Below, piece after piece: positions 1 through 52,172 of a DNA stretch of 52,172 nt. The position numbers and the translations under genes were made by a program. How positions within the stretch are numbered: the stretch's first letter is position 1; the number at the start of each line of letters is the position of its first letter. The notes under the pieces are model-generated. The model worked only from the letters and a program-made list of their open reading frames with translations, was not told the DNA's origin and did no database searches. Source of the stretch: Desulfobulbaceae bacterium (GTDB lineage Bacteria > Desulfobacterota > Desulfobulbia > Desulfobulbales > VMSU01); the NCBI GenBank assembly GCA_013792005.1, contig VMSU01000248.1:1-52172 (forward strand), given 5' to 3'.

Positions 1-195
1 AAAATAATATTATCAGAATACTAACTCATCATCATTAAAAATAACATATTATGGATTAATAATTGCAGGTGAATACTAAATAAACACGAGCCCACTCTTC
101 GCCTCTATTTTTCATTGGCCAGCGCCAAAAAGGTAGGGCGTTCAGCGGGATGGCCTCGCGGGACGCAACCAAACATACAGAAAGGAGAAATGATT
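1..195 (+). promoter_or_regulatory. 5' region of the PEP-CTERM gene
   Basis: The first 60 bases are very AT-rich. From about 115 the sequence becomes GC-rich and can fold locally (GGCC near 118 with GGCC near 153, and an inner GCGCC/GGCGT pairing), so a structured leader is possible. A clear Shine-Dalgarno AAAGGAG lies at 181-187, eight bases before the ATG at 196. No named riboswitch could be recognised. Confidence 0.35.
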
Positions 196-864
196 ATGAA
201 AAAAAATTTAGCAACTGCGTTAGCAACTGGTTTATTCTTGCTCGGTGTGGCGGGGATGGCCCATTCCACCCCAGTTACCGTAAACGGCTTGACATTCTCT
301 GAGGTGGGCACAGGTGTAACAATCACAGGTGGCAGTGGAACTGGAACACAATCAGATCCAATCACCCTTCAAGAAACGATCACTGGTCTAGATGTAACAA
401 TGTCGATAGCTGGACTGAACAGCTGGGGAAACGGAAACCTCACCGGAAGCAACCACGATTCAGGTTTTTGGCTTCTAAAAGAAGTCACTAACAACACCGG
501 TGCGGATTGGAATTTTTATGACCACGAGCTCCAAGAAATTCTCGGCACTCCCAGCCCCGACGGCGACGGCCTCTCCTTCGCCCAAGGCGCGAATAGCCTC
601 CGACCGTGGTGGTCTGATGTATTTATGTCCTATAATGAAGTTATTACTACCCGTGATTATATAAACTTTTTCGACGGCATCGTGCCAGATACCGCAACAG
701 TATCTTTTCTTTATGCTATTACCGACAATAGTCCAGTTGCAACTTTCTACTTGCGGCAAAGGCCAAACTACGAAGGTGACCCTGTTCCCGAACCTGCCAC
801 TATGCTCCTCCTAGGAACCGGCTTGGCAGGCTTGGTTGGTGCCCGAAGAAGAAAAAAGGCATAA
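196..864 (+). CDS. PEP-CTERM sorting domain protein
   Basis: This is a secreted protein of 222 residues with an N-terminal signal peptide (MKKN start, hydrophobic stretch, Ala-rich cleavage region) and a C-terminal PEP-CTERM signal: VPEPATM, a short hydrophobic helix, then the basic tail ARRRKKA. Family knowledge says such tails are recognised by exosortase, which moves the protein to the surface or extracellular matrix. The body is Gly/Thr/Asn-rich with no recognisable enzyme domain. The start at 196 is preferred over the ATG at 190 because the Shine-Dalgarno is only two bases from the latter. No exosortase gene lies in this window. The gene is monocistronic, ended by the hairpin at 891-923. 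Confidence 0.9.
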   Translation: MKKNLATALATGLFLLGVAGMAHSTPVTVNGLTFSEVGTGVTITGGSGTGTQSDPITLQETITGLDVTMSIAGLNSWGNGNLTGSNHDSGFWLLKEVTNNTGADWNFYDHELQEILGTPSPDGDGLSFAQGANSLRPWWSDVFMSYNEVITTRDYINFFDGIVPDTATVSFLYAITDNSPVATFYLRQRPNYEGDPVPEPATMLLLGTGLAGLVGARRRKKA

Positions 865-890
865 ACCTAATTTCTTTTTTTGTTTTCAAA

Positions 891-923
891 ATGCAGCATA
901 CACGAGTATGCTGCATTTTTTTT
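891..923 (+). terminator. Rho-independent terminator after PEP-CTERM gene
   Basis: A perfect 10-bp stem (ATGCAGCATA at 891-900 with TATGCTGCAT at 907-916) encloses the loop CACGAG and runs into a T tract at 917-923. The ATG inside the 5' arm is therefore not the start of the next gene. Confidence 0.92.
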
Positions 924-968
924 AAGATACTAGGTCACCATCTACTCCCTCAACCAATCATCCCCACC

Positions 969-1544
969 ATGCCACACACCATTGATGACGAACGTGACAT
1001 CCTCTTCGGGGTCATCAACCGCTTTATCGGTTATTTCACCCATGACTCCCAGCGCCAGAGCGAGAACGATCCCGAGTCAGAATACCCCTTCGTAGCCATG
1101 GATACCCGCCAGGTCTACGCCCAGATCGCCTGCGTCCGTCAAGCCCTTGCCGAATCCGGCCAGCACTCTCAGGACCGCCCCGCCTTTCTTGATATCGGCT
1201 GCGGCATCGGCAATGTTCTGCTCTTTGCCGATCAAATGGAGTTTGACGTCTACGGCCTGGAAAAAGACCCCTTTCCCTGCTCCGTCGCCATCAAGATCCA
1301 CGGCCCGGAACGAGTGGCACTGCAGGATATCTGGGAGTTCGAAGGGTATTCACGGTTTGATGTCATCTACTATTTCCGACCCTTCCATGATGGCGCCCTG
1401 GAACGCCGCTTCGAGCGCTTCATCGAAGAACAGTTGAAGCCAGGCGGCATCCTGATCGCCAACCGTAAGATGGACCACAGCATCGACAGTGACCCGAGAT
1501 TTCGTCGCCTCCATCCCGAGATGCCCATCTGGATCAAGAGCTGA
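969..1544 (+). CDS. class I SAM-dependent methyltransferase
   Basis: A soluble protein of 191 residues. The SAM-binding motif I (DIGCGIGN) is at residues about 75-82, and the acidic end of strand 2 (YGLEKD) at 95-100, the usual Rossmann methyltransferase order. Its substrate cannot be told. An earlier in-frame ATG at 891 lies inside the terminator stem and is rejected; ATG 969 is the first after it, although no strong Shine-Dalgarno is visible. The stop is only two bases before the ArfB start, so the two are probably cotranscribed. That makes a translation- or ribosome-linked target possible, but this is inference. Confidence 0.75.
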   Translation: MPHTIDDERDILFGVINRFIGYFTHDSQRQSENDPESEYPFVAMDTRQVYAQIACVRQALAESGQHSQDRPAFLDIGCGIGNVLLFADQMEFDVYGLEKDPFPCSVAIKIHGPERVALQDIWEFEGYSRFDVIYYFRPFHDGALERRFERFIEEQLKPGGILIANRKMDHSIDSDPRFRRLHPEMPIWIKS

Positions 1545-1546
1545 AT

Positions 1547-1972
1547 ATGCTCAAGATCACCCCATCTCTCTTCATCCCCGAACAGGAGCTGTGGTTCACG
1601 GTCTCACGCAGCCCAGGGCCTGGAGGCCAGAACGTCAACAAAGTCAACAGCCGAGTTACACTCTGGTTCGACCTTGCGGCATCCCCTTCCCTCTCAGACC
1701 AGCAAAAGGCCCAGATCCGGCAGCGCTTAGCCACCCGGATCAACAAGGAAGACCGGCTGTGGCTGGTGGCCTTTGCCGAGAGGAGCCAGCACGCCAACAA
1801 GGAGGCCGTGCTCTCTCGCTTCGTTACCCTGCTGAGCAACGCCTTAGCTGAAGACAAACCCCGTCATCAGACTAAAGTACCTTATTCATCACGACGGAAG
1901 CGCCTTGACGCCAAGAAACACCGCTCCACCCTCAAACAAAAAAGCCGCCGCTCGGTCACTGACGAAGAATAA
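1547..1972 (+). CDS. arfB: ArfB-type peptidyl-tRNA hydrolase
   Basis: A 141-residue class I release-factor-like protein. It has the catalytic GGQ at residues 26-28 inside the RSPGPGGQNVNKVNSR block and a basic C-terminal tail (SSRRKRLDAKKHRSTLKQ..) that in ArfB/YaeJ inserts in the empty mRNA channel. Family knowledge: it hydrolyses peptidyl-tRNA on ribosomes stalled without a stop codon. Length and tail match ArfB rather than full RF1/RF2. It sits tightly between the methyltransferase and the SprT-like gene (gaps of 2 and 24 bases). Confidence 0.92.
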   Translation: MLKITPSLFIPEQELWFTVSRSPGPGGQNVNKVNSRVTLWFDLAASPSLSDQQKAQIRQRLATRINKEDRLWLVAFAERSQHANKEAVLSRFVTLLSNALAEDKPRHQTKVPYSSRRKRLDAKKHRSTLKQKSRRSVTDEE

Positions 1973-1996
1973 AAACTCTCCTTCCCCACTCCGCCC

Positions 1997-3130
1997 ATGC
2001 CTACCCTTAATCACGATCACTACACCACACTCTGGACACGACAGCTCCTGCATGAATTCGAAGACATCTGCTCTCGCTATCAGGTCACATTACCGACCCC
2101 GACCATCGAGATCTTTACCGCCAACCGCCGAATGGGCGAATGGCGCGAAGCCTCGCAGACCATCCGCATCAACCATGAGCTGATTGCCACCCGTTCCTGG
2201 TCAGTGACTATCAATATTTTCAAGCATGAGATGGCCCACCAACTCTGCAGGGCCTGGGGATACCAGGATGCCGGCCACGGACCTCGTTTTGAAGAGGCCT
2301 GCCTTCGCCTCGGCGTGCCACCGGTCTACCGAACCGCTCGCGGCGACAGTCCGGAAATATTTGAGGAACTGGAAAGCGACTCGCAACTAGTCAACGAGGG
2401 CCGCCGCTTCTTCTCCAAGGTGGAAAAACTTCTGGCACTCGGCCGCTCGACTAACGAACATGAAGCGGCGCTGGCCATGGAGAAAGCCAACGAACTGATC
2501 GCCAAATATAACCTTAAACTCTCGGCAGACGATACCGACCGTCGCTATCGCTGCTCCGTCATCAACACCGGCAAACAACGAATCCATGGCTGGCAACGCT
2601 CAATTGCCGCCATCCTGCGCGATTATTTCTACGTCAAGGTAATCCAGGCCGAGACCTATGACCCTCTCCGGGACCTTCGCTGTAAGACCATCGAGCTTTT
2701 CGGTCTGGCTGAAAACGTGGCCGTAGCCGAATACTGCTACCATTTTCTGGAGCGAGAACTCAATTTTCTGTGGCAACAGAACAAAGGACGGTTCCCCGGC
2801 ACCACCATCACCGAAAAAAACAGCTATTACCTTGGGGTGCTCAGCGGCTTCCAACAGAAGCTGAAAAGTCAGCGGCTTCCTTCGACGCCAGCCGCCCCTG
2901 CCGCACAGGCCAGCGCCAGCGCCCTCACCGTGGCCGCGGATCACGGGTTAAACAACTTCATCGCCATGTGCTACCCGCGACTCCGGACCATCCGCCATGT
3001 CGGCCCCAAAATCTACCGCACCACCTTTCAACACGGCACGGCCGACGGCAAGAACATCGTCCTCCACAAAGGGGTAGAAAACCATGATGGCAATCGGGGC
3101 AGATTTCTCCCGTCCACCCATGATGAGTGA
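1997..3130 (+). CDS. SprT-like zinc metalloprotease fused to DUF2786
   Basis: A 377-residue protein. The N-terminal half is SprT-like: HExxH as HEMAH at residues 77-81 and a third possible ligand in GHGPRFEEAC near residue 94. It is followed at about 135-175 by the DUF2786 signature (FFSKVEKLLALGRS.. then AMEKANELIAKYNL) and a longer helical region. SprT/Spartan proteases act on DNA-protein crosslinks in other organisms; DUF2786 has no assigned role. A zinc ribbon, common at the end of SprT proteins, is not evident. It is the last gene of a three-gene run with the methyltransferase and ArfB. The C-terminal 80 residues are Ala/Ser-rich and less informative. Confidence 0.8.
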   Translation: MPTLNHDHYTTLWTRQLLHEFEDICSRYQVTLPTPTIEIFTANRRMGEWREASQTIRINHELIATRSWSVTINIFKHEMAHQLCRAWGYQDAGHGPRFEEACLRLGVPPVYRTARGDSPEIFEELESDSQLVNEGRRFFSKVEKLLALGRSTNEHEAALAMEKANELIAKYNLKLSADDTDRRYRCSVINTGKQRIHGWQRSIAAILRDYFYVKVIQAETYDPLRDLRCKTIELFGLAENVAVAEYCYHFLERELNFLWQQNKGRFPGTTITEKNSYYLGVLSGFQQKLKSQRLPSTPAAPAAQASASALTVAADHGLNNFIAMCYPRLRTIRHVGPKIYRTTFQHGTADGKNIVLHKGVENHDGNRGRFLPSTHDE

Positions 3131-3317
3131 TAACCAAAAAAAAGTCCCATGGGATGCCTCAAACGCTCTCGAACACCCCAATTATTTATACCATCCCAAC
3201 AATATAACCATTCATTCCTCATCCAATTCGGCGCCTCCTTAAAAGTCACCGACGATCAGGATGATCCTTCGGTTCGATCAAGACACTCGGCTGCCTAATC
3301 TACAAATCTTGATGGCG

Positions 3318-3487
3318 TCGCAAAAAGTCCGATCTACTGCGTCCCCGTCCCACATCAGCGGGGATTGAACTGAATTGCGTGGCGGTTTTGCTCGTTCGGC
3401 ATACCATATGTATGGCCTCACTCACAAAACACACCCCGCGCCTTGTATGTCGCACCTTTTGCTTAGCCACCCCCGGACTTTTTGCGA
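3318..3487. repeat. MITE-like element with 14-bp inverted ends
   Basis: The ends TCGCAAAAAGTCCG (3318-3331) and CGGACTTTTTGCGA (3474-3487) are perfect inverted repeats about 170 bases apart, in a 464-base region without a credible gene between the SprT-like gene and the insertion sequence. It is non-autonomous: no transposase is encoded. The rest of this gap (3488-3594) is AT-rich and shows nothing else. Confidence 0.6.
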
Positions 3488-3594
3488 GATTGTCAATCTT
3501 CACACATACAGAAATATCAGCTTGACAACAAATGGCTCTAATATTAATAGTTGTTTATATGTTAATACAAGCGCACTTGTCGTATACATAAAGT

Positions 3595-4920
3595 CACTAG
3601 TGTCCCAACGTTTGTGAATGATCGACACACAACTTATTGAATGTTAAGACAAAATAAAACGAAATGCCATTTAACGACTTGAACATTTTTCCGAAAATCA
3701 GTCATCTTCGCGCAACAGCGTGTGGAGGGCTGAACTATGTACACCGGAAAACTCATTTTCTCTCAAGTAATGGAGCATCTTCCGCTCCACGTTTTTCACC
3801 AATGCGTCGCTCGCTATCAGGGCGATTTCAAAGTCCAGGAATTTTCCTGTCTCGATCAGTATTTGTGCATGGCCTTCGCCCAATTAACCTATCGAGAAAG
3901 CCTGCGAGATATCGAAGCCTGCCTTCGCGCTCAGAAGAACAAACTCTACCATATGGGCATTCGATCTTCTGTTTCTCGCAACAACTTGGCCAATGCCAAC
4001 AAAGTCCGCGATTGGCATATCTACGCCGATCTTGCCCACTCTCTCATCCCGACCGCCAGAAAACTCTATGTCAACGACAACTTTGCTTTGGAATTGGAGA
4101 ATACAGTCTACGCCCTGGATGCCACCACGATCGACCTGTGTCTCTCCATGTTCCCATGGGCCAACTTCCGCAAAAGCAAAGGGGCTATCAAGCTACACAC
4201 TTTGCTGGATCTGCGGGGCAATATCCCGACCTTTATCCACATCTCCGACGGCAAACTGCACGAAGTCAATACCCTGGATATCCTGCCATTGGAGGTTGGG
4301 GCATTCTACGTGATGGATCGGGGGTATTTGGACTTTGCACGGCTGTACGCCATCTCGCAACACAGTGCTTTTTTCGTGATCCGTGCCAAGTCCAACCTCA
4401 AATACCGTCGAGTCTATTCGCACCAGATAGACCGGAGCACCGGTCTGATCTGCGACCAATCAGTTATGCTCACAGGGTTCTACCAAGGCAAAGATTATCC
4501 AGACAAACTGCGCCGGGTGAAGTATCACGACGCCAAGACAGACAAAACATTGGTTTTTTTGACCAACAACTTTTCTCTACCAGCCATGACCATTGCCGAA
4601 CTGTATCGGAATCGCTGGCAAGTAGAACTGTTTTTCAAATGGATCAAGCAAAACCTGCGCATCAAAACTTTCTACGGGACGTCAGAAAATGCGGTCAAGG
4701 CTCAGATTTGGATCGCCGTGTCAGTTTATCTGCTCGTTGCCATTATGAAAAAACGGCTCAAAATTGAGGCCAGTCTTTACACAATTTTACAGGTCTTAAG
4801 CGTGACCATCTTCGAACGAATGCCGTTATTACAGGCACTTACAAAAGAAGAATACACAACCAATGCCGAATCAGAATCTAAGCAGCTGTTATTATTCAGC
4901 TAAACGTTGGGACACTAGTG
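3595..4920 (+). mobile_element. IS4-type insertion sequence, intact
   Basis: A 1326-base element bounded by perfect 19-bp inverted repeats: CACTAGTGTCCCAACGTTT at 3595-3613 and its reverse complement at 4902-4920. The outer 8 bases CACTAGTG are themselves a palindrome. The data therefore also fit a shorter element starting TGTCCC (3601) and ending GGGACA (4914), flanked by a 4-base CTAG direct repeat. Inside is one full-length DDE transposase. The element lies among other mobile remnants. Confidence 0.9.
3737..4903 (+). CDS. IS4-family DDE transposase
   Basis: A 388-residue transposase of the IS4-like group with an N-terminal domain (SQVMEHLPLHVFHQCVARY..) resembling DUF4372. The catalytic triad can be read: D128 (ALDATTID), D194 (MDRGYLD) and E297 in the YREK signature (Y290, R293, E297, K304). 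The frame is uninterrupted and full length, so the element could be active. The stop overlaps the right inverted repeat. Family assignment rests on the YREK motif and overall layout; the exact IS subgroup was not checked against a database. Confidence 0.93.
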   Translation: MYTGKLIFSQVMEHLPLHVFHQCVARYQGDFKVQEFSCLDQYLCMAFAQLTYRESLRDIEACLRAQKNKLYHMGIRSSVSRNNLANANKVRDWHIYADLAHSLIPTARKLYVNDNFALELENTVYALDATTIDLCLSMFPWANFRKSKGAIKLHTLLDLRGNIPTFIHISDGKLHEVNTLDILPLEVGAFYVMDRGYLDFARLYAISQHSAFFVIRAKSNLKYRRVYSHQIDRSTGLICDQSVMLTGFYQGKDYPDKLRRVKYHDAKTDKTLVFLTNNFSLPAMTIAELYRNRWQVELFFKWIKQNLRIKTFYGTSENAVKAQIWIAVSVYLLVAIMKKRLKIEASLYTILQVLSVTIFERMPLLQALTKEEYTTNAESESKQLLLFS

Positions 4921-5043
4921 GAAAAAAATAATAATCAAATGGTGTAAATCGTCAAATTAGGTGGTTTACTTGATGCCGTGAACGCTTGCGGCGCTGCCGC
5001 GTCAAGGTTTTTTGGCGGTTAATGTTAAGGGTCTTAGGTTTTA

Positions 5044-5430
5044 GGGGTGGACCAATGTCCTGGGGTCGGGCCACGCTAAGTGCCTGGAAGCATAAATAAT
5101 AATTGTTAAAAATAGGCTTTTTGGGGGCTATATTGATGATTTTAAGGACAAAAACGCAAATATAGATCTGAAAATGAATTTATAATGCCAGTTTTGATAG
5201 TAAAAATGAAGATATAGGCACTGAAAAGTAAGCGCTTATTCACCACCCTGTCACAAGGAGACAGCGTTGATCAACTCCCGATCAATGTGCTGTGGTAACA
5301 GGGTTCGCATCTGGTCACGGGTTTCCGCAAGCGGCAACTTGTCGAATAAAACCCTCAAGTGCCAGGCCGGATAATGCCATTATATGGAACAATTATCCTG
5401 AAATATTGGCCTGATAGTTTGGTCCGACCT
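5044..5430 (+). mobile_element. decayed RAYT element, 387 bases
   Basis: The left end GGGGTGGACCAA (5044-5055) and right end TTGGTCCGACCTC (5418-5430) are inverted copies of each other, and both match the ends of the second RAYT element at 7727-8668. Just inside the right end, 5367-5414 reads PDNAIIWNNYPEILA followed by a stop. This parallels DNVIMWNNYSEILV at the end of the other RAYT gene. Almost all of the transposase is missing and an unrelated scrap fills part of the interior. Confidence 0.6.
5251..5366 (-). pseudogene. C-terminal scrap of an IS66-like transposase
   Basis: Read on the minus strand, this gives WHLRVLFDKLPLAETRD.. then LLPQ and a stop at 5251-5253. This resembles the C-terminal segment of IS66-type transposases (YLR..LF..LP.A.T....ALLP). 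No start or upstream domain remains. It lies inside the decayed RAYT element. The family call is from pattern recall and could be wrong. Confidence 0.4.
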
Positions 5431-5593
5431 CAGCGTCCCAGTGTCAGCTCTCCGACCCCAGCGTCAGCGTCTCCACTCATAGCATCCTCTTGTCGTTTTT
5501 TCATAACAACGACTTAACTAATCGTCCACATTTTTAGGGAAGGATCAGTTCGGCCTTGCCCCTTTTTGTCATGACTAGGCGATTAGCTCTTGC

Positions 5594-7372
5594 TCAGAAG
5601 TCTTCAAATTCCTGATCGTCAAAGGGGATGATCTCCTCTGCTTTTGCCTTGGTGGTCTTGGGCTTTGGCGCGGCTGCCGGCTTGTCCTTGGGCGGCGGTA
5701 ATGGTTTATGGGTGATTCCTGCCTTGCCCGCCGTGGAGGAGGGGAGCGCTGGCTTGCGGGCAGGCAGTTGCGGCTGTTTGGTTTTGATCGTATCGCCAGT
5801 GGCAGTTTGTCTCCCTCCTCCTTTACGTTTTACCCCGACAATGTCAGCCAGGACGTGCACCAGTCCGTTTATCTCCTTGGCTTGGCCGGAGAGTTCTTCG
5901 CTGGCTGAAGCGGCCGTTTCGGAGATGGCGGCATTGGCCTGGGTTACTTGGTCCACATCGGAAACAGCCGCATTGATCTGTTCAACGCCCTGGGCCTGTT
6001 CGTCGCTGGCCACGGTGATTTCCCTGGAGAGCTGGCTCACCTTGTTGACCCCGTCGACAATCTGGGCGAGGATATTCCTGACCTCGTCGGAAGCGGTTAC
6101 CCCGTTGTCGGCATTTTGTTGGGACTCTTCGATCAGGTGGGCTGTCTGTTTGGCGGCCTCGGCGCTGCGCAGGGCCAGGGAGCGAACCTCTTCGGCCACC
6201 ACGGCAAAGCCGGCCCCGGCCTCGCCGGCGCGCGCCGCTTCAACCGCGGCATTGAGGGCCAAGAGGTTGGTCTGAAATGCGATTTCATCGATGGTCTTCA
6301 TGATTATGGCTGTCTGATTGGCCGAATTCTTGATGCCGCTAATGGCCTCGCTCATTTTCTGCATGCTGGACTGGGCCACTTCTGCCGATTTGCGGGCATT
6401 TTCAGCCATCAGGTTGGTCTGGTTGACATTGTCAGCGTTCTGTCTGCTCATGGAGGAGACCTCCACCAAGGCCGATGACGTCTCTTCCAGGCTTGAAGCT
6501 TGACGGTTTGCTCCGTCCGCCAGTTCATGGCTGGAGGAAGAGACTTGGTTGGCCGCAGCCATCAGGTTGTCTGCCCCTTGAGAGAGGTCTTTGATTACCA
6601 AGCTGATTGGTTTGATTACCGCATTGGAGACTAAGCGGATGATCAGGGTGGCAAACAATACCGCCATGATCAGCAGGCCGGTAACGACCATTTTGGTGGC
6701 TTTGTTCAATGAGGAGTTCAGTTGCCGGTCCGCTGCGTCCAGTGACTGGATGACCTCGAATGCGCCGTGTACTTCTCCAACCTTCCAGTTCTCCATGGGG
6801 CCACCGGTGGGGTCGGTGCCGTTGTTGGTGCCCCAGAGTTTCAGGGAGGTAGCCGGGTCGCCGTGGCAGAGCATGCAGGTCTCGCTCAGGCGCACCGCCC
6901 GGAAGTAGCGGACGGCATTCATTGAGGGGTCAACCTCGTAGTATTCGTCCAGATTCTGATCCGCCATCAGCGTTAGGGCCTTGGCTTCCAGCTGGTCCGG
7001 TTCGTTTTTGGGATTTCTGGGTTTGAATTTTGGCACTTTGAAGATGTATCCGCCATCCTCCGCCTTGCGCATGGCGGCATTCCAGGCAGAAACCACCGGC
7101 ACTGCCGCCAGTACTTTATCTTGTTCTCCTTTTTCGGCATATTCTCGCAACTGGGCGGCACTGAATAGGCCCAGTTCCCACTTGGTCTCCATTTCTTGCC
7201 GGGTCGACTCGGCAGTGAGGCAGATGGCCCGTGCTTTATCCGCAAAGGCGGTCAAGGTCTTTTCATTTGATTCTGCGGCATAGAGCCGTAGTAACATGAC
7301 AATGAGCAGTGTGGGCAGTAAGACCCCGACCAGGACGATTTTCCCGCGTAGTGACCACTGTTTGAAATCCAT
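5594..7372 (-). CDS. methyl-accepting chemotaxis protein with heme-type sensor
   Basis: A 592-residue transducer. TM1 is at about 11-29, a periplasmic Tll0287-like (DUF3365) sensor domain at about 35-215, TM2 at 228-247, then a short degenerate HAMP-like stretch and the cytoplasmic signalling hairpin. The hairpin tip ([22 protein letters not shown]) is highly conserved. The sensor carries C166-M-L-C169-H170, a c-type heme motif, so redox or gas sensing is likely. The C-terminus is a Pro/Lys-rich linker ending in an acidic tail (FDDQEFEDF). The start has an AAGGGGAG Shine-Dalgarno. No che genes are adjacent, so it is an orphan receptor for a pathway encoded elsewhere. Confidence 0.95.
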
Positions 7373-7726
7373 TTTTTTGTCTCCCCTTATTATGCTGGCA
7401 TTGTATCGTGGTGCCCTGCCGAAACTTTACGCCAAATTCTTTTCTATTATTATTCGATGATGTCTGGTTAAGAACTTACTGTTAAGTGATTTTATCTGTA
7501 ATGGCCAGTTCCGTCCCCTTGGGTCTTGCAAGCTGGCTTATCTGGTGGGGCGGTGTAAGGGGAAGTTGACTGATGCCCGAGAGCTTGGCATCTTCACCTC
7601 CTCCGTCGACTCTCCTCCCTTCATGTAGGGTATAATAGCTTAGTCTGAGCCACTGTCTATTATTAAAAATGCTGGAAATAAAAAGTTTTTGCAAGCAAAG
7701 TCGCTCTGAGAAAGCAGTAGTCCTTA
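7373..7726. other. intergenic region upstream of the chemoreceptor
   Basis: About 350 bases with no supported gene. A short open frame on the minus strand (7482-7694) has no recognisable domain. It would normally hold the promoter of the chemoreceptor gene, but no clear -35/-10 pair could be chosen. Confidence 0.4.
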
Positions 7727-8668
7727 GGGTTGGACCAAGATAACGATTTAATATTATGCAATATAGTGTATTAAAACTGTTTAATTATAGGGCTATGATG
7801 AGTTTTTTAACCCGAAAACGGGCACTATAGGATTGGGTTGGTATGGCGAGCCAATCGACATTATCTTCCAGGCTATGTTTGGCATAGTACCCATCGTTGC
7901 CATAAGTGAGATTTTTTGTTCCGATTTGCCAAGGATCGGCAAAGTTGGATTCAGTGGCTCTTTGAAGCAAAACGGCGTTACAATCTGTTGATTCTTAATT
8001 GCGTGGTCACTTTTAATCATATTCATCTGCTCGTTTGGGGCAAGGATGGTGGAGAGGTGATACCGCGATCTATCCAGTTGGTGGCGGTCAGACTGCCCAG
8101 GAATATAATCAGAGGAAAAACAGAAAGGGGGCGTTCTGGGAAGATCGTTATCATGCGACAGCAGTTGAAACAGGTGAATACTTGTTTCGATGTCTCGTCT
8201 ATATTGATCTAAACATGGTAAGGGCCGGTGTTGTAAGTCATCCTTCGGAGTGGCCCTTTGGTGGGTTTTGTGAAATACAAGAGCCTAAAAGGAAATGCCG
8301 GCTAATTGCTCATGAACATCTCTTATCATTGTTGGGTTGTGCGAGCCATGACCAGCTCAAGGAGGTGCATGCTTACCTGATAGAAGAGAGGCTAAGACAG
8401 CGAGATTATTCTCGTGAGGTTAAGGGGAGTGCCAGTGTAGGCGTGGGCAGTGAAGAGTTTGTGCTGAAAGTTAAAAACGAATTGGGAGTACGAGCACAGT
8501 GGCGAAAAGTGATTGGTAAAACTGTGGTAGACTGTGTCCTGCGCGAGCCAGAAGCGTCTTATCTCTTGCCTTTTGGACCTGAAAATGAAAATATAGGGTC
8601 GGATAATGTCATTATGTGGAATAATTATTCAGAAATATTGGTCCAGCGTGCAGCCTTGGTCCGACCCC
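7727..8668 (+). mobile_element. RAYT element with terminal palindromes
   Basis: The transposase pseudogene is framed by GGGTTGGACCAA (7727-7738) and TTGGTCCGACCCC (8656-8668), inverted relative to each other with one mismatch. The same ends frame the decayed copy at 5044-5430, which shows they belong to the element. Such REP-like ends are the expected partners of Y1 (HUH) RAYT transposases. Confidence 0.65.
7844..8649 (+). pseudogene. REP-associated tyrosine transposase, broken
   Basis: Conceptual translation gives WRANRHYLPGYVWHSTHRCHK, a stop (TGA 7907-7909), then DFLFRFAKDRQSWIQWLFEAKR.. and the HUH motif NHIHLLVW. It then needs a one-base shift near 8083-8090 to continue as GQTAQEYNQRKNRKGAFWEDRYHATA.. 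and LVYIDLNMVRAGVV. The family normally starts MPRANRH; here the ATG at 7843 is out of frame. With an altered start, a nonsense codon and a frameshift, it cannot be functional. The natural end is near the WNNYSEILV segment; the open frame merely runs on to 8820. Confidence 0.85.
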
Positions 8669-8702
8669 AGCGTGTCAGCGTGCAGCGTGCTCGCTGTTTG
8701 GC

Positions 8703-8797
8703 GTGGGTAACTGCTTGCGAAGTAGCCGTAGCACGAAGTGGCGATAAAAGCCACCCATGCCTCCGGCCGGACTCAGGCTCAGGGGCTAATTACCCAC
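8703..8797. repeat. short inverted-repeat element
   Basis: GTGGGTAA (8703-8710) and TTACCCAC (8790-8797) form 8-bp inverted ends around 79 bases that include a GTGGC/GCCAC hairpin (8738-8754). It sits between the RAYT element and the metallophosphoesterase gene and has no coding capacity. It could be a small foldback element or a chance pairing. Confidence 0.35.
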
Positions 8798-8819
8798 AGA
8801 TTCTGCGGAAGAAGCTATA

Positions 8820-9467
8820 ATGAAAATAGCACTATTTAGTGATACCCATGCGTTACATGGTAATATCACCATTCCAAACGCAGATATTTTAATTTTCGCC
8901 GGTGACATGACACATTGCAGAACCGCGCGGGATGTTTCAGACTTTAATAATTTTCTGGGGGGCCTGCCCCATAAACATAAAATCGTGGTTGGTGGCAATC
9001 ATGATCATAGACTTGCACGTGACCCCCAAAAAGCCAAATTGCTTTTCACGGAAGCGGTATATCTCCTGGATGAATTTGTTGTTATTTCCGGAATCACCAT
9101 CTATGGAGCACCCTGGCAACCGCTATTCAACGACCGTGCTTGCGATGCGTTTGCGTTACCGCGAGGAAGAGCCCTTAAAGAAAAATGGGATATGATCCCG
9201 CCTGGTGTCGATATTTTAGTAACTCACACTCCTCCGGCAGGCATTCTCGATAAAGACGGTCCTGTCTCACATGGTTGTTCGGACCTCACGGCCGCTGTGG
9301 CCGCACTCAAACCCAAGTATCATGTTTTTGGTCATATTCACAGCCGCCATGGAATGATCAAATACGGCCCCACATGTTATATTAATTGCAATGTGCAAGG
9401 AGAAGACGGTGCCTTGAGATCTGCACTTTTGCTCGACTATGACTCAGGAAATTTATGCCGATTGTAA
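8820..9467 (+). CDS. metallophosphoesterase
   Basis: A 215-residue calcineurin-like phosphoesterase with the ordered metal-binding motifs: SDTH at 7-10, FAGDMTH around 26-32, GGNHDH around 58-63, VTHTPP in the middle, and GHIHSRHG near the end. The substrate is unknown; the layout is closest to MPPED-type enzymes. There is no signal peptide, so it is cytoplasmic. The last 13 bases overlap the tautomerase gene, suggesting translational coupling. It starts right after mobile-element debris, so its promoter may lie in that debris. Confidence 0.88.
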   Translation: MKIALFSDTHALHGNITIPNADILIFAGDMTHCRTARDVSDFNNFLGGLPHKHKIVVGGNHDHRLARDPQKAKLLFTEAVYLLDEFVVISGITIYGAPWQPLFNDRACDAFALPRGRALKEKWDMIPPGVDILVTHTPPAGILDKDGPVSHGCSDLTAAVAALKPKYHVFGHIHSRHGMIKYGPTCYINCNVQGEDGALRSALLLDYDSGNLCRL

Positions 9468-9664
9468 CTATAAAATTAGCCAAGGGACGGCCTGTGGGAC
9501 TGAAAAGAACACTTGTGCAGGCTGTAACAGCAGCGGTTGCATCTTCACTTGATCTCAAGCCAGAGCTGGTGTCCGTGTTGCTAGAAGAATTTGAACGGGA
9601 AAATTGGTCAACAGGAGGGGAGTTGCACAGTGACAAGTATGGTGGTGGTTATGGACACCAGTGA
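9455..9664 (+). CDS. 4-oxalocrotonate tautomerase family protein
   Basis: A 69-residue protein beginning MPIVTIKLAKGRP. Removal of Met exposes the catalytic Pro that acts as general base in this superfamily. Length and the N-terminal beta strand fit the small 4-OT subunit, which works as an oligomer. The physiological substrate cannot be deduced. It overlaps the upstream metallophosphoesterase gene and is followed by an SDR gene on the same strand. Confidence 0.85.
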   Translation: MPIVTIKLAKGRPVGLKRTLVQAVTAAVASSLDLKPELVSVLLEEFERENWSTGGELHSDKYGGGYGHQ

Positions 9665-9807
9665 CCCAGGGAGTCTTCGCTGTGGACGTGACAAGGCCTT
9701 GGAGTTGATCGTCCTTGTCGACCGGTTTTATTGTTGACGCTTTTCTCGGCGAGAGATATAGAACACCCACCTTTTTATTTCTGGTTGGCAATTTTCGAAG
9801 GTGGGAT

Positions 9808-10629
9808 GTGGACGACTATTATCAAGATAAGATTGCCGTGGTGACCGGCGGGGCTGCCGGCCTGGGGCGGGAGCTATGCCTGGAGCTTGGCTTGCGCGGG
9901 GCGACAGTGGTGGCAGTCGATGTGGACCAGGAGGGGGCAGAGGCTGTATGCCAGACTATCCGGACCGGCGGTGGGAATGCTTTGGCCGCTTACCTGGATG
10001 TGACTATTTTCGAGAACGCTCAGCGCATTGTCAAGGATGTGGTTGGGAAGTATGGTCGGATCGACCTGATTTTTAACAACGCCGGCACCGCTCTCCATGG
10101 CGAGACCCGCGATCTCGGGGTCGAGCACTGGCGCACCGTGCTGGATGTCAATCTGATGGGGGTGATCTACGGGGCGATCTCGGCTTACGGGCAGATGGTC
10201 AAGCAGGGAGCCGGCCAGATTGTCAACATCGGTTCTCTAGCCGGGCTGATCCCGGTGCCCAAGGAAATTCCCTACTGCACCAGTAAATGGGCGGTGGTCG
10301 GCTTTACCAGCTCTTTGCGTCTGGAGGGGGCAGGCTTAGGGGTTAAAGTCAACTTGGTCTGTCCGGGGATTATGCGCACCGCTATCCACCAGACTGTCGA
10401 TTACGTTAATGTCGATCAAGAGCGGCTGGTTCGACCGCAGACCAAGCATTTCGTGCAGCCGACCCAGGCGGCCCGGCTGATCTTGGATCAGGTGGCGCAA
10501 AACCGGCCGTTAATCATTTTTCCTTTCTACGCTCGATTGATCTGGTGGCTCTACCGCTTCAATCCGGCTATCTTCAACTTGCTGTTTCGCAAGATGCTCA
10601 GGGATTTCAGGAAGCTGCGTCTCCCCTGA
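9808..10629 (+). CDS. short-chain dehydrogenase/reductase
   Basis: A classical SDR of about 273 residues: cofactor motif TGGAAGLG near the start, NNAG in the middle, a Ser on the INIGS strand and the catalytic YCTSK (YxxxK). The C-terminal hydrophobic stretch (LIIFPFYARLIWWLYRF) suggests membrane association. The frame is open from 9715, but the GTG at 9808 with GAAGGTGG upstream (9797-9804) gives the normal SDR N-terminus (DKIAVVTGG within 15 residues), so it is preferred. The substrate is unknown; similar proteins act on lipids or steroids, but that is inference. Confidence 0.82.
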   Translation: MDDYYQDKIAVVTGGAAGLGRELCLELGLRGATVVAVDVDQEGAEAVCQTIRTGGGNALAAYLDVTIFENAQRIVKDVVGKYGRIDLIFNNAGTALHGETRDLGVEHWRTVLDVNLMGVIYGAISAYGQMVKQGAGQIVNIGSLAGLIPVPKEIPYCTSKWAVVGFTSSLRLEGAGLGVKVNLVCPGIMRTAIHQTVDYVNVDQERLVRPQTKHFVQPTQAARLILDQVAQNRPLIIFPFYARLIWWLYRFNPAIFNLLFRKMLRDFRKLRLP

Positions 10630-10654
10630 GCAGAACTCGCTCTGTTTGGTGTCA

Positions 10655-10686
10655 GGCAGTGGCTCCGCTGATTTCTGAGCCCTGCC
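10655..10686. terminator. hairpin between convergent SDR and lepA genes
   Basis: GGCAGTGGCTC (10655-10665) pairs with GAGCCCTGCC (10677-10686), with one bulged base. There is no T tract. Its position between convergent stops suggests a bidirectional transcription end. Confidence 0.45.
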
Positions 10687-10689
10687 ACC

Positions 10690-12486
10690 TTAGGTCTGGT
10701 CGGATTTCAATACCGCCAGGAAGGCTGTCTGCGGGATGTCAACATTGCCGACTGTCTTCATCCTCTTTTTTCCGGCCTTCTGTTTTTCGAGCAACTTTCG
10801 TTTCCTGGAGATATCGCCGCCGTAACACTTGGCGAGTACGTCCTTGCGTAGTGCGGCAATCGTGGTCCGGGCGATGACGTTGCCGCCAATAGCTGCCTGG
10901 ATGGCGATTTTGAACATCTGGCGCGGGATCTCTTCCTGAAGTTTCTCGCAGGCATGCAGGCCTCTCTCTCTGGAGCGGGCCCGATGAGTAAGCTGGGAGA
11001 GGGCATCGACCCGTTCTCCGTTGACCAGGATGTCGAGCTTAACCAAGTCGCTCTGACGGTAGTCCATCAGATGATAATCGAAGGAACCGTACCCTTGAGT
11101 GATCGATTTCAGTTTGTCGTAAAAATCATAGATGACTTCGGCCAAGGGCAGTTCGGCGGTGAACTCGATCCGGCCCGGCGTTGGGTAGTGGTAGTGAGTA
11201 TTTTCGGCTCGTCGCTCCATGCACAGAGTCATCAAGGCCCCCATGTAGCGCTCGGGGATCAGGATGTTTGCCTTGATGTATGGCTCCTCCGTCCGGGCGA
11301 TGGTGCTTGGGTCCGGGAAGTAGGACGGGTTGTCGATCTCCACCATGGCGCCGTCATTTAAGTAGAAATGATAGCTGACCGTAGGCACGGTGAGGATCAG
11401 CGGGATATCGAATTCGCGTTCCAGTCGTTCCTGGACGACCTCCAGGTGGAGGAGGCCGAGGAAGCCGCAGCGGAACCCGAAACCTAAGGCTGATGACGAA
11501 TCTTTCTGGAACGAGAGTGCGGCGTCGTTTAGTTGGAGTTTGTCCATGGCCGCAGCCAGATTCTCGTATTCATCGGTGGAGATAGGGTAGAGTGACGAAT
11601 ATACTACCTGTTGAATCGGTTTGAATCCGGGGAGCGCCTTAGCGCAGGGGCGATCCTTGTGAGTAATGGTGTCGCCTGGTCGGGTGTCGCGCACTGTCTT
11701 GACCCCGGCGATGATGTAGCCGACGTTGCCGGCAGTGAGTTTTTTCTTGGGGGTACGGGTCAGATGAAAGAGGCCAACCTCTTCGACCCTGTAGGCCGTG
11801 TCCGTTGACATGAATTTGATGGTGTCACCGGCCTTGATTTCGCCATCGATGATCCGGCAGGAGATAATGGTGCCTCGGAAGGCGTCGTAGCTTGCGTCGA
11901 AGATCAGGGCGGACAGGGGGGCTGTGGGGTCACCTTTAGGAGGAGGCAGATATTTGACAATTGCTTCCAGCAGGAGGTCGACACCCTGACCCGTTTTGGC
12001 CGAGCAGAGGACGATCCGTTCCGCATCCAGCCCAAGGTCGTCTTCTACCTGAATGGCGACGGCATCAGGGTCGGCTGCGGGCAGGTCGATCTTGTTCAGC
12101 ACCGGGATGATCTCGAGATTGTTTTCCATGGCCAGGTAGAGGTTTGCCAGCGTTTGGGCCTCGACCCCTTGGGCTGCGTCAATGAGAAGCACCGCTCCTT
12201 CGCAGGAGGAGAGGGCGCGCGATACTTCGTAGCTGAAGTCGACGTGGCCAGGCGTGTCAACCAGGTTCAAGATGTATTCCTGGCCATCGGCGGCCTTGTA
12301 AGGCAGGCAAATTGTTTGGCTCTTGATGGTAATCCCTCGCTCTCGCTCGATGTCCATATTGTCCAGAAGCTGGTCTTTGAACTCTCGGTCGGTTACCATC
12401 TTGCAGGCCTGGATCATTCGGTCGGCGAGGGTGGATTTCCCGTGGTCGATATGGGCGATGATGCTAAAATTACGGATGTTGTTCAT
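10690..12486 (-). CDS. lepA: elongation factor 4 (LepA)
   Basis: A translational GTPase of 598 residues from the chosen start: G1 AHIDHGKST, DTPGHVDF (G3), NKIDLP (G4), followed by the EF-G-like domains and the LepA-specific C-terminal domain with KRKLLEKQKAGKKRMK. Family knowledge: it acts on the ribosome, influencing initiation and back-translocation under stress. The frame is open to 12591, but MNNIRNFSIIAH at 12486 is the family start and gives the usual length of about 600. No strong Shine-Dalgarno precedes it, so an upstream start is not excluded. It diverges from rpoH. Confidence 0.96.
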   Translation of the reverse strand: MNNIRNFSIIAHIDHGKSTLADRMIQACKMVTDREFKDQLLDNMDIERERGITIKSQTICLPYKAADGQEYILNLVDTPGHVDFSYEVSRALSSCEGAVLLIDAAQGVEAQTLANLYLAMENNLEIIPVLNKIDLPAADPDAVAIQVEDDLGLDAERIVLCSAKTGQGVDLLLEAIVKYLPPPKGDPTAPLSALIFDASYDAFRGTIISCRIIDGEIKAGDTIKFMSTDTAYRVEEVGLFHLTRTPKKKLTAGNVGYIIAGVKTVRDTRPGDTITHKDRPCAKALPGFKPIQQVVYSSLYPISTDEYENLAAAMDKLQLNDAALSFQKDSSSALGFGFRCGFLGLLHLEVVQERLEREFDIPLILTVPTVSYHFYLNDGAMVEIDNPSYFPDPSTIARTEEPYIKANILIPERYMGALMTLCMERRAENTHYHYPTPGRIEFTAELPLAEVIYDFYDKLKSITQGYGSFDYHLMDYRQSDLVKLDILVNGERVDALSQLTHRARSRERGLHACEKLQEEIPRQMFKIAIQAAIGGNVIARTTIAALRKDVLAKCYGGDISRKRKLLEKQKAGKKRMKTVGNVDIPQTAFLAVLKSDQT

Positions 12487-12678
12487 TTCTATTAGGTCGT
12501 ATGGTTGCTGCAGCAGGTGCGATCCGGGTTGGTTTTCGGTCCCGTGCAGGGAGGTAGCTGTATTGTAATGGGAAACGTTCATATGTATCATAGATACGGC
12601 GATAACAATAGAAGAAAGTTACTTAGAGCGGTGGCTTTCATCTGAAAGGTGTTGACCTTTACCGCGGTTGGTTTCATA

Positions 12679-13671
12679 ATGGCGACCATGAAAGACTCGA
12701 ATGACAGCGATTATAATAACGATGAAGATAGCGGCTCAGGCCTGCAGGAGGAGATCCATCCCCTGGTGGCCCTGCCGGACGACCCAAACCTTCCGGCTCT
12801 GGCCCATCCGGGGTTGCATCGCTATTTGCAGGAGATTAGTCAATATGAGCTTCTGACTCGTGAAGAGGCTGAAGCCTTGTCCATCAAATTCCATGAGGAA
12901 GGCGATCAAGATGCGGCGTATCGTCTGGTGACCTCCAACTTACGGTTGGTGGTCAAGGTGGCTATGGATTTCCAGAAGTATTGGATGACGAATTTCCTTG
13001 ACCTGATTCAGGAGGGCAATGTCGGTCTAGTGCAGGCGGTCAAGAAGTTTGACCCCTACCGGGGAGTGAAGTTTTCCTATTATGCGGCCTACTGGATTCG
13101 AGCCTATATCCTTAAATTTATTATGGATAACTGGCGGCTGGTTAAGATTGGGACTACCCAGGCTCAGCGCAAACTCTTTTTTAGTCTGAACAAGGAAAAG
13201 AAGCTGCTCGAATCCCAAGGGTTTCAGCCGGAAGTCAAGCTGTTGGCCCAGCGGCTGAATGTCAAGGAGAGCGAAGTCATTGAGATGACTCAGCGCATGG
13301 ATGGCGGCGATCTCTCCCTGGAAAGCCCTCTGCGTGACGACTCTGACGATCAGCAGAAAGACTTTATTCAGGCGGGTGGTCCTACCGTTGAGGAGGCGGT
13401 GGCCAGTGTCGAGATCAAAGCCCGGTTGGCCGATGTCCTGGATAAGCTCAAGACCAGGTTGAATCCCAAGGAGATGAGCATCCTGTCTGAGCGGCTCTTA
13501 AGCGATGAACCCTTAACTTTGCAGGAAATTGCTGATCAGTTCGGGATCTCGCGGGAGCGGGTCCGCCAGATTGAAGCGAATCTGCTTGTTAAGATGCGAA
13601 AATTTTTCGAGGAGGAAGTTCCTGATATTAAGACCTTCCTTGACGAGGCTATTGACTTTTGGCGATTGTGA
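12679..13671 (+). CDS. rpoH: RNA polymerase sigma-32 factor
   Basis: A sigma70-family factor of about 330 residues. It has region 1.2 (LHRYLQEISQYELLTREEE-like), region 2 (NLRLVVKVAMDFQKYW.. LDLIQEGNVGL) and the RpoH box QRKLFFSLNK. Region 4 carries the HTH LQEIADQFGISRERVRQIE. An acidic N-terminal extension precedes region 1.2. The frame is open from a GTG at 12649; ATG 12679 (or 12688) is more likely, with no strong Shine-Dalgarno for any. It would direct heat-shock transcription; CbpA and the Spy-like protein in this window fit that theme but no direct link is shown. Confidence 0.93.
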   Translation: MATMKDSNDSDYNNDEDSGSGLQEEIHPLVALPDDPNLPALAHPGLHRYLQEISQYELLTREEAEALSIKFHEEGDQDAAYRLVTSNLRLVVKVAMDFQKYWMTNFLDLIQEGNVGLVQAVKKFDPYRGVKFSYYAAYWIRAYILKFIMDNWRLVKIGTTQAQRKLFFSLNKEKKLLESQGFQPEVKLLAQRLNVKESEVIEMTQRMDGGDLSLESPLRDDSDDQQKDFIQAGGPTVEEAVASVEIKARLADVLDKLKTRLNPKEMSILSERLLSDEPLTLQEIADQFGISRERVRQIEANLLVKMRKFFEEEVPDIKTFLDEAIDFWRL

Positions 13672-13737
13672 CGGGCTTGGTTTCTCTTCCCGTCGTAGAT
13701 ATTATGCGAGGAATCAGATTCTTGCATGGGCACTAGC

Positions 13738-13775
13738 CGTCAACTGACAACCGCAAACCGATACCCTGAGCAGTT
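13738..13775. repeat. half copy of the 165-bp dispersed repeat
   Basis: This segment contains CGTCAACTGACAACCGCAAA and ends CTGAGCAGTT. It matches one end of the repeats at 34562-34724 and 37142-37306. Only one terminus is present, between rpoH and the aminotransferase gene. Confidence 0.55.
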
Positions 13776-13817
13776 CACTCCATATCCATTTAATTAACCG
13801 AAAAGCGACCTATCACT

Positions 13818-15017
13818 ATGCGCGTACCTCTGCTTGATCTGCACGAACAATTAAAACCCCTCCGGGACGACATCCTGGCCGGTATAACCGAAGTTCTGGA
13901 TTCAACCGGATATATCATGGGGCCGCGCGTCGAGGCTCTTGAGCGTGAGGTCGCTGCCTACTGCCAGGCCGAGCAGGGAGTCGGAGTAACCAGCGGCACC
14001 GATGCCTTGTTGGCAGTGTTGATGGCATTGGGTATTGGCCCTGGCGATTTGGTTTTGACAACGCCCTATACTTTTGTTGCCACTATCGGCTGTATCTTGC
14101 GTCTTGGGGCGACCCCGCTTTTCGCTGATATCGATCCAGTGACCTTCAATATTGATCCGAAAAAGGCAGCCGCTGCCTTGGCTGATCCCGCCTGTGCCGG
14201 CAGGGTCAAGGCCATTTTGCCGGTGCATCTATTCGGTCAATGTGCCGATATGGGCGCCATTATGGCCCTGGCCCAGCGCCATGGACTGCCCGTGGTTGAA
14301 GATGCGGCTCAAGCTATCGGCGCTGTCTATCCCTGGCGGCAGGATGGGGCGGTGACGTGGCGGCGGGCGGGTTCGATGGGTGTTGCCGGTTGTTTCTCTT
14401 TTTTTCCGAGTAAGAACTTGGGAGGGATAGGTGACGGCGGCATGATCACGGTCAGTGATCCGGAACTGGCGGCGCGGATCAGGATTATCCGGGTCCATGG
14501 CGGGGAACCGAAATATCATCACGCTGTGCTGGGTGGTAATTTCCGCCTTGATCCGATTCAGGCCGTGGCACTCAGTGTGAAATTGCCTCATCTGCCCACC
14601 TGGCATGAGGCCAGGCGGCGCAATGCGGCGCGGTATCAAGCGCTCTTTACTGCGACTGGTTTGGTTGATAAAGGCGAAGTTTCGCTTCCTGTTGCTATCT
14701 ATGCCAACGAGGCGCAGGATTCAAGCGGAGCTATCGATTATCATATTTACAATCAGTATGTCATCAGGGTGAAAAATCGTGACGCTTTAAAAGCTTATCT
14801 GCAGGAAAATGGCATTGGCTCCGAGATCTATTATCCTATCCCGATGCATAAACAGGGCTGTGTCGCCCATCTCGGAATGAATGATCTTTCTTTCCCCGAA
14901 GCTGAACGGGCGGCGGCTGAAACCTTGGCCTTGCCTATTTATCCCGAGTTGACCGAGTCGATGCAGCGTCTGGTGGTTGAGGCTGTTGCTGCCTATTATG
15001 TCGGGATCTCGCCGTAG
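13818..15017 (+). CDS. DegT/DnrJ/EryC1/StrS aminotransferase
   Basis: A PLP-dependent sugar aminotransferase of 399 residues. The Schiff-base lysine is K199 in FFPSKNLGGIGDGGM, and the acidic PLP-pyridine contact is in VVEDAAQ near 160-165. Start MRVPLLDLHEQ is typical for the family. Such enzymes transfer an amino group to a nucleotide-linked ketosugar for surface polysaccharides. No other sugar-nucleotide gene is adjacent, so the product is unknown. It could feed the same envelope layer as the TPR/barrel protein downstream, but that is inference. Confidence 0.92.
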   Translation: MRVPLLDLHEQLKPLRDDILAGITEVLDSTGYIMGPRVEALEREVAAYCQAEQGVGVTSGTDALLAVLMALGIGPGDLVLTTPYTFVATIGCILRLGATPLFADIDPVTFNIDPKKAAAALADPACAGRVKAILPVHLFGQCADMGAIMALAQRHGLPVVEDAAQAIGAVYPWRQDGAVTWRRAGSMGVAGCFSFFPSKNLGGIGDGGMITVSDPELAARIRIIRVHGGEPKYHHAVLGGNFRLDPIQAVALSVKLPHLPTWHEARRRNAARYQALFTATGLVDKGEVSLPVAIYANEAQDSSGAIDYHIYNQYVIRVKNRDALKAYLQENGIGSEIYYPIPMHKQGCVAHLGMNDLSFPEAERAAAETLALPIYPELTESMQRLVVEAVAAYYVGISP

Positions 15018-15305
15018 TTTATGGTAGAGGGGAAGGTGGGAGTCAGGCGAGAGGCTGAAGGGAGAAGGATATCGATGGGCGATAGGTGGCATTGGGTTAA
15101 GACTTAGGGGCCGAAAGATTTTTAAGAATGAATATAGTGCCTCAGGTTGACGGTGATCAGCCATTTGTTGTATTCCCACCGTCAACCGCAAACTGATAAC
15201 CTAAGCAGTTCCGAGTGAATATTCATATGCACAATACCTACGGCACAAGTGCCGTACAATGGCCATGCCGGATATCTTCGGTGTGGCTTTTTTACTTCCT
15301 AGACG
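15018..15305. other. intergenic region with repeat and palindrome
   Basis: No gene is visible. It contains a 74-bp copy of the dispersed repeat (15137-15210) and the tight palindrome TACGGCACAAGTGCCGTA (15239-15256), then a T-rich stretch about 30 bases before the TPR gene. The palindrome may be an operator or a weak terminator for the aminotransferase gene. Confidence 0.45.
15137..15210. repeat. short copy of the 165-bp dispersed repeat
   Basis: The left part CTCAGGTTGACGGTGATCAG and right part ending CTAAGCAGTT are the two termini of the repeat with the central part deleted. It forms an imperfect inverted repeat of 74 bases. Confidence 0.55.
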
Positions 15306-18300
15306 ATGCCTTCTTACTCAAAAACTAATACAATCCTTCGAAGGATACTCCTGAGTGTGCTGCTTGCGTTTTTTGCCCCTGTATCGGGCCATGCAGGGGC
15401 AGAGGCCTTGTTCCCTTTGCTTGAGGGGTTTCGCTTTCGGGAGGTGCCTTTGGCGGAAAGCCTTGCTGCTAAGATATCTCATGTCAGGCAGGAGGACATG
15501 GCGGCGCCTGTGTGGAAGAAGCGGTGGGATGAGGCGAGGCGGTTGGCGGTTGCGGGTGAACTGCTGCAAGCATCTGATCTCTATCGTGATCTGCTGGAAG
15601 AGAAGGAGGTTGCCGAAGCCCGGTGGGAGATGGTTACGATCTTGCTGTCGCTGGGCCGTGGGGGTGAGGCGATTGATGACATTGAGTCCTTGTGCGAAGA
15701 GAATCCTAATCATCCTGGATACCTGCGTGCCTTGGCGGTGTCGAATATCTCCCTTAGGCGATTCAGGGCGGGAGCAGAGGCGTTCCGTCGTCTTCTCGCC
15801 ATGCAGCCAGCGAGTGATAGCGCCTTGGCTGGGCTGATCTATTCGTTGTTGGCAGGTGGGGAAAAGTTTGAGGCGGTATCTTCGATGTCGGCTTTGGTGG
15901 AGCGATATTCTCGTCGGCTTGATCTGCGGGAGGCTTTGGCTACCCTTGCCTATGAGGTTAAAGATTATACAACGGCATGGCCGCATTTGTTTGCGCTGGG
16001 CACAGCCCCTAATCCATCACCGGACCTGTTGGCGATGGCGGCTAAAGTCAGCGAGGTGAGACAACTCCCTGAGCAGGCGGCAAAGTATTGGCAACGCTAC
16101 GTTACGCTTAGGCCGGACGATCTGGAGGCACGGCAGTGGTTGGCTGAGTATTATTTTCGGCAGGGAAAGACTCAGCAGGTACTGTCTCAGTTGGAGGAGA
16201 TTCGTCAGCGACGTTCCGGCGATCATTCGGTATTGAAACGGATTGGCTTAGGTTACCTTGAGCTTAAGGATCACGCCAAGGCCGCCGCGGTTTTAAGTGA
16301 ATATGTGTCGCTGCAAGCTGATGACTCAGAGGCTGCGCAGGCATTGGTTGCCGCTCGTCAGCCTCTGGGCAACACGGAGGAGACTCTGCGTGCGCTGGAG
16401 CGTTATTTTGCTGTGGAGCCGCAACCCGACCAAGCCAGTATGCACTTAGCTGCCCGGTTGTACGATTCGATTGGCGCTCATGGCGAGGTTGTCGCTATGT
16501 GCCGGCGGCTTCTGGTTCTGCAGCCTGAAGATCCGGCGATCTCGACAGTTATGGCTCAACACTTGGAGGCCACTGGCCGCGATGAGGAAGCTCTGGCCGT
16601 CTGGCGGCAGTTAGCCCGACGCTCGCCCTCATCGATTGATACCTGGAGGCGCAAGGCTGTTCTTCTTGAGCGGCTGGATCACCAGCAGGAGCTTTATCAG
16701 ACACTGGCGAGGCTTCATGAGCTTGAACCTGCTGATAATGACCTGAGCTTGCGGCTGGTGGCGCATTTCGTTGAGAGTGGCGCCTTGGGCCGGGCCATAG
16801 AGGTGATTGCCGATATGGAACGATTTGGTCACCCGCTGCCGGAGATTTTTTATTACCGGAGAGGAGAACTTCATTTCCATCATCATGACTATGCCGCAGC
16901 GCTGTCAGACTTGGAACGTTTTTTGGGGCAGAGTCCGGAGCACGAAAAGGCCCGTTTGCTGGCAGTGACTGCTGCCGGTCGGTTGGGAGATACAGCCAGA
17001 GTCCGTGAGCATCATCAGATCCTGAGCGGTGGAGATAAGGGCAATTCGGCCTCTCTATTGCTTCATGTGGCTGAGACCTACGCAGATTGCCGTGCCGAGT
17101 CTGAGGCCAGGGATGTGTTGCTGAAGGTTGCTCTTGGCGAAGGGGGTGACGGGTCGATTGAGGACAAGACGAGGGCATACGCTGGGCTTGCTGAGAGTTT
17201 TGTCCGGGAGAAGCGGTTTTATGAGGCGGAGCAATCATTGCGGGTTGGCCTTGTGGTGAGCGCTGACAGGCGGTTTTTTCTTCCTCGACTCGTGGCGCTA
17301 GCCTTGTCTCAAGGGCGGGGGGCTGAGGCAGAAGAGTGGTTGGCGGGCTTGAGGTCCATTAAGGACGTTGAACCCCGCCGACTCGCCCTGTTAGAAGCCG
17401 CTATCCTGGTAAATCAGGGAGAGTTGCGCAAGGTCAGGAATATTTTGACCAGAATTGAGGCGGATTGGGGCAGCGAGGAGGGGCAAGGGTCGGATGAAAA
17501 GGCTGGCTCTTCGGATCTTATCAGGGACCGGTTGCAGATTGCCTCTCTTTGGATCAAGGCAGATAAGCCTCAAAAGGCGGCACTCCAGTGTCGCAAGGTA
17601 CTGACTCATGATCCTGATAATCTTGCAGCGCGCGTTCTCTTGGAGAAAATTCGACCTGAGGGTGAGCAAGTCACCGAGTCGATAGATCTTGCCGGGTTGA
17701 GATTTGATCAACTCTGTGATCTGGCTGAAGTGTACCTACACTATGGCATGGCCGACGGAATGGTCAAGGCGTCTGATCAGGCATTACGCCAGAGGCCGGA
17801 CTCTGTAAAGGCGGGGGTGCTATTGACTGATGCGTTCGCGGCTCAGGGGAAGGTTGATGAGGCGTTGCGGCAGATGACGCAGATTTCAGCTGCTAACCCG
17901 GATGACTTCTCCCTTAAGGTGCGGGTGGCGGTCATGCAGTTTATGCGTGGGGAGACGGAGTTGGTTGAGGCCCTGGTCGAGTCTGACCAGGGGCAGTCCC
18001 GGCCGGATCTTCTGCTGCTTCAGGCACGGGCTTTGTGGCGTCACAATCGATGGGATGAGGCTCTTCAGGTTTATCGTGACTTCTTGAGCCATCGAGTTGC
18101 CGACAGGCTTAGGAGCTTAAGCCGAAAATACGGAGAGAATCTGTCGGTTGATATGCGGAACAGGAGTGTGTGGGAGGTGTTGACTCGGGATCCGGGGCCA
18201 GATCGGGATGTGGAGTTTACCGATCTGGTGATGACTCCGGCCAGAACCTTGTTTTTTCTTGATCGTGGGGCTGGGGATTTCGCGCTGGCCGCCTCCCGGT

Positions 18301-19490
18301 TCGTCGCCATCTATCGTTGGCAGGCTCAGTTTGCCATGGAGTACGCTCCCCGGCAATCGGTTGTGCGGGAAGAATACACCATTGCCCAAAAGCAGTATGA
18401 GGCCTTGATCGGGCGTTATCCTCAGGAAAAGTTGCCGCTCTTTGACCTGGCCGGGATGCATAGCGTATTAGGTAATTTGGGAGAGGAAGCAGCGGCTTAC
18501 GCCGCACTGGATACCGCAGGGATCCGGTTTCCTGAGCTTAGCGAGGCTGTTGTCCGTAATCAGCTTAAACAACAACCGAAGGTTAAGCTGGTCTACGGGT
18601 ATCAGAACGAGGCTGGGCGTAATGGTTACGTTGATCGGGATAAAAATTGGCAGGGTGTGTCGTTCTGGAATTCGTTTAAGCCTCTTCATGATGGGGAGAT
18701 GACCCTCGAACGGATTAATTATCATGCCGAAAACTCGAGCGATGTGGTGCGGGCAACCCGGCTTGTAGGGTCATATTCTGCCGGAGTGCTGAGTGGGTTG
18801 ACTGTTCGTGGTGATGTGGGGGTTCAGGGGCATGAGCGTACTGGTCGACAGGTCCTTGTTGCCGATGCCGCTGTTGTTGGTAAGCTGGGTGATGGTTTGA
18901 CCGGGACATTGTCGTATGTCCGAGACGTGGTGGACGACACTACGGCGAGTGTGCAGAGAAATATTCTTTATCAAGACTTGCTGGGAGGCATTACGTTGGA
19001 ACCCCTGCCGCGTTTGGCTGTCGGTGGAGGGTATTTGGCTCGGGATTATTCCGATAACAACTGGACTGCGGGGTATGACCTCTGGGCCTCATTTCTTCTT
19101 TTTACCGAGCCGATGTTTTTGCAGTTGAAGTACAGTTACGATTTCAAGGAGTCGCGGGAGGGGGCGCTGGCTGGAGAGGCTGCCGGAACTGATGGCTTTT
19201 CATCTAACGATCATCCGTATTGGGCGCCGAGAAACTATTGGTTGAATCAGGTGGGGCTGTTCTTTAAGCACTCATTGGTTAATGAACCCCTGGGGCGGGA
19301 AGCGCCAAGGTATTATACGATTGAGTATCTTCTTGGCCATGATGTTGATGGGTATCTTACCCAGACGGCCAAGGCGTCGGTCTTTGCCGAATGTAATCCC
19401 AATCTTCTGGTCGAGGCAGGAACGGAATTGACTAATTCCCAGTCATTCAGGAGGCAGGAATATCGTGTGGGTATCAGTTATCGCTGGTAG
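15306..19490 (+). CDS. large TPR protein with C-terminal outer-membrane barrel
   Basis: A 1394-residue exported protein. A signal peptide ends near VSGHAGA (about residue 31). Roughly 1000 residues of tetratricopeptide repeats follow (repeated L..G...A...Y......P.....L pattern). The C-terminal 300 or so residues alternate in beta strands (YSAGVLSGLTVRGDVGVQG, AVGGGYLARDYSDNN) and end in an aromatic strand VGISYRW, typical of an outer-membrane barrel. This layout matches PgaA, BcsC and PelB, which pass exopolysaccharide across the outer membrane. However, no glycosyltransferase or synthase gene is nearby, so its cargo is unknown. Start ATG 15306 has no strong Shine-Dalgarno. Confidence 0.82.
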   Translation: MPSYSKTNTILRRILLSVLLAFFAPVSGHAGAEALFPLLEGFRFREVPLAESLAAKISHVRQEDMAAPVWKKRWDEARRLAVAGELLQASDLYRDLLEEKEVAEARWEMVTILLSLGRGGEAIDDIESLCEENPNHPGYLRALAVSNISLRRFRAGAEAFRRLLAMQPASDSALAGLIYSLLAGGEKFEAVSSMSALVERYSRRLDLREALATLAYEVKDYTTAWPHLFALGTAPNPSPDLLAMAAKVSEVRQLPEQAAKYWQRYVTLRPDDLEARQWLAEYYFRQGKTQQVLSQLEEIRQRRSGDHSVLKRIGLGYLELKDHAKAAAVLSEYVSLQADDSEAAQALVAARQPLGNTEETLRALERYFAVEPQPDQASMHLAARLYDSIGAHGEVVAMCRRLLVLQPEDPAISTVMAQHLEATGRDEEALAVWRQLARRSPSSIDTWRRKAVLLERLDHQQELYQTLARLHELEPADNDLSLRLVAHFVESGALGRAIEVIADMERFGHPLPEIFYYRRGELHFHHHDYAAALSDLERFLGQSPEHEKARLLAVTAAGRLGDTARVREHHQILSGGDKGNSASLLLHVAETYADCRAESEARDVLLKVALGEGGDGSIEDKTRAYAGLAESFVREKRFYEAEQSLRVGLVVSADRRFFLPRLVALALSQGRGAEAEEWLAGLRSIKDVEPRRLALLEAAILVNQGELRKVRNILTRIEADWGSEEGQGSDEKAGSSDLIRDRLQIASLWIKADKPQKAALQCRKVLTHDPDNLAARVLLEKIRPEGEQVTESIDLAGLRFDQLCDLAEVYLHYGMADGMVKASDQALRQRPDSVKAGVLLTDAFAAQGKVDEALRQMTQISAANPDDFSLKVRVAVMQFMRGETELVEALVESDQGQSRPDLLLLQARALWRHNRWDEALQVYRDFLSHRVADRLRSLSRKYGENLSVDMRNRSVWEVLTRDPGPDRDVEFTDLVMTPARTLFFLDRGAGDFALAASRFVAIYRWQAQFAMEYAPRQSVVREEYTIAQKQYEALIGRYPQEKLPLFDLAGMHSVLGNLGEEAAAYAALDTAGIRFPELSEAVVRNQLKQQPKVKLVYGYQNEAGRNGYVDRDKNWQGVSFWNSFKPLHDGEMTLERINYHAENSSDVVRATRLVGSYSAGVLSGLTVRGDVGVQGHERTGRQVLVADAAVVGKLGDGLTGTLSYVRDVVDDTTASVQRNILYQDLLGGITLEPLPRLAVGGGYLARDYSDNNWTAGYDLWASFLLFTEPMFLQLKYSYDFKESREGALAGEAAGTDGFSSNDHPYWAPRNYWLNQVGLFFKHSLVNEPLGREAPRYYTIEYLLGHDVDGYLTQTAKASVFAECNPNLLVEAGTELTNSQSFRRQEYRVGISYRW

Positions 19491-19953
19491 TTCATGATTG
19501 CCATATTGATGGTTTTTTGGTAATGCTACCGATAACAGTCTTGTGGAACTACTTGGATGGTTAAGCAGGCAAGCGAGCCTGCGAGACTCCGAAAGGGTTG
19601 AGCTACAAGGTACTGTGTCTTGTTGTGAATGAGGCCATACATATGGTGTGCCGAATGAGCAACAATGTATTGCCATGAGGAGTTTAATGGAAGGCTGGCA
19701 GGAAGTATTGAAGATTATCGGTATGCTGGGGCTGATTTTTTTTGTTGGAGGCTGGCTTGTTCCCAAGATGGGGCACTATGTTTCCTGACGCGGTGATTCT
19801 TGTCGCCCGGTACGGGTCGACGATGGTCAGAAGAGCGAAGGAAAGGATGATTTAGCGATTTGATTTGATGGTTTGTTTTGGCGTGTTGAGCCATTGCCGG
19901 TCGTGCTGACGGTGGTGGCTATTTTATTTTAAGAGAGAAGGGGAGCTGTAGGG
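19491..19953. other. intergenic region around a small membrane ORF
   Basis: A 463-base gap between the TPR gene and greA. It holds a small hairpin (GCAGGC 19565-19570 with GCCTGC 19577-19582, no T tract) and the 33-residue reading frame listed separately. The stretch 19789-19930 shows nothing recognisable. Confidence 0.5.
19687..19788 (+). CDS. small predicted membrane protein, 33 residues
   Basis: ATG at 19687 is preceded by GAGGAG (19677-19682) four bases away. The product has one hydrophobic segment, IIGMLGLIFFVGGWLV, flanked by MEGWQEVLK and a Lys-containing tail. It lies 196 bases after the giant TPR/barrel gene on the same strand, so it may belong to that locus. Nothing is known of its role. 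Short length makes chance possible; the good ribosome site and clean transmembrane pattern argue for it. Confidence 0.5.
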   Translation: MEGWQEVLKIIGMLGLIFFVGGWLVPKMGHYVS

Positions 19954-20439
19954 ATGATTGAGCGAGTTCCAATGTCAAAAACCGGCTATCAGAGGCTCCG
20001 GGAGGAGTTGGGCCGGTTGGAAAGACGTGATCGTATTGAAGTGATCAAGGCTATTGAAGTGGCTCGTGGTCATGGAGACTTGAAGGAAAATGCTGAATAT
20101 CATGCCGCCAAAGAGCGGCAGGGGCATATAGAGTGCCGGATTCTGGAACTCAAGGATAAATTGGGCCGGGCTGAAGTGATTGACTGTTCAGTGTTGAGTG
20201 GCGTTCGGGTCGTCTTTGGCGCTCAAGTGGCTTTAATTGATCTCGATACTGACGTTGAGGTGGAGTATACCCTCCTTGGACCGGACGAGTCTGATGTGAA
20301 AAGCGGCAGTATTTCTGTCCTTTCTCCCATCGGCAGAGGTCTTCTTGGTAAAGAGGTGGGAGATGAGGTCATTATTCAAACACCTGGCGGGCCACGTCAG
20401 TTTGAAGTGATGGGGATCTCTGCGTCAAGTCAGCCCTAG
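19954..20439 (+). CDS. greA: transcription elongation factor GreA
   Basis: A 161-residue protein with the N-terminal coiled coil (LREELGRLERRDRIEVIKAI, then GDLKENAEYHAAKERQ with the acidic tip residues) and the C-terminal FKBP-like domain (SPIGRGLLGKEVGDEV). GreA enters the RNA polymerase secondary channel and promotes transcript cleavage in backtracked complexes. ATG 19954 has GGAG and GGG upstream; a second Met at 19972 would remove only six residues. Confidence 0.95.
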   Translation: MIERVPMSKTGYQRLREELGRLERRDRIEVIKAIEVARGHGDLKENAEYHAAKERQGHIECRILELKDKLGRAEVIDCSVLSGVRVVFGAQVALIDLDTDVEVEYTLLGPDESDVKSGSISVLSPIGRGLLGKEVGDEVIIQTPGGPRQFEVMGISASSQP

Positions 20440-20507
20440 GTCGTTGTCAATAAAAACCCTGGTCATTCGCATCCGTTGAATCGGCATAAGGAGTCGGAAC
20501 GGAGCGG

Positions 20508-21092
20508 TCAATCGGCGGCAATGCCATTGAGGAAGATGTCGCTGATCTCTTCGGCGGACTCTTCCAAGGTATAGTGATGATTTGGATTGAGTATCCAGAG
20601 TCGTGACATCTCGTCAAGCGCCCCGAAGAATGCTCTCTTGATGATCCCGGGTTTTAAATCGCGGCGGAAGATGTTGTTTTCCTGTCCGGTGTGGATTATC
20701 TCGGAGATGATATTGACGTAATCGGCAAATTTGGTGACCCGGTACTCTTTGATTGACTCCCCGCTTTGCCTCAGTTCCATCTGGAGAACCTCTGCCAACT
20801 CTTTTTTCTCAATCACCAAGCGGAGGTGGTGGAGGGCAAAGATGTAGAGCATTTCACGCTGGTCTGTCTTTTCGCTGATTGCTTCCCTGATGTCGTTGAT
20901 AAGTTTGCCTATCTCCTCTTCAAACAGGGTGAGGAGAATGTCGTATTTGTTGTTGAAGTACAAATATATTGTCCCGTCTGCGACGTCGGCTTCCTTGGCA
21001 ATGTCCGAAATTCTGGCATTGAAAAAGCCCTTTTTCCCAAAGACTTTGATAGCTGCGTTGAGTATTTTCTGGTGCTTATCGCTTTTTTTCAC
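20508..21092 (-). CDS. TetR/AcrR-family regulator, FadR-like
   Basis: A 194-residue repressor. The N-terminal HTH (ISDIAKEADVADGTIYLYFNNK) is followed by an all-helical ligand domain with YIFALHHLRLVIEKKELAEVLQMEL. The overall look is that of FadR/YsiA-type fatty-acid regulators. Upstream, the promoter at 21341-21369 is overlapped by a GAATGAA-CA-TTCATTC palindrome, which matches the pattern known for Bacillus FadR sites. So autorepression relieved by acyl-CoA is a reasonable inference. No fatty-acid genes are adjacent. Confidence 0.88.
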   Translation of the reverse strand: MKKSDKHQKILNAAIKVFGKKGFFNARISDIAKEADVADGTIYLYFNNKYDILLTLFEEEIGKLINDIREAISEKTDQREMLYIFALHHLRLVIEKKELAEVLQMELRQSGESIKEYRVTKFADYVNIISEIIHTGQENNIFRRDLKPGIIKRAFFGALDEMSRLWILNPNHHYTLEESAEEISDIFLNGIAAD

Positions 21093-21241
21093 GGTTACAG
21101 AAGATCCTGGAGTTGTTAGATTTAGAGGGGGGGACTCTCTTTGAACGATAGGAGTGCGTAATTTCTACGTGTGAGTATTTAGAAAAATGATCATAGTACA
21201 GGTGGAGCGCCTTGATGCTGCGAGTCGGGAAGTTGAATCGC

Positions 21242-21302
21242 AAAAAAAACCCGCAGGGGCCAAAACCACCATGCACTGTCTCTTGTCTGATGACAAAGAG
21301 AC
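21242..21302 (-). promoter_or_regulatory. possible attenuator in the tetR leader
   Basis: On the minus strand the leader contains a hairpin (GTCTCTTTGT/ACAAGAGAC, loop CATCAG, 21278-21302). A short CCC/GGG hairpin follows and runs into a T8 tract (21242-21249). Transcription starting near 21333 could end here as a short RNA of about 95 bases or read on into the regulator gene. The second hairpin is weak. Confidence 0.35.
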
Positions 21303-21322
21303 TCCTAATTATAATAAAAAAT

Positions 21323-21338
21323 GAATGAACATTCATTC
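21323..21338. promoter_or_regulatory. FadR-type operator palindrome
   Basis: GAATGAA (21323-21329), CA, TTCATTC (21332-21338) is a perfect 7-bp inverted repeat. It starts two bases after the -10 box of the minus-strand promoter, so a bound repressor would cover the start site. Confidence 0.7.
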
Positions 21339-21340
21339 GT

Positions 21341-21369
21341 ATAATAAGTGGAGTTTGATCGGCTGTCAA
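21341..21369 (-). promoter_or_regulatory. sigma70-type promoter for the TetR gene
   Basis: Minus-strand -35 TTGACA (21364-21369), a 17-base spacer and -10 TATTAT (21341-21346). The first hexamer is consensus and the second differs at one position. The predicted leader to the ATG at 21092 is about 240 bases. Confidence 0.75.
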
Positions 21370-21651
21370 GACCTAACAGATCTATCCATGACAAACTGGC
21401 TGGTGTCATGCCAGAAGTATGCCTTGAGAGATTTTAGCCACCTCAGCGAGGGTGAAAGATCGAGTTGTTTTGCTCTTTCTTGCCACTGTGCCATCTTAGT
21501 TAGGCAGTAATCCCTGAGCGCCATTTTTCAATGGTGTCGTTGGCAGGGGTTGAGGCTGCGGTTGCCTGCAAGCCTGGAGTGCCCCTGTTCTTCATTTATT
21601 TTATATGGTTATCCCTGAGTTATTTGTGACGAAAGAGAGAAAGGAGAGGAT

Positions 21652-23415
21652 ATGAATGTATTGGTTGTTGGTTCAGGTGGACGGGAACATGCCTTGGTTT
21701 GGAAATTGCGGCAGAGTGCCAAGGTCGAAAAAATTTATTGCGCTCCTGGCAATGCCGGGATCAGCAGTATGGCGGAATGTGTGGCTATTGCCGCCAATCA
21801 GGTTGAGCAATTGGCTGATTTCGCTCAAGCTCATGCTGTTGGCCTCACCATTGTAGGTCCGGAAGAGGCATTGACCTTGGGGATTGTGGATATTTTCACC
21901 GCCAGAGGGCTCAGGGCCTTTGGTCCGACAAAGGAGGCCGCCGCCTTGGAGGGTAGCAAGGCTTTCATGAAGGATCTGCTCCAGAAATATCAGATCCCGT
22001 CCGGATTTTACCAGGTCTTCACTGATCGAGATCAGGCGGTTCGTTATATTGAACAAAAAGGGGCGCCGCTGGTGGTCAAGGCCGATGGCCTGGCTGCTGG
22101 CAAGGGAGTAATTGTTGCGGCGACGATTGCAGAAGCTGTTGCGGCTGTCGATTTGATCTTGACTGATCGGACCTTTGGCGAGGCCGGCAGTCGAGTTATT
22201 GTTGAGGAGTTTCTTCCCGGTGAGGAGGCATCGTTTTTGGCCTTTACTGATGGCACGACAGTTCTACCATTGCCGACATCTCAGGATCACAAGGCGGTGT
22301 TTGACGGAGACAAGGGCCCGAATACCGGAGGCATGGGAGCTTATTCTCCAGCCCCGGTGGTGACAGAGGCGATCCATCGCCAGGTCATGGATATGGTTAT
22401 GATTCCCACGGTTAAAGCGATGGAGGCAGAGGGGCGACCTTACAAGGGGATACTGTATGCTGGACTGATGATCAATCATGGTGTGGCCAAGGTTCTGGAA
22501 TTTAATTGTCGTTTTGGTGATCCCGAAGCCCAACCCCTGCTGATGCGGTTGGAGACGGATCTTGTTGATATTGTCGAGGCCATTCTTGATGGGCGGCTTA
22601 ATCAGGTCGATTTGGTCATCGATCCACAGCCTACGGTGTGTGTGGTCATGGCCTCTGGCGGCTATCCCGGTCCCTATGAAAAGGGCAGGGTGATTGCCGG
22701 GTTGGAGAGCGCCTTTCATAGTGATGTTATGGTTTTTCATGCCGGGACCGCATTTCGTGATGGTGATATTGTCACGGCTGGTGGCCGGGTTTTGGGTATT
22801 ACCGCCAAGGGTCGGGACTTGGAGGAGGCGATTGGCTTGGCCTATGGCGCAGTCGCTAGGATTACCTGGGATGGGGCCTACTATCGTAATGATATTGGCC
22901 AAAAAGCTTTGAGGCGGAAGGTGAGCACGGTAGGGATCGTGATGGGGAGCGATTCAGACCTGCCCGTCTTTGCCGGGTGTCGAGATTTTTTACGGGAGAT
23001 GGGTATCAGTCACGAAATTATTGTCGCCTCCGCCCACCGGACTCCTGAACGTGCTGCAACGTACGCTACTACCGCCCGTGACCGGGGGCTTAAGGTGATC
23101 ATTGCCGGCGCTGGAATGGCTGCGCACTTGGCCGGAGTTCTGGCGGCACACACCACGCTGCCGGTGATTGGTGTTCCCATTGATTCGTCATCGCTGAATG
23201 GTCTTGACTCGTTGTTGTCCACGGCGCAAATGCCGCCCGGTGTCCCTGTCGCAACGATGGGGATTGGCAAGGCAGGCGCTCGCAACGCCGCTATTCTGGC
23301 TGCGCAGATTCTGTCTGTTGCTGACCAGTCCATGGCAGATCGCTTGACAGCCTTCAAGGCTGAGATGGCTGCTGAGGTGATCGCAAAATCAAGGGCCATC
23401 GAAACCACAGCATGA
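21652..23415 (+). CDS. purDE: PurD-PurE fusion: GAR synthetase plus NCAIR mutase
   Basis: One 587-residue chain. Residues 1 to about 422 are phosphoribosylamine-glycine ligase: VVGSGGREHAL, GPEEAL, the ATP-grasp segment KADGLAAGKGV, the NTGGMGAYSP block, and EFNCRFGDPEAQ. From about residue 424 a class I PurE begins: GIVMGSDSDLPV, VASAHRTPER, AGAGMAAHLAGV, LPVIGVPID. Both catalytic signatures look intact. The two enzymes catalyse steps 2 and 6 of de novo purine synthesis, so this is not a neighbouring-step fusion. A GAAAGGAGAGG Shine-Dalgarno precedes the start. The stop overlaps the TsaC gene by 4 bases. Confidence 0.95.
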   Translation: MNVLVVGSGGREHALVWKLRQSAKVEKIYCAPGNAGISSMAECVAIAANQVEQLADFAQAHAVGLTIVGPEEALTLGIVDIFTARGLRAFGPTKEAAALEGSKAFMKDLLQKYQIPSGFYQVFTDRDQAVRYIEQKGAPLVVKADGLAAGKGVIVAATIAEAVAAVDLILTDRTFGEAGSRVIVEEFLPGEEASFLAFTDGTTVLPLPTSQDHKAVFDGDKGPNTGGMGAYSPAPVVTEAIHRQVMDMVMIPTVKAMEAEGRPYKGILYAGLMINHGVAKVLEFNCRFGDPEAQPLLMRLETDLVDIVEAILDGRLNQVDLVIDPQPTVCVVMASGGYPGPYEKGRVIAGLESAFHSDVMVFHAGTAFRDGDIVTAGGRVLGITAKGRDLEEAIGLAYGAVARITWDGAYYRNDIGQKALRRKVSTVGIVMGSDSDLPVFAGCRDFLREMGISHEIIVASAHRTPERAATYATTARDRGLKVIIAGAGMAAHLAGVLAAHTTLPVIGVPIDSSSLNGLDSLLSTAQMPPGVPVATMGIGKAGARNAAILAAQILSVADQSMADRLTAFKAEMAAEVIAKSRAIETTA

Positions 23416-24059
23416 TTGATGCCCATTCGGCCACACTGACGTACGATCTGCAACAGGCCTTACTGGTTTTGCGGCAGGGAGGTGTGGTCGCCTTTCCTAC
23501 TGAAACTTACTACGGCCTGGCCGTCGATCCTTTTAATGGCCACGCGGTGGACCATCTTTTTGAACTGAAGCGGCGGCCAGCCGTGAAGCCGGTCCTTGTT
23601 CTGATTGATGGTCTGGATCAACTTGCCCGCCTGACTGTTGGAGTGCCGGAACAGTTTTCCTCCCTGATGGGGGCATTCTGGCCTGGTCCCCTGACGTTGA
23701 TCTTTTCTGCGTTACCTTCGCTCTGTACTCAGTTAACGGCCGGCACTGGTACGATTGGTCTTCGAATATCATCTCACCCCTTTGCTCGACAGTTGTGTCT
23801 CTTGGCTGGAGGAGCTATCACTGCTACCAGCGCCAATCGATCCGGGAGTCAGCCTGCACGGACCGAACAGGAGGTGGTCGCCCAATTTGGTCATGAAGTG
23901 GACTGGGTCGTCAAAGGTGGGCCGACCAGGGGCGGATTGGCATCAACGATTATTGCCGCAAAGCCAGGCGGCGGGTTGCGCTTGGTTCGTGAGGGTGTGA
24001 TTCCTTTTGCTGAGGCGTGTAGTTGTCTTGCAATGAAAAGCTCTGCCATTGATGAGTGA
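23412..24059 (+). CDS. tsaC: L-threonylcarbamoyladenylate synthase
   Basis: A 215-residue YrdC/Sua5-domain protein: PTETYYGLA near residue 30, KRRP followed by KPVLVLI, FWPGPLTLIF, and the ITATSANRSG block. It makes threonylcarbamoyl-AMP for the universal t6A modification of tRNA. It lacks the C-terminal Sua5 domain, so it is the short TsaC type. The ATG overlaps the purDE stop (ATGA), so translation is coupled. TsaE, a partner in the same pathway, is encoded at 39.1 kb. Confidence 0.9.
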   Translation: MIDAHSATLTYDLQQALLVLRQGGVVAFPTETYYGLAVDPFNGHAVDHLFELKRRPAVKPVLVLIDGLDQLARLTVGVPEQFSSLMGAFWPGPLTLIFSALPSLCTQLTAGTGTIGLRISSHPFARQLCLLAGGAITATSANRSGSQPARTEQEVVAQFGHEVDWVVKGGPTRGGLASTIIAAKPGGGLRLVREGVIPFAEACSCLAMKSSAIDE

Positions 24060-24144
24060 GGGGAGCCAAGGGCGATTTCTCAACATGATCGAGCCAAGGA
24101 AAGTGTTTGCTTCCATTAAGCCTTTCCGCTACCATTATTCTCGT

Positions 24145-24305
24145 GTAACTCAGGGTGACGGTGATCAGTTGCCGGTTTACGGCTTAATAGAATCATGGTC
24201 AGTCGTGAATTATCGTGTGCTGTATGACATCAGCGGATGGTCAGTCTTTGGCAGAGTTCAGGCGCTGTTACTTGGCAACTGCAAACCGGTAACTTGAGCA
24301 GTTAC
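24145..24305. repeat. copy of the 165-bp dispersed repeat
   Basis: Begins GTAACTCAGGGTGACGGTGA and ends CTTGAGCAGTTAC. The termini are imperfect inverted repeats, and internal motifs (AGTTGCCGGTTTACGG, AGAATCATGGTCAGTC) match the copy at 37142-37306. It fills most of the gap between tsaC and the HPt gene; no promoter could be chosen there. Confidence 0.65.
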
Positions 24306-24332
24306 TTAAATTAAAGCAACGAAGGGATAACC

Positions 24333-24653
24333 ATGAGTGATTTGAAATGGGATAGGAGCTTTGCCTATGAGCAATCTGGCGAAGATCCTGAACTGCTGGC
24401 TGAACTGCTTAGCCTGTTATTAGAGTCATCGAGGAGTGATCTGCAGAAGATTAAGGATGGTCTCGCTGCCGGGAATGGTCAGGCCGTTGCCGACGCAGCC
24501 CACAGTATCAAAGGTGCGGCAGCCAGCCTCGGGTTTGAGGGTCTGCGGGTTGCGGCCTATGAGATTGAAAAAAAAGGTCGGGCCAATCAATTGGGCGAAA
24601 TTGATGTTACTGAGCTTGGGGACCTTGTCGCGGCTCTGGTCGATTTGGCATAG
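24333..24653 (+). CDS. HPt phosphotransfer protein
   Basis: A 106-residue four-helix HPt domain with the phosphoacceptor H57 in AHSIKGAAASLGFEGL. It would relay phosphate between a hybrid kinase receiver and another receiver. It is the first gene of a three-gene run with an HDOD protein and a hybrid histidine kinase whose receiver domain could be its partner. The Shine-Dalgarno GAAGGGA lies upstream. Confidence 0.9.
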   Translation: MSDLKWDRSFAYEQSGEDPELLAELLSLLLESSRSDLQKIKDGLAAGNGQAVADAAHSIKGAAASLGFEGLRVAAYEIEKKGRANQLGEIDVTELGDLVAALVDLA

Positions 24654-24708
24654 TCATTTCTCCTGGGCAAGATTCCTCGGGCCACCATAGCCGGAACAGG
24701 GCGTAAAG

Positions 24709-25554
24709 ATGTTCACCTCTGAACAAATAATCGATAAATTCAATACTTCTAAGACGTTGCCTCACGTGGCTATCCGGGTGACCCAGATGGTCAATGATGA
24801 CAATAGTACCATGCGGGACTTTGAAGAGATTATTCAGATGGACCCGGTTCTGGTGTCTCGCCTCCTCAAATTGGTTAACAGCCCATATTTTGGGCTGTCT
24901 GGCAGAGTGGACTCAATCGCCAAAGCAGTAGTGATGGTGGGGATGAAAAATCTTCGTAATCTGGTAGCGGTTGAGGGCTTGCGTGGCATGTTTCACGATG
25001 AGGGCAATGACGGTTTCTCCCGCCAGCATCTCTGGCTGCATAGCGCTACCGTTGCCATCCTCTGCGATATGATCGGCAAACGTATCTTTGGTGATGCGCG
25101 GGAAGATCTGTTTCTAGCCGGGATTATTCATGATATCGGTTACATTGCCGAGGATCAGGTTGCTGGTAATGAACTGAGGGAGGCATGCCGACGGTATCAG
25201 CCAGGAAAAAATAGCTTTATTGCCTGTGAGCGAGAGGTGATTGGCACTGATCACGCCGATGTGGGGTACAAGCTGGCCAAGGAGTGGAAGATGCCCCCTG
25301 ATGTCTTGATCGCCATTCGCGATCATCATAATATGGGAAAAAAACCTGAGCCATCGTCAGTCTGCGGTATTGTTCAATTGTCGGAGTATATTGCCGGCAA
25401 GATGAAATTTTCTGTTCTTTCTGATCGGGTAGAACCCTTGCCAGCACACCTGGTCCCCCACGTGAAATCGATGATGGATAATTATAAGGTGATTGTCCGG
25501 GATTTACCGAAGGAGATGGAGCGGGCCAAGAGTCTTTATTCCCCTGAGCCATGA
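24709..25554 (+). CDS. HDOD domain protein
   Basis: A 281-residue HDOD protein (LPHVAIRVTQMVNDDNSTM, DPVLVSRLLKLVNSPYFG, then the HD-like LAGIIHDIGYI). HDOD proteins are regulatory relatives of HD phosphohydrolases found in chemotaxis and second-messenger circuits; the exact output is rarely known. The stop overlaps the kinase start by 4 bases (ATGA), so the two proteins are likely made together. The gene follows the HPt gene by 55 bases. Confidence 0.9.
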   Translation: MFTSEQIIDKFNTSKTLPHVAIRVTQMVNDDNSTMRDFEEIIQMDPVLVSRLLKLVNSPYFGLSGRVDSIAKAVVMVGMKNLRNLVAVEGLRGMFHDEGNDGFSRQHLWLHSATVAILCDMIGKRIFGDAREDLFLAGIIHDIGYIAEDQVAGNELREACRRYQPGKNSFIACEREVIGTDHADVGYKLAKEWKMPPDVLIAIRDHHNMGKKPEPSSVCGIVQLSEYIAGKMKFSVLSDRVEPLPAHLVPHVKSMMDNYKVIVRDLPKEMERAKSLYSPEP

Positions 25555-27308
25555 ATGCCATGCTTGATGTTGATTTGGATGGAATTTTCGAGGAGCTTGA
25601 GGACAAGGATGCCCGTGAACTTCGATTCATGGAGCACTTGGCCGTCGCGCTGCCGACTACCTATTTTCAGCTTCACAAGGATGGAGGGAAGGTTTTTTGC
25701 GCCGGGAGAGAGACAACGCCTCGAGTCGGAGTCAGTTCTGAGGTTTTGGATCATCTGCGCCAACATGGAAAATTCCCGGATGCTCAGGGGGTTGAACGGG
25801 TTTGTCCGGTAGTAATTGATGAGTTGGACGCGGTGCTGTTCTGCTGGTTGCCGGAGACGATGGCCTCTTATGTTGATGATCCGTTCGTTGCTGAGGTGGT
25901 GCGGGCGGCAGTAGGTCAAGTCCAAGCTCTGAGGGCCGCCGAGGCCATGGATATCGAAAACCAGCAGTTGAGCAAGCAGATTGGGGCAATGAAGGCCCAG
26001 CATTTCGAATTGGTGGAAAACAACCATCGGCAGTATCTCCAGCTTCAGGAAAAAGATCGCAATTACGCCAGTAATCTGGAGGCCGAGATCGCCCAGAGGA
26101 CAGTTGATCTCCGGAAGGCCAATGAAGAGCTGAAAGAGGCGAGTCGTTTGAAGAGTGAGTTCCTCGCTAATATGAGTCATGAGCTGCGAACTCCGATGAA
26201 CGCGATTATTGGTTTTTCTGCACTCCTTTCCGAGTCGCAACTTAACCCGGAGCAGGCCGATTATGCCTTGACCATTAAGCAGTCTGGAGACGGGCTGCTG
26301 AGTCTGATTAATGATATCCTTGACTTTTCAAAGATCGAGGCAGGTAAGCTCGACATTTCCCAAGAGCTGTTCTCTCTGCCCGATATTATTAAAAACGTCT
26401 CCGCGATGTTTGCGAAGTCCTCGCGAGACAAAGGGGTTGCCTTCCGTTATGAGATTGGAGAGGATGTCCCTGCTAATCTCATAGGGGATGGACATCGGTT
26501 GAAGCAGGTGCTGATCAACCTGGCTGGAAACGCGATGAAATTCACCAAAGAGGGAGAGGTGGCGATTGTAATCTCTCTCGTGCAGGCGCAGGAGCAGGTG
26601 AAGGTGCGGTTTCTGGTGTTTGACACCGGGATTGGCATCCCTTTCGACAAGCAGTCGGCTATTTTTGAGAAATTTACTCAGGCCGATGGCTCTATTACCC
26701 GCAATTATGGAGGGACAGGTCTGGGGCTTGCCATTACCTGTCAGCTTGTGGGCTTGATGGGAGGTAACGTCACGTTGTGCAGCGAGGTGGGGGTGGGCAG
26801 TATCTTTGGCTTTGTACTCCCCTTTGTTGTGGCCGAACAGACTGTGGCGAAACAGGGCGCGGTGGCGCCGCAAGAGCTGTCCGATGGCGTCGTGCTTCGA
26901 ATCTTGCTGGTTGAGGATAATGTGGTGAACCAGAAGCTTGCGACAATACTGATCAAGCGCGAGGGGTGTGAGGTGGTGGTGGCTGGTGATGGTGTCAAGG
27001 CCCTCGAGGCTTTACAGGTACAGGAATTTGATCTCATTTTGATGGACTTGCAGATGCCGAATATGGATGGCATGGAGGCGACCAGGCGGATCAGGGCGCT
27101 GGAGGCTTGTGAGGAGCGTAATTCCTATCTGGGCTTAAAAGAAAGGTTGTCGCCGGTGCCGATTGTCGGTTTAAGTGCCCACGCCCGCAAGGAAGATGCG
27201 GATGAGGCTAAGGGTGCAGGAATGAATGATTTTTTGACCAAGCCGATTGTCCGCGCTAAATTGGTCGAAGTGATTCGGCAAATCAAGTCCGGAGAGATAG
27301 GTAGGTGA
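25551..27308 (+). CDS. hybrid histidine kinase (HisKA-HATPase-REC)
   Basis: A 585-residue soluble hybrid kinase. The N-terminal 150 residues form an uncharacterised sensor region. A coiled coil at about 150-200 leads to the phosphoacceptor H210 (MSHELRTPMNAIIGF). Next come an HATPase with VLINLAGNAMKFT, DTGIGIP and GGTGLGLAI, and a C-terminal receiver with D499 in LILMDLQMPNMDG. No transmembrane segment is seen, so it senses an internal cue. With the upstream HPt protein it has all parts of a multistep phosphorelay. The HDOD neighbour may be the target or a modulator. Confidence 0.95.
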   Translation: MNAMLDVDLDGIFEELEDKDARELRFMEHLAVALPTTYFQLHKDGGKVFCAGRETTPRVGVSSEVLDHLRQHGKFPDAQGVERVCPVVIDELDAVLFCWLPETMASYVDDPFVAEVVRAAVGQVQALRAAEAMDIENQQLSKQIGAMKAQHFELVENNHRQYLQLQEKDRNYASNLEAEIAQRTVDLRKANEELKEASRLKSEFLANMSHELRTPMNAIIGFSALLSESQLNPEQADYALTIKQSGDGLLSLINDILDFSKIEAGKLDISQELFSLPDIIKNVSAMFAKSSRDKGVAFRYEIGEDVPANLIGDGHRLKQVLINLAGNAMKFTKEGEVAIVISLVQAQEQVKVRFLVFDTGIGIPFDKQSAIFEKFTQADGSITRNYGGTGLGLAITCQLVGLMGGNVTLCSEVGVGSIFGFVLPFVVAEQTVAKQGAVAPQELSDGVVLRILLVEDNVVNQKLATILIKREGCEVVVAGDGVKALEALQVQEFDLILMDLQMPNMDGMEATRRIRALEACEERNSYLGLKERLSPVPIVGLSAHARKEDADEAKGAGMNDFLTKPIVRAKLVEVIRQIKSGEIGR

Positions 27309-27406
27309 GGTGAAATCATGTATTGGATAGAGGGAGATCCAACTACTACTGAAAGGAATACCGGTCTTTGATGAGTTGGATAATTACATCTGTGTTGTAA
27401 TGAAAA

Positions 27407-27438
27407 ACGCCCGGTGAAAATAAAAATCCACCGGGCGT
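27407..27438 (-). terminator. terminator of the OmpA/DUF4398 operon
   Basis: ACGCCCGGTG (27407-27416) pairs perfectly with CACCGGGCGT (27429-27438). On the minus strand it is followed by TTTTT (27402-27406), directly downstream of the OmpA-family gene. Confidence 0.9.
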
Positions 27439-27469
27439 AGAAAGAAAAACAAAAATACAGAGTGTTGGG

Positions 27470-28441
27470 TTACCGGTTACGTGCCGGAATCACTCCATTT
27501 TCGTCTGAGATGATAATCTCTACGCGTCGATTCAATTGACGCCCTACCGCTGAATCATTGCTGGCAATTGGGTACATTTCACCGTAACCGCGATAGAGGA
27601 TACGATCAAGTTCTATTCCTCGACCGTTCAAGGCATTTCGAACGGCCTCCGCGCGGTGCATTGAGAGGCCAAGGTTGTATTCGTCAGCGCCAACGCTGTC
27701 GGTAAACCCTTCAATCTGAATCTTTCGGCTCGGATATTCCTTCAAGAATGTCGTCAGTTTTTCGATGGTTGTATATGCTCCGGTCTTAAGATCGCTCTTG
27801 CCAGTGTCGAACAGGACATCTCCCAGTGTCAGGACAAGTCCACGCTCTGTCTTTTTTGCCTGTAAGTCTGCAACCTCTGCCTCCAGTTTCTTTGCCCTAG
27901 CCTCTGCCGCCGCCGCTTCCTGTCGGGCCTGTTCGGCTTCGAGGGATTTTTGTTGAGCTTCTTTTAACGCCTCCTCGGCGGCTAGACGCTGATTTTCGGC
28001 TTCCTTTCGTTGATTCTCAGCTTCCTGTCTGGCTATTTCAGCCTTGTTGAAGGAGTGCTCCGCTTCTCTTGTTCGGCCGACCAGCAGGGCTTTGTTCCGG
28101 TCTGCACTGGCGGACTCCAGCTCTTTGTCGGTTTTTTTCATGGCGGCAACTTCACTGGCGATGGCGGCCTTTTGCTTTGCCAGGTAGGCCAGATGTTCGA
28201 TTTGAGCGTTCTGCTCACCAGCTGTCAAACTGTTTTCGGCTTGTTCTATAGCACGTTTCGCATCCTGAAGCTCCAAGGGAGCATATCTATTGACATCTGG
28301 ATTGCTCTGCGCATTGTTGAAGGTCTCGCGTGCATTGGTTAAGGCAACGTTTTCTTTGGTTGTGGCACAGCCGCTCATCAGGAGAACGGCAAGGCCGCAT
28401 GACGCCAACATTAAGCGATGGTATGACTTGCTCCTTTTCAT
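27470..28441 (-). CDS. OmpA-family lipoprotein with DUF4398 domain
   Basis: A 323-residue lipoprotein. The lipobox LLMSGC puts the lipidated Cys at 25. Residues about 30-110 resemble DUF4398 (ARETFNNAQSNPDVNRYAP..LQDAKRAIEQAENS). A Glu/Ala/Lys-rich coiled coil spans about 110-205. A C-terminal OmpA peptidoglycan-binding domain follows (GDVLFDTGKSDLKTGA, IQIEGFTDSVGADEYN, LNRRVEIII). It probably tethers the outer membrane to the cell wall. It is second in an operon with the small DUF4398 lipoprotein (gap 37 bases). Confidence 0.92.
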   Translation of the reverse strand: MKRSKSYHRLMLASCGLAVLLMSGCATTKENVALTNARETFNNAQSNPDVNRYAPLELQDAKRAIEQAENSLTAGEQNAQIEHLAYLAKQKAAIASEVAAMKKTDKELESASADRNKALLVGRTREAEHSFNKAEIARQEAENQRKEAENQRLAAEEALKEAQQKSLEAEQARQEAAAAEARAKKLEAEVADLQAKKTERGLVLTLGDVLFDTGKSDLKTGAYTTIEKLTTFLKEYPSRKIQIEGFTDSVGADEYNLGLSMHRAEAVRNALNGRGIELDRILYRGYGEMYPIASNDSAVGRQLNRRVEIIISDENGVIPARNR

Positions 28442-28478
28442 GATATACTGGTCTCCTTAGTTTCTTGGTTTTGCAGAA

Positions 28479-28847
28479 TCAGCGAACGGACTTTCTGTCA
28501 ATTTCTTCTTGCAGGGTACGGATACTCTCTTTGACTTCATTGACGGCCTTATGGCTTTTGGCAGTCCGTGCTTTTGCCTCTGCAAGGTTTGCATCAACGA
28601 TGGCTTGCTCTGCTACTCGTTGGGCGGAGAGGTTGTCTTCCAACTGCATCAGGCGTTTTGCCTCATTGATTTTTTCTCGAGCTGCCTTGAGCTCGACTGG
28701 CGCTGCTTCGTATGCCCCGGCGCTTTCTGCCTTACTGATTGCTGAGTTCGCCAAGGAGATCTGTGAATCTGGCGGAGGATACTTGCTCCCGCAGGCGGTC
28801 AGTCCGAAAGCGACCAACAATAACATCATTTTTGATCTCATTTTCAT
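28479..28847 (-). CDS. small DUF4398 lipoprotein
   Basis: A 122-residue protein with lipobox LTAC (Cys 19) and a DUF4398-like helical body (ISLANSAISKAESAGAYEAAPVELKAAREKINEAK). It resembles the N-terminal half of the next gene without its OmpA domain, so the pair likely arose by duplication. Its role is unknown. It begins the operon; the upstream 265-base gap is AT-rich. Confidence 0.85.
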   Translation of the reverse strand: MKMRSKMMLLLVAFGLTACGSKYPPPDSQISLANSAISKAESAGAYEAAPVELKAAREKINEAKRLMQLEDNLSAQRVAEQAIVDANLAEAKARTAKSHKAVNEVKESIRTLQEEIDRKSVR

Positions 28848-28987
28848 ATCACTCTCCTAAACATTAATTTTACTGTACCCATAGGCATCAATGGATTATT
28901 CAATGATATTGGAACAATAACTATATTCCTCTTGGGAGTCAATCATTCTTCTGAGAAACTTAATGATTTATTAAGAGTAAAATATGT

Positions 28988-29068
28988 GCCATCGGCTATT
29001 TATCATGCGTGTCGACCTAGTAAGAATTACCTGAAAGGTGATAGTCTCGTAAAAAGGTAGCCGATGGC
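28988..29068. repeat. 11-bp inverted repeat between operons
   Basis: GCCATCGGCTA (28988-28998) and TAGCCGATGGC (29058-29068) are perfect inverted repeats around 59 bases. They lie between the convergent-side end of the Cache sensor gene and the start of the DUF4398 operon. This may be a small element or a long-loop terminator. Confidence 0.35.
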
Positions 29069-29112
29069 TAAGCAAAAAGTAACGGGATGGCATCGCTTGG
29101 GTTCAACGCGTC

Positions 29113-30069
29113 TTATTCCGCGAACTCGGGATACAATTTTTTGATACAGTCCGGGCAGATTCCATGGCTGAACTGTGCCTCAGAGTGATCCCGGATGTAG
29201 ATCTCTACTTGTTGCCAGTAGCCACCGTCGTCGCGGATTTTTTTGCAGGAGGCACAGATTGGCAGAAAGCCGCTTAGCTTTTTCACCTCGGTTAGCGCTT
29301 TTTCGAGATCACGGGTCCGTATCTTGATCAGTTCCTCAAGGTGCTCTTCATGTTCACGCAATTTTCCCTCAGCTTTTCTCTTTTTTCCCTCTACTCGCAT
29401 TCCGTGCCTGATCATGTAGGCTGAAAGCAGTGCCAAGCCTGCCAGGATGATACTGGTGAGGGAGATAATCTTTTTAGTAACATTGGCCACTTCTCTGGCG
29501 GCATCGTCGAGGTAAACACCGGTGCCGACAATCCAACCCCAAGGGGCGAACAATTCGACATATGATAGTTTGTGTTTAAGCTGTTGTTGGTTGTCATGGT
29601 GTTGCCAAACATAAGGAACGTAACCCGACCCTTTTTCTTGGGTGATACGGACAAAATTAATAAAGAGAGGGATTCCTTCGGGGTCGAGAAATTGACCGAC
29701 ATTGTGTCCTTCTAAATCGGGACGGTATGGGTGCATTACCATTGTTGGGGTTAAGTCATTGATCCAGAAATAGTTCTTGTCCTCGGGGCCGTAGCGTAAG
29801 TTTCTGATGAGCTGAATTGCTTGATTTTGAGCGGTTGCAAGGGGCATATGCGCCGATTGTGTCATCTCATCGTAATGGGCGAGGATACTGATGGCCACTT
29901 GGGCCAGGTTTTTAGAAGAGTCCTTTTCCTTATTGAAGAGACCTTGCTGGAAGGCAGGGAGCAGTATCCCGAAACAGGCGACGACAAAGAGCAGAACGGT
30001 TAAAATTGCCGGGAGGATGGTTTTTGCTGTATCGAAGTGTCTGTCATTGAGAGATGTTCGATTGGACAT
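29113..30069 (-). CDS. Cache-domain sensor with CxxC tail, no output domain
   Basis: A 318-residue membrane protein. TM1 is at about 17-37, a periplasmic single Cache domain at about 45-195 (YGPEDKNYFWINDLTPTMVMHPYRPDLEG.., APWGWIVGTGVYLDD), TM2 at 203-222 and a coiled coil at 225-262. The C-terminal module has C272xxC275 and C305xxC308 (CASCKKIRDDGGYW.. FSHGICPDC). That module is known to me as a tail on receiver or kinase proteins in Deltaproteobacteria and probably binds zinc; its function is unassigned. There is no kinase, cyclase or MCP domain, so the signal must go through the tail. It follows the AI-2E-family gene by 38 bases. Confidence 0.85.
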   Translation of the reverse strand: MSNRTSLNDRHFDTAKTILPAILTVLLFVVACFGILLPAFQQGLFNKEKDSSKNLAQVAISILAHYDEMTQSAHMPLATAQNQAIQLIRNLRYGPEDKNYFWINDLTPTMVMHPYRPDLEGHNVGQFLDPEGIPLFINFVRITQEKGSGYVPYVWQHHDNQQQLKHKLSYVELFAPWGWIVGTGVYLDDAAREVANVTKKIISLTSIILAGLALLSAYMIRHGMRVEGKKRKAEGKLREHEEHLEELIKIRTRDLEKALTEVKKLSGFLPICASCKKIRDDGGYWQQVEIYIRDHSEAQFSHGICPDCIKKLYPEFAE

Positions 30070-30107
30070 GATCGGTTCCTTTCCTTGGTGTCTGCCACGG
30101 CCTATGG

Positions 30108-31115
30108 TCAGATCAGTTTCTGGGCCGATAGTTCGTCTTTGAGGTAGGCATAATAGATTGGAGCCGCGACAACGCCAGGTATTCCAAAGACTGACTCCAT
30201 AACCAGCATGATGATCAACAATTCCCAGGCTTGGGCTTTAATCCGAGTGCCGATGATGTGGGCGTTGATGAAATATTCGAGTTTGTGAATTATGACCAGA
30301 AAAAGAAGTGAGACAAATGCGGCAATCGGCGCGACGCTTAAGGCAATGAGAGTAATTACGGTATTGGATATCAGATTTCCGATTATAGGGAGCAGGCCGA
30401 CGATAAAAGTGACTGCAATCATGGTTTTGGTCAATGGCAGCGGATAGCCTGCCATTGGGAGGATGATGGCGATAAAAAAGGCGGTCAACACGGTATTGAG
30501 GGCCGATATCCTGATTTGCGAGAAGACGATTCGTCGAAAAGCGGTGCCCAGGAACGAAACTCGTTCGGCCAGCGCATGGGCCAAGGGGCCTCTGGTTTCT
30601 TGGAACCCGGGATTAAGCGCTATCAGACCGCCGATAATCATACCGATAAAGATATGAACCAGGAAAATGCCGACCTCTTGCCCAAAGACGCTGAATCGGC
30701 CGGCATTCTCGCGCAGCCATCCCGCGGTGGCGACCTGCCACTCCTGTAAATTAGCCGGGAGGTATTGTCTGATCCAGTCCGGGAGATAATCTCGTCCTTT
30801 GGCGACGATGTCGGCCATTCTCCTGAAGAGAATGACAAGACTGCCTTGGCCATCGGTAAAGTACGAGGCGGAAGCGGTTACTCCCAGCGTCAAAATGGAC
30901 ACCAGCACCAAGGTGAGCAGGGAGAGCGCCATGAACCTTCCCTTGGTCTGAGAAATATTTCCTTGGCTGAAGATTCGCCCGCCCGATTTGACCAGGTAAT
31001 AGATGAGAAATCCGCTGAGCAGGGCAGGGAGTAGCCCCAGCACCAGAACTGCGATCAGGGTCAGTAGGGCGAGTCCCTGGGTGAGGAGATAAAATTGTGT
31101 TGTGTTCTCTGTCAT
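30108..31115 (-). CDS. AI-2E-family transporter
   Basis: A polytopic inner-membrane protein of about 335 residues of the AI-2 exporter-like (formerly UPF0118) family: several N-terminal helices, a large middle loop (LPDWIRQYLPANLQEW), then four or more helices including PLTKTMIAVTFIVGLLPIIGNLIS. Members export AI-2 or act as Na+/H+ antiporters; the substrate is not evident here. The first codon could be GTG 31118; ATG 31115 is preferred. It leads a two-gene operon with the Cache sensor. Confidence 0.88.
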   Translation of the reverse strand: MTENTTQFYLLTQGLALLTLIAVLVLGLLPALLSGFLIYYLVKSGGRIFSQGNISQTKGRFMALSLLTLVLVSILTLGVTASASYFTDGQGSLVILFRRMADIVAKGRDYLPDWIRQYLPANLQEWQVATAGWLRENAGRFSVFGQEVGIFLVHIFIGMIIGGLIALNPGFQETRGPLAHALAERVSFLGTAFRRIVFSQIRISALNTVLTAFFIAIILPMAGYPLPLTKTMIAVTFIVGLLPIIGNLISNTVITLIALSVAPIAAFVSLLFLVIIHKLEYFINAHIIGTRIKAQAWELLIIMLVMESVFGIPGVVAAPIYYAYLKDELSAQKLI

Positions 31116-31278
31116 CACCCACCACAGGCAAGGCTGTCTGGTTCAGGTTCAGCCCTTTGGCATCAGCTTCTGGGCAGGTAGTGCTTGGTCGAGTAAATTG
31201 TAAAAAAAAAGGTAGTCGGAGTAGATATGGAAGTCAATTACTTTCCGGAAGACCAATAACAGCAGTGTCCGCAAGTAA

Positions 31279-31959
31279 TCAATCACTGTCCTGTTCATAC
31301 TTGTAACCAACGCCATAGACGGAGTGGATGATCTCCTGACCGGACAACACGGCAGCAATCTTCTTGCGGAGTTTTTTGATGTGGCTGTCGATGGTACGGT
31401 CGCTGACGATTCGTTGGTCTTGGTAGATTCGATCCATGAGTTGTTGGCGACCGAAGATCCTTCCTGGGCTGGCAACGAGGATCTGCAGGAGCCGGAATTC
31501 GACGGCAGTAAGATCGAGCGCTTGGCCGTTGACAGTGGCCAGATAACGGGTTTCGTCTAAGATCAGGCCTGAAGGTGATTTGGTCTGGCCTTGATTTTCC
31601 CGGCGCAGTATAGCCTTGACTCGGGCCACTAATTCTCTGGGGCTGAAGGGTTTACAGATATAGTCGTCAGCGCCGAATTCAAAGCCGAGGAGCCGGTCGA
31701 TCTCCTCGACTCTGGCTGTGACCATGATAATGGGTACGGTGGAGAACGTTCTGATCTCTTTGCAGATCTCCATCCCGTCCCGTCCTGGTAGCATCAGATC
31801 GAGCAGAATAAGTGTTGGCAGGTGCTCCCTGACCCACTCTACGACGGCTAAGCCGTTGGTGATCCAGTGTGGATCGAATCCGGCTTGGCGTAGATAGTCG
31901 CCGACAACGGAAGCAAGTTTTTCTTCATCCTCGACGATCAGTATGGTGTTTTTCGTCAT
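31279..31959 (-). CDS. baeR: OmpR-family response regulator, BaeR-like
   Basis: A 226-residue regulator with a receiver (phospho-acceptor D54 in LILLDLMLPG, EEIDRLLGFEFGADDYICKPFSPREL) and a C-terminal winged helix (LTAVEFRLLQILV, RTIDSHIKKLRKKI). The EIDRLLG..GADDYICKP block is characteristic of BaeR. The start at 31959 has GGAGG six bases upstream and overlaps the kinase stop (ATGA); an in-frame upstream Met lacks this. Partner: the BaeS-like kinase. A Spy-like periplasmic protein, the classical BaeR target, is divergent. Confidence 0.9.
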   Translation of the reverse strand: MTKNTILIVEDEEKLASVVGDYLRQAGFDPHWITNGLAVVEWVREHLPTLILLDLMLPGRDGMEICKEIRTFSTVPIIMVTARVEEIDRLLGFEFGADDYICKPFSPRELVARVKAILRRENQGQTKSPSGLILDETRYLATVNGQALDLTAVEFRLLQILVASPGRIFGRQQLMDRIYQDQRIVSDRTIDSHIKKLRKKIAAVLSGQEIIHSVYGVGYKYEQDSD

Positions 31960-33410
31960 GAAAAACCTCCTAAAGGCAGCGTTATTCTGATCCACACCCC
32001 GCCAAGAGGTGATGGTTGTGCGGTGATGGCTCCGGCATGGCCTTCAACAATATTTTTGCAGATGGCAAGCCCTAAGCCTGCGCCTCCCTCTTTGCGGTTA
32101 CGAGATGATTCGACCCGGTAGAGTCTTTCGAAGAGTCGGTCAAGTTTTGACTCCGATACCCCCGGGGCGCTGTCTTGAAAGTCGATCACCGCTTTGCCGT
32201 CTTGCTGAGTCAGGCTGATAGCAAGGGAGCCACCGCTGTCGGTATATTTTACGCTATTGTCTAGGAGGTTGGCGAACAGTTGTTGCAGTCGTTCCGGGTC
32301 GCCAAACACGCGTATTTTTTGATTGATGGACGGCAGGGGGGTGAGCGTAATGCCTTTATCGTTAAATTTGAACCGGTAGACGGATAGGGCATCGTGGACG
32401 ATGTCTGCAAGGTTTACTGGCTCTTTGCGATACGTGAGTCCGCCTAGGTCCGACAATGACAATTGATAGAGGTCGTCAACCAGCCGATTTAGGCGCAGGA
32501 CTTCTCCGTGCAGGGAGCGGATGGAGTCTTGGGTGGTGGGGCGGACACCATCCTGAAGCGCTTCAATCTCAGCCCGCAGGACGGCAAGCGGTGTTCTCAA
32601 CTCATGGGAGATGTCCGCTACCCACTGTCTCCGGGTTTTTTCATTTTTATCAAGGGTCAGGGCGAGGAGGTTGAAGTCTTGGGCGAGCTGGCCAAGTTCG
32701 TCAGATGAGGTGACTTCAACCCGGGTGGTGAACTCTCCGGCCGCCATCTTTCTGGCGGCAAGGGTAAGTGTTTTGATGGGTCGAACCAGGCGGCCAGCCA
32801 GCGGGAAGGCAAGTGCTGCCGCCACTAATACCACGGTCAGGGCCACCAGGCCAAGAGTGAGCTTTTGCTCTTTGAGGAAACGGAGTTCTTGGGTCTCAGT
32901 GAGATCGGCTAAGGGGAGCAACCCGAGATGCCCGATGGTCTTTCCTTGGAAGTGCAAGGGGAGGAGAATGGTTTGAGGGGGAATCAGATTAGGACCAATC
33001 AGAGTGTTTTTGAGGGTGTCGCGAACCAGCAGGCGCATGACAAAGTGACGGCTCTCCTGCATCGAGGGACTGCCATGGTGACGGTCAATGGCGCAGTCCT
33101 GACCCAGGATTGGATTTTGGGACGGTGGCGGTGGGCCTTGCGGGGGGCACTCCAGGGTCGGCATGGTTGTCATCAGCAGCCTACGCCAGTAACCGCGGTC
33201 GTTGCGCACAAAATCCCAGGAACCTTCTTGGGCGTAATCTGCTTCCAGTTCGTCGGCAATCAGGTTGAGTTGCATCTGCTCCAGGTTGTTGACATAGCGT
33301 AGGAATCCCCGATCAATGCTCCATTGCATGATGCCAAACATGGCGGTGACCGAGAGGGCTGCTGCTGCTAAGATTGCCAAAAATAGGCGATGGCTTATTC
33401 CAATCTTCAT
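31956..33410 (-). CDS. baeS: BaeS-like sensor histidine kinase
   Basis: A 484-residue membrane kinase. TM1 is at about 9-30, a periplasmic region at 31-182 with a Pro/Cys-containing loop, TM2 at 184-206, HAMP at about 207-260, and phospho-acceptor H269 in ADISHELRTPLAV. The HATPase has GDPERLQQLFANLLDNSVKY and GAGLGLAICKNI. The SDLGGLTYRKEPVNL segment matches BaeS. It would sense envelope stress and phosphorylate the overlapping regulator. The promoter must lie in the 33411-33816 divergent region. Confidence 0.9.
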   Translation of the reverse strand: MKIGISHRLFLAILAAAALSVTAMFGIMQWSIDRGFLRYVNNLEQMQLNLIADELEADYAQEGSWDFVRNDRGYWRRLLMTTMPTLECPPQGPPPPSQNPILGQDCAIDRHHGSPSMQESRHFVMRLLVRDTLKNTLIGPNLIPPQTILLPLHFQGKTIGHLGLLPLADLTETQELRFLKEQKLTLGLVALTVVLVAAALAFPLAGRLVRPIKTLTLAARKMAAGEFTTRVEVTSSDELGQLAQDFNLLALTLDKNEKTRRQWVADISHELRTPLAVLRAEIEALQDGVRPTTQDSIRSLHGEVLRLNRLVDDLYQLSLSDLGGLTYRKEPVNLADIVHDALSVYRFKFNDKGITLTPLPSINQKIRVFGDPERLQQLFANLLDNSVKYTDSGGSLAISLTQQDGKAVIDFQDSAPGVSESKLDRLFERLYRVESSRNRKEGGAGLGLAICKNIVEGHAGAITAQPSPLGGVWIRITLPLGGFS

Positions 33411-33816
33411 GGGGGCGCCTTGTATGCGATGTCTGGGATCAACTACATTAGAATTATTTGGTTCCAGTGAGCTATGGGTATTGAGTTTACTGAGTGATTA
33501 CTTGATTTTTAGCATAGCCTCTTATTCAAGGCAGTGTTTTTTCTCTCGAGAGTTTTATTTCCTTATTTCCTCCCTAATTTGTTCACATTGTTCTGGTATC
33601 GTGTCTGTTACAAGGGGTGAACAGACATTCCATCCAACTGGAGGAGAATTAAATGAAATGTTCGGTGGGTACAGTGAGTGACTTATTGATGACGGAAATC
33701 GAGGCTATACTTGCTGTGAGGTTACTTACGTAAGCTGATGAGCTAGTTTAAGTAGAGGGTAGTGAGCGGGGGTGTTCCCTGTAATTTAAGATTTTTCACA
33801 ATAAGGAGAAAGAATC
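33411..33816. promoter_or_regulatory. divergent control region, baeSR and Spy-like gene
   Basis: A 406-base region separating the kinase gene from the Spy-like gene. It contains an inverted repeat TGTCTGTT (33602-33609) / AACAGACA (33620-33627) suited to a dimeric regulator. A 26-codon frame with a good ribosome site begins at 33653. No confident -35/-10 pair was identified. Confidence 0.45.
33653..33733 (+). CDS. possible 26-residue leader peptide
   Basis: ATG 33653 is preceded by GGAGGAG about six bases away. The product MKCSVGTVSDLLMTEIEAIL.. ends at TAA 33731-33733, 83 bases before the Spy-like start. No domain is recognisable. It may be a leader or small protein, or an unused frame. Confidence 0.35.
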   Translation: MKCSVGTVSDLLMTEIEAILAVRLLT

Positions 33817-34401
33817 ATGAAACGAAAGATTATTGCAGTAAGCGCGGTACTGGCAGCATTGTTAGCGGGAGGATATTCAGTTCAGGCCGGGCCTATGGGT
33901 ATGGGATGCCGTAATCAGCAGCTTGAGGCCGAGAAACATGGGTGCCGTACTCAAATGAATTGTAGAGAAGAGGGTGGCTGTTTAGAACACTTTGGTAGGA
34001 TGGCCGATGCTCTTGAGTTGAGCGAGAGTCAGCGTCAGGAGATTGAGGCAGTGGTGACAGCGGAGCAAGAGAATCATGGCCCGTTGATGGAAAAGATTGC
34101 CGAAGGCAAGCGGCAGCTCATGGAAGCATCGCGTAGCGGTGAGATGGATGAGGCCAAAATTGCTGGCTTAGCCGAGGAACAGGGGCGGTTGATGGGTGAG
34201 ATGATGGTTTCCCGGATTCGGATTAAAGGCCAGATTTTTGCTCTGCTGACCCCAGAGCAGCAGGAAAAGGCTGCTGCTTTCTGTGACGGATGCGATGGGG
34301 TAAAACCTGGTTGCGATAAGGCTGGGTGTGGTCCTCGATGCGGCAATATGGAGCAAAAACCCGCGCCTGGCGGCACTACTGACAAGACCTCAAGCCTGTA
34401 A
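33817..34401 (+). CDS. Spy/CpxP-like periplasmic protein, Cys-rich
   Basis: A 194-residue exported protein with a signal peptide (cleavage near VQAGP). Two LTxxQ-type repeats are visible: ELSESQRQEI at about 67 and LLTPEQQEKAAAF near 150, the hallmark of the Spy/CpxP/ZraP fold. It differs from Spy in carrying nine cysteines, four before the first repeat and five clustered near the end (FCDGCDGVKPGC, AGCGPRC), which suggests metal binding or disulfides as in ZraP-like metal sensors. It is divergent from BaeSR. The Shine-Dalgarno AAGGAGAAAG is strong. Confidence 0.82.
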   Translation: MKRKIIAVSAVLAALLAGGYSVQAGPMGMGCRNQQLEAEKHGCRTQMNCREEGGCLEHFGRMADALELSESQRQEIEAVVTAEQENHGPLMEKIAEGKRQLMEASRSGEMDEAKIAGLAEEQGRLMGEMMVSRIRIKGQIFALLTPEQQEKAAAFCDGCDGVKPGCDKAGCGPRCGNMEQKPAPGGTTDKTSSL

Positions 34402-34485
34402 TCGTCATGGGGAATTGATGATTTAATAATTCCCCTGGCGGTGAAATTATTTGTCGCTATTGATAACCGGGTGGATTTTTTATAC

Positions 34486-34531
34486 CCACAAAAAAAGGCC
34501 AGGAGCAAAAACTCCGGGCCTTTTTTTGTGG
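34486..34531. terminator. long symmetrical terminator after Spy-like gene
   Basis: CCACAAAAAAAGGCCAGGAG pairs with CTCCGGGCCTTTTTTTGTGG around a CAAAAA loop. The GC core is followed by T7 on the plus strand, and the upstream A7 makes it usable in both directions. Confidence 0.9.
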
Positions 34532-34561
34532 ATGGTTTGATCGAGTATAGATTGTCGTATC

Positions 34562-34724
34562 GTAACTGCTCAGGTTGTCGGTTTACGGTTGACAGTTGAC
34601 GGTGATTGGGTCCTGCCAATGGTTGAGAACACACTGACATTGAGTATCATGCGATGATTTATGACAAACCATGATTCTTTTAACCGTAAACCGATAACTG
34701 ATTACCGTTCACCTGTGTAGTTAT
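34562..34724 (+). repeat. 165-bp dispersed repeat, full copy
   Basis: A 163-base element beginning GTAACTGCTCAGGTTGTCGG and ending CCTGTGTAGTTAT. It is closely similar along its whole length to the reverse complement of 37142-37306, sharing for example ACTGACATTGAGTATCATGC. Its own ends are imperfect inverted repeats. No coding capacity. Confidence 0.8.
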
Positions 34725-34805
34725 GTCGTATCGAATAATCGATGCGTGTTGGGATCAGGGTGACCGTTCACCTGGGGCACCGAAACTACAGGTAACCCCG
34801 GAACT

Positions 34806-34836
34806 GTAAACGTTCACAGTGCTGCGGAACGTTTAC
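34806..34836 (-). terminator. hairpin just after the PilZ gene
   Basis: GTAAACGTTC (34806-34815) and GAACGTTTAC (34827-34836) form a perfect 10-bp stem four bases past the PilZ stop. There is no T tract, so it may protect the 3' end rather than terminate. Confidence 0.5.
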
Positions 34837-34839
34837 GGA

Positions 34840-35433
34840 TCAGGAGGTCAATCGTCGGTTACGTAACGCCAGGTTTTGCTGCTTGAAATTGTGCTGGATG
34901 ATTTTTTCTCGATCATCTTCCATGAGTAGTGTGTATTCGAGGGCAATCTTGTATTGATTGTTATTCTCTGTTTCATCGACTGCAATGGTATTGCAGGATA
35001 CCACCTTGCCGAAGCAGTAGACATAACTATAGCCTGGAAGGAACACAATATGGATTTCCAGGGTGTCGCCGATCTTGGCAGGTGTTACGCTGTTGTATGC
35101 GATACCGTCGGCGCTGAGGTTGGCTTTCTGCATGATCAGGTCATCCAGTGGGCTCTTGTTAGATTGAAATTGGCGTAGCAGCAGGCTCATCTTGTTGTCA
35201 AGGTGTTGCAAAAAATCGGCGAGATCTTCGTTTTTTTCCCGCAGCTTGGCCAGTGAACTCTGGGCGCCAATAAACATCTGGATTTCCACAAGTTCTTCCT
35301 GGCTGTATACCGAAATCCCGTTATGAAAATCTTCAGTGATGGTTTGAAGCTTTTCTGGGGGCACGGGATTGACGGACAAGAGTACTCTGTCTGTGAAACG
35401 AACCGATTTTCTGCGATTTACAGCCTCGTACAT
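34840..35433 (-). CDS. PilZ domain protein with long helical insert
   Basis: A 197-residue protein carrying both c-di-GMP binding motifs: RxxxR as R8..R12 (RRKSVRF) and NLSADG at about 104-109. Between them is a helical stretch of about 90 residues (LREKNEDLADFLQHLDNKMSLLLRQF), much longer than the usual spacing and reminiscent of tetramer-forming PilZ proteins. It is the last gene after motA-motB. It may act as a c-di-GMP brake on the flagellar stator, as YcgR does in enteric bacteria; that is inference from position. Confidence 0.85.
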   Translation of the reverse strand: MYEAVNRRKSVRFTDRVLLSVNPVPPEKLQTITEDFHNGISVYSQEELVEIQMFIGAQSSLAKLREKNEDLADFLQHLDNKMSLLLRQFQSNKSPLDDLIMQKANLSADGIAYNSVTPAKIGDTLEIHIVFLPGYSYVYCFGKVVSCNTIAVDETENNNQYKIALEYTLLMEDDREKIIQHNFKQQNLALRNRRLTS

Positions 35434-35519
35434 GCGACTCCATCCTATCCATTAAATACAAAAAGTAACTACCCGCTCAGCTGTGGTATGTGGCGCTATG
35501 GTTACATAGTGCTGGAGTG

Positions 35520-36254
35520 TTATTTCGTAAGTTCTTCGATTCCGGAAAAAGCCTTGCCATCCTTGGCGAGCTTGATGATAAATTCCACCCGCCGGTTTTT
35601 TGCTCTTCCCTCTTCTGTTATGTTGCTGATAATGGGTTTGCCATCAGCAAGCCCTGCTGCAATAAGTTGCCCCGAAGGGATGGTAAATTTCTTTTGCCAG
35701 TACTCAACCACAGTCACAGCCCGCGCAGAAGAGAGTTCCCAGTTGTTTTTAAAGCCGGTGTTTGCCTGGGGGATGACGTTGTCGGTATGGCCGTTCACTT
35801 TGGTCTCGGCTTCTGAAGTGAGAACAAATTTACCAATCTTGTCCAAAAGCTCGACAAACTGCGGTTTGATCTCGGCCTTGCCGGAATCAAACGCCAGTTG
35901 TTCCTTAATCCGGATGACCATGCCTTCGGAGGTCTCGGCAAGTTCAACCTGGTTGGCTGGAGCAAATTGTTCAATAATTTCCTCAAGTTCTATTCGTGGA
36001 TCAAAGGGAACTGACTCGAAACTAGGAGAAATCATCAACTCGCCGGAACTTTCTGTGATCTGCTTTTTTTTCTGTGCTCCGAAAGCATCTTTCATGGTTC
36101 CGCTCAGTTTTACAAAACTGGGCTCATCCATGTTGGAGAAGGAGAGAAGGATGATGAAAAAGCACAGCAACAGCGACATCATGTCGGCAAAGGTGCACAT
36201 CCAGAGGGGCGCACCTGCCGGGCATTTTTTTTGTTTTGGTGGATCTTCAGCCAT
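35520..36254 (-). CDS. motB: flagellar stator protein MotB
   Basis: A 244-residue protein with one N-terminal transmembrane helix carrying the essential Asp (D24 in TFADMMSLLLCFFIILLSF). A plug/linker region follows, then an OmpA-like peptidoglycan-binding domain (KVNGHTDNVIP, SSARAVTVVEYW, NRRVEFII). It pairs with MotA, whose gene lies 32 bases upstream. The Shine-Dalgarno is GGAGATAG. It forms the ion channel of the motor. Confidence 0.93.
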   Translation of the reverse strand: MAEDPPKQKKCPAGAPLWMCTFADMMSLLLCFFIILLSFSNMDEPSFVKLSGTMKDAFGAQKKKQITESSGELMISPSFESVPFDPRIELEEIIEQFAPANQVELAETSEGMVIRIKEQLAFDSGKAEIKPQFVELLDKIGKFVLTSEAETKVNGHTDNVIPQANTGFKNNWELSSARAVTVVEYWQKKFTIPSGQLIAAGLADGKPIISNITEEGRAKNRRVEFIIKLAKDGKAFSGIEELTK

Positions 36255-36286
36255 TACTATCTCCTTATCTCACCAAGAATTATCAA

Positions 36287-37045
36287 CTACTTCTCGCCTG
36301 ACTTGCGATCTTTGGGGGGGAGAAAGGTTTCCAGAAATTCCTCCATCAGTCTTGGATTCAGGCCTTTTTGAATCCCAAGAACACCTTCAATAATGAGTTT
36401 GCCGGTTCGCTCCTCCTCTTGACTGCGAAGACCGAGTTTGTCACCAAGGGGGATGAAGAACAGGTTTGCCGCTACTGCGCCGTACATGGTGGTCAGCAGG
36501 GCAACCGCCATGGCCGGGCCAACAGAGGCGGCATCGCTCATGTTGGCCAGCATCTGCACCAATCCGACCAGGGTGCCGATCATGCCAAACGCCGGGCCTG
36601 AATCACCCATGCTTTTAAACAGAGACACCCCGACCTCATGGCGTTCCATCGCCAGGTTCACCTCTTTTCGTAACACTTCTTCGATGAAATCCGCGTCGTG
36701 TCCGTCCACGCAGTACATGATCGCTTTTTTCAGAAAAGGATCTTTGATGGGCTCCTTTTCGAGAACAATGATGCCATTCTTTCGAGCGATATTGGCGAGG
36801 TTGATGATTTCCTTGATTACTTCGTGGGGAATGCTCGCCTTAATGAAAAAGGCATTGAGAGATACTTTGACCGCATTGATGACATCGGACATGCTGAAGC
36901 GGATAAAGGCAGTGGCAATGATGCCCCCTCCAACAATGAAAATTGAGGGGATGTCAATAAAGAGACTGACTTTTCCTCCCAGCACGATAGCCGCTGCCAG
37001 GATTACGGAGCCAAAGACAACACCTATGACGGTAGCGATATCCAT
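36287..37045 (-). CDS. motA: flagellar stator protein MotA (PomA-like)
   Basis: A 252-residue membrane protein with four helices: two at the N-terminus (TVIGVVFGSVILAAAIVLGG, PSIFIVGGGIIATAFI) and two around GMIGTLVGLVQMLANM and AMAVALLTTMYGAVAANL. The cytoplasmic loop contains the charged torque-generating residues. The sequence style (FIDIPSIFIVGGG) is that of Na+-driven PomA rather than E. coli MotA, so sodium drive is likely. It is first in the motA-motB-PilZ run. Confidence 0.92.
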   Translation of the reverse strand: MDIATVIGVVFGSVILAAAIVLGGKVSLFIDIPSIFIVGGGIIATAFIRFSMSDVINAVKVSLNAFFIKASIPHEVIKEIINLANIARKNGIIVLEKEPIKDPFLKKAIMYCVDGHDADFIEEVLRKEVNLAMERHEVGVSLFKSMGDSGPAFGMIGTLVGLVQMLANMSDAASVGPAMAVALLTTMYGAVAANLFFIPLGDKLGLRSQEEERTGKLIIEGVLGIQKGLNPRLMEEFLETFLPPKDRKSGEK

Positions 37046-37141
37046 CTTTCTTAATCCGTTATCTAGAAGTTTGAAGGGAGGTAGTTAGTTGTCACGCTTT
37101 TTGGGTTCCCGCTGCTGTGGCATAATGCCGGTTATTTGTTA

Positions 37142-37306
37142 GTAACCACACAGGTTAACGGTAGTCAGTTGTCGGTTTACGGTTAAAAGAATCATGGTTA
37201 GTCATAGATCATCGCATGATACTCAATGTCAGTGTGTCCTCAGCCATTGGCAGGACCTTAATCACCGTCAACTGTCAACCGTAATCCGACAACCTTCTTA
37301 AGTTAC
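37142..37306 (-). repeat. 165-bp dispersed repeat, full copy, inverted
   Basis: A 165-base copy in reverse orientation to 34562-34724 with high similarity over the full length. It lies upstream of motA and downstream of nhaD. The remaining gap sequence (37046-37141, 37307-37436) is AT-rich with no gene. Confidence 0.8.
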
Positions 37307-37436
37307 AAATCATTTATCGATATCTATATCTAAATGAAATCGATACATTTTCTGACGATTTGTATCTTTCATAATAAATACCGGCGGCATCCCGGTTGGG
37401 AAGCTGAGTAGTTACATTTATTCTTAATATTCTGAT

Positions 37437-37472
37437 GGCCTCTAGGGCTTATTAGAAGCCTATCGGAGACCT
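37437..37472 (-). terminator. hairpin after nhaD
   Basis: An imperfect stem, read on the minus strand as GGTCTCCGATAGGCTT, loop CTAAT, AAGCCCTAGAGGCC, lies seven bases past the nhaD stop. No clear T tract. Confidence 0.45.
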
Positions 37473-37478
37473 CTTCCA

Positions 37479-38903
37479 TTAAAAGCGGCTGGCATTGACA
37501 AGAAAGTGGACGTAGATGCTGGCTGCGTATCCAAGGGCAATCACCGGGGTCCATTTAAGATGACCAAAAAAGGTGTACATGCCTCGAGCCTGTCCCATCA
37601 GGGCCACACCAGCGGCGGAACCGATGGAGAGCATACTGCCGCCGACGCCCGCGGTTAATGTAACTAGAAGCCACTGGCCTTGAGACATCTCAGGTTTCAT
37701 AGTCAATACGGCAAACATTACGGGGATGTTATCGACAATGGCGGATAAGATGCCGACCATGATATTGGCATACGTCGCACCCCAGCCGGTGTACATGGTG
37801 TGTGAGGCCATGCCAAGGTAGCCGATAAAGCCAAGTCCGCCGACACAGAGGATAACACCGTAAAAGAACATCAGGGTGTCCCATTCTGCTCGGGCGATAG
37901 ATCTGAAGACATCAAAAGCCACCGTGTCACCAAGTTCTTCGTCGGCATCACCCTTTCGTCTTTTTCGTTGTTCCCCTTCTTTCTTGTGGGTCTTTTTGAG
38001 ATAAAAGCCAAACAATTTGAGATAGGAGAGGCCGGTCATCATGCCAAGCATGGGTGGGAGATGTAAAAAGTTGTGGAAACAGACAGCGGTGACGATGGTG
38101 GCAAGAAAAAGGGCAATGACAACAAGGCCACCCCGCTTGATGGTGACGACTTGATCGTTAGGAGTCGGGTGAATGTTAGGGACCGCAAAGCTCATGATCA
38201 GAGCGGGAATGAGCCAGTTGACGGCGGCAGGAATGAAGAGGGTGAAAAAAGTCCAGAAGGAAACGATGCCTTTTTGCCAGACCATGAGGGTGGTGATGTC
38301 TCCAAAAGGACTGAAGGCCCCGCCGGCATTGGCGGCAATGACTATGTTGATACTGGCTAAACCCACAAATTTTGGGTTGTCCCGGGCAATGGCCATGACC
38401 ACGGCGCACATCAGCAGAGCGGTGGTGAGATTGTCGGCCACGGGCGAGATGAAAAAGGCGAGCAGGCCGGTGATCCAGAAGAGTTTCCTGAACGAATAGC
38501 CGGCGCTGACCAGTCTGGCGCGTAAAGTCTCAAAGACCAGCCGCTCTTCCATGGCGTTGATGTACGTCATGGCGACTAAGAGAAAGAGAAAGAGTTCGGC
38601 ATACTCAAGGATGTTGTGACGCACCGCAATCTCAGCTGCGTGGTTGAAACCGTGGGTGGAATAGATGTAGGCGATCATCCCCCAGATCAGACCGGCGGCC
38701 AGGAGGACCGGTTTTGATTTACGCATATGGGTAAATTCTTCAGCCATGACTAGCAGATAAGCAACAACGAAGATGACTAGCGAGGCGATTCCTACGCCAT
38801 GGGCGGTCAGGTTCAAGGTCTCAGTGGCGGCGGTTGAGGCCAGTAGCGGGCCTGCGCCGACTGTGAGAAGCATGGATAAAGCTAATAAAAGAACTCTGCG
38901 CAT
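37479..38903 (-). CDS. nhaD: NhaD-type sodium/proton antiporter
   Basis: A 474-residue polytopic membrane protein, about 12 helices, with the ion-transporter (ArsB/NhaD) layout. Conserved blocks are FFISPVADNLTTALLMCAVVMA, ASINIVIAANAGGAFSPFGD, GILSAIVDNIPVMFAVL and GGSMLSIGSAAGVALMG. A cytoplasmic Lys/Arg-rich loop (KKEGEQRKRRKG) follows the middle helices. It exchanges Na+ (or Li+) for H+. It begins with a cleavable-looking hydrophobic segment (RRVLLLALSMLLTVGAGPLLAS). Shine-Dalgarno GGGAGGGAG. The neighbouring PomA-like stator suggests use of a sodium gradient. Confidence 0.94.
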   Translation of the reverse strand: MRRVLLLALSMLLTVGAGPLLASTAATETLNLTAHGVGIASLVIFVVAYLLVMAEEFTHMRKSKPVLLAAGLIWGMIAYIYSTHGFNHAAEIAVRHNILEYAELFLFLLVAMTYINAMEERLVFETLRARLVSAGYSFRKLFWITGLLAFFISPVADNLTTALLMCAVVMAIARDNPKFVGLASINIVIAANAGGAFSPFGDITTLMVWQKGIVSFWTFFTLFIPAAVNWLIPALIMSFAVPNIHPTPNDQVVTIKRGGLVVIALFLATIVTAVCFHNFLHLPPMLGMMTGLSYLKLFGFYLKKTHKKEGEQRKRRKGDADEELGDTVAFDVFRSIARAEWDTLMFFYGVILCVGGLGFIGYLGMASHTMYTGWGATYANIMVGILSAIVDNIPVMFAVLTMKPEMSQGQWLLVTLTAGVGGSMLSIGSAAGVALMGQARGMYTFFGHLKWTPVIALGYAASIYVHFLVNASRF

Positions 38904-39121
38904 AAAAGAATCTCCCTCCCAGGTGTTGAGTGTTAAAAAATGATTTTTCTTATTCTTATTTTGTAGGAAATTGCTGACAGGATTACAAGTATTAAATTCA
39001 TCAGTCCATGAAAAGTGAGGTGTGAAATGGCAGGAATTGACTCTGTACAGGTAAAGAGTTTGGACCTCGTCGTTGTCGGAGAGATCTTTTTTGTTAGAGT
39101 GTATGTTCAGGCCATTTCGGT

Positions 39122-39601
39122 TTATTCGGTTATATCGAAAGCTGTAGCTCGTGATTTCATCTTGCCATGCCAGGTAAGGTGCGCCGTACGCGTTGTCTCT
39201 GAAGTAAATTCAAGGGTGATTTCCAGGCGGTCACGCGGCATTATTTCATTCAGTCGGTCCGGCCACTCCACGACCGACAGGCCCTCTCCGTAGAGATAAT
39301 CTTCAAAGCCAAGATCAATGATTTCCTGGCAACTCAGGCGGTACAGGTCCATATGGTAGAGGGGGATTCGCCCCGGATATTCATGGAGTAGGCTGAAGGT
39401 GGGGCTGGTAATATAGCAGTCGTCAGGCACTGCGAGTCCTTTGCCAATCGATTGAGTCAGGGTGGTTTTTCCGGCCCCCAAGTCGCCTGCGAGGGTGATG
39501 ATGGCGCCGGGTTCGGCGCTTTCACCCAGGCTGTGGCCCAAGCGGGCCGTGGCTTCCAGGGTAGGCAGATGGATTGTCTGGGTTACAGTAGCGCTTGGCA
39601 T
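39122..39601 (-). CDS. tsaE: tRNA t6A synthesis ATPase TsaE
   Basis: A 159-residue P-loop protein with Walker A GDLGAGKTTL, the SPTF motif (YITSPTFSLLHEY), and YHMDLYRL / VVEWPDRL blocks typical of TsaE. It binds the TsaBD complex and is needed for t6A formation together with TsaC (23.4 kb). No other t6A gene is adjacent. Confidence 0.93.
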   Translation of the reverse strand: MPSATVTQTIHLPTLEATARLGHSLGESAEPGAIITLAGDLGAGKTTLTQSIGKGLAVPDDCYITSPTFSLLHEYPGRIPLYHMDLYRLSCQEIIDLGFEDYLYGEGLSVVEWPDRLNEIMPRDRLEITLEFTSETTRTAHLTWHGKMKSRATAFDITE

Positions 39602-39712
39602 ATGTTACCCTGGTGGGATTGCCGAGATATGTTGTAACCTGAATACACGCATATATGGAAGGAGTTGGTTTCTTTAATCTGTTATGGAAGTATGAACGGC
39701 AAAGCATGCCGA

Positions 39713-39982
39713 TTACTTTTTTTGTTGCTTATGACAGAAAAGGCATCGGTACTTGGGGGGATGTTTTTCTGGCAGGGGGGCGACACCTTGAGGGTTATGG
39801 CACTCTTCGCAGAATTTTTCAGCCGCCTTTTTTTCCATGCGTTGAAATTTCAGGTGGATGTCATCCACTGGAAGTTTGTGTGTTTTTTCGGCAGGGGCGT
39901 TCCAGAGAAAAAGAAGGATTCCCGCCCCTCCGAGAAGAAACAGCGAATTGTATAACCATGTTTTGTTTTTGTCATATTTCAT
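39713..39982 (-). CDS. small membrane-anchored diheme c-type protein
   Basis: An 89-residue protein: an N-terminal anchor (LYNSLFLLGGAGILLFLW), then two CxxCH heme sites, CEECH and CLFCH, near the C-terminus. ATG 39982 is preferred over an in-frame TTG at 40003. It probably passes electrons in the periplasm. It resembles a stripped NapC/NirT-type or cytochrome c3-like anchor, but no exact family is recognised. It lies between tsaE and the flavoprotein gene on the same strand. Confidence 0.75.
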   Translation of the reverse strand: MKYDKNKTWLYNSLFLLGGAGILLFLWNAPAEKTHKLPVDDIHLKFQRMEKKAAEKFCEECHNPQGVAPLPEKHPPKYRCLFCHKQQKK

Positions 39983-40052
39983 TGGAGTTACCTTGTGCTG
40001 CAATCCCTAGGTTATTGCCTTCTTCTTGGTGTTGGGGGAAGGCGCGTGGGGG

Positions 40053-41072
40053 CTAATACATTTCTAGAACATCAAACCCTATCAGTTTCATCCGAAGCGC
40101 TAAGACTAGCATCTCCAGGCTAATTTGGCAAACCACTTTATTGCCGGTATAGAACTTTTGCAGGCGGTTGTGGGTCTGTTGCCGCGCAAGCAGTTGGTTG
40201 AGTCTGGCCGGCTGGCGCTTCGGGTTTACGATGGCCTGTGCCACCGTTTCCCCGGAGAGGATGGCAGGATAAATGCCCTCACCGGTGAAGCCGGATGCCA
40301 GTCCTGCGGCATCGCCAACCAAAAAGATGGGATTGAAGTTCCAACCCCGGTAATCAAAGTTGATAGTTGCAGCTTGTGCCTGGAGGCCATTAAGGTTGAT
40401 ATCATGGTCCTTGGCCCAGGCCAGCAACCGGTTGTTGAGAGTGGCGGCGGAGAGGTCGTTGCGGTCAGCGTAGGCCCCGATCGAGGTGGTATCGCGGTGG
40501 GGAAAAATCCAGGCGTAGCCGCTGGCAAAGCGCATTTTATCAAGGTGCCACTCCATGTCCGGCCATTGGCCGGGGATTTGATAGTTGATGCCAGCTCCTA
40601 TCTGGCTAGTCCCTATGCGTAAATGCCGGCGTACCATTGATGCGCTGCCGTCTGCCCCGACCAGGGCACGACGGAAGGTAACCCGTCCCGAGGTGGTATT
40701 AATAAAGTAGTTATTGATCGAGAGCGCAGTGGTATTCTTGCGGATCGTGACTCCTGCCAGGCGCGCCTCTGCTGCCTGCCAGGCACCAAGACGTTCGCGG
40801 TTGACGGTGGTTATTATTGGTTCGGCAAAGCGGAGCCGTGCCTGCTGCCAAGGGGTTATGACCAGCTGATCCGAAAAATTTGCTTCATGGAGTTCGGTGG
40901 GAATGTTCAGTTCGCGCAAGGCGTGGTAGGGGATTCCGCCGGCACAGATTTTTGTGCCGATGGTCTCTTTTCGTTCAAGAACGAGTACGGTTAGGCCGTG
41001 ACTGGCGAGAACGGTTGCACAGCGGAGGCCTCCGGGGCCGGCGCCGATGATGATCACATCAAATGTTTCCAT
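40053..41072 (-). CDS. FAD-dependent oxidoreductase, GGR superfamily
   Basis: A flavoprotein of about 339 residues with the FAD-binding GxGxxG (VIIIGAGPGGLRCATVLA), the KxCxGG region (TKICAGGIPYHAL), and the second FAD motif FLVGDAAGLASGFTGEGI. This matches the geranylgeranyl-reductase-like superfamily, which reduces prenyl double bonds or hydroxylates lipids. The substrate is unknown. The frame could start at TTG 41108; ATG 41072 gives the normal N-terminus. Neither has a strong Shine-Dalgarno. Confidence 0.85.
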   Translation of the reverse strand: METFDVIIIGAGPGGLRCATVLASHGLTVLVLERKETIGTKICAGGIPYHALRELNIPTELHEANFSDQLVITPWQQARLRFAEPIITTVNRERLGAWQAAEARLAGVTIRKNTTALSINNYFINTTSGRVTFRRALVGADGSASMVRRHLRIGTSQIGAGINYQIPGQWPDMEWHLDKMRFASGYAWIFPHRDTTSIGAYADRNDLSAATLNNRLLAWAKDHDINLNGLQAQAATINFDYRGWNFNPIFLVGDAAGLASGFTGEGIYPAILSGETVAQAIVNPKRQPARLNQLLARQQTHNRLQKFYTGNKVVCQISLEMLVLALRMKLIGFDVLEMY

Positions 41073-41323
41073 GGGTGATGATATAGAGTTAGATTGAGTT
41101 ACTGTCAAGACTCTGCCACGGTAAGACCCTGGTTTGCAATGTCCGTTATTGTCACGCAGGGCATAATCGAGGTGGGGTTTATGTACCTCTAATTCAGTTG
41201 TGTCGAGTTTCTCCCTGTAATTTTCACGCTGAACATGGTAAGATCCGAGTCCCTTTTATGGGCGATTGGTAATGATGAAATGGTTTCCGCAGGAGCGGGA
41301 CGTAAGGATTTAAGGAGGTTGGT

Positions 41324-42730
41324 GTGGGTGATCCGAGTGAGCGAAGAATAAGGGGTAAGGTTAAGAGTGCCGGGCGTGTCAAGATTGGGTGGGTTGTCCC
41401 GTTGGCCGTTGCGATTTTTGTTTTGTTTTTGATGGTATTTGTCGGAATTCGCCTTTTTGAGTGGGAACGACCGACTGTCAAACTTGAAACCGAGGTGAAG
41501 CATCTTGGTCAGAAATCGAAGGTTGTCGTAACGGTCAGCGATCAGCGGAGTGGTCTGCGTGAGGTAAGAGTTGTTATCCGGCAGGGAAAGAAGGAGGCGC
41601 TTGTGGTTGAGCGTCAACTCGGACGTGCTAGTGTGTTAAGCCGAGGAGTGCCCTCCTTGCAGGAGACCATTGAAGTTGATACCGAGGCCTTGGGGGTGAG
41701 CGATGGCCCGGCCGAACTAGTGGTCACAGTCCACGATCTCTCTTGGTGGCAGTGGGCTCGGGGCAACTTGACTCAGGAGGTTTTTTCGACTGAGTTCGAT
41801 ACCAAGCCCCCCAGGATTCGGGTGGTCGGTATTCCTAACGGGATCAAGCCCGGTGGTTCTGGTGTCATTGTCTATGGGGCAAATGAAGAGATTTTCGATC
41901 ATGGTGTTGTTATTGACGGGATCACTCACCCGGGTTTTTCGGTCCCGACGCGTAAGGATGGGGTGTCTGCCGCATTTGTTGCACTTCCTTATGACGCTGA
42001 GTCTATTAAAGAGGCAAAGGTTTATGCCAAGGACGGCGCCGGCAACCAGACCATGCAAACTCTGTCGCTCCGTTTTCGTTCGGTTCGTAAGAGTGTGGGG
42101 AATATCGCGGTGACTGATGGTTTTCTTAATGCCAAGCTCCCTGAGTTTGCCGAGCACTATCCAGAGATGAAAGGAACCCCCATTGAACAATATCTTTTTA
42201 TTAATAATGAAGTCAGGAAACGCAACACCGAGACGATCGTAGAGGTGTGTCGTCATACTGATGCCATTCGTCATTGGGAGGGACGCTTTTTACGTATGGA
42301 GAGCGCCCCCATGGCAGGTTTTGCCAATTACCGGACCTATACCTATCAGGACAAACAGGTAGATTCACAAGTTCATCTTGGAGTTGACTTGGCCGACCGT
42401 CAACAGTCTGATATTTTGGCGGCGAATAATGGCAAGGTGGTTTATGCCGATTATCTGGGAATTTACGGGAATATGATCATCATTGACCATGGCCAGGGGC
42501 TTTTTAGCCTGTACGGACACTTAAGTGATATTCGGAGCAAAGTCGGAGATATGGTCAAGACCGGTGATCTGATTGGTCTCTCAGGGACCTCGGGTATGGC
42601 TGGTGGCGATCATCTCCATTTTTCCATGTTGGTTAACGGGGTTTTTGTCACTCCCGTCGAGTGGTGGGACGATCATTGGATTAAAGACAATATTCTCTTG
42701 TTCTTGGAAGATACAAAGTCTGTCCAGTAA
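41324..42730 (+). CDS. M23-family peptidoglycan endopeptidase
   Basis: A 468-residue protein: a basic N-terminus, one membrane anchor at about 22-44, two beta-rich domains in the periplasm, and a C-terminal LytM/M23 domain with HLGVD (HxxxD) and HLHFS (HxH) zinc ligands. It likely cleaves peptidoglycan cross-bridges or activates amidases. The start is GTG 41324 with AAGGAGG seven bases upstream. It is followed 22 bases later by mutL. Confidence 0.9.
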   Translation: MGDPSERRIRGKVKSAGRVKIGWVVPLAVAIFVLFLMVFVGIRLFEWERPTVKLETEVKHLGQKSKVVVTVSDQRSGLREVRVVIRQGKKEALVVERQLGRASVLSRGVPSLQETIEVDTEALGVSDGPAELVVTVHDLSWWQWARGNLTQEVFSTEFDTKPPRIRVVGIPNGIKPGGSGVIVYGANEEIFDHGVVIDGITHPGFSVPTRKDGVSAAFVALPYDAESIKEAKVYAKDGAGNQTMQTLSLRFRSVRKSVGNIAVTDGFLNAKLPEFAEHYPEMKGTPIEQYLFINNEVRKRNTETIVEVCRHTDAIRHWEGRFLRMESAPMAGFANYRTYTYQDKQVDSQVHLGVDLADRQQSDILAANNGKVVYADYLGIYGNMIIIDHGQGLFSLYGHLSDIRSKVGDMVKTGDLIGLSGTSGMAGGDHLHFSMLVNGVFVTPVEWWDDHWIKDNILLFLEDTKSVQ

Positions 42731-42752
42731 CTGTGCCTGGTGATCATTACCA

Positions 42753-44720
42753 ATGTCCCGGATTAGAATTCTGACAGAAAACCTGGCCAACCAGATTGCC
42801 GCGGGCGAGGTTGTGGAACGTCCGGCCTCGGTGGTCAAGGAGTTGGTGGAGAATGCGATTGATGCCGGGGCGACCCAGATTTCGATCCAGGTTGAAGGGG
42901 CAGGCACCAGGATGGTGCGGATTATTGATAATGGCAGCGGTATGGATTCTGACGATGCCTTGTTGTGCCTGGAGCGGCATGCGACCAGTAAATTGCGGTC
43001 TTCCGATGACTTGGTCCGGCTTCAGACCTTAGGTTTTCGGGGTGAGGCTATCCCCAGTATCGCTTCAGTTGCCAGAGTCTCGATCACCACCAGAACGGCA
43101 GATGCGGTTTTGGGTTGTCGGGTCGATGTCCGTTTTGGGTCCGTTTATGCGGTACATGAGATGGGCTGTGCTCAAGGGACAGTGATTGAGGTTGCCGATC
43201 TCTTCGCCAATGTCCCTGCACGCCGAAAATTTTTAAAGTCTGCCAACACCGAACTTGCTCATATCGACGAGGTGATCCGTTCCTATGCCCTGGTTCGTTA
43301 TCAGACTGGATTTAAGTATCAGGTGAATGGCCGAGATGTGATCGATTTGCCTGCGGGGGATGAGTTGCCGGAACGACGCGTCAGGCAGGTGCTGGGGGAG
43401 TGCCCCGGACTTATTGCTCTTGTTGGCAGCGAAGTGAATGCTCGAACTGATATTCAGGTCGCAGGGCATTTGGTGCCGCCAGGGTTGGCTGGTGGGCGGG
43501 CCGGTAGGCTGTGGACCTTTGTCAATGGTCGTTATATTAAAGATCGGATGATCACCCACGCCGTAGCTGAGGGGATGCAAGGGTTTTTGATGAAGGGTGG
43601 TCGCCCGGCCGGAGTGATTCATGTCACGTTGCCACCGGAGGCGGTAGATGTCAATGTCCACCCGACTAAGCAGGAAGTCCGTTTCAGCGAAGGGAATCTG
43701 GTCCACAACAAGATTGTGGCGGCGGTGTGGCAGAGCATGGAAGCCTACCAGGAACGGTTAAAAGGAGAGATCTTTGGCCAGCCGAGGAAGGATGTGCAGG
43801 CTGGGCTCTTGTTTCAGGCACCGAAGACTCTTGGCGCTGACAGAGGAGGTGTCCCCCCGGATGGAGACTTTCGACGCGAGGAGCTGCCGTTAACGAGGAG
43901 TGATCAACTCCAAGCTCCTGTGGCGATGGGGGTGGTTGAGTCCGCCTGGGTACCAGAGGAGGGAGGAGCGCTTTTTGAGGCCTGTGAGCCTCAGCCCTTG
44001 CCGTTTGGGGTGAGCAGTTCGGTTAAATTCGAGACGGAGTTGCAGGGGGAGCAGCCGTCTGCTCCTCTCTGCGAGCCGCCAATGCCGGGACAAGATGAGG
44101 AGAGGGGCGTTCTTGGCCACACTGTCGATGCCGATGAGGTCAGGCCTCCGGTGCGGTATCTTGGTCAGCTTCTCGGCACCTATCTTCTGTGTGAGGTCGA
44201 GGATGGTCTGATTGCCATTGACCAGCATGCAGTTCAGGAGCGGCTGATCTTTGAGGAGATGAAACGGCATTATGCCGCCTCGACGATGCCTAGTCAGATT
44301 CTGATGTTCCCAGCCATGATTGAGCTGGTTCCGGCAGAGATTCAGGCTCTTGATGAATATGGGGCTGAATTTTTGCGACTGGGACTGGATGTTCAGTCCT
44401 TCGGCGGTGATACTGTAGTGGTCAAGGCGGTGCCGGCGGCCCTGGGCCATCTGTCTCCTGTTGAAATTTTTCGCGGGATTCTAGGCCGTTATGTTGAGGT
44501 GTCGGTTTCAGGCCACGGATCGGGACGGCTGGAAGAAATTCTTGCCGGGATGGCGTGCAAGGCAGCGATCAAGGCTGGGCACCGACTGGTTGATCGAGAA
44601 GTACAGCATCTACTTGACCAGATGCATCTCGCCGGGATATTCTCTCACTGTCCTCATGGTCGACCGGTGGTGAAACGGTTTTCAAAATATGATATCGAGA
44701 AGTGGTTTCAGCGGAGCTGA
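42753..44720 (+). CDS. mutL: DNA mismatch repair protein MutL
   Basis: A 655-residue protein. The GHKL ATPase N-terminus (ELVENAIDAGAT, DNGSGM, LGFRGEAI) and transducer domain are followed by a variable linker at about 345-465. The C-terminal dimerisation domain keeps the endonuclease motif DQHAVQE.. at D490 and CPHGRP near the end. It is therefore the nicking MutL used by bacteria without MutH. It forms an apparent run with the M23 peptidase and SDR genes. Confidence 0.96.
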   Translation: MSRIRILTENLANQIAAGEVVERPASVVKELVENAIDAGATQISIQVEGAGTRMVRIIDNGSGMDSDDALLCLERHATSKLRSSDDLVRLQTLGFRGEAIPSIASVARVSITTRTADAVLGCRVDVRFGSVYAVHEMGCAQGTVIEVADLFANVPARRKFLKSANTELAHIDEVIRSYALVRYQTGFKYQVNGRDVIDLPAGDELPERRVRQVLGECPGLIALVGSEVNARTDIQVAGHLVPPGLAGGRAGRLWTFVNGRYIKDRMITHAVAEGMQGFLMKGGRPAGVIHVTLPPEAVDVNVHPTKQEVRFSEGNLVHNKIVAAVWQSMEAYQERLKGEIFGQPRKDVQAGLLFQAPKTLGADRGGVPPDGDFRREELPLTRSDQLQAPVAMGVVESAWVPEEGGALFEACEPQPLPFGVSSSVKFETELQGEQPSAPLCEPPMPGQDEERGVLGHTVDADEVRPPVRYLGQLLGTYLLCEVEDGLIAIDQHAVQERLIFEEMKRHYAASTMPSQILMFPAMIELVPAEIQALDEYGAEFLRLGLDVQSFGGDTVVVKAVPAALGHLSPVEIFRGILGRYVEVSVSGHGSGRLEEILAGMACKAAIKAGHRLVDREVQHLLDQMHLAGIFSHCPHGRPVVKRFSKYDIEKWFQRS

Positions 44721-44729
44721 GGTGATGCC

Positions 44730-45485
44730 ATGAAGCAGACAGCGTTTATTACCGGAGCGACATCAGGTTTCGGTGATGCCAGCGCCAGGCTTTTTGCCAG
44801 CCATGGTTGGCGGCTTGTTCTCACGGGAAGACGAGGTGAGCGTCTTCGTGTTTTGCAGGCAGAGCTGCCGGTTGATTGCCATATCATTGAGCAGGATATC
44901 CGAGACCGGGAAGCGGTGAGGCGAGATATCGCCGCTTTGCCACCGGAGTTCCAGGCGGTTGATGTCCTGGTGAATAACGCCGGTTTGGCTTTGGGGCTTG
45001 GGCCAGCTCACGAGGCTGATCTTGATCAGTGGGAGGCGATGATCGACACTAATATTAAGGGACTTGTCTACTGCACGAGGTTTCTTCTTCCCGGCATGGT
45101 GGCGAGAAACAAGGGACATATAATAAATATGGGTTCGGTTGCCGGTAACTGGCCCTATGCCGGGGGCAACGTCTATGGCGCCACCAAGGCCTTTGTCAAG
45201 CAGTTCTCCCATAACCTGCGCACCGATCTGCTTGGCACTCGAATCAGGGTCTCCAATATTGAACCTGGTCTGGCCGAGACTGAATTCTCGGTGATTCGTT
45301 TTGGAGGAGATGCGGAAAAGGCGGCAGCAGCCTATCAGGGGACAGAGCCTTTGACCGGCAAGGACATTGCGGGGATTGTATATTGGCTGGCGACTCAACC
45401 GCCCCATGTCAATATCAATCGGGTCGAAGTCATGCCGGTCTGCCAGAGTTGCGGACCGTTTTCCATTTACCGAGAGACTATGTAG
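44730..45485 (+). CDS. SDR oxidoreductase, YdfG-like
   Basis: A 251-residue classical SDR: TGATSGFG at about 9-16, NNAG, GSVAG, and the catalytic YGATK. Its C-terminal GxxxIAGIVYWLATQPPHVNINRVEVMP is the pattern of YdfG-type NADP-dependent serine/3-hydroxy acid dehydrogenases. The start lies nine bases after the mutL stop, so cotranscription is likely but a functional link is not evident. Confidence 0.9.
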   Translation: MKQTAFITGATSGFGDASARLFASHGWRLVLTGRRGERLRVLQAELPVDCHIIEQDIRDREAVRRDIAALPPEFQAVDVLVNNAGLALGLGPAHEADLDQWEAMIDTNIKGLVYCTRFLLPGMVARNKGHIINMGSVAGNWPYAGGNVYGATKAFVKQFSHNLRTDLLGTRIRVSNIEPGLAETEFSVIRFGGDAEKAAAAYQGTEPLTGKDIAGIVYWLATQPPHVNINRVEVMPVCQSCGPFSIYRETM

Positions 45486-45554
45486 CGGCTGGAGTTTATC
45501 TCTTAATTCTTGATCCGTTACTTTATTTTTAATCATAATAAGGAAGAACTAACA

Positions 45555-46445
45555 ATGAACACTCCAGTCACTGAAACCAATTTTCCGGAACTCACCTTGG
45601 TCCATCGGGGTAAAGTTCGTGATCTGTACGACTTGGGCGATTGTTTGCTCATGGTTGCCACAGACCGAATTTCGGCCTTTGATGTTGTGATGAATGATCC
45701 CATTCCTTCGAAGGGAGCGGTATTGACCAAGCTCTCTCTGTTCTGGTTTGACTACCTCAAAGATATCGTGCCCAATCATCTGCTGACGGCCGATGTTAAT
45801 CAATATCCGGCAATCTGTGCCCCGTACCGGGAGCAATTGGCAGGACGCAGCATGGTTGTGCGCAAGGCTAAACCGTTGACGGTTGAGTGTATTGTCAGGG
45901 GGTATATCTCTGGTTCGTTCTGGAAGGCGTATAAAAGAAATCCGGTGGTATGTGGCTTTTCGTTGCCAACTGGGCTTCAGGAGTCGGAGAAGTTTCCTCA
46001 GACCCTGTTTACGCCATCGACTAAGGCGGAACTAGGTGCTCACGACGAAAATATCTCGATTGAGCAGATGCGGGAAATCATTGGTGTGGCTGAAACCGAC
46101 AAGATTGCAGACATCAGTGTGCGTCTGTATGAAAAAGCGGCAGATTATGCCCGGCAGCGTGGAATTATCATTGCTGATACAAAATTTGAACTGGGATGGT
46201 GTGATGGTGAACTTATCCTGATCGATGAGGTGTTGACTCCGGATTCATCGAGGTTCTGGCCGGTAGATGATTACGCTATCGGTAGAGGTCAGGCGAGTTT
46301 TGATAAGCAGTTTCTGCGGGATTATCTGCTGTCACTGGATTGGCCGCAATCACCACCACCTCCGCCGCTGCCTGAGGAGATAGTTGCCAAGACCAGGGCT
46401 CGCTACATTGAGGCGTTGGAGCGGATTACCGGGGCAAGTCTCTAG
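45555..46445 (+). CDS. purC: SAICAR synthase
   Basis: A 296-residue enzyme of purine synthesis step 7 (CAIR plus aspartate to SAICAR). The conserved blocks are [46 protein letters not shown], and [25 protein letters not shown]. It is the longer variant seen in many Proteobacteria and fungi. The frame is open from 45510, but ATG 45555 with AAGGAAG upstream and [13 protein letters not shown] fits the family. Its substrate is made by the PurE part of the fusion at 21.7 kb. Confidence 0.95.
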
Positions 46446-46457
46446 TCAGTGGAGTTG

Positions 46458-46488
46458 GAGACTCGGATACTATATCTGTCCGAGTCTC
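46458..46488. terminator. hairpin between purC and cbpA
   Basis: GAGACTCGGA (46458-46467) and TCCGAGTCTC (46479-46488) form a perfect 10-bp stem between convergent stops. No long T tract; probably a bidirectional end. Confidence 0.65.
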
Positions 46489-46504
46489 TCGATTTAAGAG
46501 GTGG

Positions 46505-47437
46505 TTATAGCCCTTCGTTCTGAAGCTGTTGGATCAGTTCTTTCTGGACAGGGGTGAGTTTTGAGGGGATTTCGACCAGGAAGCGGATCAGGAGATCGCC
46601 GCGAGGTCCATGAGGACCGGAGGGCAGGCCGTGACCCTTGAGGCGGAGTTTTGCCTGGGGTTGAATGCCATGGGGAACTTTGACCTTCAAGGTCTTACCT
46701 TCCGGGGTGGGTACAGCAATATTGTCTCCCAGGATGGCCGATGAGAAGGGGATGAGCTTTTCCAGGATCAAGTCATTGCCATCCCGGCTGAAGTTGGGAT
46801 CTGGTTGGATGTTGATGATCAGAAAGAGATCGCCCGATGGTCCGCCTTGGGGAGAGGCCCCGCCTTTGCCTGTAACGCGGAGCTTTTTGCCGGACTCAAT
46901 ACCGGCGGGAATTTTTACTGAGACTTTATCGGCATTGACGCCTCGGCCCAGGGCAATGGTTTTTTCTGAGCCAGTTAAGACTTCGGCTAGGGTGATGGCC
47001 AATTCCATCGTCATATCCTGGCCCTTGATCGGTTGAGCCTGTCGGGAGCCGAATCCTTGATGGGACTGGAAAGGATTGCTACCGCCCATGCCGCCCTGGC
47101 TGAAAAAGCTTTCAAATTGAGGGCCGCCTCTGGTACGTCCGCCACCAAGGTTGATGCCAAATTCTCTGAAGATTGAGTTTAAGTCTGCTCCGCGAAAGAT
47201 GTCTTCCTGGGAGTAGCGTTTCTGAAAGGTGTCGGAGCCGAACGTATCGTATTGCTGCCGTTTTTCCGGATCAGAGAGAACGGCGTATGCTTCGTTGATC
47301 TGTTTGAATTTCTCCTCGGACTTCAGGTCGCCTTTGGTTCGGTCGGGATGGTATTTGAGGGCAAGCTTGCGGTATGCCTTTTTGAGGTCGTCCTTGGTGG
47401 CGGACTTGTCAACGCCCAGTATTTTGTAGTAATCCAT
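46505..47437 (-). CDS. cbpA: CbpA-type DnaJ co-chaperone
   Basis: A 310-residue J-protein with the HPD tripeptide at 30-32 (KYHPDRT). A Gly/Phe/Gln-rich linker (about 75-135) leads directly to the DnaJ C-terminal client-binding domains ([23 protein letters not shown].., [20 protein letters not shown]). The CxxCxGxG zinc fingers of DnaJ are absent, so it is the type II, CbpA-like form. It stimulates DnaK. RpoH at 12.7 kb may control it, but no sigma-32 promoter was found with confidence. Confidence 0.92.
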
Positions 47438-47564
47438 GATGTAAATTCAGAAGTATTGGTAGAATGGTTATGTCGGGAGGTAAGTCCTGTGCTAAAGTGA
47501 TGATAGGGCTGCAGCAAGGACGATTGAATAGTGACGCTACGTAAGTGATCACGGGGGTGAAAAC

Positions 47565-47570
47565 TATAGA
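47565..47570 (+). promoter_or_regulatory. possible -10 box for the folA leader RNA
   Basis: TATAGA at 47565-47570 would start transcription near 47577, shortly before the 5' arm of the palindrome. The -35 region 17 bases upstream (TAAGTG) is poor, so this is only a suggestion. Confidence 0.3.
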
Positions 47571-47592
47571 AACTGTGCTCTGCCTCAGAACT

Positions 47593-47700
47593 GTAAGCGA
47601 TTGCAGGGTACCCCAGATGCGCGAAATGGGGCTGCGAGCTATACTTTGGTATGTGAGCAGCCCCATGACAAAGCAGATGGGGTGTCCTGTGATTGCTTAC
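47593..47700 (+). ncRNA. structured RNA candidate upstream of folA
   Basis: The outer arms GTAAGCGATTGCAGGG..CCCCA (47593-47615) and TGGGG..CTGTGATTGCTTAC (47678-47700) pair over all 23 positions as plus-strand RNA, with five G.U pairs. On the minus strand those five are A-C mismatches. An asymmetric internal loop (10 and 11 bases) separates this from a perfect 10-bp stem ATGGGGCTGC (47626-47635) / GCAGCCCCAT (47657-47666), capped by TATAC-TTTG-GTATG. CCCCA/TGGGG segments can also re-pair locally into two hairpins. It ends 81 bases before the DHFR start. It may be a cis-regulatory leader or small RNA; no known family matches. Confidence 0.5.
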
Positions 47701-47781
47701 GACGCTACTATAAGGAGTGACACGGGGTTTGGCAAGCGTAAACCTTCCCATTCTTAACGCTTCTGACAGGAGGATGAAGGT

Positions 47782-48330
47782 GTGGAGATAATCATCATTG
47801 TTGCTATGGCCGCTAATCGGGTGATTGGTCAGCATGGAACCATCCCTTGGCATCTGCCGGGAGAACAGCTTCGTTTCAGAGACACTACCTGGGGGTGGCC
47901 GTTGATTATGGGTCGCAAGACCTATGACTCCATCGGCAGGGCGCTGCCTGGTCGGCGTAATATCATAATCACCCGACAGGTCGGGTATCATGTCGCAGGG
48001 TGTGAGACGGCAAATAGTCTTGATGAGGCCTTGGACTTGTGCCGTGATACGGTCAAGGTCTTCGTTATCGGGGGGGAGCAGATCTTCGTTCAGGCCCTGC
48101 CGCTCACCGACACCGTAATCCTGACCACTATCTCTCGGGAGGTGGAGGGAGATACTGTTTTCCCGACATTCGAACAGGATTTTACAGTGGTCAGCAGGGA
48201 GGTGGCCGTAGATCCGGAATCGTACACCATTGAGGTGTATCGCCGGAAGGGAGAGGACGTTCCCAGAGCGGAGCCGAAGGGGACGGTTTTTTTAGAGCCG
48301 GATTGGAAATCTTCTTTGAAGGTTAGTTGA
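47782..48330 (+). CDS. folA: dihydrofolate reductase
   Basis: A 182-residue enzyme that reduces dihydrofolate to tetrahydrofolate with NADPH. It shows AMAANRVIGQHGTIPWHLPGEQ, MGRKTYDSIGRALPGRRNIIITR, and VIGGEQIFVQALPLTDTVILTTI. The C-terminus is about 20 residues longer than typical DHFR. The start is GTG 47782 with AGGAGG eight bases upstream. The 345-base gap upstream, shared with divergent cbpA, contains the structured RNA candidate. Confidence 0.94.
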   Translation: MEIIIIVAMAANRVIGQHGTIPWHLPGEQLRFRDTTWGWPLIMGRKTYDSIGRALPGRRNIIITRQVGYHVAGCETANSLDEALDLCRDTVKVFVIGGEQIFVQALPLTDTVILTTISREVEGDTVFPTFEQDFTVVSREVAVDPESYTIEVYRRKGEDVPRAEPKGTVFLEPDWKSSLKVS

Positions 48331-48398
48331 AAATTTCTTGAATCGATAGAGTCAATTTTTGCCCGAGAGCCCTTACTACTAAAACGGAGGAGTCAGCC

Positions 48399-48608
48399 AT
48401 GCCCCAAAGCGTCTATCAGATAGTTGAATTTGTTGGAACCAGTAAAGTTTCCTGGGAAGAAGCAGCTAAAAACGCCATTGAAATTGCAAGGAAAAAGTAC
48501 AGTGACTTGCGAGTCGCCACCGTTAAAGAACTCGATATGACCATAGAGGGCGAGGTGGTGGCAACCTACCGCGCCAGGGTCAATATATCGTATAAGTTTC
48601 ACGTCTGA
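48399..48608 (+). CDS. dodecin flavin-binding protein
   Basis: A 69-residue dodecin: VYQIVEFVGTSKVSWEEAAKNAI, followed by the two further strands ending YRARVNISYKF. Dodecins assemble into 12-mers that store or buffer FMN/FAD. The aromatic residue that stacks on flavin is W18 in VSWEEA. A GGAGG ribosome site precedes the start. It lies 68 bases after folA on the same strand. Confidence 0.92.
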   Translation: MPQSVYQIVEFVGTSKVSWEEAAKNAIEIARKKYSDLRVATVKELDMTIEGEVVATYRARVNISYKFHV

Positions 48609-48666
48609 TCGCGTTGCAGCTAAGCGTATCTTATTGTGAGTCTGTTACATCTGAGTTGGTGAGCGT

Positions 48667-49098
48667 TTGCCAGTGGGAATCAAGATATATTTTGCGGGTT
48701 CGATCCGAGGGGGTCGTGATGATGGTGAACTGTACGCCCGTTTGATCGGCTATCTGAAGCGTTACGGGACGGTGCTGACGGAACATGTCGGTGATGCCGC
48801 GCTGCTGGCAGAGGAACAGGATATGAGCGAGGAGGCGATCTTTGGCCGTGATATGCAGTGGCTTTCTGTCGCTGATCTTGTCGTGGCTGAAGTGAGTACG
48901 CCTTCGCTGGGGGTGGGGTTTGAAATTGCCACAGCCCAGGCTATGGGTAAGGATATCTGCTGTTTGTACCGTAAGGGAATAGGTAGGCGGCTTTCGGCCA
49001 TGATCTCAGGGAATCGGCAGATTACCCTCTTTCCCTACGTCACAGCCGATGAGGCAGAAGCAATTATTGCCACCTTTGTTGAGCAGTTCGTCAAGTAA
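48667..49098 (+). CDS. DNPH1-like deoxynucleotide N-hydrolase
   Basis: A 143-residue protein closely resembling DNPH1/Rcl: YFAGSIRGGRDDGELYARL, GTVLTEHVGD, DLVVAEVSTPSLGVGFEIATA, LYRKGIGRRLSAMISGN. That family cleaves the N-glycosidic bond of 2'-deoxynucleoside monophosphates; it is related to nucleoside deoxyribosyltransferases. The start is a TTG at 48667 or a GTG at 48673. It is placed after folA and dodecin, in a small nucleotide/cofactor group. Confidence 0.85.
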   Translation: MPVGIKIYFAGSIRGGRDDGELYARLIGYLKRYGTVLTEHVGDAALLAEEQDMSEEAIFGRDMQWLSVADLVVAEVSTPSLGVGFEIATAQAMGKDICCLYRKGIGRRLSAMISGNRQITLFPYVTADEAEAIIATFVEQFVK

Positions 49099-49116
49099 TT
49101 GGCAGAATAACTCCTG

Positions 49117-51510
49117 CTACACCAATCCCCGTTCGTAATTAAAGAGGGTTGTTCCTTCTATCGGATGGTCGGTTTTTGCAGAGGCGAGAACTTTCTGTCC
49201 TTTATGACTGAGGGCACCGCTGCTGCTTAAATCGATTACGAACGAGCTGCTGCCCAGCGCTTTGAGTTCATGTAACTTCCCTAGTAAAGAAAAATCATGG
49301 TCGGCGTAAGCAACGGTGAGGCCACTGGTGCAGTCAATTCGTATCGCGTCACCGCTGTCACTCTCAAGGCCTCCTGTTGAGCGGATGCCACGAAGGGGAA
49401 TCCGGGAGGTAACCAGGGCTATTGGTCCGTAGGCCGGGATCATCGCCGGGATGGGTAGCGCTTTGGTGATAAGTTCTTGGATGTTGTCTCTGTCGTCTTC
49501 AATGCTGGTCGTGTACCGTTGTGCGCCAAGTTCTGCCAAGGAGAGGGCGGTCTGGCTGTTGAGGCAATAGAGCCAGGGGCCAGCTGTGAGCTTGACGTCG
49601 CAGGCCGCCTCAAAAAAATGGAAATGACTGAGGTTGTTGATCCTAAAGCCGATAAATCCTCCTTTGTTCAGTTGTTTGATCGCTGTTTTGACCCCCTGCC
49701 ACTCGTCTTCGAAGATAATCGCCGGGATATCCCAGATGATGCGCTGTTGCCAGTCCGGAGAGGTGAATTGTATTTTCCCAACCGCTTTTACCATCTCCGG
49801 TGTCAGGGGGAGGATAAGTTGATGGATCTCGCGGTCGGAGAGGAGTTCCAGGTCGCGGACGCCACTGATTATCACAACCAATCCGTCAGTGGTGGTGGGA
49901 TGGGGTGATTCGGGAGGCAGCAGGGCGGCGAGAGCAGTGGCCTTTCTGCCCTGCCAGGTCTGGCGATGGTGATTTTCGATCAAGGCGGCGAGCTTGGTAT
50001 ACAGATCGCGTCGAATCTCGTTGAGCCGGCTGGGCTTAATGGCCACCGGAGGGAGATGTCTTGCTGTCAGCTTGGTTAGGGTGAGTGAGGCGTGACCGGT
50101 TCGGGAGAAGGTGCGTTCGAGTGTGGCTCGGCTTAAGGGAGAGTGGGCCGCCTCCTCCATTGCTGCCTCGTAGGACTCTTCTAGAGTACAGTCGGCAGAC
50201 TTGGCTTTAAGTGTTAACTGGTTTCTTTGGCAGGACGCCTCAATTTGAACTGGGGAAGTTGTCGAGGGGGTGGAGGCGAGACGGCGGGCACAGGCCTCGC
50301 CGCTCATGGTAAAGGTTTTTCCGGTAGCGACTTTGTATACTTGGTCTCCTGCGTGAAGCGGGATGTCTTTGAATGGCGTGGCAATGCGGACCCGGCTGCC
50401 GGTTTCTGCCCGTTTGACCTGTCGTTGACTAAGAGTCATTGCCTGTATCGTGAAGGCGACACCTGAAAGATCGCTCTCACTGGGTTGGATGCGTAAGCGG
50501 TCGCCGATATGGATAGTGTCTGCTGTCGTCAAAACGATTGCAGAGCCAAACACTTTTTCTACCGAACCGAGCAACCGGCCGATTCCCCCTTTGGTCGAGG
50601 GGGTGGTGATATCCGCCGGCACACCGCCCTTGAGTAGACCCTGGGTCGTTGCGCGGCCAAAGGCCTCACTCAGAATTGTTTCCGCTTCAGTGATGGCTTG
50701 CTGTTTGGCCTTGGGGTGAGCATCAAGTACTTTGCGGTAGGCCGTGACTACCGTGGAGACGTATTCGGCATTTTTCATCCGGCCTTCAATCTTGAAACTC
50801 ATTACCCCTGCTGTAGCAAGTTTCGGCGCCAGTGCGATGGCACTAAGATCACTGGTGGAAAAATAAAATCCCGTCTTCCCTTGTGCGGAGTATCGGCGGC
50901 GGCAGGGTTGGCCGCAACGGCCTCGGTTGCCGCTGTTGCCGGAGGTGTATGAGGAGAAGAGGCAGTGTCCTGAGATGGAGTAACAGAGGGCGCCGTGAAC
51001 AAAGTGCTCAAGTTCCATTGATGTCTGCCCGCGAATGGCAGAGATTTCAGTGAGGGAGAGCTCGCGAGCCAGAACTGCTCGGGAAAATCCCATCCGTTCG
51101 AGCATCTTCACGCCGGCGGCGTTATGGATGGTCAGTTGGGTTGAGGCGTGGAGGGGAAGTTCGGGAAAGAATGTGCGGGCCAGTCGCCAGAGGCCAAGAT
51201 CCTGGATGATCAAGGCGTCGACCGGAATCGCTGCCAGGGCAGTGAGTGTGTCGATGAGCTTGGGTAATTCTGTTTCTTTGATCAGGGTGTTGAGCGCTAC
51301 ATAGAGCTGCTTTCCTTCCTGGTGGGCATAGGCGGCAAGGCGCTCCATCTCGTCAATAGTGAAGTTTTTCGCTTTGGCCCTGGCGGAAAAATCTTTCAGT
51401 CCACAATAGACGGCATCGGCTCCGGCTTCGATGGCGGCAAAGAAGGATTCAACAGATCCTGCCGGGGCCAGGAGTTCAAGTGGTTGCGGTGGTGTTTTTG
51501 GTAGTGGCAA
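49117..51510 (-). CDS. U32 peptidase-family protein (RlhA-like)
   Basis: A 797-residue protein: the U32 domain (ELLAPAGSVESFFAAIEAGADAVYCGLK, SFKIEGRMKNAEYV) with four conserved Cys (176, 183, 199, 203; GRCGQPCRR) that probably bind an iron-sulfur cluster, then a long C-terminal DUF3656-like region. E. coli RlhA of this family hydroxylates 23S rRNA C2501; a tRNA-modifying role is known for a relative. The start at TTG 51510 has no good ribosome site, so the exact start is uncertain. It converges with the DNPH1-like gene. Confidence 0.88.
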   Translation of the reverse strand: MPLPKTPPQPLELLAPAGSVESFFAAIEAGADAVYCGLKDFSARAKAKNFTIDEMERLAAYAHQEGKQLYVALNTLIKETELPKLIDTLTALAAIPVDALIIQDLGLWRLARTFFPELPLHASTQLTIHNAAGVKMLERMGFSRAVLARELSLTEISAIRGQTSMELEHFVHGALCYSISGHCLFSSYTSGNSGNRGRCGQPCRRRYSAQGKTGFYFSTSDLSAIALAPKLATAGVMSFKIEGRMKNAEYVSTVVTAYRKVLDAHPKAKQQAITEAETILSEAFGRATTQGLLKGGVPADITTPSTKGGIGRLLGSVEKVFGSAIVLTTADTIHIGDRLRIQPSESDLSGVAFTIQAMTLSQRQVKRAETGSRVRIATPFKDIPLHAGDQVYKVATGKTFTMSGEACARRLASTPSTTSPVQIEASCQRNQLTLKAKSADCTLEESYEAAMEEAAHSPLSRATLERTFSRTGHASLTLTKLTARHLPPVAIKPSRLNEIRRDLYTKLAALIENHHRQTWQGRKATALAALLPPESPHPTTTDGLVVIISGVRDLELLSDREIHQLILPLTPEMVKAVGKIQFTSPDWQQRIIWDIPAIIFEDEWQGVKTAIKQLNKGGFIGFRINNLSHFHFFEAACDVKLTAGPWLYCLNSQTALSLAELGAQRYTTSIEDDRDNIQELITKALPIPAMIPAYGPIALVTSRIPLRGIRSTGGLESDSGDAIRIDCTSGLTVAYADHDFSLLGKLHELKALGSSSFVIDLSSSGALSHKGQKVLASAKTDHPIEGTTLFNYERGLV

Positions 51511-51619
51511 GAGGGATGACGGGGTGAAGGTTAGAGTAAGTGGATTGTATATATGTCACTGCTTGAGGGGATGTCAATGTTTTTCCCCCACTTTGCTCCA
51601 GTGGCGGGAAATGAAAAAG

Positions 51620-51654
51620 CCGGCAATCGGTAGTTTTGATCCCCCGATTGCCGG
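51620..51654 (-). terminator. terminator for the secreted-protein gene
   Basis: CCGGCAATCGG (51620-51630) pairs with CCGATTGCCGG (51644-51654). On the minus strand the stem is followed by CTTTTTC, 36 bases past the gene's stop. Confidence 0.88.
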
Positions 51655-51689
51655 ACTCCCTCTTCACCCGGCGTCACAACAGCGTTCAC

Positions 51690-52106
51690 CTAGCGAAGCA
51701 ACCCAGGACTGATGCCTTGATCAATAACCAGCACTTCTTCAGCGCCCCAGAAAAGCTCTGGAGGCTCGGTCCTGGTCTTGCCTTCAAGAACAAAGAGGTT
51801 CTTAATGCCAATTTCCAGGGATGGTTCAATGGCTTCGCGTAAAATAATGGCATCAAAATAGCCGAGGGAATCCATCTTCCACTGGTAAATCGGCTCCCCG
51901 TTCAAGACCACAGTGGCAGGATCCACCAGGGTGTAAGGGAGATTGGTGTGGACTACGAAAGTAGCCGACTTGCCCCCTACGTTGATAATCAGCGGAGCGA
52001 CGTCGACTGTGACCTCCAAGCTGTGCGACGTGGTCGGACTAACCAGTCCAAACAGAAGCACAGAGAAGAACAGCACTAACCATTGCCACAGAGTTGTCGT
52101 TTTCAT
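51690..52106 (-). CDS. small secreted protein of unknown function
   Basis: A 138-residue protein with a signal peptide (hydrophobic WLVLFFSVLLFGLVSP, cleavage near SHS). A beta-rich domain follows, with VHTNLPYTLVD..VVLNGEPIYQWKMDSLGYFDA, which recalls an Ig-like pattern (VTLNG..I..WK.D..G.F) common in uncharacterised Desulfobacterota proteins. No enzyme motif is present. ATG 52106 is supported by AGGAGGT six bases upstream; an in-frame earlier Met at 52169 lacks this. Confidence 0.7.
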   Translation of the reverse strand: MKTTTLWQWLVLFFSVLLFGLVSPTTSHSLEVTVDVAPLIINVGGKSATFVVHTNLPYTLVDPATVVLNGEPIYQWKMDSLGYFDAIILREAIEPSLEIGIKNLFVLEGKTRTEPPELFWGAEEVLVIDQGISPGLLR

Positions 52107-52172
52107 GGCGTACCTCCTGTGTTTGTTTTTGCTCTGATGTTGTCGGAGTCTCTGGTAAAATAGCTGCAATGT

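Follow-up and report, generated by a model that had tools for sequence, protein, structure and literature searches.

A MITE of 160 bp lies between dnaJ and folA in the window, which is the whole stretch of 52,172 nucleotides of the Desulfobulbaceae contig VMSU01000248.1 that was analysed. We hold with good confidence that this element is of the IS66 type, that it is built on a hairpin whose fold has been kept on one strand, and that its insertion between the two genes does not serve the regulation of folA. The first-pass annotation of this DNA had posed a choice between a selected RNA and a transposon palindrome; the element appears to be both. MITEs are usually regarded as decayed transposon ends, whereas many copies and subfamilies of the present element preserve the fold of one strand by compensation as their DNA sequence diverges. 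The presence of 100+ natural variants per genome makes the function of the fold directly testable.

Structure and copies of the element

The hairpin at 47593-47700 forms the right two thirds of the element at 47541-47700, which consists of the following parts.

47541-47700, plus strand (by the well-folding strand): whole mobile element (MITE), 160 bp, with an 8/8 target duplication; the same unit occurs with other 8-bp duplications at many places
47533-47540, no strand: left target-site duplication GACGCTAC, identical to 47701-47708
47701-47708, no strand: right target-site duplication GACGCTAC, overlapping the -10 hexamer of the dnaJ-directed promoter
47541-47556, plus strand: left terminal repeat GTAAGTGATCACGGGG, which begins with GTAA as do IS66-family ends in relatives
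47557-47592, plus strand: spacer ("leader") from the left end to the hairpin; 43-52 nt separate the left end from the hairpin in copies with duplications
47593-47615, plus strand: left arm of the outer stem, opening with the internal terminal-repeat copy GTAAGCGATTGCAGGG
47614-47626, plus strand: left side of the core, CAGATGCGCGAAA (tandem G.A step, TGC helix and GCGAA loop side), near-invariant in own-genome copies and present across phyla
47626-47666, plus strand: inner stem and apical hairpin, whose sequence varies by compensatory changes
47667-47679, plus strand, limits approximate: right side of the core, TGACAAAGCAGAT(G), defined from own-genome copies and other-phylum matches
47678-47700, plus strand: right arm of the outer stem, ending in the right terminal repeat (~16 nt; reverse complement GTAAGCAATCACAGGA)

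The repeat that forms the terminal inverted repeats (GTAAGTGATCACGGGG against GTAAGCAATCACAGGA) is present three times in the element, namely at both ends and as an internal copy at the left foot of the hairpin, and the outer stem pairs the right terminal repeat with this internal copy.

The plus-strand RNA of 47593-47700 has a folding energy of -69.5 kcal/mol with one unbroken 23-bp outer stem, compared to a mean of -31.65 for 200 dinucleotide shuffles (z = -13.0). The minus strand reaches -49.1 kcal/mol (z = -7.7), and its outer stem is interrupted at the A.C positions. In the plus-strand fold, the 23-bp outer stem is followed by a tandem G.A step, a 3-bp TGC/GCA helix, an asymmetric internal loop (GCGAA/GACAAA), a 10-bp inner stem and the apical hairpin. 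The tandem G.A step (AGAT/AGAT), which closes the outer stem, is stable on the plus strand only. The outer stem contains G.U pairs at 7:102, 10:99, 11:98, 16:93 and 17:92 (hairpin coordinates) and zero transversion mismatches, and the apical stem holds a sixth wobble. The refolding of both strands agrees with the original description of a hairpin that pairs fully on the plus strand only and whose outer stem has five G.U pairs and no transversions.

The statement that no known riboswitch is recognised was also borne out, as no Rfam 15 family (THF included) matched in the window at gathering thresholds, and the hairpins themselves gave none even with E relaxed to 1. No intrinsic terminator, searched as a GC-rich stem followed by a T run, was found in 47430-47800. 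The integron attC boxes RYYYAAC...GTTRRRY are absent, and the hairpin ends read GTAAGCG...TGCTTAC.

Searching the own genome of the window by blastn returned 44 places, and a covariance model trained on 23 own-genome copies detected ~120 distinct places, a number derived from 137 rows, some of which are the two strands of one place. At these places in the own genome, the copies are mostly 150-190 bp in length with no transposase gene inside. The element was found in 47 of the 58 genomes searched, which comprise the own genome and relatives of the order. A target duplication of 7-8/8 was identified in 53 of 112 distinct copies from the order, where shuffled flanks expect 0.8; among these 53, the distance between the left end and the hairpin is 43-52 nt in 50 copies, and the remaining 3 are bare hairpins. 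Because 8-bp duplications flank the copies far above the shuffled expectation, the element is a MITE that was transposed with an 8-bp staggered cut.

Several own-genome contigs start or end with the hairpin, e.g., C98:1-81, C161:2-82, C17:1-75, C126:30-136 and C252:30-136. The element therefore breaks the assembly, and its copy number is underestimated. At four loci (L004, L005, L008 and L009), an insertion of 25-30 nt with its own small hairpin is located between GACAA and AGCAGATG (such as CTAAGCGAACGTAGCGAGACTGCGA); the covariance-model matches of ~133-138 nt are probably this form. Two core patterns gave no match in the IMG/VR viral sequences, and a blastn search of plasmids with one short query of another subtype gave none.

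Strand-specific pairing and the core of the fold

In the outer stems of distinct copies, 495 mismatches are G.U on the plus strand and 66 are G.U on the minus strand, as counted in an alignment that gives no bonus for G.U. A comparison of 82 nearest-sibling pairs yielded 151 differences from Watson-Crick to G.U (91 C/T and 60 A/G), 31 from Watson-Crick to A.C (23 A/G and 8 C/T), and 47 double changes from one Watson-Crick pair to another. Over 119 distinct matches, 92.6% of the cells pair and double changes occur at 36 of the 38 pairs, where the alignment was fitted to the model and, in some rows, a hairpin appears again as its reverse strand. The number of double-change cells is 735 in the real alignment, 176 when shuffled and 95-151 with the partners slid; these counts are not independent events, as the copies are related by descent. 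Double changes were found at 18 of the 38 pairs in the own genome alone. The inner and apical stems (helices 3 and 4), which are situated outside the transposon ends, also covary.

Two recurrent motifs accompany this asymmetry. Of 122 matches, 64 have tandem U.G/G.U at one particular set of two outer pairs; tandem G.A is present in 107 of the 122 in the outer stem and in 76 in the inner stem, with Watson-Crick pairs in its place elsewhere. Both motifs are typical features of folded RNA and are stable on the plus strand only.

The same counts bear on the explanation that no selection acts on the fold, according to which the palindrome would be a by-product of the terminal repeats, whose similarity is maintained by the transposase and by template-switch repair, and the wobble would reflect strand-biased mutation. 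The terminal repeat is contained in the outer stem, paired changes can arise by quasi-palindrome repair, and C/T is the commonest class of difference. However, the covarying inner and apical stems are not terminal repeats, the core is fixed though it is not self-complementary, and template switching would remove wobbles on both strands. A bias from plus-strand C deamination alone is not enough because it does not predict the large excess of A/G differences leading to G.U over C/T differences leading to A.C (60 against 8). We regard this explanation as improbable. The contention of the first-pass annotation that one-sided wobble marks a folded plus strand, as opposed to a decaying palindrome, is upheld by the family-wide asymmetry, the compensatory changes, and the plus-strand core that recurs across phyla.

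The core was described by the pattern AGATGC-NNG[AG][AC]A...[AG]AC-NNN-GCAGAT. In the own-genome copies, CAGATGCGCGAAA and TGACAAAGCAGATG are almost invariant. When the exact pattern was searched over GTDB genomes, the matches listed included Desulfobulbales, Marinobacterium, Endozoicomonas, Oscillospiraceae and Phascolarctobacterium; among these matches, those from Gammaproteobacteria, Clostridia and Negativicutes combine the core with other outer stems. The loci of other phyla are present in multiple copies, and the sequences of their outer and inner stems differ yet still pair. A looser pattern, AGATGCNNGRMA-N20..50-RACNNNGCAGAT, was found in 10 of 395 Desulfobacterota genomes, in 3 of 147 genomes from the order of the Oscillospiraceae genome, and in 6 of 143 genomes from the class of Marinobacterium; the reversed control pattern gave one match overall. 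Chance probably accounts for a few isolated matches to the looser pattern that pair poorly. A search of four other-phylum loci against Rfam at E up to 5 returned tRNAs and weak chance matches only.

The internal loop shows coupled non-Watson-Crick positions. At left-5/right-1, 195 of 201 copies have A with G or C with A, and at left-2/right-5, 190 of 201 have C.A or A.C; both states occur in Desulfobacterota and in Clostridia. C.A and A.C in the loop correspond to G.U on the minus strand, and therefore that position alone does not favour the plus strand.

The elements that carry the core differ in architecture. In Marinobacterium and Endozoicomonas (L263, L264, L259 and L273), they are 264-280 bp in length with long ends around two hairpins; their fold, at -150 to -190 kcal/mol, is a closed stem that carries both hairpins, and their target is probably TA. 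The second hairpin has the core form AAGGC/AACGCA or GAGGC/AACGAA on the opposite strand, and these elements therefore carry one core per strand. In Clostridia, the unit is the hairpin alone, and no obvious target duplications were seen around the copies by eye. The Oscillospiraceae copies (L255-L281) are bare hairpins of ~106 nt with the ends TCAGACTG...CAGTCTGA; the exact core is present in 8-10 copies per genome, and 14 matches to the looser pattern were found in HAN073. A conserved G.A mismatch (GAGAAG/TTTATC) is frequent in their outer stem. In other Desulfobacterota families (L287-L291), a subtype NAGGCA...AACNNAGCAGAT is found in several copies per genome.

A tentative reading of this distribution is that the core represents a hitherto undescribed class of structured RNA (or single-stranded DNA) that extends across phyla, that either binds a factor conserved in bacteria or is catalytic, and that different transposons have repeatedly captured. 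The captures would be represented by the IS66-type ends in Desulfobulbales, by long ends, probably with TA as target, in Marinobacterium and Endozoicomonas, and by the near-bare hairpins in Clostridia and Negativicutes. The gammaproteobacterial elements, with one core hairpin per strand, would be arranged as if the core were to be presented whichever strand is read. The compensated fold of one strand and the recurrence of one internal loop with unrelated outer stems in three phyla point to a role of the fold that distant bacteria share and that mobile elements exploit.

The dnaJ-folA site and the role of the fold

The element is flanked by the following features.

46505-47437, minus strand: DnaJ/CbpA-type co-chaperone gene (PF00226 and PF01556), with the element within its predicted 5' UTR
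47707-47735, minus strand: promoter TTGCCA-N17-TATAGT directed into the element and dnaJ (promoter scan; predicted start about 47700)
47782-48330, plus strand: folA, dihydrofolate reductase (PF00186, E = 8e-51)

A dodecin gene (PF07311; 48399-48608, plus strand) is located downstream of folA.

On the dnaJ strand, 8 of 9 genomes have TTGCCA-N17-TANNNT at the orthologous site. The -10 hexamer of the window occupies 47712-47707, and the predicted start at ~47700 coincides with the right hairpin foot. Between the -10 hexamer and the start of dnaJ, the distance is 269 in the window, compared to 66-119 in relatives; subtraction of the 168 inserted nucleotides gives 101. The insertion of the MITE just behind the -10 hexamer thus adds 168 nt to the predicted dnaJ 5' UTR. 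The predicted start and the longer distance therefore place the element where the predicted dnaJ transcript begins. This transcript, from the sole conserved promoter at the site, would carry the minus strand of the element.

The first-pass annotation had interpreted the hairpin as a leader of folA, i.e., as a cis-acting RNA or riboswitch that controls this gene. Its observation that the hairpin lies 81 bases upstream of the GTG start (47782) is correct, PF00186 confirms the dihydrofolate reductase, and the hairpin folds strongly on the same strand as folA. However, the ~120 copies are dispersed over the genome, and the covariance model detected no hairpin upstream of the folA homologue in 8 relatives, including 3 congeners in which dnaJ and folA are back to back at an empty site. 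Furthermore, the intact target duplication is the mark of an insertion, the conserved promoter points away from folA, and Rfam contains no match for the hairpin. Control of folA by the hairpin is scarcely credible, and strong one-sided wobble 5' of a gene should not be taken as evidence of a regulator of that gene.

The orientation of the element also carries no sense bias relative to genes. In tandem contexts across the order, with the minimum ORF length set at 120-200 aa, the two orientations numbered 29 and 41 (p = 0.19), which is no significant sense preference. With orientation close to random, cis regulation of host genes is therefore not the common denominator of the copies. An apparent sense-strand bias of 31 against 61 (p = 0.002), obtained with short ORFs, was discarded since shadow ORFs confound it and it is not significant with longer ORFs.

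The element landed between dnaJ and folA, immediately behind the dnaJ promoter, and we propose that it would have moved as double-stranded DNA by the action of an IS66-family transposase in trans. One strand of the hairpin is kept foldable, such that wobbles are G.U on that strand and the helices change by compensation, while the inner core, with its tandem G.A steps and its asymmetric internal loop of coupled non-Watson-Crick pairs, stays fixed. The selected molecule would more likely be the plus-strand RNA, supplied by read-through or another promoter, than single-stranded DNA, and the core may be recognised by a protein or RNA contact that is widely conserved in bacteria. Selection may benefit the element or make insertions tolerable, and does not concern the regulation of folA; it more likely acts on the element itself.

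On the basis of these sequence patterns, we lean towards a fold that is read as RNA. The alternative that it acts as single-stranded DNA, for example in replication or as a transposition intermediate, is rather unlikely, although the element is mobile as DNA, its orientation to genes is close to random, and strand asymmetry is also found in REPs, which are known single-strand hairpin elements. DNA parameters also favour the plus strand (-29.9 against -24.4 for the minus strand). However, the strand difference is 19.5 kcal/mol with RNA parameters and 5.5 with DNA parameters, as RNA tolerates wobble and tandem U.G/G.U far better. The 8-bp target duplications fit double-stranded DDE transposition, and the core is present in elements with quite different ends.

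Mobilisation and relation to known systems

IS66-family elements have GTAA ends and produce 8-bp duplications. This family trait was checked here, and the IS66 copies in relatives show both. An IS66 DDE gene is present in 25 of the 58 genomes searched, and perfect 8-bp duplications with GTAA ends flank several of the IS66 loci (L114, L115, L116 and L122). In the relative G031, an IS66 DDE gene (PF03050, E = 1.1e-47) is located between GTAACTATCCAGCT ends with the duplication GAATATTT. This locus, L122, contains one intact transposase gene of 475 aa. Over 17 nt, its right end, GTAACTATCCAGCTCAA, coincides exactly with the end that one MITE subfamily has in the own genome; the window copy belongs to another subfamily. 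For the subfamily with GTAACTATCCAGCTCAA ends, this identity lends good support to mobilisation in trans by an IS66 transposase of the L122 type. The 252 contigs of the own genome, a fragmented assembly, contain no IS66 DDE gene; the transposase is therefore elsewhere, lost or unassembled. The possibility that the hairpin is an integral part of IS66 was rejected, as the hairpin was absent from all 14 IS66 loci (0/14).

A different mobiliser would be implied if the hairpin were a palindrome of the REP/TIR type moved by a Y1 (RAYT/TIRYT) transposase. REPs are typically multicopy strand-specific hairpins (PMC3733652), and one own copy is within ~250 bp of a Y1 transposase domain. However, the hairpin is near only 2 of 30 Y1 transposase loci (PF01797), the closer of which adjoins an IS200-like gene, and the GTAG/CGTC tag that defines REPs (PMC3733652) is missing at the foot of the hairpin, where the feet are GTAA...TTAC. 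In addition, Y1 enzymes do not produce 8-bp duplications. Mobilisation by a Y1 enzyme is thus considered very improbable. At L303 (1245-1351), a copy is found immediately upstream of a broken Y1 transposase gene of the IS200 type, which looks coincidental.

The literature search found no description of the element or of its core, and the element was filed as a MITE with IS66-type ends whose core matches no described family found. In comparison with the IS66 family of the single-ORF type, as in L122, the element shares the GTAA ends, the 8-bp duplications and, in one MITE subfamily, an identical terminal repeat; it differs in that the IS66 copies examined have no hairpin core, and the MITE retains the ends only. 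The ERIC, NEMIS/Correia and YPAL MITEs are likewise small, non-autonomous and multicopy, and their transcripts fold into long hairpins, but their terminal repeats and duplications are different (PMC10969869); no report of strand-specific wobble or of a cross-phylum loop core was found for them. Geobacter genomes contain multicopy palindromes of unknown function, and these Geobacteraceae sequences are likewise repeated intergenic palindromes, in related Desulfobacterota (PMC2700814, PMC2996986). Some of them may be the NAGGCA subtype of the other Desulfobacterota families.

The nearest described analogue appears to be QMITE2 of Coxiella burnetii, as set beside the present element by description. 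QMITE2 is a MITE of 150-190 bp with terminal repeats of ~25 bp, target duplications of 7-11 bp, and relatives in distant bacteria (PMC5896051). Its long version contains a stable hairpin that also occurs alone as the short version (PMC5896051); in these respects it resembles the element studied here. The hairpin of QMITE2 has been classed as a GTAG REP (PMC5896051), whereas the present hairpin is without GTAG and has an internal-loop core.
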